From Singulisphaera sp. GP187 (GTDB lineage Bacteria; Planctomycetota; Phycisphaerae; Phycisphaerales; SM1A02), in contig CAMBXO010000003.1 in NCBI GenBank assembly GCA_945871915.1, positions 1 through 64,000 on the forward strand: a stretch of DNA of 64,000 nucleotides. Reading direction: 5' to 3'. The translations under genes and the position numbers were made by a program. Below the pieces are notes generated by a model, which saw only the letters and a program-made list of their open reading frames with translations, searched no databases and was not told where the DNA came from. The first letter of the stretch is position 1. The number at the start of each line of letters is the position of its first letter. Shown here piece after piece: positions 1 through 64,000 of the stretch.

Positions 1-26
1 GTTATTGGCCACGCGTGGCCAATAAC
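1..26. terminator. Perfect 26-bp palindrome, probable terminator of trxB
   Basis: Positions 1-13 are the exact reverse complement of 14-26 (half-site GTTATTGGCCACG), giving a 13-bp arm with no spacer. It starts 18 nt beyond the trxB stop codon, so in the minus-strand transcript it would form a hairpin just after the gene. The flank past position 1 is outside the window, so a U-tract cannot be checked. A protein-binding palindrome is the alternative. Confidence 0.5.
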
Positions 27-44
27 AACCCCCGTCCCTAGTTT

Positions 45-1022
45 TCAGTGCACGCCGCGAGCGGAGAGCCAGCGCTCGGCATCCAACGCTGCCTGACACC
101 CCATGCCTGCCGCTGTCACCGCCTGCCGATAGGTCGAGTCGGCAAGGTCGCCAGCCGCAAAAACGCCTTCAATGTTTGTCTTGCTGCTCCGCGTGCGAAG
201 CACGACATAACCCTTGTCATCAAGTTCAATCCCGGAACCCTTTAGAAATCCCGTCGCAGGCGAATGACCAATGGCAATAAAGAGTCCCGTCACTTCGAGC
301 GTCCTCACGACTCCACTCTTCAGGTTCTTGACCACAACCGACTCAAGCCGTTCCTTGCCCACCACATCATGCACCGAACTGTCCCACACCATTTCAACCT
401 TGGGATGCGTCAACACTCTCTCTTGCATTGTCTTACTTGCTCGCAGCGAGTCTCGACGATGAATCACATACACCTTGCTTGCAAATTTGGTCAGGTAACT
501 GGCCTCCTCCATCGCGGTATCACCACCACCCACCACAGCCAATGGTTGGTTTCGATACATGGGGAGCGCCCCGTCACACACCGCACATGCACTCACACCA
601 CCACCCGTCTGCGCCAAACGCAATTCATTGGGATGGCCGAGCCAATTCGCGGTCGCACCGGTACTCAACACCACACTCTGCGCCCGCACCGATCCACCAT
701 TGGAATCGCGAAGCGTAAACGGATGCTCTGAAAATTCGCACGAAACAATATCTGCATCCACTACGCGGGTGCCAAAGCGTTCCGCCTGCGCGCGAAACTT
801 CTCCATCAACTCCGGCCCGGTTACACCCTGTTGAAACCCCGGGTAATTCTCCACTTCACTTGTCAGCATCAGTTGCCCACCCGGAAGCACCGGCGCGGGA
901 TTCGAGGCAGGAACTCCGACATACACCACCGGATTCAAATTGGCGCGCGCCGCATAGATGGCAGCGGTCCAACCCGCAGGCCCGCTTCCAATGATGACCA
1001 TGCTTTCGATACCGCTCGCCAT
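45..1022 (-). CDS. trxB: Thioredoxin-disulfide reductase
   Basis: A cytoplasmic FAD flavoenzyme that uses NADPH to reduce thioredoxin. In 325-residue numbering the FAD-binding GSGPAG loop is at about 12-17, the redox-active CAVCDG disulfide at about 146-151, the NADPH-binding VVGGGDTA follows at about 165, then HRRDSLRAS, and the C-terminal FAD motif GVFAAGDLAD is near 290. Length and motif order match low-molecular-weight TrxB. An upstream in-frame GTG at 1052 would add ten residues and has GGGAGG just before it, but the ATG at 1022 puts the Rossmann strand at the usual distance from the N-terminus. It is downstream of, and probably co-transcribed with, the exported protein ending at 1074. 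The 26-bp palindrome follows the stop. Confidence 0.95.
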   Translation of the reverse strand: MASGIESMVIIGSGPAGWTAAIYAARANLNPVVYVGVPASNPAPVLPGGQLMLTSEVENYPGFQQGVTGPELMEKFRAQAERFGTRVVDADIVSCEFSEHPFTLRDSNGGSVRAQSVVLSTGATANWLGHPNELRLAQTGGGVSACAVCDGALPMYRNQPLAVVGGGDTAMEEASYLTKFASKVYVIHRRDSLRASKTMQERVLTHPKVEMVWDSSVHDVVGKERLESVVVKNLKSGVVRTLEVTGLFIAIGHSPATGFLKGSGIELDDKGYVVLRTRSSKTNIEGVFAAGDLADSTYRQAVTAAGMGCQAALDAERWLSARGVH

Positions 1023-1073
1023 ACAAGAAACTCCATGTTGGAAAGGCTGCACCAGCCTCCCAAGTTCTTCAGG

Positions 1074-2657
1074 TCACTTGATCAAACCAGCCCGCTGTGC
1101 CAATTGTCTTGGAGGCGGCCACATCACCACATCCCCCAATCCGTCTGGCGGATCATGCTTCGAAAAGTTTCCATCTTCATGATCACCACCAACCGACCAG
1201 AGCAGAGCTCCAGTCGCAATGACTTGCCCCCACTGCGTGTCAATGGCCTGAGGTTTCTCCCCAACATTTCGGTATTGAAAGGTGCCATAGAGTTTATTGA
1301 ATGGATCCATATTCAATTTCTGCATGGCATACAGCGGAAAAATCTGCGCAAGGTCTCGCGGCCACTGCTTTCCATTGTCTCCACGAAATGCACAGAGCCC
1401 CGCTGCATCCATCGACCCATCCAATTCCGCAATCACTTTCAGCCGAAGCGAGAACACTCGAGTCAGATCACTCAAGAGCAATCGCACCGCGGCATATCGC
1501 GCCGGATTTACAAGACTAAATTCACTCGGTTGCTCCACCAGTGGGTCGTAGAAACGCATGCGCCACCGCCGCCACCAATCGTCATAGACATTGCCAAGCC
1601 GTTCCCGTGTTGATTCCAGGCTGCCATGCATTTCGGCCGCTTTCCGCCAAAATGCAGCGGCACCAAAACGAGTCAAGGGAGTCGAGTCGCTCTGCATCGC
1701 ACCAAACGCACTCGCAAATTTCTCTGGATCACCTTGACCCGATGGTGTGAAGACTTCGCCGAGCGAAACTTCGGCCACCAGCCGATCGCCCTCAGGAAGT
1801 TCCAATCGTTTCAATCGTTCGTTGTCACCCGCCTTGAGAAACGGATACCCCTTCTTAGCGACATCTTGCAGCACTTGATGCGGAATCTTGTCCAAGTGAT
1901 CCGCCATAAACACTCGATGCGCCTCAAGTGAACTTGCCAGCAAAGACAGCGCCACAATTTGTTCGGAAGCCATGCGCTGCTCGGCCGCATTTCGCAACAT
2001 GCGTAATCCATCAAGGGCCACATCAAAGGCTTCCTGATACTTTCCAGAATCTCCCAGTGCCCGCATCTGCACAATGGCGAACGCTGCCAACCCACGCACG
2101 GCTTTCAAATATGGAAACGCCGCTTCACCCATGGCGGAACCGGGCAATGCCACCAGCCCCTTGGATTGATTGGCAGCACTCACCCCCACATCGCCATAGG
2201 CAACACCCAGGGCCAGCGCATTGCGAGCGTCCTTGAGCGCCTTGGCAAGATCTCCGTTCTGACTGGCCCATGTTTGCCACGCGGCCCAATCGGTCATGCC
2301 ACTCCAGATTTCTGCAGGCATGGGAACACTTCCGTCCCCTGGCATCGGCGTTGCCTTCACCCACGCCGGCCACAAGACTGTGCACCCGCGATTTTTGGAA
2401 TTGATGTTCTTCAACCACACATTCAACTGATTCAGCGGCGCATTGGAATTGGTCACTTCCACCACAGTGGCGACCGGCTCAACCGCAGCGGGCAGCGAGG
2501 CCTTGCCACTTTGCGTTGTCTTAGCGGGGGTCGAACCGCCGGTTGGCGCCGTCCCCGCGGGCGTTGAACTCGGTGGAGCTTTGCTCGGAGGCGCCCCAGC
2601 GACAGAGGACATGCATGAAAGAATGGCGACCAAAGTTGTTGTCTTCAGAATGATCAT
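1074..2657 (-). CDS. Exported protein of unknown function
   Basis: I do not recognise a family. The chosen ATG gives MIILKTTTLVAILSCMSSVA, a short signal peptide probably cut after VAGA at about residue 20. A type II cut at the Cys in AILSC is less likely because position -3 is not Leu. Next comes a P/T/S/K-rich linker to about residue 65, then a long, probably helical domain. The C-terminus (about 430-500) has a DPF...YR...WSVGGDHEDGN layout like the calcium-binding-style tail of type II pseudopilin-related planctomycete proteins; that similarity is weak. An alternative start at 2699 would put 14 non-hydrophobic residues before the signal peptide. It is divergent from purD and runs towards trxB. 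Confidence 0.75.
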   Translation of the reverse strand: MIILKTTTLVAILSCMSSVAGAPPSKAPPSSTPAGTAPTGGSTPAKTTQSGKASLPAAVEPVATVVEVTNSNAPLNQLNVWLKNINSKNRGCTVLWPAWVKATPMPGDGSVPMPAEIWSGMTDWAAWQTWASQNGDLAKALKDARNALALGVAYGDVGVSAANQSKGLVALPGSAMGEAAFPYLKAVRGLAAFAIVQMRALGDSGKYQEAFDVALDGLRMLRNAAEQRMASEQIVALSLLASSLEAHRVFMADHLDKIPHQVLQDVAKKGYPFLKAGDNERLKRLELPEGDRLVAEVSLGEVFTPSGQGDPEKFASAFGAMQSDSTPLTRFGAAAFWRKAAEMHGSLESTRERLGNVYDDWWRRWRMRFYDPLVEQPSEFSLVNPARYAAVRLLLSDLTRVFSLRLKVIAELDGSMDAAGLCAFRGDNGKQWPRDLAQIFPLYAMQKLNMDPFNKLYGTFQYRNVGEKPQAIDTQWGQVIATGALLWSVGGDHEDGNFSKHDPPDGLGDVVMWPPPRQLAQRAGLIK

Positions 2658-2764
2658 GTCGTTTCCGTAAGGAGAGAGGGCGGAGCATACCCCCGTCACG
2701 CATGGCTAGACTGCGTGACTTGTCAAAGGCCAAACTCATCGCGCACGAATCCATTCCAAATAAG

Positions 2765-4078
2765 GTGCATGTTCTGCTTGCGGGTTCCGGCGGCCGCGAA
2801 CATGCGCTGGCATGGAAACTTCGCCAGAGCCCTCGAATCGGAAATCTTTGGGTGGATCCCAGTGCGAATGCTGGCCTGCGGCAACTCGGAACTCCTTGCC
2901 CGCAGAGCCTTGAGCCACGGAATCGATTTCATCTTGAGCGGTTTCTTGAAAAGGAGTCCATTTCACTGGTGGTGATTGGACCTGAAACATTGCTTGAGCA
3001 AGGCATGGCGGATGCATTGGCCAAGCCGCCCCACCGGCTTGTCTTTGGTCCCACACGAGCGGCCGCACGACTTGAATGGGACAAGGCTTGGTGCAAGCAG
3101 ATCCTTCGATCCGCCAATGTTCCGACAGCCGACAGTCGCACCTTTACCAGTCAGCAACTTGATGCGGCAATTCACTATGTTCGCAGCCGAGCCGATCCGT
3201 TGGTGATCAAAGCAAGTGGCCTGCGAGCTGGCAAGGGAGTGGTGGTGTGCGACACTCCATTGCAAGCCGAACAAGCCGTTGTGAATGTGCTTCAGGGAAA
3301 GCACCTCGACTCTTCGGGCGAGTCTGTGGTGATTGAGGAGCGACTTCACGGACAGGAAATCAGTGTGCTTGCACTCGTGGATGGCCAGACCATTTGGATG
3401 CTCGATGCGTGTCAAGATCACAAACAGGTGGGCGAAGGAGATGTCGGACCCAACACTGGTGGAATGGGCGCGTATTGCCCAACTCCTTTGGCCACGGACG
3501 AAGTCATGCGCTTCGTCGAGCGAGAGGTCATGGTGCCGACTGTTGATGCCCTTCGACGCGAGGGCATTACGTTTCAGGGCGTTCTGTACGCGGGTCTTAT
3601 GCTGACGCATTCAGGACCCAAGGTGCTGGAATTCAATTGCCGCTTTGGTGATCCAGAAACTCAGGCCTTGATGGTTCGGTGGCAGGGAGATTTGCTTGAA
3701 GCACTTTGGCGAACCGCTGCGGGCACGCTTGATCAGGCGAATATTTCCTTTACCAGCGGAACCAGTTGTTGCGTCGCAGTTTGTGCCGAGGGCTATCCAG
3801 GCAAGCCCCGGATTGGAGATGTGATCGAGGGGCTGGAAGCCGTCGACCACCTGTCAACCCCCGAATGCCCCGTGGTCTGTTTTCATGGCGGAACTGCGAA
3901 GAATTCACAAGGACAATTGGTGACGTCAGGCGGTCGAGTGATCGGTGCCACCGCATGTGCCGCCACTCTGCAACAGGCTCGCGACCTTGCCACCCATGCG
4001 GCCCAAATGGTGCGATTTCATGGGGCTTTTCTGCGAAGGGACATTGGGAACCGCGTTCTGACTCGCCTCCAATCCTGA
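2765..4078 (+). CDS. purD: Phosphoribosylamine--glycine ligase (GAR synthetase)
   Basis: Catalyses ATP-dependent joining of glycine to 5-phosphoribosylamine, the second step of de novo purine synthesis. Clear family motifs: N-terminal GSGGREHALAWKL, ATP-grasp strand VIKASGLRAGKGVVV, the GPNTGGMGAYCPTP loop and the metal-binding EFNCRFGDPETQ. About 437 residues, the usual size. The start is uncertain: an in-frame ATG at 2702 adds 21 non-conserved residues, but the promoter-like GCTAGACT at 2705-2712 overlaps that codon, so transcription probably begins later. The GTG at 2765 begins exactly at the conserved first beta strand; a TTG at 2720 is a third option. No Shine-Dalgarno sequence precedes any of them. 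The only other purine gene in the window is the purN-like gene near 54 kb. Confidence 0.93.
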   Translation: MHVLLAGSGGREHALAWKLRQSPRIGNLWVDPSANAGLRQLGTPCPQSLEPRNRFHLERFLEKESISLVVIGPETLLEQGMADALAKPPHRLVFGPTRAAARLEWDKAWCKQILRSANVPTADSRTFTSQQLDAAIHYVRSRADPLVIKASGLRAGKGVVVCDTPLQAEQAVVNVLQGKHLDSSGESVVIEERLHGQEISVLALVDGQTIWMLDACQDHKQVGEGDVGPNTGGMGAYCPTPLATDEVMRFVEREVMVPTVDALRREGITFQGVLYAGLMLTHSGPKVLEFNCRFGDPETQALMVRWQGDLLEALWRTAAGTLDQANISFTSGTSCCVAVCAEGYPGKPRIGDVIEGLEAVDHLSTPECPVVCFHGGTAKNSQGQLVTSGGRVIGATACAATLQQARDLATHAAQMVRFHGAFLRRDIGNRVLTRLQS

Positions 4079-4200
4079 TTTCAAGGCAACCCGTTGAAAG
4101 GGGCTCTCGAATCTGTTTTCAGTCGAACGCTCCCTCAAGAAACCCATTCAAGAAACCCCTTGTGGTGTGTATGCTCGATCAATTCACTTTCCCCACACCT

Positions 4201-4210
4201 GACCCCCCCC
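4201..4210. repeat. Homopolymer C tract upstream of the subtilase gene
   Basis: Nine C residues in a row (4202-4210) lie about 20 nt before the subtilase ATG, where a ribosome binding site would be expected. Slippage in such a tract could alter leader or promoter spacing, but nothing else here shows phase variation. Confidence 0.4.
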
Positions 4211-4229
4211 ATTTAGCTCCACAACAACC

Positions 4230-7200
4230 ATGATTCGATTGATTCTTTCAAGTGTTCTTGCACTCCTGAACATTGGCCTTCTTCTTGGAGCTGGTCCAAC
4301 CGCACCCAAGGCGCCGAAGGGCTCAAACACCGCGATTTCGGGCGTTGTGAAACCCGGGAACAAAGCCGGCGTGGTCAAACCGAAAGCTTCGCTTCCAATC
4401 GTTGGGGACGCTGACGACGCAGGGGCAAACAACTTGGTGCTGCCGAGCCTGCCTCGCCTTGTGGACATCGATCCCAACGCGCCCATCGAACCTCGCCAGC
4501 CGCATGTCAAGCGAGCCATCACTGGCCCAAATTCAATCATGGCGTCCATTTCGCCAAATGTTCAGCGAACCGGTCGCGTGATCTTTAAGTTCCGCGACGA
4601 ACTGAAGGGTCGCACCGGTATGAAGTCAGGCCGGGAACTTTTCCGCCAGACCGCGGTTGGTATCGAGCCGCTTGCAGCCCGAATGGCGCTTGGCGATCGG
4701 CTCTCCAAGGGTGAACTTGAAATGGTGAACGATCTCACCGAAGTTCAATTGGTGCTCACCAATTTCAACGCAACAGTCAAGCAATTGGTGCAGATTCCAC
4801 CCGCTGAACTCGCCGCCATGGAGACCAAGGCTGAGTTGATTGGTCGCCGCAAGCAGGCCGACCTTGCTGGAATCTTGGCCGCAACACCCGCGAAGGGTCA
4901 GTCGTCCGAAGTGCTTGCTGAGGCTCTGAATAATTTGCCCGGCGTTGAGTACGCGATGATCGAAGTGATTCCGGAACCAACGCAAGACGCACAGTGCCAA
5001 CGAGATGTTGCGCTCCAAAGTGGAATTGCATCGGCCGGCAACGACTTAGTGAACGGGCTTGGTTGCTCGTCCTTTACGAATGCTGCAGGCGCCACCATGG
5101 ACTGCTTTTCTCCGCCGCCCATCTTTTTGCGTCCAGACAATACCCCGCTTGCGGCGCCGGCTGGTGTGATTCCTTGCCACGCCCCAAATCGTTGGGCTGG
5201 CTTTCAAAACGGGGTTGCAACGGCGTCAGGTTGCTCAACTGCGGCGCCTACCTATACACCACTCCCCAGTCCGTCTGTTGGCCTTGGAGCACCATTGACT
5301 TGGGACTGCACTCCCAATTGCAATTACGGTGGTGGCGGTGGTGGACAATGCATTGACCCTCCAACAAGCCAAGGTTGGCAATCAGTTCCAAACTGCCAAT
5401 ATGGTTGCCAAGACCGCACGTGTGCCGCGTTTGTTGAATCTCTTGGATTCACTCAGTGCACCACTGAGACGGATTTACGGGGTTGGGATGCCTTGTGCGC
5501 GACCATTGCCAACATTTACTGCGGTGGCCTGTACTCATCGAACGCAACCCCCTACAACTCGGAGGTTGCCACTGGTTTAGGAAGTGGGGTTGGAGGAACT
5601 GGCTTTATCCCTGACATGATGTCAGCCGTTTGTTGGCATACAAACTCAATCTCAGCGAATGCGGGCACAGCACTTGCCTATGGCTTTGGCTCAATCGCAC
5701 TCTCCACTGGAGATGTTTCGAGCTACGACCCTTGCTTTGTCATGCGTGGTCCCGCGCAACCGCCGGAGATTGATTCGGCTTTAGGGCTTGGAAGCTTTGT
5801 CACCAATGGCGTATTGGTTTACACCGATGTCGGCAACGGCACTGGAATTTCCCCTTGGGGTTTTGACGCCCCAGGCTCACAGATCGGCACGCCGACCGTG
5901 TACCCGATCAACAACGCTGGCGCAGCCCCCGCAACGTATCCGGCACTCGCGCCTGGCAGTGTGGCCTTTGTGAACGCCTATACCGTTCCATACGCTCTTT
6001 TCACCACGCCATTACCGATCAGCGCCACATTCCCTACCACGGCACCAGGCGTTACTTGCAACTTTACGGGTGCAGGTGCAGTTGGCGGAATCTGGATGTG
6101 GAACACGAACACCATGCTTTTAAGGAATGCGCAGTATGCCGTGTTCAATCAGTCACTCAAGGGGTTTCCATTCGCATTCTCGCATGACTGCCTCTCAGTG
6201 GACGATGTGGTGCCTGGTTGTTATCAAAGCGGATGTTGCGCCTATGTCTGCATTGCCGATCCGAGTTGTTGCATGGTGGGTTGGGATGCAAGTTGCGTCA
6301 GCGCGGCGAATTCCGAAATCGATAATCCAGCCGGCGCGCCAATCGACCCCGATACCAACCCAGAAACATTGCCTAGCCCTAATGCCTCCAGATTCAGCCT
6401 GTGTGGTGGGCAATCGCTCAGTACGACTTCCTTTCCAACGGCAATTGCATCTCCAACACCGCCCTTTGAAGCAACAGAACCAACCAACTTCCGGGTTCGG
6501 GGAATGCAGATCTGGAACTACGGAAGTCCTGTCGTCGCGAGTTGCAGTGAATACACCACCATTGTGAACGCAGAGTCGCCGCCACCGGGTCCAGGGCAGG
6601 TTCAGTTGTCAACTTTGACACCAGTCGGGGGAGCCAACCCGATTGATGAAACCATGGCATTCGTCAACACCGGATTTGGTGGGGGCGGAATTCCAGTAGA
6701 GGGAATGATCGAATTCATTACGGAATCTTTTCCATCGGTGAATCCGAATGTTCTTCGCGGAGCTGGGCGCACCATTGGCGTGATCGACAATTCTGCATTT
6801 ATTGATCATGAGTCAATCGTGGGAAGGGTCGCTGTTGAGCCGGGGCAGACCATCGTTGTTACGCCGCTTGGTTCGGACACTCAAATCGATCCTGATCACG
6901 GCACAGCAATCTTGAGCATTCTGATTGGGCAGCCGGTGGTCAACTCAGACTCGAGCATTGGCGGGATTTCGGGACTTGTGACACAAGCCGATACTCTGTT
7001 TCTTCCAGCCATAAGTGTTGAAGAGGGTGGCCGCATTGCGACCGCCATCGCACGCGCCGGTCAATTACTGATCTCGGGAGATGTTTTGTGCATTCCCTTG
7101 GGTCTAACAGGGAATTACAGTTCCAACAGTGCCGTCTGTTTAACGGCGATTCCATATATTTCTGATCAACTCAGCATCGTTCAAGGATTAGGGATTACCA

Positions 7201-8492
7201 CTGTCGTCTCAGCTGGCAACGGAGGATTTCAATCCACACTGACCAGCGGCGGAACCGACACGTTTTCTGTTGTCGTGGGAAGTTGTTGGCCAGGCAATCA
7301 GATTGCACTTCCAATTGGAGCGGCAGGATCACTCGCTTGCTCGCCACCAAACTATCCCGGTATTTCGTACTGCCGTTACCGAACAAGCAACTGGACTTCG
7401 TCCCAAGGCCCGGCCTTCGGTGGTTCATCACCTGGCATCGATGTGGCGGGATGGGGTACAGGCATGTGCACAGCCGGTGTTGGCACACTTTGGAGAGGCG
7501 ATAATGTTGCAAGCACTTCTTCGGATTACTCCAATCCGGCTCTGACGACCAATCGCCTCCGCACCTATCAGTCCTCGTTTAGTGGCACCAGCGCCGCCGC
7601 CGCCATGATCACTGGTCTGGTTTGCGCGATGCAAGGCACTGCAGAGAGCATTCTTGGAAGCGAAGTGAGTCCAAGCAGAATTCGCAACATCTTGGCCAAT
7701 AAAGAAAACCTCGATGGAACAACGGTGGTGCTCGACACCGTCACATTGCAATGCGGCGGAAATCCGGGTACGGCGTTACCCACGACCGTCAATGACAATG
7801 CGATCACGGTGAACAACGGCGATTTGGCCCCTTCGGGCGCTGGTTCCATTCACCAAGTTGGTGGATTTCCAATTGCGACTCGCTGCCTTGAAGAAGTTCT
7901 TGACACACAGTTCTATGAAGGTGGAATTCCGTTCACCACAACCGTCATTCGAGGCTTGGTGCGGGCCGGTAATTCGTTTAGCGCCGCGGTGTACGACAAT
8001 GGATTCCTACAGATTTCAGGAGCAACCACGTCTCGCGGGTCGACCGGTGCCGGGTACGGCGCACCGTTCCCGTACATGTTCAGTGGCCGCTGCGTGGATG
8101 TGCAGATACGGGCGACAACGCAGTTCACTGACCCTGATGATTTCACAGACATGGGGATCACGCTGTATGGAAAATCCAACAACGCCACAGCGACATCCGG
8201 CTCGGTGGGCAATCCGCTGGTGATGATCTACGCGTTTAACAATCAATCTCGCCGATGGGTTTATCTTGATGCAGACTTCCTGACCTCCATTAACCCAACA
8301 CTCGGTTCATCTTCGCTTGTTGGAACTCTTGGCGCGACTGGATATAGCCCGATGAATTTCTTGATCACTGAAGGCACCGAACAAGTCATGTATTTCAGAG
8401 TGATTACCTATGGCTTTGGCGTGAAGGGCAATTTCCAGGCGTGGTGGGATTGGTTTGACATCAATCCAAATGTCCTGAGTGGTCCCGGCTGA
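4230..8492 (+). CDS. Giant secreted S8 subtilisin-like serine protease
   Basis: A 1,420-residue exported protease. Residues 1-22 form a signal peptide (IRLILSSVLALLNIGLLLGA). Residues about 95-255 resemble a subtilase prodomain ending in LPGVEYAMIEV. A Cys-rich region (about 265-700) follows, with two related blocks: one near 390-431 containing WDALC, and one near 667-698 with CCAYVCIADPSCC and WDASC. The catalytic domain (about 845-1190) has the full triad: Asp853 in IGVIDNS, His890 in DHGTA, Ser1121 in SGTSAAAA, plus oxyanion Asn997 in VSAGNGG. A beta-rich C-terminal domain of about 230 residues ends the protein. It is monocistronic, with no visible Shine-Dalgarno sequence. It probably degrades extracellular or surface protein; the substrate is unknown. 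No PEP-CTERM tail is present. Confidence 0.88.
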   Translation: MIRLILSSVLALLNIGLLLGAGPTAPKAPKGSNTAISGVVKPGNKAGVVKPKASLPIVGDADDAGANNLVLPSLPRLVDIDPNAPIEPRQPHVKRAITGPNSIMASISPNVQRTGRVIFKFRDELKGRTGMKSGRELFRQTAVGIEPLAARMALGDRLSKGELEMVNDLTEVQLVLTNFNATVKQLVQIPPAELAAMETKAELIGRRKQADLAGILAATPAKGQSSEVLAEALNNLPGVEYAMIEVIPEPTQDAQCQRDVALQSGIASAGNDLVNGLGCSSFTNAAGATMDCFSPPPIFLRPDNTPLAAPAGVIPCHAPNRWAGFQNGVATASGCSTAAPTYTPLPSPSVGLGAPLTWDCTPNCNYGGGGGGQCIDPPTSQGWQSVPNCQYGCQDRTCAAFVESLGFTQCTTETDLRGWDALCATIANIYCGGLYSSNATPYNSEVATGLGSGVGGTGFIPDMMSAVCWHTNSISANAGTALAYGFGSIALSTGDVSSYDPCFVMRGPAQPPEIDSALGLGSFVTNGVLVYTDVGNGTGISPWGFDAPGSQIGTPTVYPINNAGAAPATYPALAPGSVAFVNAYTVPYALFTTPLPISATFPTTAPGVTCNFTGAGAVGGIWMWNTNTMLLRNAQYAVFNQSLKGFPFAFSHDCLSVDDVVPGCYQSGCCAYVCIADPSCCMVGWDASCVSAANSEIDNPAGAPIDPDTNPETLPSPNASRFSLCGGQSLSTTSFPTAIASPTPPFEATEPTNFRVRGMQIWNYGSPVVASCSEYTTIVNAESPPPGPGQVQLSTLTPVGGANPIDETMAFVNTGFGGGGIPVEGMIEFITESFPSVNPNVLRGAGRTIGVIDNSAFIDHESIVGRVAVEPGQTIVVTPLGSDTQIDPDHGTAILSILIGQPVVNSDSSIGGISGLVTQADTLFLPAISVEEGGRIATAIARAGQLLISGDVLCIPLGLTGNYSSNSAVCLTAIPYISDQLSIVQGLGITTVVSAGNGGFQSTLTSGGTDTFSVVVGSCWPGNQIALPIGAAGSLACSPPNYPGISYCRYRTSNWTSSQGPAFGGSSPGIDVAGWGTGMCTAGVGTLWRGDNVASTSSDYSNPALTTNRLRTYQSSFSGTSAAAAMITGLVCAMQGTAESILGSEVSPSRIRNILANKENLDGTTVVLDTVTLQCGGNPGTALPTTVNDNAITVNNGDLAPSGAGSIHQVGGFPIATRCLEEVLDTQFYEGGIPFTTTVIRGLVRAGNSFSAAVYDNGFLQISGATTSRGSTGAGYGAPFPYMFSGRCVDVQIRATTQFTDPDDFTDMGITLYGKSNNATATSGSVGNPLVMIYAFNNQSRRWVYLDADFLTSINPTLGSSSLVGTLGATGYSPMNFLITEGTEQVMYFRVITYGFGVKGNFQAWWDWFDINPNVLSGPG

Positions 8493-8566
8493 TTCAAAAA
8501 TCGCAACCGACGCGGGCTGGACTTGACACTCTCAACTTGGTGCTCTCAAGGATGACGCAACGACAA

Positions 8567-8777
8567 GGCGACTCGAAGCGATCCACGCGCTGCGAGCCTT
8601 ATCTGGTGTTGAGAGGAGAGGAGAGGACAGGGCGGGATTCGCTGCCGTAGGCCGTAGCCGCCAGTGGGCGAAGCCCACTCTGCGGTGGCTCTTGGCCACC
8701 GCAGCTGGACTCGATGCTCAGCACATGGCGACGCGAAGCGAGCCATGTGATGAGAGGAGAGGACAGGGCGGGATTCG
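8567..8777. repeat. Degenerate duplication of the tRNA-Ser 3' end and flank
   Basis: The 26-nt block 8616-8641 is repeated exactly at 8752-8777. It covers the last 17 nt of tRNA-Ser(GCU) plus 9 nt of its 3' flank. A second, imperfect pair (8567-8584 and 8727-8744, 16 of 18 identical) lies on the flank side of each copy, so the whole unit was probably duplicated and then diverged. Between the copies are three hairpins: 8663-8679 (7-bp stem, GAA loop), 8681-8703 (9-bp stem) and 8722-8749 (8-bp outer stem). No ORF fits in the interval. Confidence 0.8.
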
Positions 8778-8849
8778 AACCCGCGATACGCGTTTTGCGC
8801 GTATACCGGTTTAGCAAACCAGCGCCTTCGGCCACTCGGCCACCTGTCC
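8761..8849 (-). tRNA. tRNA-Ser(GCU), anticodon GCT
   Basis: Read on the minus strand, the acceptor arms GGACAGG and CCTGTCC pair fully. The anticodon stem CTGGT/ACCGG encloses loop TTGCTAA with anticodon GCT (codons AGC/AGU). A long variable arm with stem TACGCG/CGCGTA marks a class II tRNA, and the T arm GCGGGTTCGAATCCCGC is canonical. CCA is not encoded. The base after the acceptor stem is T (U73) instead of the G73 usual for bacterial tRNA-Ser. Confidence 0.97.
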
Positions 8850-8964
8850 AAGGTCACTTCCGCGAAGGGGGCGAGCAGTGTAGCGAACGACACGCCATGT
8901 GGCGGGCCACCACCCACTCGTAGGAAGAAAAAGAATCTCTCGCTCCAACCAACTGTGCTGCCGC

Positions 8965-8970
8965 TACCCT
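8965..8970 (+). promoter_or_regulatory. -10-like element of dedA
   Basis: GC-TACCCT ends 10 nt before the ATG at 8981, one of the recurring TAnnnT boxes that imply a very short or absent 5' leader. Confidence 0.4.
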
Positions 8971-8980
8971 TCTTCGCTGC

Positions 8981-9712
8981 ATGATGGCCCCCATTCTCCT
9001 TGCACTCTCTGACGCCGGCGTCACCACGCCCCAGGGATGGGTGGGATGGATTGTGCAGGAATTTCCGCGGCTCTTCACACAACTTGATGGCTTTCTGCTT
9101 GATGTGGTGACCATGGTCGGAGGATGGACCTATCTCGTGCTCTTTGGCATTGTCTTTTGCGAAACTGGTTTGGTGGTTACACCATTCTTGCCCGGTGATT
9201 CGCTTCTCTTTGCGGCCGGCGCCCTGTGTGCCTTACCGCAGAGCCCCTTGAGAGTGGAATGGATGGCACCCCTGCTTGTTTCGGCCGCCCTTCTCGGCGA
9301 TAACGTGAATTACTTTTCGGGTCGTTTCATTGGCCCGCGAGCCTTTACCGGTCGCATTCGATTTCTTAATCCAAAGCATCTGGACAAGACCCATGCCTTC
9401 TTTGAAAAGCATGGTGGCAAGTCCATTGTGCTGGCTCGATTCATTCCGATCATTCGAACGTTCGCGCCATTCGTGGCTGGTATCGCCACCATGCGCTACC
9501 GCACCTTTCTCGCCTTCAGTCTGGCTGGCGCACTGCTGTGGGTCGGTTCCTTCATTACGGCCGGATGGGCATTCGGAAATCTTCCGTGGGTCAAATCCAA
9601 TTTCAGTCAAGTCATTTTGGGAATTGTCGTGGTGAGCGTTATGCCTATCGCATGGGAATTGTGGAAGCACCGCTTCGCCGAAAAGAACGCAGGACCCAGC
9701 AATGTCCACTGA
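8981..9712 (+). CDS. DedA/SNARE-associated family membrane protein
   Basis: A 243-residue inner-membrane protein of the DedA superfamily. Some members act as lipid flippases or support membrane-potential homeostasis; the substrate cannot be set from sequence. Visible hallmarks are the re-entrant segment FLPGDSLLFAAG (about 68-79) with its preceding ETGLVVTP, and the second conserved stretch ARFIPIIRTFAPFVAG (about 150-165) with its arginines, flanked by hydrophobic spans at about 40-60, 100-115, 170-190 and 205-225. Tandem ATGs at 8981 and 8984 both fit. It overlaps the TerC gene by 11 bp, so the two are probably translated from one message. Confidence 0.9.
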   Translation: MMAPILLALSDAGVTTPQGWVGWIVQEFPRLFTQLDGFLLDVVTMVGGWTYLVLFGIVFCETGLVVTPFLPGDSLLFAAGALCALPQSPLRVEWMAPLLVSAALLGDNVNYFSGRFIGPRAFTGRIRFLNPKHLDKTHAFFEKHGGKSIVLARFIPIIRTFAPFVAGIATMRYRTFLAFSLAGALLWVGSFITAGWAFGNLPWVKSNFSQVILGIVVVSVMPIAWELWKHRFAEKNAGPSNVH

Positions 9713-10829
9713 ATGGCTCGGCGGAATCCTTGTGGCATCCGTTCCCCAGACCGCATCGTTGCTTATGCCGCTGGAATCTCATTGGGGATTACTCGCAGCA
9801 TTCATGGGAGTGATGGCCGTCCTGCTCACACTGGATTTAGCGTTGTTTCATCGCAATCCAACCGTTGTCACATGGAAGAGCGCCGCACTCGGCGTGGCTT
9901 TCTGGGTTTCACTTGGACTGGCGTTCAATGGCTTGCTTTGGTGGCTGGCCGCTGACTCCCTTTCCAATAGTCCGCAACGACTTGTCGATGCGGGTCTTGT
10001 CAGCGGCCTTGCGGCACCAGCAGCCGACATCGCACACGCCGCATCGACCGCATCACGAGACATTGCATTGCAATGGCTTGCTGGATACATCGTCGAGTTG
10101 TCCTTAAGCGTGGACAATCTCTTTGTGTTTGTGGTGGTGTTGCGTTACTTCGCCATTCCTGCGGCGTTGCACCATCGCGTCTTGTTCTGGGGAATCGTGG
10201 GCGCCGTCGTGCTGCGAGCCGTGTTCATTAGTGCCGGGTTGGCCATTATTCATCAGTTCGACTGGGTGGCTGGAGTCTTTGGCGCATTTCTTGTCGTGAC
10301 TGGCTTCAAATTAATGTCGATCAACAGTGGCGGCGCCATGATGGATCCCGGTCGCACGCTTGGGTTTCGATTGCTGAAACTTTTTCTTCCGCTGCACCGG
10401 GAATTTGCGGGACAACAATTCTTCTCCCGCAAAGACACCAAACTGGTCGCTACACCTCTGCTTGCCGCACTCGTTGTTGTGGAATTCAGCGACATTGTCT
10501 TTGCGGTCGATAGTGTTCCGGCCGTACTGGCCATCACACGCGAGCCCGTGGTGGCCTTCACCAGCAACATTGCTGCCGTGCTGGGCCTTCGAGCGATGTA
10601 TTTCTTGCTGGCAAACGCCGTGGATCGATTTCATTTGCTCAAGCCGGCCCTTGGCATCGTGCTGGTGTTTGTTGGCCTGAAGATGACATGGCAATGGTGG
10701 TATGGAACTCCCCTGCTGCCTATTGCCGTCAGCCTGTCCATTGTTGTGGGCATCATTGCGTTAGGCAGCGGGCTGAGTCTGTTGCTGCCGGCGCGAACAT
10801 CGCCACCCAACCCCGACGCAACCACATAG
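9702..10829 (+). CDS. TerC family integral membrane protein
   Basis: A 375-residue polytopic protein of the TerC/Alx family. Members have been linked to tellurite resistance and manganese export in other bacteria. The family core is plain: YIVELSLSVDNLFVFVVVLRYF at about 127-148 and its repeat VEFSDIVFAVDSVPAVLAIT at about 260-280. The acidic DN/D residues in the paired membrane helices are the presumed metal ligands. About eight to nine hydrophobic spans are present. It starts 11 bp inside dedA; a later in-frame ATG (LLMPLESHWG) would shorten it by about 20 residues. The insertion of about 45 residues between the early helices (VDAGLVSGLAAPAADIAHA region) is longer than in many homologues. 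Confidence 0.88.
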   Translation: MSTEWLGGILVASVPQTASLLMPLESHWGLLAAFMGVMAVLLTLDLALFHRNPTVVTWKSAALGVAFWVSLGLAFNGLLWWLAADSLSNSPQRLVDAGLVSGLAAPAADIAHAASTASRDIALQWLAGYIVELSLSVDNLFVFVVVLRYFAIPAALHHRVLFWGIVGAVVLRAVFISAGLAIIHQFDWVAGVFGAFLVVTGFKLMSINSGGAMMDPGRTLGFRLLKLFLPLHREFAGQQFFSRKDTKLVATPLLAALVVVEFSDIVFAVDSVPAVLAITREPVVAFTSNIAAVLGLRAMYFLLANAVDRFHLLKPALGIVLVFVGLKMTWQWWYGTPLLPIAVSLSIVVGIIALGSGLSLLLPARTSPPNPDATT

Positions 10830-10851
10830 GAGTTGGGCGAGCCACCGCCGC

Positions 10852-10857
10852 TACACT
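10852..10857 (+). promoter_or_regulatory. -10-like element of sucC
   Basis: GC-TACACT ends 8 nt before the sucC ATG at 10866. That spacing would place transcription initiation at or next to the start codon. Confidence 0.5.
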
Positions 10858-10865
10858 CAATCGCT

Positions 10866-12065
10866 ATGCGCATTCATGAGTTTCAGGCCCGCCAGATTCT
10901 TGCTGAGTCTGGAATTCCCGTTCCGGCAGGTGGCGTTGCAACAACCGTCGACGACGTGGTCAAGGCTTCTGCAAGCGTGTTCAAGAGTGGGAGTTCCATT
11001 GTTGTCATCAAGGCGCAAGTGCACGCGGGCGGCCGAGGCAAGGCCGGATTTGTGAAGGTGTGCAAGAACAAGGACGAGGTGCGTTCGGCTGCAACCTTCA
11101 TGCTTTCCAATCGCATGGTCAGCCCGCAAACTCCGCCGGAAGGTCTTGAAGTCAAGCGAATTCTTGTGGCAAGCGGAGTCGACATTGCCAAAGAATTTTA
11201 TGTCGCCGTGCTGACCGATCGCTCCACGCGCCGCAATGTCTTGATTGCCAGCGCCGAGGGTGGTGTGGACATTGAGCATGTCGCGGCCACTCGACCCGAG
11301 GCGATCTTGCGGCAACCGCTCGACCCAGGCACCGGATTGCAGCCATTTATGGCTCGCGACATGGCCTTTCGCCTTGGATTTTCTGGCAAGGCAGTCCAGC
11401 AGGCCACTTTGATTTTCTTGAAATTGGCTCAGACATTCATTGACAAAGACGCCACGATGGCTGAGATCAATCCATTGGTCTTGACACCTCCGTCCACAGA
11501 ATTTCCAGACGGCCAAGTGGTTGCCATTGATGCCAAGTTCACCTTTGATGACAACGCCATGTTTCGACAAAAGCAGGTGCAAGAATTCTTTGATCCTGCG
11601 GAAGAAAATCCTGCAGAGATTCGTGCCAATTCCTTTGGCTTGAGCTATGTGGCCCTCGAAGGCTCGATCGGCTGCCTTGTGAATGGCGCCGGTCTTGCCA
11701 TGAGCACGATGGATTTGGTGAAACTGCACGGCGGCGACCCCGCAAATTTTCTGGATGTCGGAGGAAGTGCCAACGAAGAGGCCGTCACCGAAGCATTTCG
11801 AATCATTCTGAGCGACCGCCGTGTCCAAGGTGTCTTGGTCAACATCTTTGGTGGAATCATGCCGTGCGATCGCATTGCTCGCGCCATTATTTCCAGCGCG
11901 ACCACGGTCGGATTTCGGGTTCCGTTGGTGGTGCGACTTGAAGGCACCAATGTCAACGAGGCAAGAAAACTTCTCGACGGCGCTCGCAGCGAGATCCCCA
12001 CCATGCAATCGGCTACCGATTTGACCGATGCCGCCAAACGCATTGTGGCAGCGGTTTCGAGTTAA
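10866..12065 (+). CDS. sucC: Succinate--CoA ligase, beta subunit
   Basis: The ATP-grasp beta subunit of succinyl-CoA synthetase (TCA cycle, succinyl-CoA to succinate with substrate-level phosphorylation). The ATG at 10866 gives the family-typical N-terminus MRIHEFQARQILAESGIPVP; ATP-grasp motif AQVHAGGRGKAGFVKV, AEINPLVLT, DAKFTFDDNAMFR and the C-terminal VNIFGGIMPCDRIA all match. It has 399 residues, against about 388 in E. coli. An upstream in-frame ATG at 10833 would lie before the promoter-like TACACT and is unlikely. The partner subunit gene sucD, normally immediately downstream, is absent: a HAD phosphatase gene starts 4 nt after the stop. Confidence 0.96.
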   Translation: MRIHEFQARQILAESGIPVPAGGVATTVDDVVKASASVFKSGSSIVVIKAQVHAGGRGKAGFVKVCKNKDEVRSAATFMLSNRMVSPQTPPEGLEVKRILVASGVDIAKEFYVAVLTDRSTRRNVLIASAEGGVDIEHVAATRPEAILRQPLDPGTGLQPFMARDMAFRLGFSGKAVQQATLIFLKLAQTFIDKDATMAEINPLVLTPPSTEFPDGQVVAIDAKFTFDDNAMFRQKQVQEFFDPAEENPAEIRANSFGLSYVALEGSIGCLVNGAGLAMSTMDLVKLHGGDPANFLDVGGSANEEAVTEAFRIILSDRRVQGVLVNIFGGIMPCDRIARAIISSATTVGFRVPLVVRLEGTNVNEARKLLDGARSEIPTMQSATDLTDAAKRIVAAVSS

Positions 12066-12069
12066 ACCC

Positions 12070-12771
12070 ATGCTGGTGCTGTTTGACATCGATGGAACCT
12101 TGCTTAAGAGTCAGCATGCGGGAATGCACGCCATGCTCGATGCCTTTCATCAACTGCATCCGGATCGGCGGTTCAGTTTTGATGGCGTCGACATCGCCGG
12201 ACGACTTGACACACTTATTTATAACGAGATGACATCGAACCATGGCGTACCGAACGACCCTGAATCCCACGACGTCTTTCGGCAGCTGTACACCACAAAA
12301 ATTCGATCGCGATTGGCCGACTGCAACACCGTGATTGCACTCGATGGCGTCATCGAACTGGTGGATCAACTTGCCAAAGAGCCAGGCGTTGAACTGGGCC
12401 TGCTCACTGGAAATTATCCCGATACGGCTCGGATCAAAGTTCGTCATGCGGGGCTCGACCCTGATCAATTCCGAGTGAATGCCTTTGCAATGGACGGCGC
12501 CACACGCCGCGACCTTCCGCCGGTTGCCCTTGACCGTTATGCCCAGCGACATGGTTCGCCTTTGGACCCAGCCCGTGCCATCATTATTGGCGACACCCCC
12601 AATGATGTGGATTGCGCTCTTCACAATGGATTTCGCTCGCTCGCCGTGGCAACTGGGGGCTTTCCAGCCGAACAATTGAAAGCGTGTGGTGCCCACCTTG
12701 TTGTTGAAAAATTATCCCCAACGAAACCGATTTTGGACTGGCTGCTATCGCATCGAGAGCCCACCCGGTAG
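12070..12771 (+). CDS. HAD-superfamily hydrolase, phosphoglycolate phosphatase-like
   Basis: A 233-residue haloacid dehalogenase-type phosphatase. Motif I is FDIDGTLL (residues 4-11, nucleophile Asp and acid/base Asp), motif II is the Thr of LLTGN near 115, motif III is supplied by a basic residue after it, and motif IV is GDTPNDVDCA near 178. A helical cap lies between motifs I and II. This layout fits the Gph/PGP-like group, but the substrate could be any small phosphomonoester. The ATG at 12070 lies 4 nt after the sucC stop, so it is probably co-transcribed with sucC. Confidence 0.85.
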   Translation: MLVLFDIDGTLLKSQHAGMHAMLDAFHQLHPDRRFSFDGVDIAGRLDTLIYNEMTSNHGVPNDPESHDVFRQLYTTKIRSRLADCNTVIALDGVIELVDQLAKEPGVELGLLTGNYPDTARIKVRHAGLDPDQFRVNAFAMDGATRRDLPPVALDRYAQRHGSPLDPARAIIIGDTPNDVDCALHNGFRSLAVATGGFPAEQLKACGAHLVVEKLSPTKPILDWLLSHREPTR

Positions 12772-12774
12772 ATT
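12769..12774 (+). promoter_or_regulatory. -10-like element of the 12781 gene
   Basis: TAGATT overlaps the stop codon of the preceding HAD gene and ends 6 nt before the ATG at 12781, matching the leaderless spacing seen elsewhere. Confidence 0.3.
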
Positions 12775-12780
12775 CAAGCC

Positions 12781-13527
12781 ATGGCGGAGTCGTTCCACAG
12801 CGTCTGCCGAGACTTCTATGTCAACCAGAAGCTCTCGCTCAAAATGGATCTCCCATGGGGTCGAGAGCCGGTGCTTGAATTATTTGATCGCTTGCGGAAG
12901 GCCGTCCCATCGCTGAGCGACCTTCGACGCCAAGATCACGAAATTTCGCTTGAGAGTCCAGAGGATGGTGAACGAAGTTACGCATGGGTTGCATTGCGAC
13001 AAACTTCGCTTCGAAGCGGTTTCGTGAATCCGCCTGATCTTGCCGATGCCTATCGCCTTCACCGAACGGTGCTGGAAACGGCTCCGTGGTTTCTTTCCAT
13101 TCGGCCTTTAGATGTGGACCATCTTGAAATGGTTTTCGGTTTTGATTTCGAAGCGGAAGGCAATCGCGATGCGATCATCTTTGACGCGCTGCTGGCTGAT
13201 ACGCCGCTTGCAGGATTACTCGAACGGAATCGAGATGAGCCGCTGGATGTGCAGCCCTTTATTGGCCTGAATCTCGACCGCGACGATGGAACGCAAGCCT
13301 TTGTGGAAATCAAAAGTCGCACGCGTGGCGGCGAGCCACAGAACCACCGCTATCCAAGCGATCCGATTAGTGTGTATCTCACCATTCGACGAAGTGGCCC
13401 GCTGGAGCGATTAGAAGATTTGCCAACGGTGATGGCATCGCTCGCAGGACATGCCGAACGCCTTGCCGAACAACGGGTGATTCCCAGTGTGCTGATTCCG
13501 ATTCGGGATGCAATCCTGAGTCGCTAA
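12781..13527 (+). CDS. Conserved protein of unknown function
   Basis: I do not recognise a named family. The 248-residue protein is soluble and acidic, with no signal peptide or membrane span. The middle (about 100-140) has HLEMVFGFDFEAEGNRDAI, which looks like a beta-alpha core with an acidic cluster, and the C-terminal third is helical (LPTVMASLAGHAERLAEQRV). Codon use is like that of its neighbours, and the start follows 9 nt after the HAD gene stop. No Shine-Dalgarno sequence is present. A cytoplasmic accessory role is possible but nothing indicates which. Confidence 0.75.
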   Translation: MAESFHSVCRDFYVNQKLSLKMDLPWGREPVLELFDRLRKAVPSLSDLRRQDHEISLESPEDGERSYAWVALRQTSLRSGFVNPPDLADAYRLHRTVLETAPWFLSIRPLDVDHLEMVFGFDFEAEGNRDAIIFDALLADTPLAGLLERNRDEPLDVQPFIGLNLDRDDGTQAFVEIKSRTRGGEPQNHRYPSDPISVYLTIRRSGPLERLEDLPTVMASLAGHAERLAEQRVIPSVLIPIRDAILSR

Positions 13528-13539
13528 CGGCGCCGGCTC

Positions 13540-13863
13540 TTAGCCCTTGGTGCGCTCGAGGTACTTCTCGACACTCTTGAGATCAGGGGCGATGTGGGGT
13601 GTGTACACCAACGTGAATGTGGCACCCGGCTTCAGCGTGACCACGCGGCTTGCAACTTTGCGGCTATTCCACATGCGACCACCACGCTGTTTCAGTCGAT
13701 TGCCGCCCTTGGCACGGCCCTTGGCAAGTTTGTCCAAGACGCGCTGAATGCGTGGCTCCTGCCTCATCAAACGAAAGATGGTCTTCTTCAAACTCAGGGC
13801 AGCAGGCAACTTGAGAACGGTGAAAGTAACTTTGCTTCCGGGTTGTAGATCAGCGGTGGCCAT
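13540..13863 (-). CDS. Small basic protein of unknown function
   Basis: A 107-residue basic protein with a strong Shine-Dalgarno sequence (AAGGAG, 7 nt before ATG at 13863), which decides the start against longer upstream alternatives. The centre is rich in Lys/Arg (KLAKGRAKGGNRLKQRGGR), suggesting nucleic-acid or ribosome association. The flanks are beta-rich (SKVTFTVLKL, ATFTLVYTPHIA), and the end is a short helix (LKSVEKYLERTKG). I cannot assign a family. It is convergent with the preceding gene (12 nt between stops). Confidence 0.75.
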   Translation of the reverse strand: MATADLQPGSKVTFTVLKLPAALSLKKTIFRLMRQEPRIQRVLDKLAKGRAKGGNRLKQRGGRMWNSRKVASRVVTLKPGATFTLVYTPHIAPDLKSVEKYLERTKG

Positions 13864-13934
13864 TGGAATCTCCTTGCAAATCCGCATTGTTGCGGGTGGG
13901 AGAAGGTAGCCGAAACCCCCTCTCGATGCCAGCG

Positions 13935-14828
13935 TCATGGATGCTTCGGATGCAATTCATGCCAGACCTTGAGCAAGGCCTGAGTACCAAGGCGACCGTG
14001 ACCAAGGGCATCCATTCGCTGATACAGGGCGTGAGAGAGTTCTAACCCCGGCAGGTGCATGCCAAGAGCCTTTGCTTGCTCGGCAGCAATTCGCAAGTCT
14101 TTGGCAAGATAACTGGTGAAAAATCCGGGCTTCCAGTCGTCCTTCAGCATGCGCGGCACAAGATTGGAAAGCGTCCAACTGCCGGCTGCACCGCCTGCAA
14201 TGCTCTCCAGCATGCGGTGCGGATCAAGTCCAGATGCCTTTGCTGCAAGCAACGCTTCGCATGCGCCCACCATACTGTTGGCGATCAGAATTTGATTCAC
14301 CATCTTGCACACCTGCCCGGCACCCGCTGCTCCCTGATACACAACGGTCTTGCCCATCAATTCAAAAAGTGGGCGAACCAATTCAAACGATGCTGCCTCG
14401 CCGCCGACCATGATTGAAAGCGCGGCATTGCGAGCGCCCACATCGCCTCCTGAAACTGGTGCATCGAGTGCGGAAACGTTTCGGGCCATCGCACGCTCTG
14501 CAATTCGCACGGAAAGGTTTGGCGGACTGGTTGCCATATCGACCACAATTCGCGGAGGATTGTGTGCCGCAAGGAATCCACGTTCTCCAAGAAACACCTC
14601 TTCAACTTCGCTGGGAAACCCAACCATGCCAAAGGCCACATCTGCATTGTCGGCCGCCTCGGCCGGCGAGTCGGCCCATTGAGCCCCCGCCTGAATCAAA
14701 GCGTCACATTTGCTTGGTGTTCGGTTATGAACTCGCAGGGCATAACCCTTGGCCAGCAGATGCCCAGCCATGGAACTCCCCATAACTCCCGTTCCAACCC
14801 ACGCCAGGGTAGAGATTTGTGAATTCAT
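13935..14828 (-). CDS. Beta-hydroxyacid dehydrogenase (3-hydroxyisobutyrate dehydrogenase family)
   Basis: A 297-residue NAD(P)-dependent dehydrogenase of the HIBADH/GarR/GLYR family. The N-terminal Rossmann loop is WVGTGVMGSSMAGHLL (about 9-24) with HNRTPSKC as the cofactor-selecting second strand. The substrate signature DAPVSGGDVGARNA is near 120, and the catalytic lysine is in GQVCKMVNQI near 170, followed by the helical dimerisation domain. The basic residues after the second strand suggest NADPH. Substrate could be 3-hydroxyisobutyrate, tartronate semialdehyde or succinic semialdehyde; the sequence does not decide. The ATG at 14828 lies 6 nt after a TATTCT box, so it is probably leaderless. 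It is divergent from the Bat operon. Confidence 0.9.
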   Translation of the reverse strand: MNSQISTLAWVGTGVMGSSMAGHLLAKGYALRVHNRTPSKCDALIQAGAQWADSPAEAADNADVAFGMVGFPSEVEEVFLGERGFLAAHNPPRIVVDMATSPPNLSVRIAERAMARNVSALDAPVSGGDVGARNAALSIMVGGEAASFELVRPLFELMGKTVVYQGAAGAGQVCKMVNQILIANSMVGACEALLAAKASGLDPHRMLESIAGGAAGSWTLSNLVPRMLKDDWKPGFFTSYLAKDLRIAAEQAKALGMHLPGLELSHALYQRMDALGHGRLGTQALLKVWHELHPKHP

Positions 14829-14834
14829 CACCGC

Positions 14835-14840
14835 AGAATA
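14835..14840 (-). promoter_or_regulatory. -10-like element of the beta-hydroxyacid dehydrogenase gene
   Basis: On the minus strand TATTCT ends 6 nt before the ATG at 14828. It lies back to back with the Bat operon promoter region. Confidence 0.4.
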
Positions 14841-14961
14841 GTGTTTGGCCACACTCGCGTTCCACGCACGCAGTAGGTGGCCCGGCACAAGGATGAACGC
14901 ACCACTACGAGGTCGGTCACAATGCGCAAGAACCCATTTCAAACAGTTCCGTAGGAAAAAT

Positions 14962-14967
14962 TATTCA
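14962..14967 (+). promoter_or_regulatory. -10-like element of the Bat operon
   Basis: TATTCA ends 7 nt before the MoxR ATG at 14975. It is the only obvious promoter box for the eight-gene operon. Confidence 0.35.
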
Positions 14968-14974
14968 GGACACC

Positions 14975-15985
14975 ATGAACATGACCACCAGCCACTCCAC
15001 CGTTGACATTGCGGCACTTGAACGTGAAGTTGCCGAAGCGGCCAAGCCCTTTCAACAACTCGTCACGGAAATGCAGCGTGTCATCGTTGGACAACACGAC
15101 TTGCTTGAAGGCCTTGTGATTGGATTGCTTGGAAATGGGCACATTCTGATTGAAGGCGTACCCGGCCTTGCAAAGACCACGGCGGTGGCAACGCTGGCCA
15201 AAGCGATTCACACCAGTTTTCAACGCATTCAATTTACGCCCGATCTCCTGCCCGCCGACCTCATCGGAACGTTGGTGTACCGCCCCACCACCGGTGATTT
15301 TGTGGTGAAGAAGGGACCCATCTTTTCAAGCATTGTGCTGGCCGACGAAATCAATCGAGCACCCGCCAAAGTTCAGAGTGCCTTGCTTGAAGCGATGCAG
15401 GAACGACAAGTCACCATCGGCACCGAGACATTTCCGATGGCGGAGCCGTTTCTGGTGCTGGCAACTCAGAACCCGATCGAACAAGAGGGCACCTACAACC
15501 TGCCCGAGGCGCAAATCGATCGCTTTATGCTGAAATTGGTGGTGCGATATCCGAGTTCCCGTGAGGAGCGGCAAATTCTTGATCGCATGGCGCAAACCAC
15601 TTCGGTGCACTCGGTTCGCCCAGTGCTGCAACCCCAGAATATTGCCGCCGCACGGGCCGTGGTTGATCGCATTTTCATGGATGATCGCATCAAGGACTAT
15701 GTTGTGAATTTGGTGGTGGCAACACGCGATCCGTCCACGGTGAAGGCACCCGTGAAGGACCTTATTCAGTACGGCGCAAGTCCACGAGCCACCATTGCAC
15801 TCACCATCGCCAGTCGAGCCAAGGCTTTTCTGGATGGCCGTGGATATGTCACCCCGCAAGATGTGAAGGATGTGGCCATGGATGTCTTGCGACATCGAAT
15901 TGGTATCACCTATGAAGCCGAGGCCATCGAGAAGACAAGCGAGGACATTGTCCGCACGCTGCTCGAGCATGTGCCGGTTCCCTGA
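14975..15985 (+). CDS. MoxR-type AAA+ ATPase (first gene of Bat operon)
   Basis: A 336-residue AAA+ ATPase thought to act as a chaperone for the VWA proteins encoded downstream. Walker A is GVPGLAKTT (residues 61-69), Walker B is IVLADEINRAP near 117-127, and the ALLEAMQERQVTIG helix and sensor ATQNPIEQEGTY are typical of MoxR proteins. The C-terminal lid contains YGASPRATIAL. It starts a run of eight genes whose spacing is 27 nt or less, most with 4-bp overlaps, so all eight are probably one transcript. A neighbouring ATG two codons later is a possible alternative start. Confidence 0.95.
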   Translation: MNMTTSHSTVDIAALEREVAEAAKPFQQLVTEMQRVIVGQHDLLEGLVIGLLGNGHILIEGVPGLAKTTAVATLAKAIHTSFQRIQFTPDLLPADLIGTLVYRPTTGDFVVKKGPIFSSIVLADEINRAPAKVQSALLEAMQERQVTIGTETFPMAEPFLVLATQNPIEQEGTYNLPEAQIDRFMLKLVVRYPSSREERQILDRMAQTTSVHSVRPVLQPQNIAAARAVVDRIFMDDRIKDYVVNLVVATRDPSTVKAPVKDLIQYGASPRATIALTIASRAKAFLDGRGYVTPQDVKDVAMDVLRHRIGITYEAEAIEKTSEDIVRTLLEHVPVP

Positions 15986-16012
15986 CGCAGCAACCATGGA
16001 GGACTCCACCCC

Positions 16013-16894
16013 ATGAACGCGAGTGATCTCATTCGCAAGGTTCGGCGCATTCAGATTCGCACGAGCCGCGTGACCAGCGAAGCACTCTCTGGCACTTACC
16101 ACAGTGCGTTTCGAGGTCGCGGCGTGGAGTTTGAAGAAGTGCGCCCGTATGTGATTGGCGACGATGTGCGCACCATCGATTGGAATGTGAGCGCTCGCAT
16201 TGGAACCCCGCATGTCAAGATGTTTCGCGAAGAGCGTGAACTCTGCGTCATGCTTGCGGTCGATCTTTCAGGCAGCCTTGATTTTGGAACCAAGGCTCAA
16301 TTCAAGCGTGAAATGGTTGCGGAAATGGCCGCCACCATTGCCTTTAGTGCGATTCGCAATGGCGACAAAGTGGGGCTGCTGGCATTCACGGATCGCATTG
16401 AAAAGTTTGTTCCGCCCCGAAAGGGAACTCGACATGTGCTGCGCATCGTGCGAGAGCTTCTGGCGTTGAAGCCTCAGGGAACTGGAACGCGCATCGGTGC
16501 GGCCATCGATGAAGTGATGCAGATTGTTCGCAAACGCAGCGTGCTCTTTGTGGTGAGTGACTTTATGGATGACAACTGGGAACGCTCCATGTCGGTGGCC
16601 AGCCGACGGCACGATGTCATTCCCGTTGTGGTGTCTGACTCGGCGGAGGCGGCGCTTCCGGCAGTTGGACTCTTGGAAATTCAGGATCCTGAAACTGGCG
16701 AGTCATTCGTTGTGGACACGGGCAATCGGGGTGTGCGGGCTCGATTTGCAAGCATCGCTGCCGACGATCATCTTCGACGGCAACAGACTTTTCGACGCAT
16801 GCGTTTGGACACCGTTGAGGTTGAAACCGGCGGAGACTTTGTTGCGCCACTGGCCGAGGTCTTTCGGCGGCGGGAGGCGAGACGAAACCGATGA
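16013..16894 (+). CDS. DUF58 domain protein of the Bat operon
   Basis: A 293-residue soluble DUF58 protein, the usual partner of MoxR ATPases. The family hallmark FRGRGVEFEEVRPY...GDDVRTIDWNVSAR lies at about 31-62, followed by a VWA-like fold with VDLSGSLDFG (about 83-92, a DxSxS MIDAS-type motif) and VVSDFMDD near 180. GGAGG lies 10 nt before the ATG, giving clear translation initiation. It overlaps the next gene by 4 bp (ATGA). Its molecular role in the complex is not established. Confidence 0.93.
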   Translation: MNASDLIRKVRRIQIRTSRVTSEALSGTYHSAFRGRGVEFEEVRPYVIGDDVRTIDWNVSARIGTPHVKMFREERELCVMLAVDLSGSLDFGTKAQFKREMVAEMAATIAFSAIRNGDKVGLLAFTDRIEKFVPPRKGTRHVLRIVRELLALKPQGTGTRIGAAIDEVMQIVRKRSVLFVVSDFMDDNWERSMSVASRRHDVIPVVVSDSAEAALPAVGLLEIQDPETGESFVVDTGNRGVRARFASIAADDHLRRQQTFRRMRLDTVEVETGGDFVAPLAEVFRRREARRNR

Positions 16895-17883
16895 AGTGGG
16901 CAGTCACAGTCTTGGCAGTGGTTATGTCAACGACCGCGTTGTCGCAGACCGATGCGACTCGCCCTGATTCACTCTCGACCACCGCAGAGGGTGTAACGCT
17001 TTCCGTGCATGTTCAACAGACCACCATTCGAGCTGGGCAGTCGCTGCAAGTTGAATTCATCTTGGATCGGCCCAACGACATGGCGGTCGTGGTTCCTGCC
17101 TTCAAGAGCCCACTTGGGGTTTGGGACATTCGCGCCGCACAAACGATTCCGCCTTCAACTGATGCTCCAAATCGAATCTCGGAACGATTGACACTGGTGA
17201 CCTTTGAAAGCGGCCAACACGACATTCCGAGTGTGTCGTTTACTTTGCGAAAGCCGGATGGCAGTGAGACGCCGCTTGCCAGTGCAGTGGTGCCGATCAC
17301 AGTGACCACATTGCTCACCGATGGATTTGATCCGACGCGCATTCGGGATGTGAAGGGTGCCGTCGAAATTCCGCTCGAACCTCGGTGGCCATGGATTGTC
17401 GGTCTCGCCGTTCTGGTGGCGGTGTGTACTGCTCTTGGATACCACTGGTGGAATGGACGAAACGCAACGATCGAACCACCCGAGCCGCCGCACATCCGTG
17501 CCCTGCGTGAACTGGCCGATCTTGCGGAAAAGAAATTGCCGGAAAAAGGACTCGTCCTTGATTTCTATGTCGGGCTTTCCAACACCGTGCGTCAGTATGT
17601 GGAGGGTCGTTTCTCGCTGCGTGCACCGGAACAGACCACCAAGGAATTTCTCCAAGCCGCGCGCCATCACCCGCTTGTGAAAGAGGATCATCAGCGAATG
17701 CTGGCGGCGTTTCTTCGCTCCGCCGATTTGGTGAAATTTGCTGCCCAGCGTCCGAATCTGGTGGAGTGCGATCGCGGGCTTGAAGCGGCTCGAGGATTTA
17801 TTCGTGAAAGTGCGCCGATCAACGAGCAGGTCAGCGATTCGATTGCCTTGAGCGAGGTCCATCGACCAGAGGTTGGGCGATGA
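16891..17883 (+). CDS. DUF4381-like exported/membrane protein of the Bat operon
   Basis: A 330-residue protein with a cleavable-looking signal peptide (residues 1-18), an outer beta-sandwich domain (about 30-155) resembling the N-terminal part of BatD, one membrane span (about 166-186, IVGLAVLVAVCTALGY) and a cytoplasmic helical domain. The motif LDFYVGLSNTVRQYVEGRF followed by LRAPEQTTKEFL is the DUF4381 signature. It lies between DUF58 and the first VWA gene, with 4-bp overlaps on both sides. Its position and topology suggest it links the periplasmic and cytoplasmic parts of the Bat complex; that is inference. Confidence 0.85.
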   Translation: MKWAVTVLAVVMSTTALSQTDATRPDSLSTTAEGVTLSVHVQQTTIRAGQSLQVEFILDRPNDMAVVVPAFKSPLGVWDIRAAQTIPPSTDAPNRISERLTLVTFESGQHDIPSVSFTLRKPDGSETPLASAVVPITVTTLLTDGFDPTRIRDVKGAVEIPLEPRWPWIVGLAVLVAVCTALGYHWWNGRNATIEPPEPPHIRALRELADLAEKKLPEKGLVLDFYVGLSNTVRQYVEGRFSLRAPEQTTKEFLQAARHHPLVKEDHQRMLAAFLRSADLVKFAAQRPNLVECDRGLEAARGFIRESAPINEQVSDSIALSEVHRPEVGR

Positions 17884-18962
17884 GTACCTACGCCTTTCAA
17901 GAACCGTGGCTCTTGCTGTTGCTTCCAACAGCGGTGCTGGCATTTTGGCGTCTATGGCGACGTCGCCCAACCCTTCGATGGAGTGCGGCCATGCGGGTAA
18001 AGGCTGCAGGCCGAGGCGGCATTGCCAGATGGCGTTGGCTTCCACATGCCTTGCGTGCATGTGTGGTTGTACTTCTGGTGGTGTGCATCGCGCGGCCCGT
18101 GAAATTGAACGAACAAACGCGCACTCTCACCGACGGAGTGGCGATTGAGTTGGTGGTGGATCGTTCCAGCAGCATGCTGGCGATGGATTTCCAAAAGCAG
18201 GGTCGCGCGGTCGACCGCCTGACCGCACTCAAGGATGTGGTGGATCGATTTGTGGATGGAGGCGAAGGGCTTGCTGGCCGAAAGGACGACCTTGTCGGAT
18301 TGGTCACCTTCGCGCGCTTTGCAGATTCAGTGAGTCCGTTGACCCTGGATCATGAGTGGCTTCTTGCCGGCATGCGTGACCTTTCCCCCGCGGAGCCGGG
18401 CGCCGGTGAAGACGGCACAGCGATCGGGGATGGCGTGGCGTTGGGTGCTGAAAAACTGCGCGATGCAACTGAACAACGGGGTGATGAAACCCGGCGCATC
18501 AAGAGCAAGGTCATGCTGTTACTCACCGATGGAGAAAACAACGCGGGAGATATTGAACCGTCAACGGCGGCGGAACTCTGCAAGAGTCTTGGCATCAGGC
18601 TCTACACCATTGGCATGGGAACTCGCGGCATGGCACCGATGCCGGTCAAGACTCCTTTCGGAATGCAGATGATGCGGCAGCCGGTCACCATTGACGAGCC
18701 ACTGCTTCGATCCATGGCTGAAATCACTGGCGGTCAGTATTTCCGTGCGACCGATGCTGCGAGTCTGGAGGGCATTTACAAAGAGATTGACCGACTGGAA
18801 AAGACGGTCACCGAACACAAACGAACCGTGCAGGCCCTCGATCTCTCGGTTGAAGCGTTTCGACTCGGTGGAGTGTGGATTCCGCCTCTCCTGAATCTGG
18901 CCATGTGCATTCTTTTTGCAGAGTTGGTGCTTGCACACACGCGATGGAGAACACTTCCATGA
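17880..18962 (+). CDS. BatA-like VWA-domain membrane protein
   Basis: A 360-residue aerotolerance-type protein. It has the N-terminal FQEPWLLLLLPTAVLAFW helix, a second span at about 57-72, and a von Willebrand factor A domain with an intact MIDAS (Asp94-x-Ser96-x-Ser98 in VVDRSSSM, LLTDGENNAGDI near 218). A C-terminal hydrophobic span (about 335-352) completes the BatA layout. The ATGA overlap with the following VWA gene shows tight coupling. Bat proteins were linked to oxygen tolerance in Bacteroides; in other phyla the role is unclear. Confidence 0.92.
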   Translation: MSTYAFQEPWLLLLLPTAVLAFWRLWRRRPTLRWSAAMRVKAAGRGGIARWRWLPHALRACVVVLLVVCIARPVKLNEQTRTLTDGVAIELVVDRSSSMLAMDFQKQGRAVDRLTALKDVVDRFVDGGEGLAGRKDDLVGLVTFARFADSVSPLTLDHEWLLAGMRDLSPAEPGAGEDGTAIGDGVALGAEKLRDATEQRGDETRRIKSKVMLLLTDGENNAGDIEPSTAAELCKSLGIRLYTIGMGTRGMAPMPVKTPFGMQMMRQPVTIDEPLLRSMAEITGGQYFRATDAASLEGIYKEIDRLEKTVTEHKRTVQALDLSVEAFRLGGVWIPPLLNLAMCILFAELVLAHTRWRTLP

Positions 18963-19993
18963 CTTGGACAGGTTTTCAGTTCGCGCAGCCGATGTCGGCA
19001 CTTTGGTTTGTGCTGGTGCTTGCAGCATTCGCAATCATGATTGTTGGGTTGCGTCGCCGCACGATCCTTTTGAACCGGATTGCCAGTCCCGCTTTGCTTG
19101 CGCAACTCGCCCCAACGCTGCTTTCTCATCGAGCGTGGATTCGTGCAGCGATTGCTGCACTCGCTCTGGCGGTGCTTGTTCTTTCGATGATGGACCCGCG
19201 GTGGGGTATGCAGGTGGAGCAAGTGCAACGACACGGATTGGACGCCATCTTTGTGATCGATGTCAGCAAGAGCATGCTGGCACATGATGCAACCCCCAAT
19301 CGCCTTGAGCGTGCCAAGCAATTCGCACTCGATGCCAGTGAGGCACTTGAGGGTGATCGAGTTGGACTGATCGACTTTGCGGGTGTGCCTGCCGTGCGTA
19401 CGCCGCTCACTCTGAATTACGCTGCCTTTCGTCAAGCGGTGCAGGACCTCGAACCCAAGGCTGCGTTGCGCGGCGGCAGCATGCTTGGCGATGCCATTCG
19501 CATGGCCTCCAATAGTTTTCCGGTTGAACACAAAGGTGCCAAGGCAATCATTGTCTTGAGCGACGGCGAAGACATGGACAGCAATCCGGTCGAAGCGGCG
19601 AGGGTTGCCTTTGCGGACAACGGCGTGCGTGTGTTCACGGTTGGAATCGGTGACCCCCGCGATGGAGCGCGAATTCCTTTGGTCGGCCAAGACAACCAGA
19701 GTCGCTTTCTTGTTCACGAAGGGCAGGAAGTGTGGTCCAAGATGAATCCAGATTCCTTGCGAGACATTGCTCTGGCCGGTGGCGGTGCCTTTGTGCCGGC
19801 CGGCACCGCTCAAATCGATATGGCTGCGGTCTATCGCGATTCGCTGGGATCGCTCGATCGAATCGACCAGGAGGCCGGTGTCATCAAGCGGCAGACGCCG
19901 AGGTTTCAATGGTTTGCTGGGGCCGCCCTGCTTCTTCTCATCCTCGAAGGTTTGATCACCGATCGAGGGCATATGAAAGCGAGTGCGCCGTAA
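18959..19993 (+). CDS. BatB-like VWA-domain membrane protein
   Basis: The second VWA protein of the operon, 344 residues. Two N-terminal membrane helices (about 14-31 and 61-77) precede a VWA domain with MIDAS Asp101-x-Ser103-x-Ser105 in VIDVSKSMLA and the metal-site strand IIVLSDGEDMDSN near 200. One C-terminal span (about 316-332) follows. The start is the ATG in the ATGA overlap with batA; longer readings upstream lie inside batA and are not credible. BatA and BatB are distant paralogues here, as in Bacteroidetes. Confidence 0.93.
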   Translation: MTWTGFQFAQPMSALWFVLVLAAFAIMIVGLRRRTILLNRIASPALLAQLAPTLLSHRAWIRAAIAALALAVLVLSMMDPRWGMQVEQVQRHGLDAIFVIDVSKSMLAHDATPNRLERAKQFALDASEALEGDRVGLIDFAGVPAVRTPLTLNYAAFRQAVQDLEPKAALRGGSMLGDAIRMASNSFPVEHKGAKAIIVLSDGEDMDSNPVEAARVAFADNGVRVFTVGIGDPRDGARIPLVGQDNQSRFLVHEGQEVWSKMNPDSLRDIALAGGGAFVPAGTAQIDMAAVYRDSLGSLDRIDQEAGVIKRQTPRFQWFAGAALLLLILEGLITDRGHMKASAP

Positions 19994-21382
19994 ATGTTCC
20001 TTCTCGCTTCCGATCTCCTTGGCGTGAGCCTCTGGGCAAGTGTTCTTGTCATTGGACAGCAGACGGCTCCAATTCAGCCACCCTCCACACAGCCCGCAAC
20101 GGCTGCGGCGCACGCGGTCAGTCCTTCGCAATCGGCGGTGCGCCTCCCCGATGAAATGATTGCACCGAAGGCACTTCCGTTGAATGAGGATGTTCTTTCT
20201 GACGACAACGCTTCGCCCCCCCGCCCGTTTGATGCAGCCGCCTTTCGAAGCGCGGTGCAGCAAGCCAATGCTGCGATGCGTTCAAACGAATGGGCCCAAG
20301 CCGCTTCGCATCTCAATGAGGCGCTCGCAATCAAACCGGATTCCAAGGAAGTGGCCTACAACCTCGGCGTTGCTGAGTTTCAGCAAGGCAAGTTTCCTGA
20401 CGCTCAAAAAGCGTTTCAACAAAGCGGGCAGAATTCCACTGCGGACTTGGCCGCCCGCAGCATGTACAACCAAGGCAATTCCATTTACGCGGATGCCATG
20501 AGCAAGCTTCCGGCACTTCCTCCGCAAGCGGATCCAAACCATCCAAAAGCGGCCACACAGCATCAAACTCCGCCGATTCCTGCTGAGGAACTGAGTCAGG
20601 CAGTGCAGCAGGTTGATCGGGCGCTGACACATTTTAAGGATGCGGCGGCAGCCAACCCCGACGACGAGGATAGCGCCGCAAACGCTGAAACTTCACTCAA
20701 ACTTTTGAAGGAACTCAAGGAACTTCAACAGCAACAACAGCAGCAGCAACAACAGCAGAAAGACCAACAGCCACAGGAACAGAAACAAGATCCAAAGCAA
20801 GACAAGAGTCAACAACAAAGTCAGGATGATTCACAAGACAAGGCTCAGCAGCCGCCAGAGGATCAGCAGCAAGATCAAAAGCAAGATCAGAAGCAGAAGC
20901 AACAAGACAAACAATCCGATCAACAACAGCCGTCGCAAGGCCAGAGCGGTCAGAGCAATCCGCAAGACAAAGAAGAACCACAACAGAGTCAGGACCCTCA
21001 GCAGAGCAAGGATCAGCCACAGCAGAAACCATCCAAGGAACAAGAGAAGGAACAGCAAGAACAGCAGCGTCAGCAAAGTCAGAAGGATCAGAAAGGGCAG
21101 CAAGATCACAAGGACCAGCAAGACCCGCAAGATCAGCAGAATCAGAAGGGTCAGCAGGACAAAAAAGATCAGCCCCAACAACAAACCCAACCACCGCAGG
21201 ATTCAACCAAACAATCGCAATCCAATCCGCAAGGCTCTGCAGAGCCAACAGATGCCCCGCTGAGCCAAAGTCAGGTGAATCAATTGCTCCAAGTTGTCCG
21301 CGACAAAGAGAGCCAACGGATTTCGGACAAAAAAGCGCAACAGAGTCGAATTCGCCCAACCCCTGTCTCGCGTGACTGGTAA
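19994..21382 (+). CDS. BatC-like TPR protein with a long Q/D/K-rich low-complexity region
   Basis: A 462-residue exported or anchored protein. An N-terminal hydrophobic segment is followed by TPR repeats at about 78-165 (AASHLNEALAIKPDSKEVAY and the following pair). From about residue 242 to 420 the sequence is almost only Gln, Asp, Lys, Pro and Ser, beginning with a run of about 12 Gln. The extreme C-terminus VSRDW matches the conserved -DW ending of BatC proteins. The ATG directly abuts the batB stop. The low-complexity stretch (about 20725-21260) is built from CAG/CAA/GAT/AAG codons and may vary in length between strains. BatC is thought to scaffold BatB. Confidence 0.85.
   Translation: MFLLASDLLGVSLWASVLVIGQQTAPIQPPSTQPATAAAHAVSPSQSAVRLPDEMIAPKALPLNEDVLSDDNASPPRPFDAAAFRSAVQQANAAMRSNEWAQAASHLNEALAIKPDSKEVAYNLGVAEFQQGKFPDAQKAFQQSGQNSTADLAARSMYNQGNSIYADAMSKLPALPPQADPNHPKAATQHQTPPIPAEELSQAVQQVDRALTHFKDAAAANPDDEDSAANAETSLKLLKELKELQQQQQQQQQQQKDQQPQEQKQDPKQDKSQQQSQDDSQDKAQQPPEDQQQDQKQDQKQKQQDKQSDQQQPSQGQSGQSNPQDKEEPQQSQDPQQSKDQPQQKPSKEQEKEQQEQQRQQSQKDQKGQQDHKDQQDPQDQQNQKGQQDKKDQPQQQTQPPQDSTKQSQSNPQGSAEPTDAPLSQSQVNQLLQVVRDKESQRISDKKAQQSRIRPTPVSRDW
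20725..21260 (+). repeat. Q/D/K-codon low-complexity DNA inside batC
   Basis: About 535 nt of short, imperfect repeats of CAG, CAA, GAT/GAC and AAG codons encode the disordered part of BatC. It begins with an uninterrupted Gln-codon run at about 20725-20760. The mixed CAA/CAG use suggests selection for glutamine, not recent slippage alone. Confidence 0.7.
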
Positions 21383-21388
21383 TACCCT

Positions 21389-23230
21389 GTGAACCACCCC
21401 ATGCCACGATGGATCGCACTGCTGATGTCCGTTGCGTTCTGCTCTGCGTCACTAGCGCAGTCCGTCGAATTTCGTTTGAACGATCGAGCCGGATGGGTTG
21501 GCAGCCCATTGATCATGGAGGTTGAAGTCAATGGTGCAGGCAATGAAGGTGCACCAACGGTGGCAGCGAGCGAAGACTTTGAAAGCAAAATTGACCCAAC
21601 CCCTCGCCGCATGGAGTGGCGACAAAGCATCAATGGCCGCGCGACCAGCCGAAGCACCCTCACCTACCGCGTCGAATTCATCCCAAAGCGGGATGGACCA
21701 CTCCAGATTCCAATCGTTGAACTGAAAGGTGGTGGCAAGACTTGGCGAAGCACCGCTGAAATCGTGACGATTGCAAAGTCGACCGCCTCCGAATCGCTTC
21801 GCCTTGAAATTCAGACCGTTCCGCCTTCTCCATGGGTTGGGCAAAGCGTTGAACTCACGCTTCGCATTCTGGTCCGGCCATTCACAAGTGCGCAGCACGG
21901 TGTCACATTGGATGAAGGCCAAATGTGGCGGCTGATCGATGAGGCCGCCTGCACATGGGGCGTGCTGGAGGCACGAAGGCGAGAACTCATGCAAACCAAT
22001 CGCCGCCCTGTGGGGCATGAAGAAATCATCGACGGGCAGAAATGGCTCGTCTTTGAACTTGGCAAACCGTTCATTCCAACTGCTCCTGGCCCGATGGATC
22101 TTGGGGATTTGCGTGTCGCATGGAATTACCCAACTGGCATCACCGTTGGGCGAGATTTCTTCGGCTCACCAGAACTTTCCCTCAGCGGTGTTCGCACGGT
22201 CACCGCTTCAATTCCATCCGTTCGCGTGAAGGCGAGAGCCCTTCCGGATGCCGGGAAACCGGCTTCATTTCGCGGCGCCGTGGGTGAGTTTGAAGTCCGT
22301 ACCAGCGCTCGACCCTCTGAAGTTGCCGTCGGCGACCCGATCACTCTCAGCGTGGCCATCGTGGATCTCAGTAAGGGCGGCAATGAACTCACAACTCTGC
22401 AACCACCACCCATTGATCAGGCGTCGCTCGGCGGTGCCTTTCGCGTGCCGACCGACCCACTCGCTGGAACAGTGGATGGCAGCGTAAAATCCTTTACGCA
22501 AACCATTCGCCCGACCTCTGCGGACCTGAAACAGATTCCGCCAATTGAATTTTCGTACTTTGATCCAACCAAGGGGGCGTATGCCACCGCGCGATCTCAG
22601 CCGATTCCAATTCGCGTGAGCCCCTCTGAACTTCTTGCTGGACATCAAATCGAGCGAAGTGTTTCGTCCGCAGTTGCTGGGAACAACTCCGCCACAACGC
22701 TGACAGAAGTCGAAGGCGGATTGGTGGCCAATGCCGCACCAACGGAAGAATTGCTGGAGGACCAGCGGCTTGTTTTTGGAGCGGGCACCGTCGCACTCTT
22801 TGCACTTCCGCCACTCTGCGCTCTCGCTGCACTCCTTCTGCGTTCTCACCGCGATCGTCGCGGCTCCGATATGGGCAGAGAACGCGTACGCCTTTCCACA
22901 CGCAAGGCCGCCGCAGCCATCGCCGCAGCACCAGATGTGGCTGGAATCAACGCTGCTCTCTACACATTCGTTGCCGATCGAACTTCGCATGCCATCGGAA
23001 CCATCACTCGATCGCAAGCCGTACATCTGGCACAGCAGGCTGGAGCCGATGCCACATTGTGCGATGCGCTTCTGCACTTTCTTGCACAGGGTGAACGAGC
23101 CGTCTTTGCCCCTCTCCACAATCAGGCGAATTCGTCCCTTCAACTTGAGGCGCAGGCCTTACTGGTGCAACTGGATCGCCTTCAATGGAAACGCCGTGTC
23201 GCCGATGTATTAGAGGAAGACGCCGCATGA
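21389..23230 (+). CDS. BatD-like protein (oxygen tolerance family)
   Basis: A 613-residue exported protein. The signal peptide ends in ASLAQ (about residue 24 from the GTG). Two or three Ig-like beta-sandwich domains follow (about 25-450) with BatD-type segments VEFRLNDRAGWVGSPLIMEV and LTYRVEFIPKRDGPLQIP. A membrane span lies at about 469-487 (VALFALPPLCALAALLL), and a short cytoplasmic helical tail ends the protein. The start may be the GTG at 21389 or the ATG at 21401; both leave the signal peptide intact. It overlaps batE by 4 bp (ATGA). It probably presents the extracytoplasmic face of the Bat complex. Confidence 0.87.
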   Translation: MNHPMPRWIALLMSVAFCSASLAQSVEFRLNDRAGWVGSPLIMEVEVNGAGNEGAPTVAASEDFESKIDPTPRRMEWRQSINGRATSRSTLTYRVEFIPKRDGPLQIPIVELKGGGKTWRSTAEIVTIAKSTASESLRLEIQTVPPSPWVGQSVELTLRILVRPFTSAQHGVTLDEGQMWRLIDEAACTWGVLEARRRELMQTNRRPVGHEEIIDGQKWLVFELGKPFIPTAPGPMDLGDLRVAWNYPTGITVGRDFFGSPELSLSGVRTVTASIPSVRVKARALPDAGKPASFRGAVGEFEVRTSARPSEVAVGDPITLSVAIVDLSKGGNELTTLQPPPIDQASLGGAFRVPTDPLAGTVDGSVKSFTQTIRPTSADLKQIPPIEFSYFDPTKGAYATARSQPIPIRVSPSELLAGHQIERSVSSAVAGNNSATTLTEVEGGLVANAAPTEELLEDQRLVFGAGTVALFALPPLCALAALLLRSHRDRRGSDMGRERVRLSTRKAAAAIAAAPDVAGINAALYTFVADRTSHAIGTITRSQAVHLAQQAGADATLCDALLHFLAQGERAVFAPLHNQANSSLQLEAQALLVQLDRLQWKRRVADVLEEDAA

Positions 23231-24054
23231 AGATTTCATTCGCCATTGGTTGCATTCTTTCGCTCATGCTTGCTGTGACCCCGTCGCACGCGAGTGACAA
23301 CGCTGCCCTGCTGGCCACTTCACAGGCCGCCTATGACCGAGGCATGGAGTTGCAACGCCATGATCCAAACTCTGCGGCTTTGCAATTTGAGAGTTCCGCC
23401 AAGGGTTTTCAGGAACTCCTCGACCACGGCGTGGTCAACGGATCGCTTCTGTACAACCTAGGAAATTCCCAGTTGCAACAAGGACTCACCGGTGCGGCTA
23501 TCGGTTCGTACTTGCAAGCGCAGCGATTGATCCCTGGTGATTCAAGGTTGCAAGCCAATCTGGCGCATGCCCGATCTCTCGTCCGAGACCGATTCGATCG
23601 AGGCAGCGGGTTGCTGCTTGAAGATGTGGCTGGCTGGTGGCACCTGCTCAGTCAGAACACGCGACTGGCACTCGCCGCGGTGTTGTGGATTGCAGGCTGG
23701 GTCGTTGTGTGTGGTCGTCTTTTTGTGCGAGGTCCAATTCCATTTTGGCCCTTCGCTCGACTTCGATCGTTTGCTCCGCACGCTGCGTGGATATGCGTCA
23801 TGGCGGGCGCCGTGCTGATGACAACAGTGGTGGTGGATGTGATTTCGCCCGTTTGGCAGCCGGTCGGTGTCACTGTGGCCGATGGAGTTGTCGTTCGTAA
23901 GGGCAACGGAGATGGCTTTGAACCGGCGTTTGCTGAACCGCTTTCGCAGGGGGTTGAATTTCAAGTGGTGGAAGAGCGACCCGGATGGCTGCAGATTCGC
24001 CTTCCAGATGGCAAGTCGGGCTGGATCAAGTCGCTTCAGGCCCACACCGCTTGA
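23227..24054 (+). CDS. BatE-like TPR and SH3-domain protein
   Basis: The last gene of the Bat operon, 275 residues. After a signal peptide (to about SHA, residue 22), TPR units span about 35-115 (LLYNLGNSQLQQGLTGAAIG). Two hydrophobic spans follow at about 142-160 and 180-200. A bacterial SH3 domain ends the protein (about 210-275: VVVRKGNGDGF...ERPGWLQIRLPDGKSGWI). This TPR-TM-TM-SH3 order is the BatE layout. The start is fixed by the ATGA overlap with batD. Confidence 0.88.
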   Translation: MKISFAIGCILSLMLAVTPSHASDNAALLATSQAAYDRGMELQRHDPNSAALQFESSAKGFQELLDHGVVNGSLLYNLGNSQLQQGLTGAAIGSYLQAQRLIPGDSRLQANLAHARSLVRDRFDRGSGLLLEDVAGWWHLLSQNTRLALAAVLWIAGWVVVCGRLFVRGPIPFWPFARLRSFAPHAAWICVMAGAVLMTTVVVDVISPVWQPVGVTVADGVVVRKGNGDGFEPAFAEPLSQGVEFQVVEERPGWLQIRLPDGKSGWIKSLQAHTA

Positions 24055-24096
24055 ACACGGGACTGCCCGCCCAATCGCAGTGCGTAGCACACTGGC

Positions 24097-24102
24097 TAAT
24101 CT
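24097..24102 (+). promoter_or_regulatory. -10-like element of the WYL regulator gene
   Basis: GC-TAATCT ends exactly 6 nt before the ATG at 24109, giving predicted initiation at the start codon itself. It separates this gene from the Bat operon. Confidence 0.5.
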
Positions 24103-24108
24103 TTCAAT

Positions 24109-25194
24109 ATGAAGGTCGCGAAGCGCCGCAAAGGGGTTCGGGGAACGCAAAGGTCGATGGCTGACCGCCATCTTGAAATCCGATTTGCGATCGAACAGGG
24201 GCAAGGCGACGTGGCCAATTGGATCCGCGATCGATTCGGATTTAGTGCCAAGACAGCGCGGCGTGATTTGACGGCCATCAAACGCCAAGACCCCGCATGG
24301 TGGAAGCGCAATGTTGCCGAGCAGCGAGGGCTGATCAACGGGCGATCGGCTGCGGACGGAATCACTCCGGAACGACCTGAATTACGAGAGGCGATTGCTG
24401 GTGTGGTCGTGCTAGAAAAACTGACAGGCGGCATGCTCTCGATCGCTCACCGAGACACCTCGCGAGCGGCACGACAGACCGAGAGGCTGTTGACTCGAGA
24501 AGATGAGCAACATGTGCGCGTGCTGCGCCGCTTTATTCAGATTCGCCATCAACCCACGCGTGTCACCGAGCAACAAACTGTTGCGTTTGCGACCTTGGTG
24601 CAGGCTCATTTGCAACGAGTGGCCGTGGATGTGTCCTACATGACCACTGGGGAAACTCACCCAATCCGATCGACAATTGGAAAGGCGCACCGAGCCCTCC
24701 CACGGCGAAGACTCGGCCCGATCTGTCTCTTTCATGCCAAACGAGCGTGGTATCTATTGGCCTTGGTCCTGGATGGCAAGAGTCGCGGTGAATTGCGGCA
24801 ATTCAAGCTGGCTCGCTTTGAACGAATCGAGTTGACGAATGATCCCTTCGATCCACCTGAATCGTTTGACCTTGATTCCCATTTGCAAGGTGCGTGGGAA
24901 CTCTTCAACAACGACGGGGCGAAGGGTCGCCAGATCACCATTGAAATAGTTTTTGACTCGCTGTTCCGTAAGAACATCGAAGAGACGATGTGGCATCCAA
25001 CGCAGCGAACCGAACCATTACCGGATGGCGGCATGCGGTTCACCGCGACCGTGAATGGCTTCGAAGAAATCCTGTGGTGGATCCTGCAAATGGGTTCGCA
25101 TGCACACGTGGTTTCTCCACCGGAATTACAACGACTGGTCGCCACCGAACTTCAACGCACGCTGGCGTGGTACCCATCCGTCCAGCAGAAATAA
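24109..25194 (+). CDS. WYL-domain transcriptional regulator
   Basis: A 361-residue predicted regulator. The N-terminus (about 15-60) forms a helix-turn-helix unit (RDRFGFSAKTARRDLTAIKR) similar to DeoR-type domains. The WYL domain spans about 170-265, with the name-giving segment KRAWYLLALVLDGKSRGELRQF, and a WCX-like C-terminal domain follows. WYL domains commonly bind nucleic-acid or nucleotide ligands; many control DNA-repair or defence genes, but no such gene lies adjacent here. It starts 54 nt after batE and has its own promoter-like box, so it is probably independent. Confidence 0.85.
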   Translation: MKVAKRRKGVRGTQRSMADRHLEIRFAIEQGQGDVANWIRDRFGFSAKTARRDLTAIKRQDPAWWKRNVAEQRGLINGRSAADGITPERPELREAIAGVVVLEKLTGGMLSIAHRDTSRAARQTERLLTREDEQHVRVLRRFIQIRHQPTRVTEQQTVAFATLVQAHLQRVAVDVSYMTTGETHPIRSTIGKAHRALPRRRLGPICLFHAKRAWYLLALVLDGKSRGELRQFKLARFERIELTNDPFDPPESFDLDSHLQGAWELFNNDGAKGRQITIEIVFDSLFRKNIEETMWHPTQRTEPLPDGGMRFTATVNGFEEILWWILQMGSHAHVVSPPELQRLVATELQRTLAWYPSVQQK

Positions 25195-25254
25195 AGTGGC
25201 CTCACCGTGCAGGGCGTCATGCTCCACATGCCATGCGCCGCTTTATGAAAGAAA

Positions 25255-25279
25255 GAACGCGACCCGGTGGATCGCGTTC
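25255..25279 (-). terminator. Intrinsic terminator of tRNA-Ser(CGA)
   Basis: An 8-bp perfect stem (GAACGCGA / TCGCGTTC, 9-nt loop) lies 15 nt beyond the 3' end of the tRNA. On the minus strand it is followed by TTTCTTTC, a fitting U-rich tail. Confidence 0.7.
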
Positions 25280-25294
25280 TGGACGGACGCAAGC

Positions 25295-25381
25295 GGAGAG
25301 GGTGGGATTCGAACCCACGAGTAGGACTAGCCCACTACCAGTTTTCGAGACTGGCTCGTTCAACCGCTCTGACACCTCTCC
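25295..25381 (-). tRNA. tRNA-Ser(CGA), anticodon CGA
   Basis: Minus-strand cloverleaf with acceptor GGAGAGG/CCTCTCC, anticodon stem CCAGT/ACTGG around loop CTCGAAA (anticodon CGA, codon UCG), a long variable arm (TAGTGGGCTAGTCCTACTC) and T arm GTGGGTTCGAATCCCAC. The base after the acceptor is G (normal G73 for serine) and CCA is not encoded. Confidence 0.97.
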
Positions 25382-25429
25382 AAGTTCTGGTGAGTATGTG
25401 TGGCGGTGCAGTTCACTGCAAGCGAGTTC

Positions 25430-25666
25430 TTAGCCCTTTTTCTTAGGCTGCGCTGGCTTCTCAAGCCCGCACTTGTCCCAATCAATGGTGATTTTGTCTT
25501 CCATGATTTCGGCCACAACGATTTCCAGTTCACTCCGGCCGTGCCGCTCCACCAGCGGCCGAGCACCGCCAATCAACTCCTGTAGCCGCTTCTGAATCAG
25601 GGCGGTCAGTTTGAAGCGGCCACCAAATTTGTCCACGATTTCATCGCTCAGCAAGGCTTCGATCAC
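25430..25666 (-). CDS. rpoZ: DNA-directed RNA polymerase omega subunit
   Basis: A 78-residue omega subunit, which helps assemble and stabilise RNA polymerase. The core DEIVDKFGGRFKLTALIQKR (residues 7-26) and the following LIGGARPLVER match the omega fold as seen in planctomycetes. The tail is Lys-rich. The GTG at 25666 is chosen because GGAGG lies 9 nt upstream; an ATG at 25711 would fall directly on the promoter-like TACACT (25712-25717) and add 15 residues with no conserved counterpart. It lies between tRNA-Ser(CGA) and the divergent ClC gene. Confidence 0.82.
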   Translation of the reverse strand: MIEALLSDEIVDKFGGRFKLTALIQKRLQELIGGARPLVERHGRSELEIVVAEIMEDKITIDWDKCGLEKPAQPKKKG

Positions 25667-25711
25667 GGTTCGGTTCCTCCAGTGGTATGCGGGCGTTCTG
25701 TCGAGCCGCAT

Positions 25712-25717
25712 AGTGTA
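25712..25717 (-). promoter_or_regulatory. -10-like element of rpoZ
   Basis: On the minus strand GC-TACACT lies 45 nt before the rpoZ GTG. The leader therefore holds a Shine-Dalgarno sequence, in contrast to the leaderless genes. Confidence 0.45.
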
Positions 25718-25786
25718 GCCACCGTAGTCGCCCTTCGGAAACCCCTCGCAACTCTCCAATGGTGGATCTGGGTGCAAAGCCCTCGC

Positions 25787-25792
25787 TACCCT
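25787..25792 (+). promoter_or_regulatory. -10-like element of the ClC transporter gene
   Basis: GC-TACCCT ends 6 nt before the ATG at 25799, again at leaderless spacing. Confidence 0.5.
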
Positions 25793-25798
25793 GACCCA

Positions 25799-27625
25799 AT
25801 GGCGATTCGCATCACCCTCCCTGCCCGCCTAAGGATTCGCCTTGGCCTTGACCGCGAATGGTGGCTTTTGCTCGTTGCGGCCGCCCTTGGTGCGGTCATG
25901 GGCGTTGCCGCGATCGCCTTCATTCAGCCGATCCGGTGGCTTGAACAAGCCCCTGATCGCTTTGGCTCCTTGGCTCCACAACTCGCCACCATTCTTACGC
26001 TGACCGCACCGATTGCAGGGGCACTGCTTGCGGGCCTTGTGTTTTGGATTGTTCCGTCCAGCTTTCGGGGTCACGGAGTCTCCCGCGTTTTATATGCGGT
26101 CAATCGGCAGCAATCCAGCATGCCGCTACGCATCGGCATTCGCCATTGGCTTGCCAGCACATGCACGATCGGCTCAGGTGGAAGTGGCGGACCCGAAGGC
26201 CCGATCGTCACGATCGGCGCCACCATTGGCAGCAATGCGGCCCGATGGTTGCGGGGAGACATTGCAAGCACGGCCACACTGCTTGGTTGCGGAACCGCCG
26301 CTGGACTTGCCGCTGTCTTTAACGCGCCACTCGCCGGAATCTTTTTTACGCTTGAAGTGATCCTTCGCGATTTTTCTCTGCGCACCTTTACACCGATTGT
26401 CGTCGCTGGTGTGGTCAGTGCCGCAACGGCCCAGACGATTCTTGGCTCGCAGCAGCCACTCTTTGGAGTCGGTCCCGAACACTTTCAAGCCACCAATGAT
26501 TTCTTTTCACTCTCACAAACACCGCTCTTTGTTGCGTTGGGAGTGTTCTGCGCCTTACCGGCCGTTGGATTTACTCGGCTCCTTCCGTTTGCAGAGCGAC
26601 TCTTTCATCGCATTCCCGTGCATCGAAATTTGCGACCCGCAATCGGTGCGACCATCCTGTGTGCCCTCGGAACGCTCTTTGTGATTGTTCTGCCTGACAG
26701 CCACGCACAACCACCTTTTTATGGCGCTGGCTACGCGGTGACACGCGAGCTGATGGACAGCAGTTTTTATTCCGCGGCATTGAACGCAACACCGATGGTC
26801 ATGGCGGTTCTGGCAACCATCGTTCTTGCATCCGGTGTCCTCAAAGCGATTGCAACATGTCTCACACTTGGTTCGGGTGGCGCGGGCGGACTGTTTGCGC
26901 CCAGTCTCTTGCTTGGAGCCATGACCGGCGGATCCTTTGGACTCTTTTTACATGCCATCGGATTCTCGTCAGCTCCTGATCCATCTCACTGCGCCCTCGT
27001 GGGCATGACCGCCATGATTGCCGCGACCAGCCATGCGCCACTCACTGGTGTCCTGTTGGTCTATGAACTCACCGGAAATTACAGCGTGATCCTTCCGCTC
27101 ATGCTCACGGCGGTGCTGGCCACAACGGTTAGTCGGTTGCTTCATCGTGACAGCATTTACACCGCAGAACTCTCGGCCCTGGGCATTCGGCTTGGAAGTA
27201 TGAGCGATCACACCGTGCTTCGTAGGGTGCGCGTCGGCGACCTTGCATTGATTACGCCTACGACGGCACTCCTGCATGAACCCGCATCGCGTTTGGTTCA
27301 GTTGATGCAGCAGCATGCCGTTGACGACTTTATTGTTCTTGATTCCAACCAACACTATCGTGGCATGGTGACCTCTCGCGACTTGCGCGAAGCCCTCGTG
27401 AATCCCGAAGCCATTCCATTGCTGACCGTTGAGGAACTCACGCGCGACGATTTACCCTTTGTGCTGAGCGGCGACACGCTTGATATCGCGATTGATCGGT
27501 TTAGTCGCCATAGCGTTGAAACGCTGCCTGTGGTGCATGACCTTCGCGTGCCAAAGGTGCATGGGCTGATTAGTCGACAAGAATTGTTGCGCCGCTATCA
27601 ACTTGAACTCGAGCGATCCACATGA
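25799..27625 (+). CDS. ClC-family chloride channel/antiporter with C-terminal CBS pair
   Basis: A 608-residue membrane transporter. The anion-selectivity motifs are GSGGSGGPEGPIV (about 125-137; the gating Glu is kept but the usual Arg of GREGP is Pro) and GSGGAGGLFAPSLLLG (about 358-373, the GxFxP motif). Around ten hydrophobic spans precede a cytoplasmic CBS tandem (about 475-600), which usually senses adenine nucleotides. Retention of the external Glu fits H+/Cl- exchange or gated transport. The ATG at 25799 is preferred over an upstream in-frame start at 25682, which lies before the promoter box and overlaps the rpoZ promoter. Its stop overlaps rnpA (ATGA). Confidence 0.92.
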   Translation: MAIRITLPARLRIRLGLDREWWLLLVAAALGAVMGVAAIAFIQPIRWLEQAPDRFGSLAPQLATILTLTAPIAGALLAGLVFWIVPSSFRGHGVSRVLYAVNRQQSSMPLRIGIRHWLASTCTIGSGGSGGPEGPIVTIGATIGSNAARWLRGDIASTATLLGCGTAAGLAAVFNAPLAGIFFTLEVILRDFSLRTFTPIVVAGVVSAATAQTILGSQQPLFGVGPEHFQATNDFFSLSQTPLFVALGVFCALPAVGFTRLLPFAERLFHRIPVHRNLRPAIGATILCALGTLFVIVLPDSHAQPPFYGAGYAVTRELMDSSFYSAALNATPMVMAVLATIVLASGVLKAIATCLTLGSGGAGGLFAPSLLLGAMTGGSFGLFLHAIGFSSAPDPSHCALVGMTAMIAATSHAPLTGVLLVYELTGNYSVILPLMLTAVLATTVSRLLHRDSIYTAELSALGIRLGSMSDHTVLRRVRVGDLALITPTTALLHEPASRLVQLMQQHAVDDFIVLDSNQHYRGMVTSRDLREALVNPEAIPLLTVEELTRDDLPFVLSGDTLDIAIDRFSRHSVETLPVVHDLRVPKVHGLISRQELLRRYQLELERST

Positions 27626-28035
27626 GCGAACGACTTGGGTTTTCATCTGCAATGCGGGTTCGATTGGACCGCGATTTTCGCCGCGCGTATGACCTTCGGG
27701 TGCGACGCGACCTGACATTCGCGATGCTTCTTGTTGCGCCCAATCAGCTTCTCCATGCGCGACTCGGCATCAGCATTTCGCGTCGCGTTGGAAGTGCTGC
27801 TTGCCGAAATCGAATCAAGCGGCTCCTTCGTGAAGCCTTTCGTCTTGAGCAAAAGATGATGACCGCAGGCGTGGACTACATCGTGCAGGTTCGGCCCCAT
27901 CAACCCAACACGCTTGAGGTGTATCGTGCCGCGCTCCTCAAACATGCAGCCATTGCGGGCGATTTGGCGCTTAAGGCACAGGATCGGCGCCGCAATCACC
28001 CCACGGATGACATCGGCTCACTCGGCGGAGCGTAA
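27622..28035 (+). CDS. rnpA: Ribonuclease P protein component
   Basis: The protein subunit of RNase P, which matures tRNA 5' ends. The family helix [22 protein letters not shown] (split here as [14 protein letters not shown] and LLREAF) sits at about 54-74 and the FAMLLVAPN strand at about 34-42. It has 137 residues; the last 20 or so (from DRRRNHPT) look non-conserved and are antisense to the end of yidD. It overlaps the ClC gene by 4 bp instead of following rpmH, the usual bacterial arrangement. It is convergent with yidD, with a 65-bp overlap. Confidence 0.93.
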
Positions 28036-28204
28036 GCCACGCACCACGCATGGTGCCGTGACGCGTGAAGGCTTCAGTTGCATACACCGAACAACTTGGC
28101 ACAAATCGGCAACGGCCGCCCAGCCAAGGCGACAGAAGAATTTGATAGAGGCGGATGGCCGCAAGGCAGCCTCGCGCGACGAATCCGATGCGCCCCTGCG
28201 TCAC
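27971..28204 (-). CDS. yidD: Membrane protein insertion efficiency factor YidD
   Basis: A 77-residue YidD protein, a peripheral membrane factor thought to aid YidC-dependent insertion. The family signature is nearly complete: [20 protein letters not shown], then [14 protein letters not shown] and [15 protein letters not shown] with its conserved cysteines. The GTG start sits in a GTGA overlap with the stop of the FAH gene, so it is translated from that operon. In most bacteria yidD follows rnpA on the same strand; here it is on the opposite strand, and its 3' 65 bp are antisense to rnpA. Confidence 0.93.
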
Positions 28205-28863
28205 GGCAATTCACGTACTGGATTGCGAGTTCGCCCAACACCCGCAATTTCCACAACAACTTCGTCACCGTCTTTCAGAAACAGCGGCGGCACGCGAGCC
28301 GCACCAACACCCGATGGAGAGCCCGTGAGAATGATGGTGCCTTTCAGCAACGTTGTGCCGCGACTGAGCGCAGCAATAATGCGAGGAACGCTATGAAACA
28401 TTTGGCTTGTCGAAGCATCCTGCACCACCTGACCATTCAATTTTGTTTGCAATCGCAAACAGCTCGGATCACCGACGCTGTGAGCTGACATCGGCTCGCT
28501 CAATGGACAAAAGGTGTCGAAGCTCTTGCCTCGACAAAATTGCCCGCCGGAACCCTGCTTCTGCCACCATCGCGCGCTCACATCATTGGCGGCTCGATAG
28601 GCGCGCACCACACTCAGCGCGTCTGACTCCGGCACATCACGACAATCCCGGCCGATCTCAATGGCTAACTCTCCCTCGTAGTCCACTTGCGGGCCATGCT
28701 CTCTGCAAATCGGTGGAATCTCAATCGTGTCCCCATCTCCAATCACGCACGCGGGATTCTTGAGAAACACAATTGGATTCGGATCCACCACGCCGCCCAT
28801 CTCTGCGGCATGGTCTGCATAGTTACGCCCAATGGCCAGAATGGCTGGGGGAATAAATTTCAT
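28201..28863 (-). CDS. Fumarylacetoacetate hydrolase family protein
   Basis: A 220-residue FAH-fold enzyme of the small acylpyruvase/2-hydroxyhepta-2,4-diene-1,7-dioate isomerase type. The divalent-metal and active-site motifs are [13 protein letters not shown] (about 11-23), [15 protein letters not shown] (about 60-74, metal-binding Glu residues), [13 protein letters not shown] (about 110-122) and [14 protein letters not shown] (about 180-193). Family members cleave or isomerise C-C bonds in acylpyruvates or homoprotocatechuate intermediates, and some decarboxylate oxaloacetate. The genes around it do not name a pathway. It starts at the 3' end of the 651-residue protein gene (1-bp overlap). 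Confidence 0.9.
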
Positions 28864-30818
28864 TAGCGGTGCAACACTCCTGCTCGATTCTGCTCGGCCA
28901 CCGCCGCCTCTTTTTGCTTGGCGAGCTCAGCCTGTGCCTGACGATACTCCTCCATACCAGGTGGCTCGGGAAACACTTGTTCCAGTTGATACACGCCTGA
29001 CAACGGCCCCGCCGCAAGTTCCGCGGCAACTTGATCTTTGACTGCGTCGTAGGCCATGCGCTTTTGTTCATCACCCGCACGGTTGTAGAGAACCAGTCGA
29101 TCCAAGAGCGGCTGCGTCTGATCCCGAATCAACGCCACAAACACATTCTCCACACTGCTTCGGAGATCGCCCACCAAGTCGGCCATGCGCCGTTCGCCAA
29201 ATCGATTCACAAAATCGGTGTACCGCGTGCTTTGAAAATATTCGGTGAGTTCGCGAGCAAAGGTCAGTGCATCATCCAGCGTCTTTTTCTTGCCCATCAT
29301 CAGACCATCTCGAAACCCTCGCTGCAATGCCGCATAGACATCGGTGCGAGCCACATCGGGGACCATTTCGTACTCACCATAGGTGGTCTCACGCACAAAG
29401 TCCTCAATCGGCATGGCGTACTTGGTGCTGGGAATCACGCCACCACGACCATACATGCCATCAAGATGGTCCATGATTTCTTTGGCTGCCTCGAGATCAC
29501 CGGCTCGAAACAACTGACGGATCGCCTGCGCCATAAAGTTCTCGTGAAAGTCCACAAAGGCATCTCCACCAGCCCCCTGGGTTTTGTAGTGCTTTCGATA
29601 CAACTCGCCGAAATATTTTTCGATCGCCTTAATCCAGCGAAGGTCATGCATGCGTGTGGGATTGTCATTGGAAAATACATCGACCGTCATCATGCCTGAG
29701 TGATTCAAAGCCTGCATCGCCTGAATCGAAGCGCGGTCGTTGTTCATCACTTTGTACACATCGTCCTGGCTGGTGTAACGGGCCGATCCTTCCTCGGCAC
29801 CCTGTTTGCTGAAATAAAATGCATGGCTCTGCGGATGTCGCCAATCAAATGGACCCCAGTCCCGCGTGTAGTCCGCCATCAGCGACGGACTCATGTTGTA
29901 ATCCTCACGCAGCACTTTCTTGCGAAGAAACTGAATCAGCGCATCTTTGGCCTTCACCATCGCCGGATCTCCAAACACTCGATCAAAGGCCGCATACACC
30001 GGATCGTTTTTCGAAAAGCGTTCTTCCAATCCAAGCATCTTGGCGTAGGCCGACGCCTTACTCGCCTGCCACCGCCCAACATTCATCAGAAATTCCCGAT
30101 CCAATTTGAACGCAAACCGTCGCTCAAATGGGGACAATTCCGCGGTGAGGCGGTTCTCCAATTCCTTCACGTCCGGGTGCTCGGCCTCAAGTTGCTCAAT
30201 GGAATCTGGTGCATCAGCAATGCGTCGCAACCATTGTTCACGCTCCAATTGATCCATCGGAGGTGGACCGAGCAGAAAGTGCCACTCCTTTGCAAATTCT
30301 CTCTTGTAATGAAGGTGCGCATCGTCGGACACGCCATCAATCTTGTGAGCGAACCAAAACGCAAGTTCCTTATTCAGACCAAGATCATTGGGGTTGTACC
30401 GAAGCCCTCGATTTCGAACCAGATCGATCCCAGCATTCACCCACGCCCACCGTTCTTGCGGCGTGTTGGTCAGAACGCTGATGTTGTACGCCATGTTGTG
30501 ACCATGAAATCCCCACACTTCAGCAAATCGCGGCTGCAGTTTGGTAATCAAGTCCGCGTCAGCCATGGCCTCGTAGTACAGCCCCTTTTCTTTTTGTGAT
30601 TGCAACTTGATCCAAAGGTAATCCGCAATGATGCCTCGCAAAGCTCCGATGGCCGTTCCCAACACCACAATGGGCGGTGCACCCTCGATGGGATCTGCGG
30701 TAAACCGAAGCCCTTGAGTCTTGGCGACTGAAAGCATGCGAGGAACCAACACGCCGCTTCCAAGCGCGCCGGCCAGAACGATGACAACACAGCAGAGTTG
30801 AATCACTCGGTCACCCAT
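28863..30818 (-). CDS. Membrane-anchored protein of unknown function in the ABC-2/SPFH module
   Basis: A 651-residue protein that I cannot assign to a named family. The chosen ATG gives GDRVIQLCCVVIVLAGALGS, a single N-terminal membrane anchor or signal. Residues about 60-200 look like helical TPR-type repeats (LWIKLQSQKEKGLYYEAMADADLI, then WVNAGIDLVRNRGLRYNP). The remainder is long, helical and soluble. The C-terminus is charged and Ala/Glu/Gln-rich. It lies 3 nt after the ABC-2 permease stop and is followed by the FAH gene with a 1-bp overlap, so it is a member of the export operon and possibly its extracytoplasmic partner. A longer upstream start would overlap the permease gene. Confidence 0.8.
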   Translation of the reverse strand: MGDRVIQLCCVVIVLAGALGSGVLVPRMLSVAKTQGLRFTADPIEGAPPIVVLGTAIGALRGIIADYLWIKLQSQKEKGLYYEAMADADLITKLQPRFAEVWGFHGHNMAYNISVLTNTPQERWAWVNAGIDLVRNRGLRYNPNDLGLNKELAFWFAHKIDGVSDDAHLHYKREFAKEWHFLLGPPPMDQLEREQWLRRIADAPDSIEQLEAEHPDVKELENRLTAELSPFERRFAFKLDREFLMNVGRWQASKASAYAKMLGLEERFSKNDPVYAAFDRVFGDPAMVKAKDALIQFLRKKVLREDYNMSPSLMADYTRDWGPFDWRHPQSHAFYFSKQGAEEGSARYTSQDDVYKVMNNDRASIQAMQALNHSGMMTVDVFSNDNPTRMHDLRWIKAIEKYFGELYRKHYKTQGAGGDAFVDFHENFMAQAIRQLFRAGDLEAAKEIMDHLDGMYGRGGVIPSTKYAMPIEDFVRETTYGEYEMVPDVARTDVYAALQRGFRDGLMMGKKKTLDDALTFARELTEYFQSTRYTDFVNRFGERRMADLVGDLRSSVENVFVALIRDQTQPLLDRLVLYNRAGDEQKRMAYDAVKDQVAAELAAGPLSGVYQLEQVFPEPPGMEEYRQAQAELAKQKEAAVAEQNRAGVLHR

Positions 30819-30820
30819 CG

Positions 30821-32860
30821 TTATCCCTGCCCCGAATAGATCGCCAATTCCTTGCGGCGAAAGGCAAGCCAACCGATCAGAAGCGTGGCGCCTGTCCACA
30901 CGACTCCAACAACAGCCAGTGCCCGCATCACCTCGTCCCATCCGACATTGATTCCTCGCACCAGCGATTCATTGGCGCTGGTCTCACCAAATGGCCGCAG
31001 CAGAAATTCCACGGAATTGGCCAAGGCATAGATGATCGTTGCAACAACTTGGGCCACCATGCTCGACCCCAAATCAAGGCTCTGGTAACGAATGCTCTCT
31101 GCCAGAAATTGGGTCATGCTCCCTGCAAGAAACACGGCAAAACTCAACAAACAAGCGACCGGGAATGAAAGAATGGTGGCGCTGCACACGGCAAGCATGG
31201 CAAGAAACGAGAGTTTGACCAAATTGACCGCCATGCCTCGCAAATAGTTGGCCTCGAAACCACCCACTCTGTAAAACAGTTCGACTGCGTCAGCATCCCA
31301 ATTGAATGTGAATTCGCCTGGCTGAAAAGCTTTCGCCGTGGCGTCAAACTCAAGATTCATCAGTTCGATAGAAAGTTTTCCCTCCTCATCAATCAAGTCC
31401 GAGGGAATCGCAATCACACTGCTGGTCGCTGGAACAAACTTGCGATCGATCCAACTTCCATCCCTGAATCGAAACACCACCGGATACACACTGTGCGTGT
31501 CACTGCCGCCTGCATGCAGCAGAAATCGCAGAGTGAGCGAGTGACCAGGCCGTTTAGCACCTTGCAATCCGCTGAACACCAGGGTCTTGCTTTCGCCCGG
31601 CCCAACCATGCGCTGCGAAGCCAGAAAATCCTTCTGCCGCTCAGCACTGACATCCCGACGGACATCCTCGATCCGCTTTCGCCCCTCTTGAATGTCCGCC
31701 TTGAGGATTGCATCACTGGCAATCGCGGCATCCACCGCACCGAGTAATTGATCGCGGGTCATTCCGTGATAGGGCGGAAACGCTGACTCTCTGGCCACCA
31801 TCACTTCATCTCGAACCGCAAGCCGATCCAGTTCATCCAAGGCCGGCCGCGTTCGCATCCACTGCACAAACAAAAAGATTCCAACGCCGCTCACCACCAG
31901 CAGCACGGCGTTCATGGTCACAATGCCAACCCACTTCCCAAGCAAATACTGCAGCCGCGGCAATGGTTTGGTGAGCAGTTGCCAGATTTGGCGGTCACGA
32001 ATCTCAAAGGCAACCGTGGCACATCCAAGCGTGAGCGTCATGCAGGCCGCACACACATAGGTCAGATCCAAACTGCGTGCCATGAAACTTTGTATCTGGT
32101 AACGAAGCGGACTCTTGTGGTCGATGAACACGGGAATGAGCGGCAAGGCGACCAACAGCACCACAATAAAGGCGACGCTAATGCGCAGCCGAACGGATTC
32201 ACGCACCACCGTTTGTGCGACCGCCATCCAACGAGGCTTGCCGGAAAGTCCAACAAGAAGCAGTTTCATGAGCAGCGTGAAACTGACGACAAGTCCCGAC
32301 AAGCCAGTGGCGACAAAGGTCATTGCCGGCCGATCAAGCATCACACCCGCAATGCCCATTATTAGGCCCGTTGTCACCATGAACAGATAGCCGGGAAGAA
32401 GTCCAAGCCACACCGCGCCAACACTTGATGCAATCAGGACTCCGGTCACCATGCACGGAGTCTGAACACTCTCCACCAGAAACGGTGGCGACCACTCCGG
32501 GTACCGAGGCAACAAAAGCACCTCGCTCACCATCAGCGGATCCATCACGGCACCCTTTCGATCAAAGAGTTCCTCCCCAATTCTTTTGAGGCGCTCGCTC
32601 GAAAATGTCTCTTGAAGAATGATCACTTCACCCCGTTCAAGCAATGCGACACTTACAGGATCCCGCTCAACAAGGTTGGCTTTTTGTAGAGCGGAAACGA
32701 TGGCCTGCCGACGCACATCAAGTGAAATGGCTTGCACCAAAAACGGAGCCATGAGCACCACCACCAGCAGACTCACCGCCACGCTGCACCACCACCTCAC
32801 TGAGGTTCGTTGCAGCGCGTCCTGCACATTCCGCCAGCGACGCGGAGATGACTCACTCAC
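30821..32860 (-). CDS. ABC-2 type transporter permease with large extracytoplasmic domain
   Basis: A 679-residue permease. The first membrane helix is at about 27-45, and a cluster of spans lies at about 140-260. An ABC-2 coupling segment (IRDRQIWQLLTKPLPRLQYLLGKWVG near 288-313) is followed by two more spans. A large insert of about 200 residues (about 345-540) contains coiled coil (RKRIEDVRRDVSAERQ) and a beta-rich part, and further spans end the protein. The split into an N-terminal and a C-terminal membrane half with a soluble insert resembles permeases that contact extracytoplasmic partners. It overlaps its ATPase gene by 4 bp. Confidence 0.85.
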   Translation of the reverse strand: MSESSPRRWRNVQDALQRTSVRWWCSVAVSLLVVVLMAPFLVQAISLDVRRQAIVSALQKANLVERDPVSVALLERGEVIILQETFSSERLKRIGEELFDRKGAVMDPLMVSEVLLLPRYPEWSPPFLVESVQTPCMVTGVLIASSVGAVWLGLLPGYLFMVTTGLIMGIAGVMLDRPAMTFVATGLSGLVVSFTLLMKLLLVGLSGKPRWMAVAQTVVRESVRLRISVAFIVVLLVALPLIPVFIDHKSPLRYQIQSFMARSLDLTYVCAACMTLTLGCATVAFEIRDRQIWQLLTKPLPRLQYLLGKWVGIVTMNAVLLVVSGVGIFLFVQWMRTRPALDELDRLAVRDEVMVARESAFPPYHGMTRDQLLGAVDAAIASDAILKADIQEGRKRIEDVRRDVSAERQKDFLASQRMVGPGESKTLVFSGLQGAKRPGHSLTLRFLLHAGGSDTHSVYPVVFRFRDGSWIDRKFVPATSSVIAIPSDLIDEEGKLSIELMNLEFDATAKAFQPGEFTFNWDADAVELFYRVGGFEANYLRGMAVNLVKLSFLAMLAVCSATILSFPVACLLSFAVFLAGSMTQFLAESIRYQSLDLGSSMVAQVVATIIYALANSVEFLLRPFGETSANESLVRGINVGWDEVMRALAVVGVVWTGATLLIGWLAFRRKELAIYSGQG

Positions 32861-34035
32861 GATCCTGAACCCCCGCCGTTCTTGGAATCATCCCCGAGCA
32901 ATCCGTCAATCACGCTTCGGTCAACCTGCTTGACCGGCTTTGGAATCGGCGAAACCGCAGGCGCAACAGCGGGCGGAACGGTTGCGGCTGGCGAAACCAG
33001 TGCATCAAGTTCGGCCCGATCATGCTTTGGACGAATCGGCGCCACTGGCGCAATCGGTGCAACTGTTTGGGTTCGCGACAATTCTTGCAACAACGACTCT
33101 CCCTGTGCAGGGTGAGCCAAGAATTCGGCCACTCGACCGCCATGGAGCGCGCCGCTGGTGGCCACCTGTTCAGATCGTGCCTGTTCCACAATCCGCATAA
33201 ACAAGTCTTCCAACTTCTGGCGAGGAGCCTGAACACTTTCGATCGTTGCCCCTTCGCATTCCATCAAGACCTGCTGAACGCGCTCCACCGTCTTTGGCTG
33301 AAGTCGCCGCGTTTCGATCAGGGTGTGATTGGTGTCCTGCAAAAGCGACTCGCTTGTCCCGGCAGCTCGAATGCGCCCACCGTACAAAACAACCATGCGA
33401 TCACAGACATCCTCCACATCCGCGAGCAAGTGACTGCTCAGCAGAATCGTTTTGCCACGCCTGCCAAGTTCCAGAAGTAAATCCTTCACTTGCCGAGTAC
33501 CGATGGGGTCTAGACCACTGGTGGGTTCATCAAGAATGAGAAATTCCGGATCATTGATGAGCGCCTGAGCCAACCCAAGTCGACGGGCCATTCCCTTTGA
33601 AAACTCGCCGACGGAGCGGTGAGCCACTTGGTGCAAACCAACCATTTCAAGCAATTCTCCAACGCGCCGCCGCCTCGTTGACCGATCTAGGCCAAAGAGT
33701 TTTCCGTAATAATCAAGCGTTTCCATCGGATTCAGAAATCGATAGAGATAACTTTCCTCCGGCAGATAGCCGATCCGTGACTTCACACGCACATTGTCAG
33801 GAAATTGACCAAGCACTTCGAGCCGGCCCTTGGTGGGACGCAGCAACCCAAGGATCATTTTGATGGTCGTGCTCTTACCGCTTCCATTGGGGCCCAGCAA
33901 TCCAAAAATTTCATTTGGGCGAATGTCAAAGTCAATGTCGTCTACCGCCACCGCTTTCGACCGCATCCAAAAGTCGGTAAAGACCTTGGTGAGCCCAACG
34001 GCCTCAACCACTTTGGCGCCACGACTCAGATCCAT
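32857..34035 (-). CDS. ABC-2 type transporter ATP-binding protein
   Basis: A 392-residue ATPase of the ABC-2/CcmA type. Walker A is GPNGSGKST (about 47-55), the Q-loop region is YLPEESYLYRFLNP, the signature is EFSKGM (variant of LSGGQ) near 145, Walker B is FLILDEPTSGLDP near 167-179 and the H-loop is LLSSHLLADVED. After about residue 230 a DUF4162-like segment and a Pro/Ala/Val-rich tail of about 100 residues (TVAPIAPVAPIRP) extend beyond the usual length. The ATG at 34035 overlaps the SPFH gene stop (ATGA), linking exporter and SPFH proteins in one transcript. Confidence 0.93.
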   Translation of the reverse strand: MDLSRGAKVVEAVGLTKVFTDFWMRSKAVAVDDIDFDIRPNEIFGLLGPNGSGKSTTIKMILGLLRPTKGRLEVLGQFPDNVRVKSRIGYLPEESYLYRFLNPMETLDYYGKLFGLDRSTRRRRVGELLEMVGLHQVAHRSVGEFSKGMARRLGLAQALINDPEFLILDEPTSGLDPIGTRQVKDLLLELGRRGKTILLSSHLLADVEDVCDRMVVLYGGRIRAAGTSESLLQDTNHTLIETRRLQPKTVERVQQVLMECEGATIESVQAPRQKLEDLFMRIVEQARSEQVATSGALHGGRVAEFLAHPAQGESLLQELSRTQTVAPIAPVAPIRPKHDRAELDALVSPAATVPPAVAPAVSPIPKPVKQVDRSVIDGLLGDDSKNGGGSGS

Positions 34036-35465
34036 CACTTGTTCTCCCGCCCGAATCCCTTTTCGCCCTCTGCATTCAGACGGCGGCCCGCTTGATTGAT
34101 CATGATCTGACGGACTCCAAGGTTCCATGTCGGTCGCATGGCATCTTCCATACTGCGGGCTTGTTTGCGACGATCAACATCCGCTTGCCGCCGAATCTGC
34201 ATCACCTCTGGACTGCTGGCCACCGACAACTGGCTCATTCCGGTTTCCGGCGGAAGGTTGAAGACTTCGACTTCCGGTTGTGACAACACACTTCGCAATG
34301 CATCCAGCCACATTTGGCGAGCAAGTTGTTTAGGGTTTTGGCGGAAAGTCTCGCGAAGACCCTCGATACGGCGAACTTCTGACCCAAGCGAACTTGCAAT
34401 GGCACTCTGATAGGCCGACGCGTGCTGAATAATGTTGCTGGCGGTGCCTCCAATGTCCTTCGCCGCTAGGCGTTCTCCTACTGCACGAAGCAGACGATCC
34501 GATTCGGCTCGATCCGCCCCTGCAAGCGACGCCTCGTAACCGTCGATCAGTTTCAGCACATCGGCATAGTGCGGACCTGCTGCGCCGAGCAACATGCCTG
34601 TCGCATCTTGACTGGCTCGATCCGCAGCGGTCTTGGCATCTTCTCGTGCCTTCTGCACCTGCCCAATCAGATTCCTCACCGCAAAGGGAGCGCTGCGTTC
34701 GGGCATGTTCACCCGCTGCAAAACAATTCCGCTGGACATGCTGTCTAAGACTGACTGCGCCCCCGCCTGAACCTCATGGGCTGGTTGCTCTCGCTGCCCA
34801 GTCAATTCGGAGAGATCCATCTTGGCCACAGCGGTCACCACGCCTCGCTGCAAAGCAAAGCGAACCAATCGGTCAGCCTCCTCAAGATTCACCGCGGCAA
34901 GAAACCGAACGGGATCTTCCACGACATACTCCGCGGTCAACTGAAGGTGGCCTAAGTCACCTTCAGAAGTCAGAACACTGCCATCGGTCCCCGGACGAAT
35001 CGGCCGCGTCGAATCGGCCATCTCGATTTGCTGTTCGATGGTGTGAGACTTGACGTCGGCCTTAGGCCAAAACTCATTTCGTAATTCCACCGTGCGACGC
35101 GTTTCAAAGACCGTGATTTCGCCAACCGGATAGGGCCAGAATGGATTCAGCCCCGGACCGATCGCTTCCATACCTGGTTCCCCCGCAACCCGTCCGAAAA
35201 TGGTTTTCACTCCGCTAAAGCCCTCTCGAACCGTTTGAAAACCGGAAAAGAGAAAGGTCACCAGCAATCCAAATATGGCAAGTTGCAGCAAGCGATAACT
35301 CAGTCGCAACGCCTCGCCAAGACTTTGATTGGCAGGATCCATGGCCTGCCGAATGGCGGCCTCTGCGGCAACTGGCTCAGAGACGGAAAATGTTGCACTG
35401 GCTTCACGCCGCGGTGCGTCGTCGGCTGGCTGAGACTCCACTTGATCTTTGGAATCTCCGATCAT
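34035..35465 (-). CDS. SPFH-domain membrane protein (HflK-like), second of three
   Basis: A 476-residue SPFH/Band 7 protein. An N-terminal soluble tail of about 55 residues precedes one membrane span (about 58-78, LLQLAIFGLLVTFLFSGF). The SPFH domain spans about 80-260 (GPGLNPFWPYPVGEITVFETRR, in pieces GPGLNPFWPYPVGE and ITVFETRR; TAEYVVEDPVRFL). A long alpha-helical, Ala/Glu-rich coiled-coil region follows (about 265-420), typical of oligomer-forming SPFH proteins. HflK/HflC assemble into a cage around FtsH in E. coli; no ftsH lies here. It overlaps both neighbours by 1-4 bp. Confidence 0.87.
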   Translation of the reverse strand: MIGDSKDQVESQPADDAPRREASATFSVSEPVAAEAAIRQAMDPANQSLGEALRLSYRLLQLAIFGLLVTFLFSGFQTVREGFSGVKTIFGRVAGEPGMEAIGPGLNPFWPYPVGEITVFETRRTVELRNEFWPKADVKSHTIEQQIEMADSTRPIRPGTDGSVLTSEGDLGHLQLTAEYVVEDPVRFLAAVNLEEADRLVRFALQRGVVTAVAKMDLSELTGQREQPAHEVQAGAQSVLDSMSSGIVLQRVNMPERSAPFAVRNLIGQVQKAREDAKTAADRASQDATGMLLGAAGPHYADVLKLIDGYEASLAGADRAESDRLLRAVGERLAAKDIGGTASNIIQHASAYQSAIASSLGSEVRRIEGLRETFRQNPKQLARQMWLDALRSVLSQPEVEVFNLPPETGMSQLSVASSPEVMQIRRQADVDRRKQARSMEDAMRPTWNLGVRQIMINQAGRRLNAEGEKGFGRENK

Positions 35466-36400
35466 GGATTCTTTCCAGCCTGACCACTCATCGGTTCCTT
35501 GGGCTGCGGAATGCCATTGGCATCGGTCGGTGAATCAAGATCGATCAAATGGAACGGTGCCCTGGACATGTCCGTGACAAATGTCGTACTTCCGGAAAGG
35601 CTGGCTTTCAGTGTGTCCAGCCACGCAAGGAAGATGGCTAGATCGGCCTCCTGCTTCATCTGTTCGTAATAGCGAGTGGCCTCGGTGTTGCCAACCGCTT
35701 CAATTTCGGCTGCCCATTGCTCAGCAAAATTGCGAATGGTGTCCGCTTGCGTTGCAGCCATGCTCTTGATCGCGTCGGCCTCTGCTCGCCCTCGGCTCTC
35801 CTCCAAGTTAGCCAGTGTCTCCTGCACGGCACCCATTCGATTCACGACGGCAATCGTGGTCTTGGGAGGCAAGACCACCTGACTCAAGCCGACTGTCGTG
35901 GCCTGCACTCCCTCCATCTGATTTCGATTCAGATCGGCAAGAATGGCTTGCTCCGCCGCTGGTAGACGGCTGCTGCCACCGATCAAGTCCGTAAACGCAA
36001 ACTGCCCAACCGCACCTCGAATGCTTGCATTGAGGCGAGTCTCGAGTTCTTTACTTGCGGCATCAATCGTTCCGTAAGCGGTAAAGAAACCCATGGCTGC
36101 GTCCGTTGTTCCATCGACTCGCCACAACAGAAATGCCCGTACCACCACCTGCTGACCATCCTTGGTCAGCACCGTTTCCAAATTGCTCTCGCTGAGTTGC
36201 AAGCGAGTGTCAAGCTTGGACACGCCGTCAATGAAGAATGGCGCTTTCAAGTGAAGCCCGGGGTCACGCACCACGCCAATGGGCTTTCCAAATCGCGTGG
36301 CCACAGCGATTTCGTGATAGTTCACGGTGTAGGTCGTATTAAAAAGCGTGAGCACCAAGAGAATGATGCCGCCAGTCACAATGGGAAGTGTTTTATTCAT
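35462..36400 (-). CDS. SPFH-domain membrane protein (HflC-like), third of three
   Basis: A 312-residue SPFH protein with the HflC layout: a short N-terminus, one membrane span (about 5-25, LPIVTGGIILLVLTLFNTTY), an SPFH domain (VNYHEIAVATRFGKPIGVV, then GLHLKAPFFIDGVSKLDTRL at about 48-68) and a C-terminal helical region rich in Glu/Ala/Arg (LEESRGRAEADAIKSMAATQ). Its ATG lies 18 nt after the stop of the SPFH fusion gene and its stop overlaps the next SPFH gene by 4 bp. It probably co-assembles with the other two SPFH proteins, as HflC does with HflK. Confidence 0.9.
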   Translation of the reverse strand: MNKTLPIVTGGIILLVLTLFNTTYTVNYHEIAVATRFGKPIGVVRDPGLHLKAPFFIDGVSKLDTRLQLSESNLETVLTKDGQQVVVRAFLLWRVDGTTDAAMGFFTAYGTIDAASKELETRLNASIRGAVGQFAFTDLIGGSSRLPAAEQAILADLNRNQMEGVQATTVGLSQVVLPPKTTIAVVNRMGAVQETLANLEESRGRAEADAIKSMAATQADTIRNFAEQWAAEIEAVGNTEATRYYEQMKQEADLAIFLAWLDTLKASLSGSTTFVTDMSRAPFHLIDLDSPTDANGIPQPKEPMSGQAGKNP

Positions 36401-36418
36401 TGCACATGTCTCCGAACA

Positions 36419-38578
36419 TCAAGGATTCTTCTTTTCAAGGTAATCGCCAAGATTCAATCCGCTATCCGCCTGTTGCATTTGAATGTCAAATCGCACCTTG
36501 GCTGGATCGACGCCAAGAACATATTTCTGCCGAACGCCTGAGAGCCCTTGCGACATCACCTCCATGATGCGTCGCTCCATAAACAGTTCCGGTGCCGCAT
36601 GAAACGCTCCGGCCTGACCCAAGACTTCGCTCGCTGTTCCACGGGCCACCAAGTGCTGCTCCCAACGGCGGGCACGAGCCTGACGAATCTGTGTTGCGAT
36701 CAGCCCCCTGCTTTCCAGAAGCAATTGCTCGACTCGCTGACGCTGCTGAACCGTCAACGGATCCAACTCGCCCTTCTCTCGCCTTAGCGTGCGCCAGGCA
36801 TCAATCGCAGACACGACCGGTTCGGCCATGCGGGAATCGCCGAGCAACTTGGCCATGCTGTCACCAACGCGTCGCTGCGCCTCTTCGCGATCCTTGCGAG
36901 CGTTCTGCACATCAATCGAAAACTCCTCGTACATCGGCGCCGCTTCGCCTGGTGGTCGAAGCAATGGAATCTGAATGCTGACCACCTCCACTCCCATGTC
37001 CTGCGCATCAAAGGTCTTTTGTAATCGCTCGCGAATCAGTGTGGCCAAGAGCGTTCCAGTGGGACTGAGCACTTGGTCAAGCGGCTGTGTGGAGAGCAAC
37101 TGACAGACTTCACGCCGTGCAAACTCGCGAAGAACCGCTTCACGCGTTTGCAGACCCACGCGACGAATGCGGGCATCGGAAGCAAAGTTGAGCCACGCCA
37201 GTAATCCATCCTCTCGGACGCGCCAGTTCAGAACCAAATCCGCTTCGACCAATGCAAAGCGATCTGAAATTCCCTGTAATTGTGATTCAACAGAAGCCGC
37301 CGCGGAAGTTGAGCCCGCCGCTGTGATCGGATCTGCACCGCCAGCCGCGCTCCCGGGACCAAAGTCATTGCGGATTTCTTCGGTGAGTCGCGGTGCAGCA
37401 ACAATGTAGGGTCGTCGCTCTTCATCACCCGCTGAATCGGTCCACAAATTGACCTTGTTCACCTTGGCTTTCATGGGGTAGAGCGGCAACGCACGAATCT
37501 GCGCAATGTCCACCACCTCGGCCGTCTCAAATGGCCACGGCAATTTCCATAAAATTTCCCCTTGATGGACGCGGCCAGAAATGCTGCCACCACGCAAGCG
37601 GACGGCTTGCTGCCCCGGCCCCACCACCACCAGACAACTGAGCAAGACCAAAGACACCACGCACAGCGCCGCCAGCCCACCCACACTTCGCAAGAGCAAC
37701 TTGTAGCCCCAACTTGAAGTAATATCGAATCCAAACTGGTAATTCACAGCCTCATTCATGCTGCGCACCAAATTGTCAGGCGCTGCAAGCAATCCAAGCA
37801 CTCGACTGTCAAACGCCGGGCGTGGCATTTCGCCAACGCGGCGAGGCCGATAGAGATTCAGAATCCAATTCAGAAGAATCTCTGCGGCAACGGCCATCTG
37901 AACAACCGCCAGCCCACGAGCCACCCATTCAATCGCTTCAGTGCGCTGGAATACATGAAAGACAATGCCGACGGCCGTGGCGAGCGCCATCAGTGCCACA
38001 CCCACCATCATGCCTGCACCACCACGCAAACTCTGCCATGCCGGCTGCTGCGACATACCCGCTACAAATCGTGCAAAGATGAATGCTGCAAGCGAAATCG
38101 CAAGGCACATGGCCAATTGCCACCCGAGTGAAGTTCCAACAGCGAACACCGGCCCCTCTGGTCCAGGATCCTGCATCGCCGCTAGTCGCGTCCAATTGAA
38201 ATATCCAAATCCGGCCAAGAGCGCCGCGACCAATAAGCTGCCCGATGGCACCAACCATTGATGCATCATGCGCAATCGCCGAGCCGCAGCATCTTGCTCA
38301 CCGGTACTTCGCTCAAAGATTGTGGCATCGCCTCTCGCGGTGATCAGATCCTCACGCTCCATCGACTCCAATCGCTCCAACCGATGCTGATGAAAGACCA
38401 CCGCCAACACGATCCAAACCGGCATGGTCGCTAAGGCAAAAAGCGAAGCCACTTCGAAGGCGACATCACCAGCCGACCTTCCATAAATCAGCAGCAACAG
38501 ACCCATGACCAGTTGCAAAAACAGGCCCAAGACTGAAACGCTGGAAGCTCTTTGATATGCGATGTGGTCTATTCTCAT
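36419..38578 (-). CDS. Polytopic membrane-SPFH fusion protein, first of three SPFH genes
   Basis: A 719-residue protein made of about seven membrane spans (roughly 13-32, 40-60, 100-120, 140-162, 175-195, 205-225, 292-312) followed by an SPFH/Band 7 domain (from VVVGPGQQAVRLRGG near 313, through the QGEILWKLPWPFETAEVVDI region to about 560). A helical Arg/Glu/Gln-rich tail ends the protein. Normal HflK/stomatin proteins have one span or a hairpin, so the multi-span N-terminal part is unusual. The ATG at 38578 is preferred over a GTG at 38614, because GC-TACTAT (minus strand, 38603-38608) looks like its promoter and overlaps the GTG. It is divergent from the second permease gene. Confidence 0.85.
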   Translation of the reverse strand: MRIDHIAYQRASSVSVLGLFLQLVMGLLLLIYGRSAGDVAFEVASLFALATMPVWIVLAVVFHQHRLERLESMEREDLITARGDATIFERSTGEQDAAARRLRMMHQWLVPSGSLLVAALLAGFGYFNWTRLAAMQDPGPEGPVFAVGTSLGWQLAMCLAISLAAFIFARFVAGMSQQPAWQSLRGGAGMMVGVALMALATAVGIVFHVFQRTEAIEWVARGLAVVQMAVAAEILLNWILNLYRPRRVGEMPRPAFDSRVLGLLAAPDNLVRSMNEAVNYQFGFDITSSWGYKLLLRSVGGLAALCVVSLVLLSCLVVVGPGQQAVRLRGGSISGRVHQGEILWKLPWPFETAEVVDIAQIRALPLYPMKAKVNKVNLWTDSAGDEERRPYIVAAPRLTEEIRNDFGPGSAAGGADPITAAGSTSAAASVESQLQGISDRFALVEADLVLNWRVREDGLLAWLNFASDARIRRVGLQTREAVLREFARREVCQLLSTQPLDQVLSPTGTLLATLIRERLQKTFDAQDMGVEVVSIQIPLLRPPGEAAPMYEEFSIDVQNARKDREEAQRRVGDSMAKLLGDSRMAEPVVSAIDAWRTLRREKGELDPLTVQQRQRVEQLLLESRGLIATQIRQARARRWEQHLVARGTASEVLGQAGAFHAAPELFMERRIMEVMSQGLSGVRQKYVLGVDPAKVRFDIQMQQADSGLNLGDYLEKKNP

Positions 38579-38721
38579 GCCATCAAGTCCGTCCGAGAGC
38601 CGATAGTAGCCCACCCGCCAACCATTGGGGGATCCAAGGACAACGATCAGCCAACAACTCGGTTCGGATCACCTAGCTACTCTGCGACAAGTGCGTCCAC
38701 GGCGCAACGGAGTCGATCCCC
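38579..38721. promoter_or_regulatory. Divergent promoter region of the SPFH/exporter module
   Basis: This 143-nt interval separates the SPFH operon from the divergent permease gene. It holds GC-TACTAT on the minus strand (38603-38608) and GC-TACTCT on the plus strand (38678-38683), so both halves of the module probably start transcription here and may share control. Confidence 0.45.
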
Positions 38722-39759
38722 ATGGCATGGTTAGAACAATTGTTTGCAGTTGCATGGAACACCTTTCAAGAGTGCATCCGCCAGCCGGTTGCGCTGGTGG
38801 GAGTCGTCATCGGAACACTTTTTATTATTGTTTCAAATCCGTTTTCCGCATTTACCATGCAGGACGACCAGCAGATGTATGTGGACATTGGCATGTCCAC
38901 CATCTTTACATGTGGAGCCATTCTTGCGGCGTTTCTAGCAACGGGCGTTGTGAATCAAGAGATTGAAAATAAAACCGTATTGACCGTTGTCAGTAAGCCG
39001 GTTCCTCGCCCCATCTTTGTTCTCGGAAAATACATCGGAGTCTCAGCGGCGATCGCATCGGTCACGCTGCTGCTGGCTTTCGTCTTTATGTTGGTGGAAT
39101 TGCACGGAACCATGCCAACGGTACGGACCCCTTGGCATCAACCCGTTCTGACCTTTGGATTCTCTGCCGTCCTGCTCACCTTGGCGGCAGGAACATGGGC
39201 GAACTACTTCTATGGATGGAGTTTTTCGGCAACCGTGATTGGCCTCGGTTCCGTGTTACTCATGCTGGCGTATGCCACATCGCTGGCATTCAAGCCAGAA
39301 TGGGAAACCGAGCAACTCTCCAACAGTTTCAAGCCAGAACTCTGGAAAGCAATCGGAATGCTGTTTCTTGCGGAGTCCGTGCTTGCTGCAATCGCGGTGG
39401 CCGCAAGTACGCGCCTTGGCCAAGTGCTCACCTTGGTGGTGGTCTTAGGGTTCTTTCTGGTTGGCCTGTTAAGCGACTGGCTCTTTGCGCGTCGCATTGA
39501 ACAACTTCACGAAATCATGAGCAAATTGCCGCCGGAACAAGTCCAGTGGTTTGATGCGCTGTCGATCGAGTTTGGATTCTTCCGAACCTTACAAGCAATC
39601 GTTCCAGACTTTCAGTTATTTTGGCTCGTGGACGCTGTCTCACAGAAAAAACCGATTGGATGGGACTACCTCGGGCTGGCTCTGCCCTATGGAATCGTTG
39701 TGATCCTAATGTCACTGGCCGTTGGAGTTTTTCTGTTTCAACGGCGCGAAGTTGGCTAG
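38722..39759 (+). CDS. ABC-2 type permease-like membrane protein
   Basis: A 345-residue protein with about six membrane spans (about 24-45, 60-80, 104-128, 150-168, 175-190, 215-235, 320-338). The segment VVNQEIENKTVLTVVSKPVPRPIF-VLGKY near 84-112 is the coupling-helix region of ABC-2 permeases, so it probably works with an ATPase, perhaps the one encoded at 32857-34035. It is divergent from the SPFH operon. It is convergent with the 39756-40325 gene; the two stop codons share the tetranucleotide CTAG. Confidence 0.83.
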   Translation: MAWLEQLFAVAWNTFQECIRQPVALVGVVIGTLFIIVSNPFSAFTMQDDQQMYVDIGMSTIFTCGAILAAFLATGVVNQEIENKTVLTVVSKPVPRPIFVLGKYIGVSAAIASVTLLLAFVFMLVELHGTMPTVRTPWHQPVLTFGFSAVLLTLAAGTWANYFYGWSFSATVIGLGSVLLMLAYATSLAFKPEWETEQLSNSFKPELWKAIGMLFLAESVLAAIAVAASTRLGQVLTLVVVLGFFLVGLLSDWLFARRIEQLHEIMSKLPPEQVQWFDALSIEFGFFRTLQAIVPDFQLFWLVDAVSQKKPIGWDYLGLALPYGIVVILMSLAVGVFLFQRREVG

Positions 39760-40325
39760 ACCGCTGGCTGGCTCCACTCCGCTGCAGCCTCGCGTCCTCG
39801 CCGCCCGAAGACAAAGAACGAAACGATCAGCGGCGGACCAAACCCAAATACGCTTCCGCAAGCCATCTGTGTCATCCACATGAATTTTTCGTAGCCAGCC
39901 GGCAGTTTCGCGGCCGTTCCACCCACCTTCGCGGCTTGCTCATCAATCGCTTTTTGCGAGATTTCGCGTAACTGATCCTCCACTTCGTCTCGATAGATCA
40001 CCAACTGAGAAATTCCAATGCTCTGCGAGATCAGGACAAGCGGAACCCACGCCTGCAAGAGTTGGATGCCCCCAACGCGATGTCGAATCAACTGGATCCC
40101 TGATGCAATGGGCACGGGGGCGAGCAGCGTTCCAACCGCAAGAAGTGCCCATCCAAAGGCCCCCTTGAAATGTGCTGGAAGGCTGGCTGGATCTGTGAAT
40201 CCCCCAACAACACCAAAGACCGCACCTCCGAAACCGATCACACCAAAGATGATGCCAAGAATCCCAATGACCAACGGCCATCGACGAGGTTCCGGCGCAA
40301 GAAATTCACTGTCAGAGTTCATCAA
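39756..40325 (-). CDS. Four-span membrane protein of unknown function
   Basis: A 189-residue protein with four hydrophobic spans (about 14-40, 50-75, 88-112, 145-170), the first rich in glycine (GILGIIFGVIGFGGAVFGVV). Between spans three and four is a short helical loop (RDEVEDQLREISQKAIDEQ). No family is recognised. It is the last gene of the operon that begins with the two ClpP-fold exported proteins (9 nt after the upstream stop), so it may be their membrane partner, taking the place of the membrane part of NfeD proteins; this is inference. Confidence 0.75.
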   Translation of the reverse strand: MMNSDSEFLAPEPRRWPLVIGILGIIFGVIGFGGAVFGVVGGFTDPASLPAHFKGAFGWALLAVGTLLAPVPIASGIQLIRHRVGGIQLLQAWVPLVLISQSIGISQLVIYRDEVEDQLREISQKAIDEQAAKVGGTAAKLPAGYEKFMWMTQMACGSVFGFGPPLIVSFFVFGRRGREAAAEWSQPAV

Positions 40326-40334
40326 AGTGCCTTG

Positions 40335-41507
40335 TCAACCGCGTTGACTCTTTTTCTCTTCTGCAATTTGTTTTTGCAGATCCTTGATCCATCGATCGAG
40401 CGCCTCACAGGCCACTTTGCTTTTGTTGGTGCCTTGCTCTTGAAAAGAGCGAAAGAGATCCTCAGACAATTCCTGCGCCTCACGCGGCATCAATGGCCCT
40501 CCGCCGCTGTACCCCATGGCGACCGGCAGAGCTTTTTTCCAAATGTCCTGCATCTGCTTGGCAAGTTGAATCTTTTTCGTAAGCCCCTTCGGTCCATCGC
40601 CTGCGAGCGCAAGATCCTGCTCAATACTGGTTCGCTGCTTGGTTGCATTGGCCAAAGTCTTTGCCCACGCTTCGCCAATCTTCTTTCCTTGGTCGTTCAC
40701 AACAAACGTGCCTGGAACCAACTGCATCTTCTCAAAGAGCTGCGTCTCATTATCCGCCGTGCCCGCCGAGTAGCCGCAATCAAGGGCCTGATCTGACGTC
40801 AATGTGAGATTGTCTTTCTCGTCAGAGAGCATTTTTTCGCCACTGGCATCTGGAAAGAATGCAACTTTGCCCGTACTCGGATCGCGCGTGTAACTGACCA
40901 CCAATGGCGAATACACCATGCAGCGAGCCACTTGCCCGTTTCGGCCGGCTCCCTCTGCAATCACTGCAATTCGATCAAGCCACGCATTCAAGGCCTCGCC
41001 TTCAAGGGACTTGTCGCCCGCATACGCGGTCGCCGAACCCATCGAACCCAAGTTCATAAAGTAAATCTCTCGGCAGTGCATCCCGGTGACTGCCGCGGCG
41101 GAAATTGCCTCTTCAATCCACGCGACTACTCGGTGCTTTTCGCGCGTACGGGTCAGCACTTCGCTAATCACATCCGTTTCTGTCAGCAAGCCACCACCGG
41201 AATTGATCCGAAGCACGATGATCTGACCTGGGCCAAATTTGTCAGCTTCGGCCTCCACCTTGGCAATTTCTGCTGCTCGCAAGCCAACACCCACCATGCC
41301 TGGTAACGGCAGTATGAACACTTGGCGTTGTGTGGTGGCCGCCTCGGTACCCGTCGCTGGCTTGTCTGCCGCCGCACCAGGTTTCTTATTTTGGTCAACA
41401 GACTTGGAAGCAGCTGGAGCAGTCGGCTTGGACGCAGGAACTTGCGCAACCGCCGCCGCCATACAGCAACCAACAGAAATCAATCCGACACGGAACACAC
41501 GAATCAT
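40335..41507 (-). CDS. Exported ClpP/SppA-fold serine peptidase-like protein
   Basis: A 390-residue exported protein with a signal peptide to about residue 22 (AVAQ), a low-complexity Lys/Ala/Pro linker to about 60, and a ClpP/crotonase-fold domain (about 62-240). The oxyanion strand is IVLRINSGGG (97-106); the region HRVVAWIEEAISAAAVTGMH (125-144) aligns with the nucleophile helix of SppA/NfeD proteases, making Ser136 the likely catalytic residue. The following MNLGSMGSATAY matches the usual GSxIG step. The C-terminal 130 residues are helical and unassigned. The ATG overlaps the upstream related gene (ATGA). Members of this fold cleave membrane proteins such as stomatins. Confidence 0.8.
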   Translation of the reverse strand: MIRVFRVGLISVGCCMAAAVAQVPASKPTAPAASKSVDQNKKPGAAADKPATGTEAATTQRQVFILPLPGMVGVGLRAAEIAKVEAEADKFGPGQIIVLRINSGGGLLTETDVISEVLTRTREKHRVVAWIEEAISAAAVTGMHCREIYFMNLGSMGSATAYAGDKSLEGEALNAWLDRIAVIAEGAGRNGQVARCMVYSPLVVSYTRDPSTGKVAFFPDASGEKMLSDEKDNLTLTSDQALDCGYSAGTADNETQLFEKMQLVPGTFVVNDQGKKIGEAWAKTLANATKQRTSIEQDLALAGDGPKGLTKKIQLAKQMQDIWKKALPVAMGYSGGGPLMPREAQELSEDLFRSFQEQGTNKSKVACEALDRWIKDLQKQIAEEKKSQRG

Positions 41508-42616
41508 GAACTGGATCCTTTCGCCTTGGATTTCTTAATCTGATCACGAACCTGCTTGATCATGCCGTCGACGGCGTCTCGGTTCATTTTGCCACCAGAT
41601 TGTTGTTTCCATCTGAATTCGACCGCCGGATACTTTGCCATGGCATCTCGAATCTGCTCAAGAGCCTTGGCTTGTTTGGGAAGACCCTTTGGATCGCTAT
41701 CACCTTTAAGTTGCTCGTACTGGCCCCATGCTTGCAGACTTGCGTCCATGGCTTTGCGCCAATTGGTGACATAGTCCCCAACCAATTTCTGGCCATCAAG
41801 CCCTTGCTTCACCAGCGAATCGTCCCACTCGCGATAGCCCATTTGAAACATAAGGTCTTCAATCGATTCGGCAGTGCCGCCGGAAAGACCAAGGTCTTCT
41901 GCAGTTCGAGCATCGATGTTGGCAACGCTTTCAGGACTTCCATCGATCACGATGGTCCCGGTGGTGTCAGGCAACCACGTAAGTTCACGACCCTTGAAGG
42001 AGACACTCAGCAGTTTCTCCGGCCTCATCATGGCGTCTCCAAGCACAGATGGATGCCCGCCCTCTTTGAGAAATCCGTTGGCAATGCTCATGATGGCTGC
42101 TTCGAATTTGCGTTGCACTTCGGGATCCGGGTGCTGCGTCATTTCGTTGATGCGTGCCAAACCGTAAAGACGAGCCTCTCCATCGGTGTACATGTTCGGC
42201 CATGCCATGGCAAAGAGCGTTGCGAACCCCACCGAGTCTTTCACCCACATCACTTGCGGAAATTCCGCGAGATCTTGCTTGAACAGCAGCAGAGTCTTGC
42301 GGGCATCTTCTCGATCGAATCGGCCCATCTCGTCACGCCCCACCATGTCTCGCTGCCAATTCTTTGTGCGATCGAAGCTCTCAAGTTTGAGCACCAAGAG
42401 ATCAGGCTTTTTAGCCTTGACATCTTGAACTAACTTTTCGTAGATCGACGAGTGAATGTCCGTTCCAATTTGCCCATGACCTCCAACGCCAAATGGAACG
42501 ACATAAATCTTGGGGGCCTTGGTTGGATCTTTTTGATCCGCCTGCAAGGGCGATGGCGGAGCGGAAACCGCCGGAAACGCGGCGACGATGGCTGCAAGAA
42601 GGGCGAGTGCACGCAT
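41504..42616 (-). CDS. Exported ClpP/SppA-fold protein, probably catalytically inactive
   Basis: A 370-residue protein with signal peptide (1-19, ALLAAIVAAFPAVSA). Residues about 36-160 follow the same plan as the adjacent ClpP-fold protein: strand KIYVVPFGVGG, strand DLLVLKLESF, then QVMWVKDSVGFATLFAMAW (121-139), where Gly130 occupies the position of the neighbour's putative nucleophile Ser136. The rest is helical with a basic, Lys/Ser-rich end. This suggests a tandem duplication with one degenerate copy. The start at 42616 is supported by TATACT 10 nt upstream; a much longer upstream reading has no signal peptide and runs into the CCA-enzyme gene. Confidence 0.75.
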   Translation of the reverse strand: MRALALLAAIVAAFPAVSAPPSPLQADQKDPTKAPKIYVVPFGVGGHGQIGTDIHSSIYEKLVQDVKAKKPDLLVLKLESFDRTKNWQRDMVGRDEMGRFDREDARKTLLLFKQDLAEFPQVMWVKDSVGFATLFAMAWPNMYTDGEARLYGLARINEMTQHPDPEVQRKFEAAIMSIANGFLKEGGHPSVLGDAMMRPEKLLSVSFKGRELTWLPDTTGTIVIDGSPESVANIDARTAEDLGLSGGTAESIEDLMFQMGYREWDDSLVKQGLDGQKLVGDYVTNWRKAMDASLQAWGQYEQLKGDSDPKGLPKQAKALEQIRDAMAKYPAVEFRWKQQSGGKMNRDAVDGMIKQVRDQIKKSKAKGSSS

Positions 42617-42626
42617 ATGAGGAAGG

Positions 42627-42632
42627 AGTATA
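42627..42632 (-). promoter_or_regulatory. -10-like element of the ClpP-fold operon
   Basis: On the minus strand TATACT, a near-consensus -10, ends 10 nt before the ATG at 42616. Confidence 0.5.
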
Positions 42633-42662
42633 CGGCTGCCCTCCCAGCTGATCGCCGAGAGA

Positions 42663-43889
42663 TCAAAGGTTTGTTGGATTGGCTCGTGCCAGAGCCTTGG
42701 CCTGTTCCAAAGTTGTAATTCGCCCCTCCAATTGGGCGTCATACACGCCATCAAGAATGCTGCGAAAGTGCGGGCCTGGACGCATTCCTATTTGCTGCAA
42801 TATGTCGCCATCAAGAAGCGGCGTCGGTGCCAGACCGGATGCCCGCAGTGGTGCAAGGTCGATCTCAATTCGGTCGGCGATCTGTGGGGACTCGCAGCGA
42901 AGCACCATCATGGCATCGGTAAACCCGTGGTCCGATGCAACTCGCTTTCGCTTGGCCACTCCGAGTTTGCTCCAGTCACCCATCAGGGTTTCCCTTGCAC
43001 GCAACGTTGCCGCCAGTTCGTCTCGTTCGTGATTGGAAAGCACCAACGCTTTTGTCCATTGGCGAACCCGCTCTTGCCACGGAAGGGCCATGCCACGATC
43101 AAGCAACCACGCTGCAAGTGCACAGGAAAACGATGCATCGGCTGGCAGTGAGGCCACGCGAGAGCCCACATTTGCACATGGAGGTTCCAAAAGAGTTGCG
43201 GAGGCAAGTCCCAGCGACTCAAGCAGGTGAACCGCTTTGGCTCTGGTTGCATGGGTCAGCATGCGTCGCACTTCATGACCAACGCGTTCACGACTCACCC
43301 CGCGAAGTTCGGGTGCATGTCGTGCGATGGCCTGCTCGGTCGCAGGATCGATGGTCATATGAAATCGAGCTGTAAAACGCACCGCGCGAAGAAGCCGAAG
43401 TCGATCTTCACTCAACCGCGCGTCGGGATCTCCAATCGCACGCAACACACGGGCCTTGAGATCCTTTTCTCCACCAAAGTGGTCGATGATCTTTCCGGTT
43501 GCCGGATGCTTGAATATCCCATTGATCGTAAAGTCTCGCCGGTTGGCATCCGCCACTTCATCGGTGGTAAATGAAACGTGCTCCGGGCGCCGACCGTCGA
43601 CATAGGCTCCCTCCTTGCGAAACGTGGATACCTCGATGGTTTGCCCACCCTGTCGAACCAGCATCACTCCAAAGTGTTCACCCACTCCGCGAGCGCCGGG
43701 AAAGAGTTCACGAATTTGGTCGGGTAACGCGCTGGTGGCCACATCGTAATCCAATGGAAGCTCGCCCAAAAGTTCGTCTCGTACACATCCACCCGCGAAG
43801 TACGCCACACATCCGGCAGCCTCGAGCTGATGCGCGATGGCCGCACCTGCCGCACGAGAGGGCGATTCGTTGGGAGAAACTTTACCCAT
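42663..43889 (-). CDS. CCA-adding tRNA nucleotidyltransferase / poly(A) polymerase family
   Basis: A 408-residue class II nucleotidyltransferase. The head motif is FAGGCVRDELLGELPLDYDV (about 30-49, GGxVRD plus DxD metal ligands), followed by RRDFTINGIF (about 115), DHFGGEKDLKARVLRAIGDP and the EDRLRLLRAVRFTARF helix near 160. These fit CCA-adding enzymes and bacterial poly(A) polymerases alike. Because neither tRNA in this window encodes CCA, the first role is likely for this genome. The ATG at 43889 overlaps plsC by 8 bp; a longer start at 43940 lies inside plsC and is less likely. Confidence 0.9.
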   Translation of the reverse strand: MGKVSPNESPSRAAGAAIAHQLEAAGCVAYFAGGCVRDELLGELPLDYDVATSALPDQIRELFPGARGVGEHFGVMLVRQGGQTIEVSTFRKEGAYVDGRRPEHVSFTTDEVADANRRDFTINGIFKHPATGKIIDHFGGEKDLKARVLRAIGDPDARLSEDRLRLLRAVRFTARFHMTIDPATEQAIARHAPELRGVSRERVGHEVRRMLTHATRAKAVHLLESLGLASATLLEPPCANVGSRVASLPADASFSCALAAWLLDRGMALPWQERVRQWTKALVLSNHERDELAATLRARETLMGDWSKLGVAKRKRVASDHGFTDAMMVLRCESPQIADRIEIDLAPLRASGLAPTPLLDGDILQQIGMRPGPHFRSILDGVYDAQLEGRITTLEQAKALARANPTNL

Positions 43890-44556
43890 GCGATGTGTCC
43901 ATGTGTCGACCCATGGTGCCATGAAGCGTGACCACGGCATTTCGCAATCGACTCACTCCATCATCTGAGTCACCCAGAAGAACTGCCGCAGAAATTGGTT
44001 CGCCCACCGTCACAGACAGTTTTTGAAAGAATCGAGGAACCATTCGGGATGACGGCCATGCCGCAAAGGTGCCCCGCACCGCCATGGGGACAACCGGCAC
44101 ATGCGTGCGACGAAGGATCAACGCGACGCCTCGCTGAAATGCCCCCACTGCGCCATCTTCGCTCCGACCACCTTCTGGATACACAGTGATACATCGGCCC
44201 GCCTTTAATTCCTGAATCGCTGCACGAATGGCCGCCATGTCAGAGTGCTCCTTCAGCGGAATGGCACCAACCGATGCGATCAGCTTTCCAAATGGACCTC
44301 GAAACAGAGAATGCCTGGCGAGGTATCCCACCTGCCGATCCTTGGTGGCAATGCCATTCACAATCGGATCAAGATAACTCTGGTGGTTACTGACGAACAT
44401 GACCGCCCCGTGGCGAGGAACTCGATCACTGCCTTGCACTCGCACCTGAAACAGCAAGCGAAGGGTGATTTCGCAGAAGGTTTCCGCGATGTCCCACCAT
44501 CCGGCCAACACAATGCCCCGTCCCGGCGATCGGCGATTGTGGTCCAGGAATCTCAC
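43882..44556 (-). CDS. plsC: 1-acyl-sn-glycerol-3-phosphate acyltransferase
   Basis: A 224-residue membrane-associated acyltransferase of phospholipid synthesis (lysophosphatidate to phosphatidate). Block I is SNHQSYLDP (NHx4D catalytic His/Asp, about 55-63), block III is VYPEGGRSEDG near 115 and block IV is VPVVPMAVRG near 140. The start is set at a GTG that forms a GTGA overlap with the cmk stop; an ATG 24 codons upstream lies wholly inside cmk. It runs cmk-plsC-CCA enzyme with overlaps at each step, so the three are probably translationally coupled. Confidence 0.9.
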   Translation of the reverse strand: MRFLDHNRRSPGRGIVLAGWWDIAETFCEITLRLLFQVRVQGSDRVPRHGAVMFVSNHQSYLDPIVNGIATKDRQVGYLARHSLFRGPFGKLIASVGAIPLKEHSDMAAIRAAIQELKAGRCITVYPEGGRSEDGAVGAFQRGVALILRRTHVPVVPMAVRGTFAAWPSSRMVPRFFQKLSVTVGEPISAAVLLGDSDDGVSRLRNAVVTLHGTMGRHMDTSHG

Positions 44557-45269
44557 GGTCGATCTGTTGCGACTGCCGAGTGCGTCAGCCGTTGCCCAAT
44601 GCGGTTTCGAGCAAGCGACTCCAAGCAATCCACAACGCCCTCAAGATCAAGTTCACTGGTGTCCACCCGCTCCGCACCAATGGGAACACGAAGTGGCCCC
44701 TCACTACGATCCGAATCCGAGCGGTCGCGCGAAAGAATGCCCTGCAGAATTTCTGCTTCCCCCGCAGGACGGCCGCACGCTTTCAATTGCTCGCCCCGAC
44801 GCTGCGCACGCACGATGGGATCGGCATCGAGATAAATGCGTAAGGCTGCGTCTGGAAAGACCACGCTGCCTTGATCACGCCCTTCCGTAACAAGTCGGGG
44901 GTGTTCCATGGCCGCGGCACGCTGCAGCGCAACCATGTGCCGCCTGACTTCCGGGCATGCGGCAACGCGGGACACAATCGCCGTGACATCTGCGTCTCGA
45001 ATGCGATCACTGACATCCCGTGCACCGATCATCAATCGAGGTGGACTGGTGGTCCAGTCAAACCGAGGCGGTTCACGTTCAATGGCCGCTCCGAGTCCTC
45101 GCCCACCATCTGGTGAAAGTTGCTGTTCGATGGCCACGAGTGCAACGGCTCGATACATGGCGCCGGTGTCCAAGAATTCCAGACCAAGCCGCTGAGCCAA
45201 TCGATGCGCCACCGAACTTTTTCCAGTTCCTGCAGGTCCATCGATCGTAATAATGAGGCTTGGAATCAT
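44553..45269 (-). CDS. cmk: Cytidylate kinase
   Basis: A 238-residue CMP/dCMP kinase. The P-loop is IDGPAGTGKSSVAHRLA (about 9-25), the NMP-binding region has LEFLDTGAMYRAVAL (about 30-44), TEGRDQGSVVFPDA lies at about 128-141 and the lid region is RAQRRGEQL near 155. The family TEGRDxGTVVFPxA signature has Ser in place of Thr. The start overlaps the 3' end of the sugar isomerase-like gene by 4 bp. In many bacteria cmk neighbours rpsA; here it precedes plsC. Confidence 0.95.
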   Translation of the reverse strand: MIPSLIITIDGPAGTGKSSVAHRLAQRLGLEFLDTGAMYRAVALVAIEQQLSPDGGRGLGAAIEREPPRFDWTTSPPRLMIGARDVSDRIRDADVTAIVSRVAACPEVRRHMVALQRAAAMEHPRLVTEGRDQGSVVFPDAALRIYLDADPIVRAQRRGEQLKACGRPAGEAEILQGILSRDRSDSDRSEGPLRVPIGAERVDTSELDLEGVVDCLESLARNRIGQRLTHSAVATDRP

Positions 45270-46102
45270 GCGGCTTCCTCTTCTTCCGCAACTGGCTCGG
45301 TCTCGCTCTCTGTTGCATGGAGCGCCTGAACGAGCGCGTCCCTCGCTTTCACAATGGCCTTGATTCCATCCCCTTTTCCCACAAAATCAAGACTCAGCAT
45401 GTTGCTATATCCAACCGCTCTCAGTGTTTCGATACACGATGTAAGGGACCACTCTTCATGTTGACCCTCTGAATTGAATTTCCGAATCTGCGCGATCATG
45501 GCTTGTGCGTACGGTGCGATCCGCCGCAACATGCCACGCAGGTCGCCACTGTCATGTGCATGCTGAAACGAGGCAAGGGCACCGATTCGAAATCCGCCGA
45601 CTCGCTTCACCAAGTCCACCAACGGACTCCCCGACTCAAGCAGGCCACCCGAGGGTTGAAAGAGCAAACTCACATCCCACCGATCGATATCAATCAGCGC
45701 CGCACGAATGCCTTTAGTTGCTCGCTCAAGGTGTGCCACCGAGTCAATGTCTTTCAATTTCAATCCCACGAAGGCACACCCAAGGCGGTTGGCAGCCAGG
45801 GCCACCTTTCGCAATCGGTCCATGGCGGCGAGTTGCTTGGAGTCCGCCCCAGCCAAGTCCACCGCTTCGGTCTCTTGTAACAATAAACACGGGCAACCGA
45901 CTCGGTCTGCTCGGTCTCGAATCTTGTCCAATTCATTCAGGCTCTTGCCTGCAAGCATGTCGGTTGGGAAATTCAACCCTCGCAAATCCAATTCTTCACG
46001 AACAAAGGTTGGAAGATCGTGCAAAGCCAAGGGCGCCTTCGCTCGAACCAGCAGCCCCCGCAGGGACCCGGCCGACAGAGCGATCAGCATGGGGGCTTGC
46101 AT
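45266..46102 (-). CDS. Sugar phosphate isomerase/epimerase-like TIM-barrel protein
   Basis: A 278-residue protein of the xylose isomerase-like TIM-barrel superfamily. The pattern of alternating strands and helices is visible: ELDLRGLNFPTDML near the start, LRKVALAANRLGCAFVGLKL near 100, then VSLLFQPSGGLLESG near 145 and YSNMLSLDFVGKGDG near 240. The last part holds a metal-site-like Asp/Glu. The usual metal-binding His residues are partly missing (FQHAHDSGDLRG near 180 is kept), so activity is uncertain. The acidic tail EPVAEEEEAA is unusual. It is the first gene of the cmk-plsC operon and divergent from gcvH. Confidence 0.78.
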   Translation of the reverse strand: MQAPMLIALSAGSLRGLLVRAKAPLALHDLPTFVREELDLRGLNFPTDMLAGKSLNELDKIRDRADRVGCPCLLLQETEAVDLAGADSKQLAAMDRLRKVALAANRLGCAFVGLKLKDIDSVAHLERATKGIRAALIDIDRWDVSLLFQPSGGLLESGSPLVDLVKRVGGFRIGALASFQHAHDSGDLRGMLRRIAPYAQAMIAQIRKFNSEGQHEEWSLTSCIETLRAVGYSNMLSLDFVGKGDGIKAIVKARDALVQALHATESETEPVAEEEEAA

Positions 46103-46168
46103 GGGGTCACCTGAAAGATAGCACGATGCCGATTCGTCTCTATCATCCCGCCTCCAACAAGGAATCCC

Positions 46169-46549
46169 ATGCCTAGCCCAAAGACTTGCCGTTTTTCAGA
46201 ATCGCACGAATGGTTCCTGCCTGCAGGAACAGATGTCACCATTGGCATTACACAATTTGCTGCCGATGCGCTCACAGATGTGACTTATGTTCAAATGAAA
46301 CCAGTCGGAACAGTCCTGAAGGCGGGCGATTCCGTTGGCGAAGTGGAAAGCGTGAAGACAACCAGCGAGATTTATTCGGCCGTCGCTGGAACCATTACGG
46401 CGATCAATGACGAGGCGGTGCGAGATCCATCATTGCTCAATAGTGATCCGTTTGGTCGCGGATGGCTTGTGAAGATCCACGCTGTTGACCAATCGCCCTT
46501 GTCCACTTTGATGGACGCAGCGACATACGACAAGAACCACACGGCTTGA
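46169..46549 (+). CDS. gcvH: Glycine cleavage system H protein
   Basis: The lipoyl-bearing shuttle protein of the glycine cleavage system, 126 residues. The lipoylated lysine is Lys63 in VESVKTTSEIYSAVAG; ESHEWF at 11-16 and NSDPFGRGWLVKI near 90-102 are typical. The leader has AAGGA about 7 nt before the ATG and a TATCAT box at 46141-46146. The other glycine-cleavage genes (gcvT, gcvP, lpd) are not in this window, so the system is split in this genome. Confidence 0.96.
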   Translation: MPSPKTCRFSESHEWFLPAGTDVTIGITQFAADALTDVTYVQMKPVGTVLKAGDSVGEVESVKTTSEIYSAVAGTITAINDEAVRDPSLLNSDPFGRGWLVKIHAVDQSPLSTLMDAATYDKNHTA

Positions 46550-46642
46550 TGGCTGTGCATCGTCATTGAGCGGTCCTGCGAAAAAAGGAAAACCTCGACT
46601 CGCTCCGGCTCAAGAGAATGGCTTGGCTACAACTCCTCTAAG

Positions 46643-46741
46643 TCAGAAACCCATCGCCCGTGCCAAGATCATTCCAAGGCACAGACTGGTGACTGCCACG
46701 AAGAGATTCTGAACGAGTTTCTTCTGCTGCTGCTGCGACAT
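46643..46741 (-). CDS. 32-residue predicted membrane peptide
   Basis: Minus-strand ORF of 33 codons with an excellent Shine-Dalgarno sequence (GGGAGG, 4 nt before ATG). The peptide starts MSQQQQKKLVQN and continues with a single hydrophobic helix (LFVAVTSLCLGMILARAMGF). A Lys/Gln head and a hydrophobic tail are common in small inner-membrane proteins. A TTGACA hexamer lies about 40 nt upstream (46772-46777), without a clear -10. No function can be named. It stands alone between gcvH and the PEP-CTERM gene. Confidence 0.6.
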   Translation of the reverse strand: MSQQQQKKLVQNLFVAVTSLCLGMILARAMGF

Positions 46742-46851
46742 AGTTCCTCCCTGCGCCGACGAAGTCGACTGTCAACTGTTCAATCAAGGATTGAAATCTG
46801 CAAGGGAAAGATGGAACTTGCGCACATTTTCACCCCGAACAAACCCCCAAA

Positions 46852-46891
46852 ATGACCGACGGCTCCATGGAACATGGAGCCGACTGGTCAT
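46852..46891 (-). terminator. Terminator of the PEP-CTERM gene
   Basis: A long hairpin with outer arms ATGACC/GGTCAT and inner 10-bp arms CGGCTCCATG/CATGGAGCCG around a GAA loop, interrupted by a 2-nt mismatch on each side. In the minus-strand transcript it lies 19 nt after the stop codon at 46911 and is followed by TTTTGGGGGTTTG, a partial U-tract. Confidence 0.75.
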
Positions 46892-46910
46892 ACTTCGTTT
46901 GTTTTCCCGG

Positions 46911-47564
46911 TCAGGCTCGACGACGGCGAACGATGAGTCCTGCCATGCCGATCAGTGCAACTGCACTGGGGGCAGGGACCACGCTGGCAACAAGGCTGTA
47001 TCCGCCTGACAAACCGCTATCAGAGGAAACCCCAGGATTCACGGAGATATCCCAACTCAGGCCGTCTGCCAAGACCGGCAGAATCGTCACAATTCCCGTA
47101 AAACTCAACGATTGACCGGCTTGAATCAGTGCAAACGAATTGCCTAGTGATGGAATAAAGCCACCGAAGAGGGAAATCTCGATATCACCGGCAAAGAACA
47201 CATGGCCTGTCACGATGAACTGGTCGAACTGGGGATCCCCAACTGAAAGCCCGCTATTCAGGCCACTCAACTCAAAGTTCACAGTGCTGTTGTGCCGAAC
47301 CGACATATTCCCATAGACATCAATGATGCCAGGTGAATTTCCAGGCTCGATCCTTACAGCTGTGTTTCCTGTGTCAAAACTGCCGTATTGACCCGACAAA
47401 ATTCGAAGGGTGTCCCCATCGCTGATTGAGCCGCTGCCCATAGCGTCGGCGACTGAATAGAAATCGTTGCCGGTCCCGGTATTGCCAACCACCCACACAT
47501 CTGCGAGCGAGAGTGAGGACAGAGCAAGAACAGACACGGCAGCCAAGGAGGCGGATCGAAGCAT
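46911..47564 (-). CDS. PEP-CTERM sorting-domain protein
   Basis: A 217-residue exported protein, beta-rich throughout. It has a signal peptide (1-21, LAAVSVLALSSLSLA) and the three-part sorting tail at the end: VPAPSA, hydrophobic helix VALIGMAGLIV, then RRRR. Proteins of this type are processed by an exosortase and displayed or released with exopolysaccharide. The central region (about 30-190) resembles the autotransporter-like 'choice-of-anchor' beta-helix proteins (GSISDGDTLRILSG, NSTVNFELSGLNSG). The start has GTGGAG 5 nt upstream. It is followed by a strong terminator, so it is monocistronic. Confidence 0.9.
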   Translation of the reverse strand: MLRSASLAAVSVLALSSLSLADVWVVGNTGTGNDFYSVADAMGSGSISDGDTLRILSGQYGSFDTGNTAVRIEPGNSPGIIDVYGNMSVRHNSTVNFELSGLNSGLSVGDPQFDQFIVTGHVFFAGDIEISLFGGFIPSLGNSFALIQAGQSLSFTGIVTILPVLADGLSWDISVNPGVSSDSGLSGGYSLVASVVPAPSAVALIGMAGLIVRRRRA

Positions 47565-47916
47565 GAGAACTCCACACGTCTCTTAAGACCTTCCACCGAT
47601 TCCACGCAAGAATGCATAGAAACGACACAAGCCCCTTCAGGTAGTCAGGTTTTTCAGTAAGGGAACAAACGGGAACGGGAACCAAGCGCGGTCGCAAGGG
47701 AATTACGAACGCACCGCAATGTAACCCCGATTTGAGCAAGCACAAAATCAATGAGCAAAATATGCCGGACAAATTTCCGAAATTACCAAATCAAAAACAT
47801 AGACCGATAATGTTTTCTACAGCGGATATTGTGACAGAACAGGGCGAAACAGTTTATTTTTCAATCGAGTTTGAATCCGTGGGCTAAGGCCGGACTTCAT
47901 TACAGTGCACAAACGA
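47565..47916. other. AT-rich divergent intergenic region upstream of uvrB
   Basis: 352 nt without a credible gene. The middle (about 47700-47860) is clearly richer in A and T than its surroundings. It must hold the promoters of the PEP-CTERM gene (minus) and uvrB (plus). I saw no hairpin, repeat or SOS-type palindrome that stands out. Confidence 0.5.
47901..47906 (+). promoter_or_regulatory. -10-like element of uvrB
   Basis: TACAGT ends 10 nt before the ATG at 47917. It overlaps the alternative GTG start at 47905, which argues for the ATG. Confidence 0.4.
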
Positions 47917-50013
47917 ATGGCAGGTCGAGAATTCAATCTTGTGTCTCCTTTCAGTCCAACTGGCGACCAGCCAAAGGCCATTGAGCAACTGGTGGAAGGA
48001 CTGGCTTCAGGGAAGAAGTGGCAAACGCTTGTGGGCGCGACCGGAACTGGAAAGACCTTCACCGTTGCCAATGTGATTCAAAGGGTTCGCAAACCAACCC
48101 TGGTGGTGAGTCACAACAAGACTTTGGCCGCTCAACTGTACGAAGAACTTCGATCGCTCTTTCCAAACAATTCGGTGAATTACTTTGTGAGTTATTACGA
48201 CTATTACCAGCCCGAGGCCTACATCCCTCAACGCGACATTTACATTGAAAAGGACGCGAGTCGCAACGACGATCTCGATCGGCTGCGACTGGCGGCGACC
48301 AGTTCCCTGCTCTCACGGGAGGATGTCATTGTTGTTTCAAGCGTGAGTTGCCTGTATGGCCTTGGCAGTCCGACGGAGTACCGCAATCGAGTGATCCATC
48401 TGCATGTCGGGCAGACCATCGATCGCCGCGAGTTCTTTGGGCAGTTGGCGGCCATGCAATACAAGCGAAATGAAATCGATCCGAAACGCGGGAACTTTCG
48501 GGTTCGGGGAGACTGCGTGGAAGTCTTTCCCGCCTATGAACAGACGGCCTTGCGCATCAACTTGTTTGGTGAACAGATCGAACGACTGGAAGTGATCGAC
48601 GCGACCAGCGGTGAGTGGCTCTCCGACGAACCCAAGCTTTTGGTGTTTCCGGCGGTGCACTATGTCATGCCAGAAGACCAGCGAGCCAAGGCCACTGAGC
48701 AAATCCGAATCGATCTTGATGCACGCGTGATCGAACTTCGAAGTCAGGGAAAGTTGCTGGAATCACAGCGGCTGCTGGGTCGAGTGAAGTACGACTTGGA
48801 AATGATTCAGGAAACGGGTTTCTGCAGTGGCATCGAGAACTACAGCCGATACTTTGATGGTCGCAAACCTGGAGAGCGAGCATGGTGCTTGCTGGACTAT
48901 TTCAGCCATGTTCCCGGGCACGCAGCCTCCGACTGGCTGGTGGTAATCGATGAAAGCCATGTCACCATTCCGCAGGTTCGCGGCATGTACTTCGGTGATC
49001 GCAAACGCAAGGAAACGCTTGTGGAACATGGTTTTCGACTTCCGGCTGCGCTGGACAATCGACCGCTGATGTTTGAGGAATTCGTTTCATTGATTCCACA
49101 ATGCATTTTTCTCAGCGCAACCCCGGGACCCTGGGAGCTTGAACAGGGTGAAGGAATTGTTGTGGAACAGGTGATTCGGCCAACTGGGCTCGTGGATCCG
49201 CCCATCCTTCTGCAGCCCGCACGAAATCAAGTTGCTGATCTTGTCGAGCGGGCACGAGAGCGAGCGGCGCTTGGTGAACGAACTCTGGTGACCGCTCTGA
49301 CCAAACGACTGTGCGAGGATCTTGCAACGCACTTGGACAAGAAGGGACTGCGTGTGCGTTACCTCCACAGCGAAATCGAAACCCTGCAACGCCTTGAACT
49401 CCTTCGTGACCTGCGTGAAGGAGCCTTTGATGTGCTGGTTGGCGTGAATCTGCTGCGGGAAGGGCTTGATCTGCCTGAAGTCAGTCTTGTGTGCATTCTG
49501 GATGCAGACAAACAAGGCTTTCTGCGAAGCACCTCGAGCCTGATTCAAACGATGGGCCGGGCTGCACGCAATGCCAACGCCATGGCGGTGATGTATGCCG
49601 ACAAAGTCACGCCTCAAATGCAGTCTGCGATCGACGAAGTGCAACGGCGCCGCACGCGGCAACTGGCCTACAACGCAGAACACGGCATTACGCCCGCAAC
49701 CATCCACAAGTCGATTCGGCGTGGCATTGAACAGGAACTTGCTGCCAACCGTGTTGTTCGCGATTCCGCGGGGTCGGGCAAGCAACGCACCTATGACCGC
49801 GACGAATGGATTGCGGAACTTGAACGCGACATGCTGGCCGCCGCCGGAAACCTTGAGTTTGAGCGAGCCGCCGACCTACGCAACAAACTGGCCAGAGTGA
49901 AATTGCTACCGGACAGTTCCGGACTGAGCGACCTTGCAGACGAATTGGATGATGACGCCAAACGCCCCAGCCGCGCTGGCATGCCAGGGACACGGGGTAG
50001 ACGGAAGGGTTAG
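47917..50013 (+). CDS. uvrB: UvrABC system protein B (excinuclease subunit)
   Basis: The damage-verifying helicase-like subunit of nucleotide excision repair, 698 residues. FSPTGDQPKAIEQLVEGL and Walker A GATGTGKTFTVANVIQ (about 35-50) are at the N-terminus. The beta-hairpin region YYDYYQPEAYIPQRDIYIEK (about 89-108), Walker B DESHVTIPQ (about 338) and helicase motif VGVNLLREGLDLPEV follow. The C-terminal UVR domain (ELERDMLAAAGNLEFERAAD, about 628-647) binds UvrC. The ATG at 47917 is preferred over the GTG at 47905 because of the promoter box. uvrA lies 400 nt downstream on the same strand. Confidence 0.97.
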   Translation: MAGREFNLVSPFSPTGDQPKAIEQLVEGLASGKKWQTLVGATGTGKTFTVANVIQRVRKPTLVVSHNKTLAAQLYEELRSLFPNNSVNYFVSYYDYYQPEAYIPQRDIYIEKDASRNDDLDRLRLAATSSLLSREDVIVVSSVSCLYGLGSPTEYRNRVIHLHVGQTIDRREFFGQLAAMQYKRNEIDPKRGNFRVRGDCVEVFPAYEQTALRINLFGEQIERLEVIDATSGEWLSDEPKLLVFPAVHYVMPEDQRAKATEQIRIDLDARVIELRSQGKLLESQRLLGRVKYDLEMIQETGFCSGIENYSRYFDGRKPGERAWCLLDYFSHVPGHAASDWLVVIDESHVTIPQVRGMYFGDRKRKETLVEHGFRLPAALDNRPLMFEEFVSLIPQCIFLSATPGPWELEQGEGIVVEQVIRPTGLVDPPILLQPARNQVADLVERARERAALGERTLVTALTKRLCEDLATHLDKKGLRVRYLHSEIETLQRLELLRDLREGAFDVLVGVNLLREGLDLPEVSLVCILDADKQGFLRSTSSLIQTMGRAARNANAMAVMYADKVTPQMQSAIDEVQRRRTRQLAYNAEHGITPATIHKSIRRGIEQELAANRVVRDSAGSGKQRTYDRDEWIAELERDMLAAAGNLEFERAADLRNKLARVKLLPDSSGLSDLADELDDDAKRPSRAGMPGTRGRRKG

Positions 50014-50021
50014 ATAGAAAC

Positions 50022-50201
50022 TCAGGCCGGCAGCGAAAGAATGCACTCACCCCGTGGGAGTCGAATTCGCTTCACGCGTTCCCGAAGTATGGCCAAGTCG
50101 GACAGAAGCACAGGCTCGCGAACCGTCTCGCTTGCAATCACCACCGCAACTGTTTGCACAGGTGGTTCGGCAATCGCGATATTTCCTAAATCTGTACGCA
50201 T
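50022..50201 (-). CDS. Possible 59-residue protein between uvrB and uvrA
   Basis: A 60-codon minus-strand ORF beginning MRTDLGNIAIAEPPVQTVAV and ending RIRLPRGECILSLPA. The sequence alternates hydrophobic and charged residues like a real small domain (strand-helix-strand). The segment SDLAILRERVKRIRLPRG is a plausible helix. A TATCGT box lies 12 nt upstream. No family is recognised and there is no Shine-Dalgarno sequence. It is convergent with uvrB, 8 nt from its stop. It could be spurious. Confidence 0.4.
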   Translation of the reverse strand: MRTDLGNIAIAEPPVQTVAVVIASETVREPVLLSDLAILRERVKRIRLPRGECILSLPA

Positions 50202-50378
50202 ATGGAATGGGGGACGATAGGCAAGCCAATGGGACCGAAGTCAAGCCGAGCAGGCCGCTGCTCGAGTGTCACTGCACCTTTCGGGCAGAATGGGTGGAAG
50301 TCTGCACCAAATGAGGGGGTATGCCAGAAAAAGAAAGAAAAAACGGCAAGTTCGCCTTCTTTCCGGACTCTGGAATCG

Positions 50379-50407
50379 CTGACATGCATGGCTTTCGTAC
50401 CTATAAG
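50379..50407 (+). promoter_or_regulatory. Sigma-70-type promoter of uvrA
   Basis: CTGACA (50379-50384), a 17-nt spacer and TATAAG (50402-50407) form the best two-box promoter in the window. The -10 ends 8 nt before the GTG start, so the transcript is probably leaderless. Confidence 0.6.
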
Positions 50408-50415
50408 TTAGGACC

Positions 50416-53367
50416 GTGGCCACACCTCAAAGACATCCAACCCGACATATCCGAATTGAGGGGGCGTGTGAACACAATCTGAAATGCGTTTCCCTTTCGG
50501 TTCCGCGTGACCAATTGGTGGTGTTCACTGGTGTTTCAGGAAGTGGAAAGAGCAGCTTGGCATTTGACACCATCTTTGCCGAGGGACAACGCAAATACAT
50601 GGAAAGCTTGTCGGCGTATGCGAGGCAGTTTCTCAACCAGATGCGCAAGCCCAATGTTGAGCGCATCGAGGGACTGCCACCAACGATTGCAATTGAGCAG
50701 CGTGGTGGCGGTCATACACCCCGCAGCACGGTGGCGACAACAACCGAGGTGTACGACTACATGCGATTGCTCTGGGCGCGATGCGGAACGCCGACATGCT
50801 GGCATGTCAATGAATCTGGAGCATGCTGTGGCAAGACCATCGAGGCTTCCAGCGCTTCGCAGATCACAGACTCGTTGCTTGAATCCTTCGCAGGCATTCG
50901 GATCATGTTGTGCGCGCCGGTGATCCGCGCTCGAAAGGGATTTCACAAGGAGGTTGCCGAGTCCCTTCAGCGGCAGGGATTGGTTCGAGCTCGCGTGAAT
51001 GGGAAAGTGATTGACTTGCGAGAGGCTCTCAAAGCAGGCGGCGAAAACCCGCTGGGGCTTGGTCGATACGAGGTGCACTCGATCGATGCGGTGGTGGATC
51101 GAACTGTTCCAGCCGCCAAAGATCGTCAGCGGTTGGCGGAGAGTGTGGAGACTTCATTACGACTTGGACAGGGAGCCTGCCTTGCATTGGTGGAACAGGG
51201 AACACAATGGATCGAGCATCGCTTTAGCGAGAAGCTGGCGTGCCCCGATCACCCTGAATGTGCCTTGCACGAACTGGAACCCCGTCTGTTTTCATTCAAC
51301 TCGCCGCAAGGTGCTTGCAAAGCATGCGGCGGACTGGGGCAGGTACAAACTCTTGACGCCACGCTCGTGGTGGTTGAACCGCAACTGGGCATTGCCGAAG
51401 GTGCCATCGAGCCATGGCGTCGAAATGGCCGACGCATGAACGCGTACTACAGCAAACTGCTGCGCGGTTTTTGCAAATTCTTTGAGGTGCCGTCCAACAC
51501 GCCCTTCGATCAACTCACCCCCCGCATTCGCGGATATTTAATGGAGGGCGTTCCTGAGTCTGAGCAAGAAACTCTCGGCGTGCGGTTTGAAGGTGTCTTG
51601 CCAAGCCTACGACGTCGCTTTCAGGAAACCGATAGCGCGTTTGTACGGGAACGGCTGATGGGTTACATGACATCGGGTGCCTGTCCCACATGCCATGGCG
51701 CACGGCTGCGGCCCGAAAGTCTTGCGGTCAAACTTCGGGGTGCTGATCGTGTGTGCAGCATTGCCGAAGCGTCTGCGATGAATGTTGAGCGAGCCTCCGC
51801 ATGGTTTGCATCACTGAAACTCAATCGATCGCAAACCGCAATCGCCGAGCCGATCTTGAAAGAGATTCATTCTCGGCTGGGATTTCTGGCAAGTGTGGGA
51901 CTTGAATACCTCACCCTGAATCGTGCCAGCGGAACGTTGTCGGGTGGCGAGGCGCAGCGCATTCGCCTTGCAACGCAAGTTGGCAGTGGACTGGTGGGCG
52001 TGTGCTATGTGCTTGATGAACCCACGATCGGATTGCATCCGCGAGACAATGCCCGGCTTATTTCGACGCTGCGGCATTTGTGTGATATTGGAAACACTGT
52101 GATTGTGGTCGAGCATGACCAAGACACGATTTTTGCGGCGGATCATGTGGTGGATGTGGGTCCCGGACCAGGTCGCCAGGGTGGATCCATCGTGACACAG
52201 GGAACGCCAGCGGAAGTGTCGGCCTTTCCGACAAGTCTGACCGGCATGTATCTACGCGGCGAAAAAGTCATTCCGATTCCGCCACAACGCCGGCCCGTGC
52301 AAGCGCAGCACGCCATCTCGGTGACCGGTGCGCGCGCCAACAACCTGAAAGACCTTCATGTGGAGTTTCCCATAGGGGGCATCACCTGCGTGACCGGTGT
52401 GAGCGGTAGTGGAAAGAGCACGCTGGTGAATGAGATTGTGCTTAAAGCGGCCAAGCACGCGGTGCATGGGTCCAAGGTGATGCCCGGCGCGCATCAATCA
52501 CTCACAGGTTTGGAGACATTCGAACGCGTGGTGGAAGTTGATCAAAGCCCCATTGGTCGAACGCCGCGTTCGAATCCTGCCACCTATACCGGCGTCTTTG
52601 ACGACATTCGCAAATTGTTCGCAGCCGTTCCCGAAAGCACGGTGCGCGGATATGAGCCTGGGCGATTTAGTTTTAATGTCAAGGGCGGCCGTTGTGAAAC
52701 CTGTCAGGGCCAAGGTGTGCGAAGGATTGAAATGCATTTTCTTCCCGATGTCTTTGTCGATTGCGAAACCTGTGCAGGGACCCGGTATGCCAAGGAAACG
52801 CTGGATGTGCGATTGAAAGGGAAAAACATTGCTGAAGTCCTTGCGATGACCGTTGAGGATGCCATTGTGTTTTTCGATGCTCATCCGCGGATCCGCCACA
52901 TGCTGCACTGCGTGAAAGATGTGGGGCTTGGTTACATTCAACTTGGTCAGGCCAGCACAACGCTTTCCGGCGGCGAAGCGCAACGAGTGAAATTGGCGAC
53001 CGAACTTGGAAGTCGAAGTTCCGGCACGGCTCTCTACGTTCTCGATGAACCGACGACGGGATTGCACTTTGACGATGTGCGAAAGTTGCTGGAAGTGCTG
53101 CAGCGATTGGCTGACGCGGGGCACTCGTTAATTGTGATTGAGCACAATCTGGATGTGGTCAAGTGTGCAGATTGGATCATTGACCTTGGTCCCGAAGGAG
53201 GCGAGCGAGGCGGGTTCGTGGTGGCAACCGGAACACCTGAAACAGTGGCGGCGTGCAGTGCGAGCCATACCGGGCAATTCTTGCAACGGATCCTTGGTGC
53301 GACCACGAACCGAACCGCGCTTCCGCGTTCATCCAAGCGCGGAAAAACAATGAAGGCCTCAAGGTGA
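50416..53367 (+). CDS. uvrA: UvrABC system protein A (excinuclease ATPase)
   Basis: The damage-recognition ATPase of nucleotide excision repair, 983 residues with two ABC domains. Domain I Walker A is GVSGSGKSSLAFDT (about 38-51), with signature LSGGEAQRIRLATQ near 512 and Walker B YVLDEPTIGLHP. Domain II Walker A is GVSGSGKSTLVNE near 661, and its signature is LSGGEAQRVKLATE near 853. Zinc-finger cysteines are CPDHPEC...CKACGG near 275-302 and CETCQGQG...CETCAG near 756-785. It has a GTG start with a promoter 8 nt upstream. The length is slightly above the E. coli protein (940), with extra residues in the insertion domains and a basic C-terminus. Confidence 0.97.
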   Translation: MATPQRHPTRHIRIEGACEHNLKCVSLSVPRDQLVVFTGVSGSGKSSLAFDTIFAEGQRKYMESLSAYARQFLNQMRKPNVERIEGLPPTIAIEQRGGGHTPRSTVATTTEVYDYMRLLWARCGTPTCWHVNESGACCGKTIEASSASQITDSLLESFAGIRIMLCAPVIRARKGFHKEVAESLQRQGLVRARVNGKVIDLREALKAGGENPLGLGRYEVHSIDAVVDRTVPAAKDRQRLAESVETSLRLGQGACLALVEQGTQWIEHRFSEKLACPDHPECALHELEPRLFSFNSPQGACKACGGLGQVQTLDATLVVVEPQLGIAEGAIEPWRRNGRRMNAYYSKLLRGFCKFFEVPSNTPFDQLTPRIRGYLMEGVPESEQETLGVRFEGVLPSLRRRFQETDSAFVRERLMGYMTSGACPTCHGARLRPESLAVKLRGADRVCSIAEASAMNVERASAWFASLKLNRSQTAIAEPILKEIHSRLGFLASVGLEYLTLNRASGTLSGGEAQRIRLATQVGSGLVGVCYVLDEPTIGLHPRDNARLISTLRHLCDIGNTVIVVEHDQDTIFAADHVVDVGPGPGRQGGSIVTQGTPAEVSAFPTSLTGMYLRGEKVIPIPPQRRPVQAQHAISVTGARANNLKDLHVEFPIGGITCVTGVSGSGKSTLVNEIVLKAAKHAVHGSKVMPGAHQSLTGLETFERVVEVDQSPIGRTPRSNPATYTGVFDDIRKLFAAVPESTVRGYEPGRFSFNVKGGRCETCQGQGVRRIEMHFLPDVFVDCETCAGTRYAKETLDVRLKGKNIAEVLAMTVEDAIVFFDAHPRIRHMLHCVKDVGLGYIQLGQASTTLSGGEAQRVKLATELGSRSSGTALYVLDEPTTGLHFDDVRKLLEVLQRLADAGHSLIVIEHNLDVVKCADWIIDLGPEGGERGGFVVATGTPETVAACSASHTGQFLQRILGATTNRTALPRSSKRGKTMKASR

Positions 53368-53372
53368 CCCGA

Positions 53373-53378
53373 TACAAT
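53373..53378 (+). promoter_or_regulatory. -10-like element of the thioesterase-purN pair
   Basis: TACAAT, a near-consensus -10, ends 7 nt before the ATG at 53386 and directly follows uvrA. Confidence 0.5.
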
Positions 53379-53385
53379 CGCCACC

Positions 53386-53784
53386 ATGACTGAGCCGGAA
53401 ACCTCGCTCTCTCTGCGTCGCGTGGCGCATCCAAGTAATGCCAACCATCAAGGCACGATCTTCGGCGGATTTATCCTGAGCGTGATCGACGAGGCCGCAT
53501 ACCTTGAAGCTCGCCGACACGGCGTGCATCGATGGGTGACCGTCACAATGGATCGCATCGAATTTAAGGCCCCCGTTCATGTGGGCGATGTCCTTTCGAT
53601 TTTCACAACCGCGGTCAAGAAAGGGCGAAGCAGCATCACGGTGCATGTCAAAGTTCAGGTAGAGCGATGGCTTGGCGGCGCCACCATTGAAGTCACCAAC
53701 GCCACGGTGAAAATGGTGGCAGTGGATCACGCCGGACATGCGATCGACTTTCGCAGCCCTCCAACGGTGGTGCCCGAAGCGTGA
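53386..53784 (+). CDS. Acyl-CoA thioesterase, hotdog fold (YciA-like)
   Basis: A 132-residue single-hotdog thioesterase that should hydrolyse acyl-CoA to free CoA and acid. The active-site segment is ANHQGTIFGGFILSVIDEAA (about 19-38), with the catalytic Asp in IDEAA and the preceding N/H; FKAPVHVGDVLSIFT at about 61-75 and the long strand SSITVHVKVQVE follow. Size and motif fit the YciA/acyl-CoA hydrolase group. The ATG is placed 7 nt after a TACAAT box. It overlaps the purN-like gene by 4 bp (GTGA). Confidence 0.88.
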   Translation: MTEPETSLSLRRVAHPSNANHQGTIFGGFILSVIDEAAYLEARRHGVHRWVTVTMDRIEFKAPVHVGDVLSIFTTAVKKGRSSITVHVKVQVERWLGGATIEVTNATVKMVAVDHAGHAIDFRSPPTVVPEA

Positions 53785-54434
53785 ACAACCCTTCGCCGGT
53801 GCGACTTGGCTGCTTGGTGTCGGGACGTGGGCGAAGCGTGTTGAATCTGCAAACATGCATTGAGAACGGATCGTTACCTGCAACGATTGCGTTGGTGGCA
53901 TCCACGAAGCCTGATGTCGAAGCCATCCGACACGCCAGACAGCGAGGACTTCCCTGTGCTGAGATTTCCGATCAACCACGGAAGACGCTGGATGATCGAC
54001 TCGACGATGCATTGCACGCCGCCAAAGTTGATCTGGTTGTGCTCGCTGGCTATCTGCGGCTGTTTCGCGTTGGCCATTGGGTCGACCGCTGCCTGAATAT
54101 TCATCCGGCTCTCTTGCCCCGACACGGTGGCGCAGGCATGTGGGGCCACCATGTGCATCAATCCGTTCTTGCCGCAGGCGACAAAGAGAGTGGATGCACC
54201 GTCCACTGGGTCGATGACCGTTTCGATCATGGCGAGATCGTGTTGCAACGACGATGCGTTGTTGAAGATCAAGACACGCCGACCACACTTGCTGCTCGCG
54301 TGTTTGAGGAAGAGCTTGTTGCGCTACCCGAAGCGATCGCGCGAGTTGCTCGATGGCGCAATGGACTGGCTTCTCGGCCATCCAGTGGAGGAACGATCCC
54401 CACTTCGACTGCAGAAAGATCGTGCAACATGTGA
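53781..54434 (+). CDS. purN: Phosphoribosylglycinamide formyltransferase-like protein
   Basis: A 217-residue formyl transferase of the PurN type (10-formyl-THF plus GAR to FGAR). LVSGRGRSVLNLQTCIENG (about 12-30) forms the phosphate-binding loop, DLVVLAGYLRLF is near 84, the catalytic NIHPALLPRHGG near 105-116 holds Asn and His, and GCTVHWVDDRFDHGEIVLQ near 135-153 supplies the Asp. The loop after HPALLP differs from the usual SFPG (RHGGAGMWG). The C-terminus extends about 20 residues beyond most PurN proteins. The GTG start overlaps the thioesterase stop. Confidence 0.87.
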   Translation: MNNPSPVRLGCLVSGRGRSVLNLQTCIENGSLPATIALVASTKPDVEAIRHARQRGLPCAEISDQPRKTLDDRLDDALHAAKVDLVVLAGYLRLFRVGHWVDRCLNIHPALLPRHGGAGMWGHHVHQSVLAAGDKESGCTVHWVDDRFDHGEIVLQRRCVVEDQDTPTTLAARVFEEELVALPEAIARVARWRNGLASRPSSGGTIPTSTAERSCNM

Positions 54435-54521
54435 TGTCAACGGGGCTTGGTTGTGAAGTCTCTCCACGAACCGTAGGCTTGGCTCGTCGTCCTGTTCCAC
54501 AGCGCACTTGAGGAGGCATCC

Positions 54522-54875
54522 ATGCAGGTCAACATCACCGGAAAGCACTTGGAGATTACGCAGCCGATCGATCAATACATCCGCAGTAAGTGTGATCGGC
54601 TCGTTCGCCATTACGACAAAGTGCTTCAGGCGAATTTTGTTGTGGAAAAGGATCCCCGCCACGGATTCCATGCAGAATTGATTCTGGATGTTGAGCACCA
54701 CGAAGATTTTATTTCCAATGCACACAACGACGACTTGTATGCAGCCATTGACCAAGTGCTTGACCGTGGTGTGCGGCAGTTGACCGATCACAAAGACATG
54801 CACCGCAATCGCAAACACCCTGGTGGTCAGAATCCAGAGGCCCTTCCGACCTCCCGACCAAAGCTTGAGCCATGA
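54522..54875 (+). CDS. hpf: Ribosome hibernation-promoting factor, short form
   Basis: A 117-residue HPF/RaiA protein that binds the 30S decoding site in non-growing cells. The fold is clear: MQVNITGKHLEITQPIDQYI at the start, FVVEKDPRHGFHAEL, and the basic helix LYAAIDQVLDRGVRQLTDHK near 72-91. GAGGAGG sits 5-6 nt before the ATG. It precedes ptsN with a 4-bp overlap, an order also found in the proteobacterial rpoN cluster, though rpoN is not here. Confidence 0.93.
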   Translation: MQVNITGKHLEITQPIDQYIRSKCDRLVRHYDKVLQANFVVEKDPRHGFHAELILDVEHHEDFISNAHNDDLYAAIDQVLDRGVRQLTDHKDMHRNRKHPGGQNPEALPTSRPKLEP

Positions 54876-55348
54876 AACTTAAGACTCTGATTATGGAGTC
54901 GGCGATTCTTCCATCGCTGAAGCATGCGAAGCGCGATGAGTGCATCAGCGAACTGCTGAACGCCCTGGCTGAAGGCGGAGCCTTTCACGCGAAACACAAA
55001 CCAGACTTCCTGAAGGCGGTTGTGAAGCGTGAAAAGAAAGGCAGCACGGGGTTTGGGCACGGCGTTGCTGTGCCCCATGTGAAGACCAATGAGGTGCGCC
55101 AGTGCATCGCCGCGATTGGGCTGCATGTGGACGGCGTGGACTTTAGTTCGCTTGATCGAAAGCCTGTGCACGCGATTTTTCTATTGCTTTCACCGGAGGA
55201 TCAGCCGGAATCACATCTGGAGGCCATGGAAAGCCTTTTTGGAATTTTGAGTCAGGAGCAATTCCGAAAATTTCTCAAGCAGGCTCGAAACGTGGCAGAT
55301 GTTGTCGCACTGCTTGACGAAGCCGACTTGGGTTTGATGGCGCGGTGA
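54872..55348 (+). CDS. ptsN: PTS IIA domain protein (PtsN/EIIA-Ntr family)
   Basis: A 158-residue EIIA protein of the fructose/mannitol-nitrogen class. The phospho-accepting histidine is His69 in GHGVAVPHVKTNE, and the preceding KREKKGSTGFG is typical of PtsN. The helical end EDQPESHLEAMESLFGIL matches the family. No EIIB or EIIC domain is fused or adjacent, so a regulatory phosphorelay is more likely than sugar transport. It starts inside the hpf stop and is followed 4 nt later by an HPr gene. Confidence 0.93.
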   Translation: MKLKTLIMESAILPSLKHAKRDECISELLNALAEGGAFHAKHKPDFLKAVVKREKKGSTGFGHGVAVPHVKTNEVRQCIAAIGLHVDGVDFSSLDRKPVHAIFLLLSPEDQPESHLEAMESLFGILSQEQFRKFLKQARNVADVVALLDEADLGLMAR

Positions 55349-55352
55349 GCCT

Positions 55353-55625
55353 GTGCTCAAGCAAATCACCATCATCAAAAACAAACTTGGCCTGCACGCA
55401 CGACCCGCCATGGGATTTGCCAGCACCGCCGCCACCTTTCGCTGCGCGGTGAGGGTTCGACGGCACGATGGCACGGAGTGGGTGGACGGCAAGAGCGTGA
55501 TGCAAATGCTAATGCTGGCATGCACACACGGAACCACCATCGAGGTTCAGACCGATGGCCCAGACGAACGCGATGCGTTGGATACGCTGATGCGATTGAT
55601 CGACAGCCGATTTGAGGAAGAGTAA
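55353..55625 (+). CDS. ptsH: HPr-family phosphocarrier protein
   Basis: A 90-residue HPr/NPr protein. His15 in KLGLHARPA is the PEP-dependent phosphorylation site and Ser48 in DGKSVMQMLML sits at the HPr-kinase site. ACTHGTTIEVQTDGPDE follows the usual beta strand. It starts with GTG (CTCAAGCAA follows), 4 nt after ptsN, and its stop abuts gpsA. Enzyme I (ptsI) and HPr kinase are not in the window. Confidence 0.93.
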   Translation: MLKQITIIKNKLGLHARPAMGFASTAATFRCAVRVRRHDGTEWVDGKSVMQMLMLACTHGTTIEVQTDGPDERDALDTLMRLIDSRFEEE

Positions 55626-56624
55626 ATGGTCAAACGAATCGCAATCGCCGGTGACGGTCAAATGGCGTTGGTGCTTGCCGAAAGCCTGGCTCGTTCCGGA
55701 CACGATGTGAAATTGTGGTGCCCACTTCCGGGAGTCTCGGCTTCATGGATTGCTTCACGGCGAAGTGAACGCCTGCCCGAATTACGGATTCCTGATTCGG
55801 TGGTGATTACGGATAACCCTGCGGTCGCCTTGTCGGATGCGACCATGGTGGTGAGTGCCATTCCGTCTCAGTTTGCGCGATCGGTGTGGGAACGCCTTGC
55901 ATCCCATGTTCCATCCCGTGCCGGCGTGGTCACGGTGACCAAAGGCGTTGAAGTAGGAACCATGCGATTGCCGCGGGAGGTTCTTCGCAGCGCACTTGGA
56001 AACCGGCCATTTGCCGTCTTGAGTGGCCCGACGATTGCACGAGAATTGGCGCAGCACAAACCGGCCGTGATGGTTGCGGCGAGTGATGAATCTTTTTTTG
56101 CAACGGAAGTTCAGACGACTTTTGCTCAGCCGTGGCTGCGCATTTACACCAGCGACGATCCAATCGGGGTGGAAATTGCAGGCGCCGCAAAAAATGTGGT
56201 GGCGCTTGCAGCGGGAATTCTGGACGGCCTCGACATGGGTTTTAATGCCAAGAGCGCACTGCTGGCACGAGGGCTTGCAGAGAGCGTGCGAGTAGGCATG
56301 GCCATGGGCGCCCGCATGGAGACATTCTTTGGCGTCGTGGGCGTTGGGGACCTTGCGACCACATGCTTCTGCCCGGAAGGGCGTAACCGCAGTTTTGGCG
56401 AGGCCATCGGGCGTGGATCGACAACCGTCCAGGCACTCGCCGCGTCAACAAGCGTTGTAGAAGGCGTCGAAACCGCGCGGGCACTTCTTGCTTTGGGAAA
56501 GCAATTCAGCATTCGAATGCCGATCATTGAATCGGTGAATCGAGTTTTGTTTGAGGGCAAGTCGCCCATCGAAGCCGTGCATGAACTGATGGGTCGCGAC
56601 GCCGGTGCTGAACATGTGGCCTAA
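55626..56624 (+). CDS. gpsA: Glycerol-3-phosphate dehydrogenase [NAD(P)+]
   Basis: A 332-residue enzyme making sn-glycerol 3-phosphate for phospholipids from dihydroxyacetone phosphate. The dinucleotide loop is IAIAGDGQMALVLAESLA (the usual GxGxxG is GDGQMA), and VVTVTKGVEVGT near 100, AVLSGPTIARELAQ near 125, AGAAKNVVALAAGILDG near 187 and GVVGVGDLATTC near 240 are conserved. The variant nucleotide loop may shift cofactor preference. It follows ptsH directly (no gap), an odd but tight coupling with the phosphorelay genes. plsC for the next lipid step is at 44 kb. Confidence 0.94.
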   Translation: MVKRIAIAGDGQMALVLAESLARSGHDVKLWCPLPGVSASWIASRRSERLPELRIPDSVVITDNPAVALSDATMVVSAIPSQFARSVWERLASHVPSRAGVVTVTKGVEVGTMRLPREVLRSALGNRPFAVLSGPTIARELAQHKPAVMVAASDESFFATEVQTTFAQPWLRIYTSDDPIGVEIAGAAKNVVALAAGILDGLDMGFNAKSALLARGLAESVRVGMAMGARMETFFGVVGVGDLATTCFCPEGRNRSFGEAIGRGSTTVQALAASTSVVEGVETARALLALGKQFSIRMPIIESVNRVLFEGKSPIEAVHELMGRDAGAEHVA

Positions 56625-56673
56625 ACCCGAACCGTCCATTCACACGGTCGTAACGATCGCTTTGGCCCCCTGC

Positions 56674-56679
56674 TAATCT
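56674..56679 (+). promoter_or_regulatory. -10-like element of the P-type ATPase gene
   Basis: GC-TAATCT lies 25 nt before the ATG at 56705. It leaves a leader of about 19 nt with no Shine-Dalgarno sequence. Confidence 0.4.
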
Positions 56680-56704
56680 CACCCTTCAAACGTAGCGACC
56701 CACG

Positions 56705-58744
56705 ATGAGCCAACTCACCACCACCGTTTCCGCAACCCGCAAACAGGATCGCCGCGACTTAGCCAGTGGCGGAGAACGCTTGGAACGACGCCTTTTTGTG
56801 GCCCTTGCAGGCGGAACGCTGCTGTTATCGAGTTGGCTTGGTGAAATGCTTGGGCTGCAAAGCCAAGTGGCGCAAATTCCTGCGGCCATCGGCGCCCTGA
56901 TTCTTGTCACGCCGCTGGCATTTGGAGCCATGCGAGAAATCCGTCAGGGTCGGGCGAGTAGCGATTCACTGGCCAGCATTGCCGTCCTTGCCGCGCTGGC
57001 CAACAATCTTTTTCTTGCAGCTGGGTTTCTTGCATTCTTCCTTTGGTTGAGTGAGTTGGTTCTCAGCCGAACGGCATGGGGTGCTCAGCGAGCCATTCGC
57101 GATTTGGTGGAATTGACACCAGACATTGCAAGAGTTTTGGAATCCGACGGCAGCGAACGCGAAGTCGGCATTGACTCACTTCGACTTGCGCAGATTGTGC
57201 GCGTGCGACCAGGAGAAAATCTGCCCGCCGACGGAAAAATTGTCCGCGGTCAAACCAGCATTCACCAAGCCAGCCTGACTGGGGAAGCTGTTCCCGTGGA
57301 GGCTTCCATTGGAACGCAGGTGTATGCGGGCACCAGCAATCTCACTGGACAGATTGATGTGGAAGTGACCGCTGTGGCAAGCGAAAGCACCATCGGAAAA
57401 GTTGAGCGATTGATTCGTGAGGCGGAAAGCGCACGAACGCATCGACAGGAACTCATTGAGCGACTGGCTGGTGCCTATGTTCCTGTTGTGTTGATGGTGG
57501 CTTCACTGGTGTGGTTCTTTACCAGCAAGAGTGAAGTGGCCGCCATTCGTGACCAAGCCGCGGAACGCGCGATTACGGTGCTGGTGGTGACATGCCCCGG
57601 TGCTCTGTTGATTGCGTATCCAACAGCCATGGTGGCGGCCTTTGCCGCCGCGGCTCGTTTGGGAATTCTTGTCAAGAACACGCGCACACTTGAAAGCGCT
57701 GCGAATGTGGACACCGTCATTCTTGACAAGACTGGCACGCTGACCACGGGGCGATTTAGTGTTGGTCGCCTTGCGCCCGCTGAGGGTGTGGATGCGGCGG
57801 CTTTGTTGCAGGCCGCAACGGATGCTGAGCAGAGCAGCAATCACCCACTTGCCCGCAGCATTTTGGAGACGGCACAACGAGCTCGATTGACGCCCCGTGC
57901 TGTGTCTGCCTATCAGGAAATTCATGGCCGCGGAGTGTCGGCCACAAGTCAAGATGGAATTGTGTACGCGGGGCGTGCGCAATGGCTGGTGGAATTGCAG
58001 CCGTCCATTGCTGCCGCTGTTGAACAAAGTAGCGCACGGATTGAGGGAATGAGCGGTGTGCATGTGATGGTGGGCAATCGATACTTGGGCGCCGTTGGTC
58101 TTGAGGACAAGTTGCGACACAACGCTGCCGAAGTGATTTCGCGATTGCGACAACTTGGCGTTCGGAAGGTCTGCATGTTTACCGGCGACCGCCTGAGCGT
58201 GGCCACGCATATTGGACAGGCGGTTGGAGTTGACTCCATTGAAGCCGAGTGTTTGCCGGAGGAAAAACATGAAGAGTTGAAGTACCTGATCCGCAAGGGG
58301 CATCGCACTTTGGTGGTTGGAGATGGAATCAACGATGGCCCCATCTTGGCCAGCGCGGATGTCGGCGTGGCCATGGGACTAAGCGGCAGCGATATCGCCA
58401 CAAATTCTGCGGGCGTTGCACTGATGAACGACGATCTCCGCAATGTTCCGTTCTTGCTTGAACTCGCGCGGCGAACGCGTGGCGTGATTGGAACAAACAT
58501 TGCAGCGGCCTTGGTTCTGGCGCTGGTTGGGCTGGCTCTTGCGTCCACCGGACGGATCCAGATTTGGATTACCCCCTTCTATCAGGCGGCGGCGTACATC
58601 TTTGTGATTGCAAACTCACTGCGACTGGTGCGCTTTGGAGAAGATGTAATGAGCGCGGATGATTTGCGACGACAGACCGAAGCCAGCCGCCCGATGAAAC
58701 CATCGCGACAATCGACTCAGCGCCCGGCGTCTTTGACCGCTTGA
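56705..58744 (+). CDS. P1B-type (heavy-metal) ATPase with variant CPG motif
   Basis: A 679-residue metal-transport ATPase. The A-domain has LTGEAVPVE (about 194), the phosphorylation site is Asp341 in DKTGTLTTG, the N-domain has SSNHPLARSI near 379, and the hinge is VGDGINDGPILASADVG (GDGIND). Eight hydrophobic spans are expected; no N-terminal metal-binding (HMA) domain is present. The membrane metal site reads TCPGALLIAYP with Cys297-Pro-Gly299, where most P1B pumps have CPC, CPH or SPC; GINDGP replaces GINDAP. Substrate is therefore unclear. The last 28 bp are antisense to the SecD-head lipoprotein gene. Confidence 0.9.
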   Translation: MSQLTTTVSATRKQDRRDLASGGERLERRLFVALAGGTLLLSSWLGEMLGLQSQVAQIPAAIGALILVTPLAFGAMREIRQGRASSDSLASIAVLAALANNLFLAAGFLAFFLWLSELVLSRTAWGAQRAIRDLVELTPDIARVLESDGSEREVGIDSLRLAQIVRVRPGENLPADGKIVRGQTSIHQASLTGEAVPVEASIGTQVYAGTSNLTGQIDVEVTAVASESTIGKVERLIREAESARTHRQELIERLAGAYVPVVLMVASLVWFFTSKSEVAAIRDQAAERAITVLVVTCPGALLIAYPTAMVAAFAAAARLGILVKNTRTLESAANVDTVILDKTGTLTTGRFSVGRLAPAEGVDAAALLQAATDAEQSSNHPLARSILETAQRARLTPRAVSAYQEIHGRGVSATSQDGIVYAGRAQWLVELQPSIAAAVEQSSARIEGMSGVHVMVGNRYLGAVGLEDKLRHNAAEVISRLRQLGVRKVCMFTGDRLSVATHIGQAVGVDSIEAECLPEEKHEELKYLIRKGHRTLVVGDGINDGPILASADVGVAMGLSGSDIATNSAGVALMNDDLRNVPFLLELARRTRGVIGTNIAAALVLALVGLALASTGRIQIWITPFYQAAAYIFVIANSLRLVRFGEDVMSADDLRRQTEASRPMKPSRQSTQRPASLTA

Positions 58745-59196
58745 AGGCAATACTTTGCTTCGGCTTCTGTAATGCCGTCCGGCCCCACCCGAATCGAGAC
58801 CTGTCGACTGAGCGGCATTCCCAACACCGCCATATAGACCGCTTGGCCATCGATCAGAAACACAATCGGTTTCTTCATGTGTTCGCCGGAAATGGCCTGA
58901 AGCGTTCCACGACTTCCTTCACGCACATTCAGAATGAGCGAGTCGCCATCGTTTTTGCCGAAGGCTGCTTTGCTGATTTGAGACGGCGTAAGCAACGGCT
59001 GCGGGCAGACCAGCAACGTTCCACCACCGCGAACGGGCATTTCCTTCCAACCCGCCATGGCTTGGGCGCTCGCAAGCCGCAATTCGAAAGCTGGGGTGCC
59101 CTCAGGAACGCTTTCAGAACTGCTCCTCTGACCGGTTTGGCATCCACACAATACGGCGCACCACACCAAAGACAGCAAGCCCATTCGAGACTTCAT
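58717..59196 (-). CDS. Lipoprotein with SecD P1-head-like domain
   Basis: A 159-residue exported protein. The signal sequence ends in a lipobox-like LCGC (Cys19), predicting a lipid anchor. The rest resembles the P1 head subdomain of Sec[30 protein letters not shown] (about 69-88), then a middle strand LILNVREGS and [14 protein letters not shown] near 110, where SecD has VLDGxVxSAP. No membrane part of SecD is attached, so it is not a translocase. It overlaps the aldolase gene (ATGA) and is convergent with the P-type ATPase, sharing 28 bp. Confidence 0.78.
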
Positions 59197-60275
59197 GCGA
59201 TGGTGACCTCGCTGTCCAAATACACATCTTGAATTGCGTTGAGCAAACCAATTCCTTCGGCCATGGGACGCTGAAAACTCTTGCGCCCAGAAATCATGCC
59301 CAATCCACCGGCCCGTTTGTTGATCACGGCCGTCCGAACGGCTTGAGCCAAATCATTGGCCCCCGAACTTGCGCCGCCGGAATTAATCAGACCGCTGCGA
59401 CCGCTATAGCAATTCAAAACCTGGTAACGCGTCAGGTCAATGGGATGGTCTGTGCACAAATCGGAATAGATGCGGGGGTCAAACTTTCCATAACTGCTGG
59501 TCCCCATGTTGAGCGCCTGAAATCCACCATTCAATTCGGCTTGCTTCTGTTTAATAATGTCGGCTTGAATCGTGACACCAAGGTGATTGGCCTGCCCGGT
59601 GAGGTCGGCGCTGACATGGAAATCCTTGCCATCTTTCTTGAAGGCCTCATTGCGGAGGTAACACCACAGCACCGTTGCCATGCCAAGCGTGTGCGCCTCT
59701 TCAAAGGCGCGAGCCACTTCAACGATTTGCCGATCACTGTTCTCTGAACCAAAATAAATGGTGCATCCAACAGCGGCCGCACCCAGATTCCAGGCTTCTC
59801 GAACCGTGCCAAACATAATCTGATCAAACTTGTTGGGCATGGTGAGCAATTCGTTGTGATTGATCTTCACCAAGAACGGAATTTTGTGTGCGTAACGGCG
59901 ACTGACCGACCCCAACACGCCAAAGGTGGTGGCCACTGCGTTGCACCCGCCCTCGATGGCGAGTTTGACAATGTTGGCTCCGTCGAAATACAGCGGGTTC
60001 TTGGCAAAGCTGGCACCGGCCGAATGCTCAATGCCCTGATCGACGGGAAGAATGCTGAGGTACCCCGTTCCACCCAATCGCCCGGTGTTAAACATTCGCT
60101 GCAAATTGACAAGCACCTGTGGGTTGCGATCACTGATGGCCCAAACGCGGTCCACAAAATCTGGTCCCGGAAGTTGCAGCATGCTTGCTGGCACCTTGGC
60201 TTTGTGGGAAAGCAGTGAGTCGGCTTCCTTGCCGAGCAACGATTGAATGCGACTGGTAGCGGCGGCGGCAGGCAT
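59193..60275 (-). CDS. fbaB: Fructose-bisphosphate aldolase, class I (FbaB/DhnA type)
   Basis: A 360-residue Schiff-base aldolase of glycolysis/gluconeogenesis. The match to the E. coli FbaB type is strong: [18 protein letters not shown], then [20 protein letters not shown], which contains the catalytic lysine, and [18 protein letters not shown]. The C-terminus [20 protein letters not shown] is highly conserved. GGAG lies 7-8 nt before the ATG. The next gene (lipoprotein) starts upstream of its stop on the same strand? No: it is the downstream gene, whose ATG overlaps this stop is not the case; instead the lipoprotein stop lies beyond. The two share strand, with the aldolase stop at 59193 overlapping the lipoprotein ATG (59194-59196). 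Confidence 0.95.
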
Positions 60276-60388
60276 GCGATTTCTCCGAAAGGCTTAGACA
60301 GGCTCACAGAACAGGCACGCGTGTGGAATGGTACAGACCTTCAATGACGACGCGCCGATTCCCTTTTTGGATCGGAGACTGAGTGAGG

Positions 60389-61546
60389 CTAGAGATCGTT
60401 CGGCGAATCAATGTCAACCCGCTGCGTTGACTCGATCCACCCGCCGCCAAGCACGCGATCGCCGTCGTAAATCACCACTGCCTGTCCCGGAGCGACGGCC
60501 AAGACCGGCTCAGTGAATGTGACACGCATCCGTTGCCCGTCGAGTACCTGAACCGTAACGGGCTCGACACTTCCATGCACCCGCCACTGCGCCTGAGCGT
60601 GTCGCGGGTGCGTGGGCGGATCCACCAACCAGTTGCACTCGCCCGCCAACAGACTTGAAACGGCCAGCGCTTCGCGGGGCCCCAGTGTGATGGTGTTGGT
60701 GTCTGCATTTTTATCGACGACATACAGCGGCTGACCCGTGGCAACACCAGCCCCTCGCCGTTGCCCGATCGTAAATCGCTGGTGACCGCCATGCTCACCA
60801 AGGATCGAGCCGGAAAGATCGACAATCGATCCGGGGCGAAGCGAGCCGGGCTGCTTGCGTTCCAGAAGTCCTGCGTAATCCTGATCGGGCACAAAGCAAA
60901 TTTCCTGCGAATCCGGCTTGTCAAAGGTCGGCAGCCCCCACTCCTTGGCAAGTTCGCGTGTCTGACTTTTGGGGATGTGCCCGATTGGAAATCGAACCTG
61001 CTTAAGCCGTTCACGCTGAATTCCAAAGAGAACCGCCGACTGATCCTTGGCGGAATCCATACCGCGACACAGGGACCACATACCGTCCCGCTGTTCACTT
61101 CGCGCATAGTGACCGGTCGCCACCAATTCGCAACCAAGTTGCTGTGCATGATCAAACAAGCGACCGAACTTCAACCAATCGTTGCAGCGGACACAGGGAT
61201 TGGGAGTTCGGCCCGCGTTGTATTGCTGAGCGAAATAATCCATGATGCGACCAAAGTCTTTCTTGAAATTCACCACATACAGTGGCGCACCGATTCGAGC
61301 CGCAACCGCTCGGGCGTCCGAAGCATCTTCCAGACTGCAACAGCCTTGGTGGCCAATCTTCAGACCGCCACGGGGCGCCGCACATGCTTGCTCTGCCAAG
61401 TGCGGGGTCTCCAGCGATTCACCCGGAGACCCAAGCCTCATGAACACTCCAACGACTTCGTGACCCGCGCGTTGCAGCATGGCCGCCGCGACTGAAGAGT
61501 CGACGCCGCCGCTCATGGCCACCAAGACCTTGGGAAGTGAACCCAT
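60389..61546 (-). CDS. mnmA: tRNA-specific 2-thiouridylase
   Basis: A 385-residue enzyme that puts sulfur on U34 of tRNA (Lys, Glu, Gln). The PP-loop is MSGGVDSSVAAAML (about 10-23); the catalytic cysteines lie in NPCVRCNDWLKFG (about 118) and SQEICFVPDQDY (about 220); FTIGQRRG near 268 is also typical. The ATG at 61546 is chosen because it puts the PP-loop near residue 10; a long upstream extension overlaps the divergent rnhB gene and is not conserved. A TACTAT box ends 9 nt before this ATG. Confidence 0.95.
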   Translation of the reverse strand: MGSLPKVLVAMSGGVDSSVAAAMLQRAGHEVVGVFMRLGSPGESLETPHLAEQACAAPRGGLKIGHQGCCSLEDASDARAVAARIGAPLYVVNFKKDFGRIMDYFAQQYNAGRTPNPCVRCNDWLKFGRLFDHAQQLGCELVATGHYARSEQRDGMWSLCRGMDSAKDQSAVLFGIQRERLKQVRFPIGHIPKSQTRELAKEWGLPTFDKPDSQEICFVPDQDYAGLLERKQPGSLRPGSIVDLSGSILGEHGGHQRFTIGQRRGAGVATGQPLYVVDKNADTNTITLGPREALAVSSLLAGECNWLVDPPTHPRHAQAQWRVHGSVEPVTVQVLDGQRMRVTFTEPVLAVAPGQAVVIYDGDRVLGGGWIESTQRVDIDSPNDL

Positions 61547-61555
61547 CGAGAACGC

Positions 61556-61561
61556 ATAGTA
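61556..61561 (-). promoter_or_regulatory. -10-like element of mnmA
   Basis: On the minus strand TACTAT ends 9 nt before the mnmA ATG at 61546. Only 68 nt separate mnmA and rnhB, so their promoters overlap. Confidence 0.45.
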
Positions 61562-61602
61562 GGTGCAGGACCTGTGGAAGCCGAAGTCCGCGTGCCGTTC
61601 GC

Positions 61603-61608
61603 TACCTT
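61603..61608 (+). promoter_or_regulatory. -10-like element of rnhB
   Basis: GC-TACCTT ends 6 nt before the ATG at 61615, again at leaderless spacing. Confidence 0.45.
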
Positions 61609-61614
61609 GCACGC

Positions 61615-62604
61615 ATGCGCATCGTGGCGGGCATGGATGAAGCCGGATATGGACCATTGCTTGGTCCGTTGGTGGTTTGCTGCTGGGCGTTTCAAGTGCA
61701 CGATGACGCGAATGCCAATGACGATTGGTGGCAGCGGTTGTCTGGCGCGGTGTGCCGCAGACCCAATGACCACAAGGGCCGAATCGCCATCGACGATTCG
61801 AAAACTTTGAAGGGCGCCAAGGGTTCCGCAGCGCATCCTCTTCGCCACCTCGAGCGTGGCGTACTGGCCGCACTCGGAAGCATGGGCTCCAGCACCAACG
61901 AGATGATCATTCCTGATGGGGAGGCCGCGCTGTTGAATCAACTCAGCATGGATGGGCCCGTCGATCTTCCGTGGTACGAACAGACCGATCCCGTTCAGTT
62001 GCCACTCTGCCATACGCGAGACGATCTTGCTTTAGCCGCCAATCGCCTGCGGCGTGCGTTCGATCATGCAGGTGTGCACCCCATTGGTTGCCGCGCGGTC
62101 TTGGTGGAACCCAAAGACTTGAATCGCATCGCGCATGCTGCGGGCAGTAAGGGCGCCGTCAACGGATGGGCGGCCATGCGATTGGCAAGCCGCCTTCGCG
62201 CGACCTATCCAGATGTTCCGATCGATCTTGCGTGCGATCGACATGGTGGTCGAATGCACTATCGAGAGGAGCTGGCCCGCGCTTTTCCTGATGCGGTGGT
62301 ACGCGTGATGGACGAAACGGAGCGTGCGAGTGAATACGAACTTCGAGAAACGCGAGGGTCGATGCGGGTGCACTTTGAGACCGAGGCCGATGCTCGCCAC
62401 CTTCCCGTGGCCCTTGCCAGCATGACCGCCAAGTACCTGCGGGAACTTCGCATGGCGCGGCTGAATGCATTCTTTGCACACCACATGCCAGGCCTAGCCC
62501 CGACGGCGGGCTATGTACAGGATGGAAGGCGTTTTCTCGCACAAATTGAGCCCTTGATTGCCTCAACTGGCGTGGCAAGGGAGTGCCTTGTTCGAGCGGT
62601 CTAG
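61615..62604 (+). CDS. rnhB: Ribonuclease HII-like protein, divergent and long
   Basis: A 329-residue RNase H2-type protein. IVAGMDEAGYGPLLGPLVV at the N-terminus gives the catalytic Asp-Glu pair, IDDSKTL (about 57-64) is the DSK motif, DLACDRHGGRMHY near 205 supplies a third acidic residue, and ASMTAKYLRELRM near 262 matches the S-x-x-AK-x-x-R-D motif with Glu in place of Asp. The family is usually about 200-260 residues; the extra length is inserted between DSK and the third motif. It probably removes ribonucleotides or RNA primers, but activity is not certain. The ATG at 61615 fits the promoter box; longer readings overlap mnmA. Confidence 0.78.
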   Translation: MRIVAGMDEAGYGPLLGPLVVCCWAFQVHDDANANDDWWQRLSGAVCRRPNDHKGRIAIDDSKTLKGAKGSAAHPLRHLERGVLAALGSMGSSTNEMIIPDGEAALLNQLSMDGPVDLPWYEQTDPVQLPLCHTRDDLALAANRLRRAFDHAGVHPIGCRAVLVEPKDLNRIAHAAGSKGAVNGWAAMRLASRLRATYPDVPIDLACDRHGGRMHYREELARAFPDAVVRVMDETERASEYELRETRGSMRVHFETEADARHLPVALASMTAKYLRELRMARLNAFFAHHMPGLAPTAGYVQDGRRFLAQIEPLIASTGVARECLVRAV

Positions 62605-62627
62605 CCCGTGATCAACCGATCCAAGCC

Positions 62628-62657
62628 TTGACCAGCCCCCTGTGCTTTCCCTAATCT
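62628..62657 (+). promoter_or_regulatory. Promoter of fusA
   Basis: TTGACC (62628-62633), an 18-nt spacer and TAATCT (62652-62657). This gene has a long leader of about 90 nt before its ATG, unlike the many leaderless genes nearby. Confidence 0.55.
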
Positions 62658-62753
62658 TCTCGATTCTCGGCTCTTCTGAGCGATGACCTCATCGCCGGCC
62701 GGGTTGACGCAACCGAACGCAAGGAAATCGCCCTTTAGGGGCATGAGCACGCC

Positions 62754-64000
62754 ATGGCCACTGACCTCACGAAAGTTCGAAATATTGGAGTCTGCGCCCA
62801 CATCGATGCCGGCAAGACAACTGTGACCGAGCGCATTCTTTTCTACACCGGAAAAATTCACCGGATGGGTGAAGTGCACGAAGGCACCGCAACCATGGAC
62901 AGCTTGGAAGAGGAGCAGAAGCGCGGCATCACCATTCAGAGTGCCGCGACGACCTGCCCGTGGGATTACAACGGCGCCGAATACAAAATCAATCTGATCG
63001 ACACGCCGGGCCATGTGGACTTCACCATTGAAGTCGAACGATCGCTGCGCGTGCTCGACGGCGCTGTGGCGGTGTTCGATGGCAAGGAAGGCGTGGAGGC
63101 GCAGAGCGAAACCGTGTGGCGACAGGCCGATCGATACGGCGTGCCGCGCCTGTGTCTGGTGAACAAGATGGACAAGATGGGCGGCGACTTTGATTTCAGT
63201 TTCAATAGCATTCGCACGCGGCTTGGCGCCAATGCGATTCCGATTCAATGCCCCGTCGGCCAAGGAAATGACTTTAAGGGCGTCATTGATCTGATGCGCA
63301 TGAAGGCCATGTATTGGAATTCTGAGGAGCAAGGCGCCACCATTACTGAGACGGACATTCCGGCGGAGCATCTCGAAAAGGCCGAGATGTACCGAGCGAT
63401 CATGGTGGAGAAGATTTGCGAACTGGATGATGCGCTGACTGAGAAATTTCTGACGGATCCGGCGACTTTGACCGTTGAAGAACTCAAGGCTGGACTGCGG
63501 AGGGCGACGATTGCACTGAAGTGTTTCCCGGTTCTGTGCGGCTCGGCCCTGAAGTATGTGGGCGTGCAAAAGATTCTGGATGCCGTCATTGACTACCTAC
63601 CTTGCCCCACCGAATGCCCGGATGTGGAAGGCGTGGATCCACGGGATTCCACTGTGAAAATGTCCCGTCCGCATAGCGATACCGCGCCCTTTAGCGCGTT
63701 GGTGTTCAAGGTGGTCAGCGATGTTGCAGGCAACCTGACCTATCTGCGCATTTATTCCGGAACGCTTAAGAAGAGCATGCGGGTGTTGAATCCTGGCAAT
63801 GGCAAACGCGAGAATGTCAGCCGTCTGTACGAAATGCACGCACAGAACCGAACTGCACTGGATGAAACCGGTTGCGGCCAAATTGTTGCCGTGGTGGGCT
63901 TGAAGGATTCGTACACCGGAGACACGTTGTGCGATCAGGACCACCCCATCATTCTGGAGCGCATGACTTTCCCGGAACCGGTGATCTCCATGAGCATCGA
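62754..64000 (+). CDS. fusA: Elongation factor G (5' part, runs off the window)
   Basis: The translocation GTPase of protein synthesis; 415 complete codons are visible before the window ends. The GTPase motifs are AHIDAGKTT (G1, about 15-23), the KRGITI switch I (G2), DTPGHVDF (G3, near 87), NKMDK (G4, near 141) and GSALK (G5, near 265). Domain II begins with [11 protein letters not shown] near 313. The ATG at 62754 gives the typical [20 protein letters not shown]. The insertion with [17 protein letters not shown] resembles the G' domain. Whether this is the main EF-G or a paralogue cannot be told from this part; rpsL/rpsG/tuf are not adjacent on the left. Confidence 0.95.

Follow-up and report, generated by a model that had tools for sequence, protein, structure and literature searches.

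The closest described counterparts of the locus reported here are the tRNA-linked repeats (TLRs) of Escherichia coli. According to the parts of PMC8144298 drawn on here, there are 22 of these repeats at ten loci, and every one repeats 18–19 bp of the 3′ end of the upstream tRNA or rRNA. They were first described in 1978 and, by the same account, were without known function before the work on three rRNA-linked members (PMC8144298). A named example is the 178-bp repeat at tyrT, RttR (PMC8144298; the tyrT repeat is also treated in PMC4986893), and the repeat spacing at rrnB is 150 bp (PMC8144298). The rRNA-linked TLRs are reported there as small RNAs: rrA, rrB and rrF belong to E. coli rRNA operons, where they occupy the interval that separates the dual terminators, and the rRNA-linked element is kept between genera, gives rise to transcripts and in vitro binds both Hfq and CsrA (PMC8144298). 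It is the suggestion of those authors that RNase E recognizes the repeat like the original 3′ end (PMC8144298). The passages of the same source used here also describe 3′ETS-leuZ as a sponge RNA from a tRNA trailer and mention no tail repeat for it (PMC8144298).

The locus compared with these systems lies in a 64-kb stretch of DNA, referred to as the window, on a 224-kb contig of a genome comprising 2.24 Mb in 20 contigs; the style of its proteins gives an impression of Planctomycetota. Another contig of this genome (C17 of G000) has inverted copies of one sequence at its two ends (L179 and L180), with two tRNA-Glu genes and identity over at least 775 nt; this long terminal inverted repeat is perhaps an assembly feature. 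The gene for tRNA-Ser(GCU) is on the minus strand at 8760–8849 in the tRNA call (8759–8849 by ARAGORN). It is convergent with a subtilase (Peptidase_S8) gene on the plus strand (4230–8492), and its divergent neighbor on the plus strand (8981–9712) encodes a VTT-domain (DedA-like) membrane protein; of 275 loci matching the latter protein, 80 were retained, at 47–59% identity. By the open reading frame list, an intergenic block at 8493–8758 separates the peptidase and tRNA genes, and it occupies the whole gap from the end of the subtilase gene at 8492 up to the tRNA. The initial annotation gave this block no coding capacity; the mechanically compiled list has short open reading frames that overlap it. 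Its description there as a tiny, non-coding element adjoining the 3′ end of a tRNA is fair. Base 73, the discriminator of the tRNA, is T in the window (8760) and at nine other loci of the genus (L006–L014) and G in L004 (genome G012) and L005 (genome G006); G73 is the discriminator of E. coli serine tRNAs.

A 26-nt exact direct repeat is present on the minus strand at 8752–8777 (copy 1) and 8616–8641 (copy 2), 136 nt apart. Copy 1 consists of the last 17 nt of the tRNA (8761–8777), starting from T-loop base C56, and 9 nt, TCTCCTCTC (8752–8760), that comprise base 73 and 8 nt of trailer. Copy 2 repeats this tail and trailer exactly and is followed by one more CTCTC; the flanks of the two copies differ. 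The recurrence of the tRNA end with its 9-nt flank, which had been noted from the first reading of the sequence, was borne out: a 25-nt pattern taken from the repeat matches only the two copies in the window when up to 3 mismatches are allowed (shuffle mean 0.00 in 100 shuffles). A looser match that the same reading had placed beside each copy was also found, with 8728–8743 and 8568–8583 lying 160 nt apart and differing at 2 of 16 positions. Its sequence is somewhat over-represented in the window, occurring at 6 places with up to 3 mismatches as compared with a shuffle mean of 1.48 (0 of 100 shuffles reach 6), and the pair alone is therefore modest evidence. The sequences 3′ of copy 1 and copy 2 (units 1 and 2) are alike (local score 20; among 2000 dinucleotide shuffles, 2 scored at least as high). 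The repeat arrangement is real and is not a product of chance.

The initial annotation described three perfect-stem hairpins between the copies. Two of them are indeed perfect: hairpin 2 (8680–8704), with a 10-bp stem and a loop of 5, and hairpin 3 (8663–8679), with a 7-bp stem and a loop of 3, neither being assigned to a strand. The third, hairpin 1 (8722–8749, minus strand), CACATGGC...GCCATGTG, has an 8-bp stem around an interrupted inner stem, CGC-TTC-GCG. The GC-rich sequence GGCGGCTACGGCCTACGGCAG (8642–8662, minus strand) is immediately 5′ of copy 2, and the region of the looser match contains a degenerate hairpin, GATAAGGC...GCCTTGTC (8562–8603, minus strand), with a stability no greater than that of shuffled sequences. 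When 8493–8758 was shuffled 1000 times with its dinucleotides preserved, at least two perfect hairpins appeared in 5 of the shuffles, and under a looser rule (stem of at least 6, loop of at most 12) at least three hairpins appeared in 24. The predicted fold of 8500–8765 has z = −3.0, and none of 200 shuffles was equally stable. Whether hairpin 3 is predicted depends on the stretch that is folded; it either forms or yields to a longer stem in which copy 2 takes part. Because the copy-2 stem replaces hairpin 3 in some of these predicted folds, the block could possibly act as a switch between two structures. Within the window, the 14 nt at 8700–8713, TCGAGTCCAGCTG, past hairpin 1, resemble the tRNA-Asn tail of G006, and the tRNA-Asn tail of the window's own genome is a poorer match.

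None of hairpins 1–3 is followed by the T run of an intrinsic (Rho-independent) terminator. The single terminator-like site, at 8519–8504, is weak, and this one site compares with 0.6 in shuffles. The tRNA and peptidase genes are convergent, so that the block might be a coincidental pile-up of the ordinary terminators of both genes, with the tail copy as a neutral leftover. The lack of conservation of the block in relatives would fit such an origin, and so would the arrangement 3′ of tRNA-Ala(CGC) in the same genome (L091, G000:C7), where there are two near-identical, strong tandem hairpins with CTTCGG loops, apparently a duplicated terminator. By itself, however, a pile-up explains neither why 26 nt of tRNA tail and trailer recur exactly nor the second case in G006 described below, and we consider it unlikely.

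The hairpin block is single-copy in its own genome. The search of the genome and its relatives that the initial annotation had proposed found this one copy and none in 15 other genomes of the genus, several of which are incomplete. Among the many places with weak matches to the block, 20 were fetched; these have just short stretches in common with it, and in 18 of the 20 the frame is open throughout. The best of them is 24 nt at 96% identity in G012 (E = 5.6e-4, calculated for one genome). A multi-copy family of interspersed hairpins, like REP or BIME, was rejected in view of the single copy, the lack of a copy in the 15 relatives and the short matches at the 20 places.

For the comparison of the locus itself, also proposed initially, 29 tRNA-Ser(GCU) loci from relatives were used, 27 with at least 150 nt of downstream sequence, and no tail repeat longer than 10 nt was found at any of the 29. 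Eleven of them (L004–L014) are from the genus; for the remaining four of its 15 relatives the fetched set contained no corresponding locus. These represent the same neighborhood because a TerC gene recurs nearby in 11/11 and an S8-like gene in 9/11. The block was not seen at any of the 11, of which the G012 locus is visible for 56 nt only; in G014 less than 40 nt separates the tRNA from the S8-like gene, and there is no block. Thus the block is not the ordinary conserved intergenic sequence that, on the initial view, would have made a mobile origin unlikely: the search of the relatives did not turn it up. In a scan of 400 sampled genomes of the order, two occurrences of one tRNA-Ser tail form separated by a gap of 90–150 nt were matched in one genome, that of the window. 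The gap in the window is 121 nt, and a 60–120 nt version of the pattern (0/400) therefore misses the window's copy. An element conserved in the order was rejected, only the window's genome being matched among the 400.

The relative that best matches the locus is G012, in which one hairpin lies 3′ of the tRNA before the contig ends, 56 nt past the GTCC of the tRNA; any further copy beyond this point is out of view. The core CGCTTCGCG is common to this hairpin and hairpin 1 and is offset by 20 nt from the GTCC of the tRNA in both, and GTCCAG at 56 nt closes the G012 stretch as it does unit 1. Because its core lies 20 nt past the GTCC, as in G012, hairpin 1 is probably the ancestral terminator of tRNA-Ser(GCU). 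The degenerate hairpin at 8562–8603 is possibly a diverged copy of hairpin 1. The score of the single terminator-like hairpin region of G012 against unit 1 was reached by 10 of 2000 shuffles and that against unit 2 by 20 of 2000. The G006 terminator has no similarity to unit 1 or unit 2 (its scores were attained in 1456 and 1496 of 2000 shuffles, respectively). The likeness of the two units to each other, together with that of G012 to both, is most simply read as a local duplication that took in the tail, the trailer and the terminator hairpin. We regard it as probable that a lineage-specific duplication of the 3′ end of tRNA-Ser(GCU) formed a TLR-like trailer here.

A similar structure was found in a scan of the tails of 166 tRNA genes (45 in the window's genome, 29 at the serine loci of relatives and 92 in G006 and G014), 162 of which have at least 150 nt of downstream sequence. 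The scan recovered three E. coli controls: tyrT with a repeat of 20 nt, tyrV with 29 nt and rrnB with 18 nt. Tail repeats of at least 15 nt outside another tRNA occur at 2 of the 166, namely tRNA-Ser(GCU) of the window and tRNA-Asn(GUU) of G006, and the next longest is 12 nt. Within the window's genome, a repeat of at least 11 nt is present at 1 of 45 tRNAs (44 with at least 150 nt downstream). The G006 case (L224, G006:C8:132073–132145 and downstream; locus positions 1556–1865) is a 104-nt exact duplication, 206 nt downstream, that spans the tRNA tail, trailer and terminator and begins, as in the window, at T-loop base C56. Its unit encloses several strong predicted hairpins (z = −6.3). Beyond its own duplicate, only brief and weak matches turned up, none better than E = 1.9e-4, and they are spread over 18 of 61 genomes with G006 itself counted. 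The long duplication is absent at tRNA-Asn of the window's genome, G014, G009 and G005, and no tRNA-Asn was found in the G012 loci.

Shorter pieces of a tRNA's own tail, at least 9 nt long, anchored in the T-loop and within ~300 nt, are present at 9 of 133 tRNAs in the window's genome, G006 and G014, a count that includes the two long cases and uses a criterion set after some cases had been seen. Those tRNAs with no TTCRA tail or with too little downstream sequence had been dropped before counting. The controls gave 0/133 for the reverse complement, 2/132 upstream and an expectation of ~0.74 from other tails. One more piece lies at 300–450 nt in G014, and 30 tRNAs from the loci of relatives yielded 3 tail matches of 9–10 nt, 150–900 nt away and two of them at one tRNA. 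When the criterion was fixed beforehand and applied to G012, G009 and G005, 0 of 99 tRNAs had a piece within 300 nt (0.30 expected), and one match was found beyond that distance. Therefore only the two long cases are claimed, and a genus-wide system of tail fragments was dropped as a candidate. In G006, tRNA-Val (L220) and tRNA-Gly (L204) have 9–12 nt pieces of their own tails, from the T-loop, 120–145 nt downstream and directly following GC-rich hairpins; none such is found within 300 nt in three other genomes.

The presence of a similar structure in another assembly, that of G006, also bears on whether the repeat is a contig misassembly. The genome is in 20 contigs and may be derived from a metagenome. 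However, the block is ~8.6 kb inside its 224-kb contig and the two copies have different flanks, and we consider misassembly highly improbable.

The initial annotation had suggested a scar at the tRNA 3′ end, the usual target of integrases. The attL and attR sites of tRNA-targeting elements form direct repeats of the tRNA 3′ end from the T-loop, and an integrase site usually has identity that extends from the T-loop to the last base of the tRNA and onward into flanking sequence. The repeat in the window resembles such pairs in that it is direct, begins in the T-loop and spans the tRNA 3′ end and flank, and the start base C56 is found in the G006 tRNA-Asn case as well; copy 1 would then be attL and copy 2 attR of an integrative element with cargo deleted to ~110 nt. 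It differs from them in that the copies are 136 nt apart, with no phage-type integrase found, no cargo and no second copy. The genome has two PF00589 matches, full-length open reading frames of 332 and 349 amino acids, for which the best models are XerC (309 bits, cut-off 335) and XerD (315 bits, cut-off 330), both somewhat under the equivalog cut-offs; the protein that best fits XerD scores above the threshold for PRK00283, a subfamily of XerC/D type. No phage-type integrase is among these matches, the search having covered the PF00589 recombinases. The block has no match at E ≤ 0.1 in phage and plasmid records, a 22-nt tail-plus-trailer pattern has no exact match in viral contigs, and neither integrative-element cargo nor further copies were found in the genome itself, relatives, phages, plasmids or viral contigs. 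It is also unlikely that short hairpin arrays alone (units of 136 and 206 nt) would be left in two species, and the similarity goes on past both copies, something not expected of a simple attL/attR pair. Because the PF00589 recombinases are only XerC/XerD-like, the block matches no phage or plasmid record, its tail-plus-trailer pattern has no exact match in viral contigs and it is single-copy, the suggested scar finds no support and is quite unlikely; a mobile origin of the block is unsupported.

In favor of local duplication are the exact repeat, the likeness of the units, the absence of the block in the relatives examined, its single copy and the independent case in G006. Against duplication of a whole unit, it is odd that 26 nt are identical yet the rest has diverged to the edge of detection. 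Also counting against it are the contig end in G012, the G006 terminator that is unlike either unit, the lack of a U run past the hairpins, the degenerate hairpin of unit 2 that is no better than shuffles, the absence of a match to the TLR family and the 0/99 result for shorter pieces. What the sequences show is the repeat, the predicted hairpins, the convergent setting, the lack of the block in the relatives examined and the second case; the duplication event is inferred, as are the transcription, termination and processing of the block. The duplication would have copied the tRNA tail from C56, the trailer and probably the terminator hairpin, leaving a hairpin-rich trailer of ~130 nt that closes with a second tRNA tail, and the units would have diverged since then outside the 26 nt. 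Polymerase running out of tRNA-Ser(GCU) would transcribe the block as the trailer of the tRNA, from which 3′ processing would trim mature tRNA-Ser(GCU). Despite the lack of a U run, the stacked hairpins could contribute to stopping transcription in the gap where the tRNA and peptidase genes converge. The second tail, in turn, may offer another site of processing, from which a short RNA with structure would be freed. The likeliest role of the block would be that of a multi-hairpin trailer/terminator.

If the duplication is neutral and nothing else, the block is a minor local curiosity. A more speculative and rather doubtful proposal is that TLR-like tail duplications with hairpin arrays arise repeatedly far from E. 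coli, at different tRNAs and with the same T-loop breakpoint. Were this true, it would hint at a dedicated process that makes new structured RNAs from tRNA trailers, with a recombinase that targets T-loops, or else a mechanism that copies tRNA precursors, as candidates. Two independent cases in another genus, with relatives that do not have them, would make the origin of such repeats accessible to comparison with respect to breakpoint, direction and decay.

The block shares with the E. coli TLRs the exact recurrence of the last 17–19 nt of the tRNA 100–200 nt downstream in the same orientation, with structured sequence between, and as in the tyrV TLR its copy extends into the trailer. The exact repeat of 26 nt is within the 18–29 nt of the E. 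coli controls, and the unit of 136 nt, on the same strand and placed as a TLR would be, is slightly shorter than the ~150–180 nt of TLRs. In contrast to the E. coli repeats, the identity begins at C56 rather than A58, one locus among 45 tRNAs is involved rather than ten loci, and the Rfam family RtT is not among the matches of the block at E ≤ 10; the block is therefore called TLR-like in arrangement, with no claim of common descent or of being the first such repeat reported outside Enterobacteria. The 3′ETS-leuZ RNA is comparable in being part of a tRNA trailer with a potential role as an RNA, although the trailer in the window has a tail repeat and none is mentioned for 3′ETS-leuZ. With rrA, rrB and rrF the block shares a repeat of a stable-RNA 3′ end (150 bp downstream in that case, with 18 nt recovered) that encloses terminator hairpins, but unlike them it is not conserved. 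Overall, the arrangement of the block fits the TLRs of E. coli better than it fits an integrase scar.
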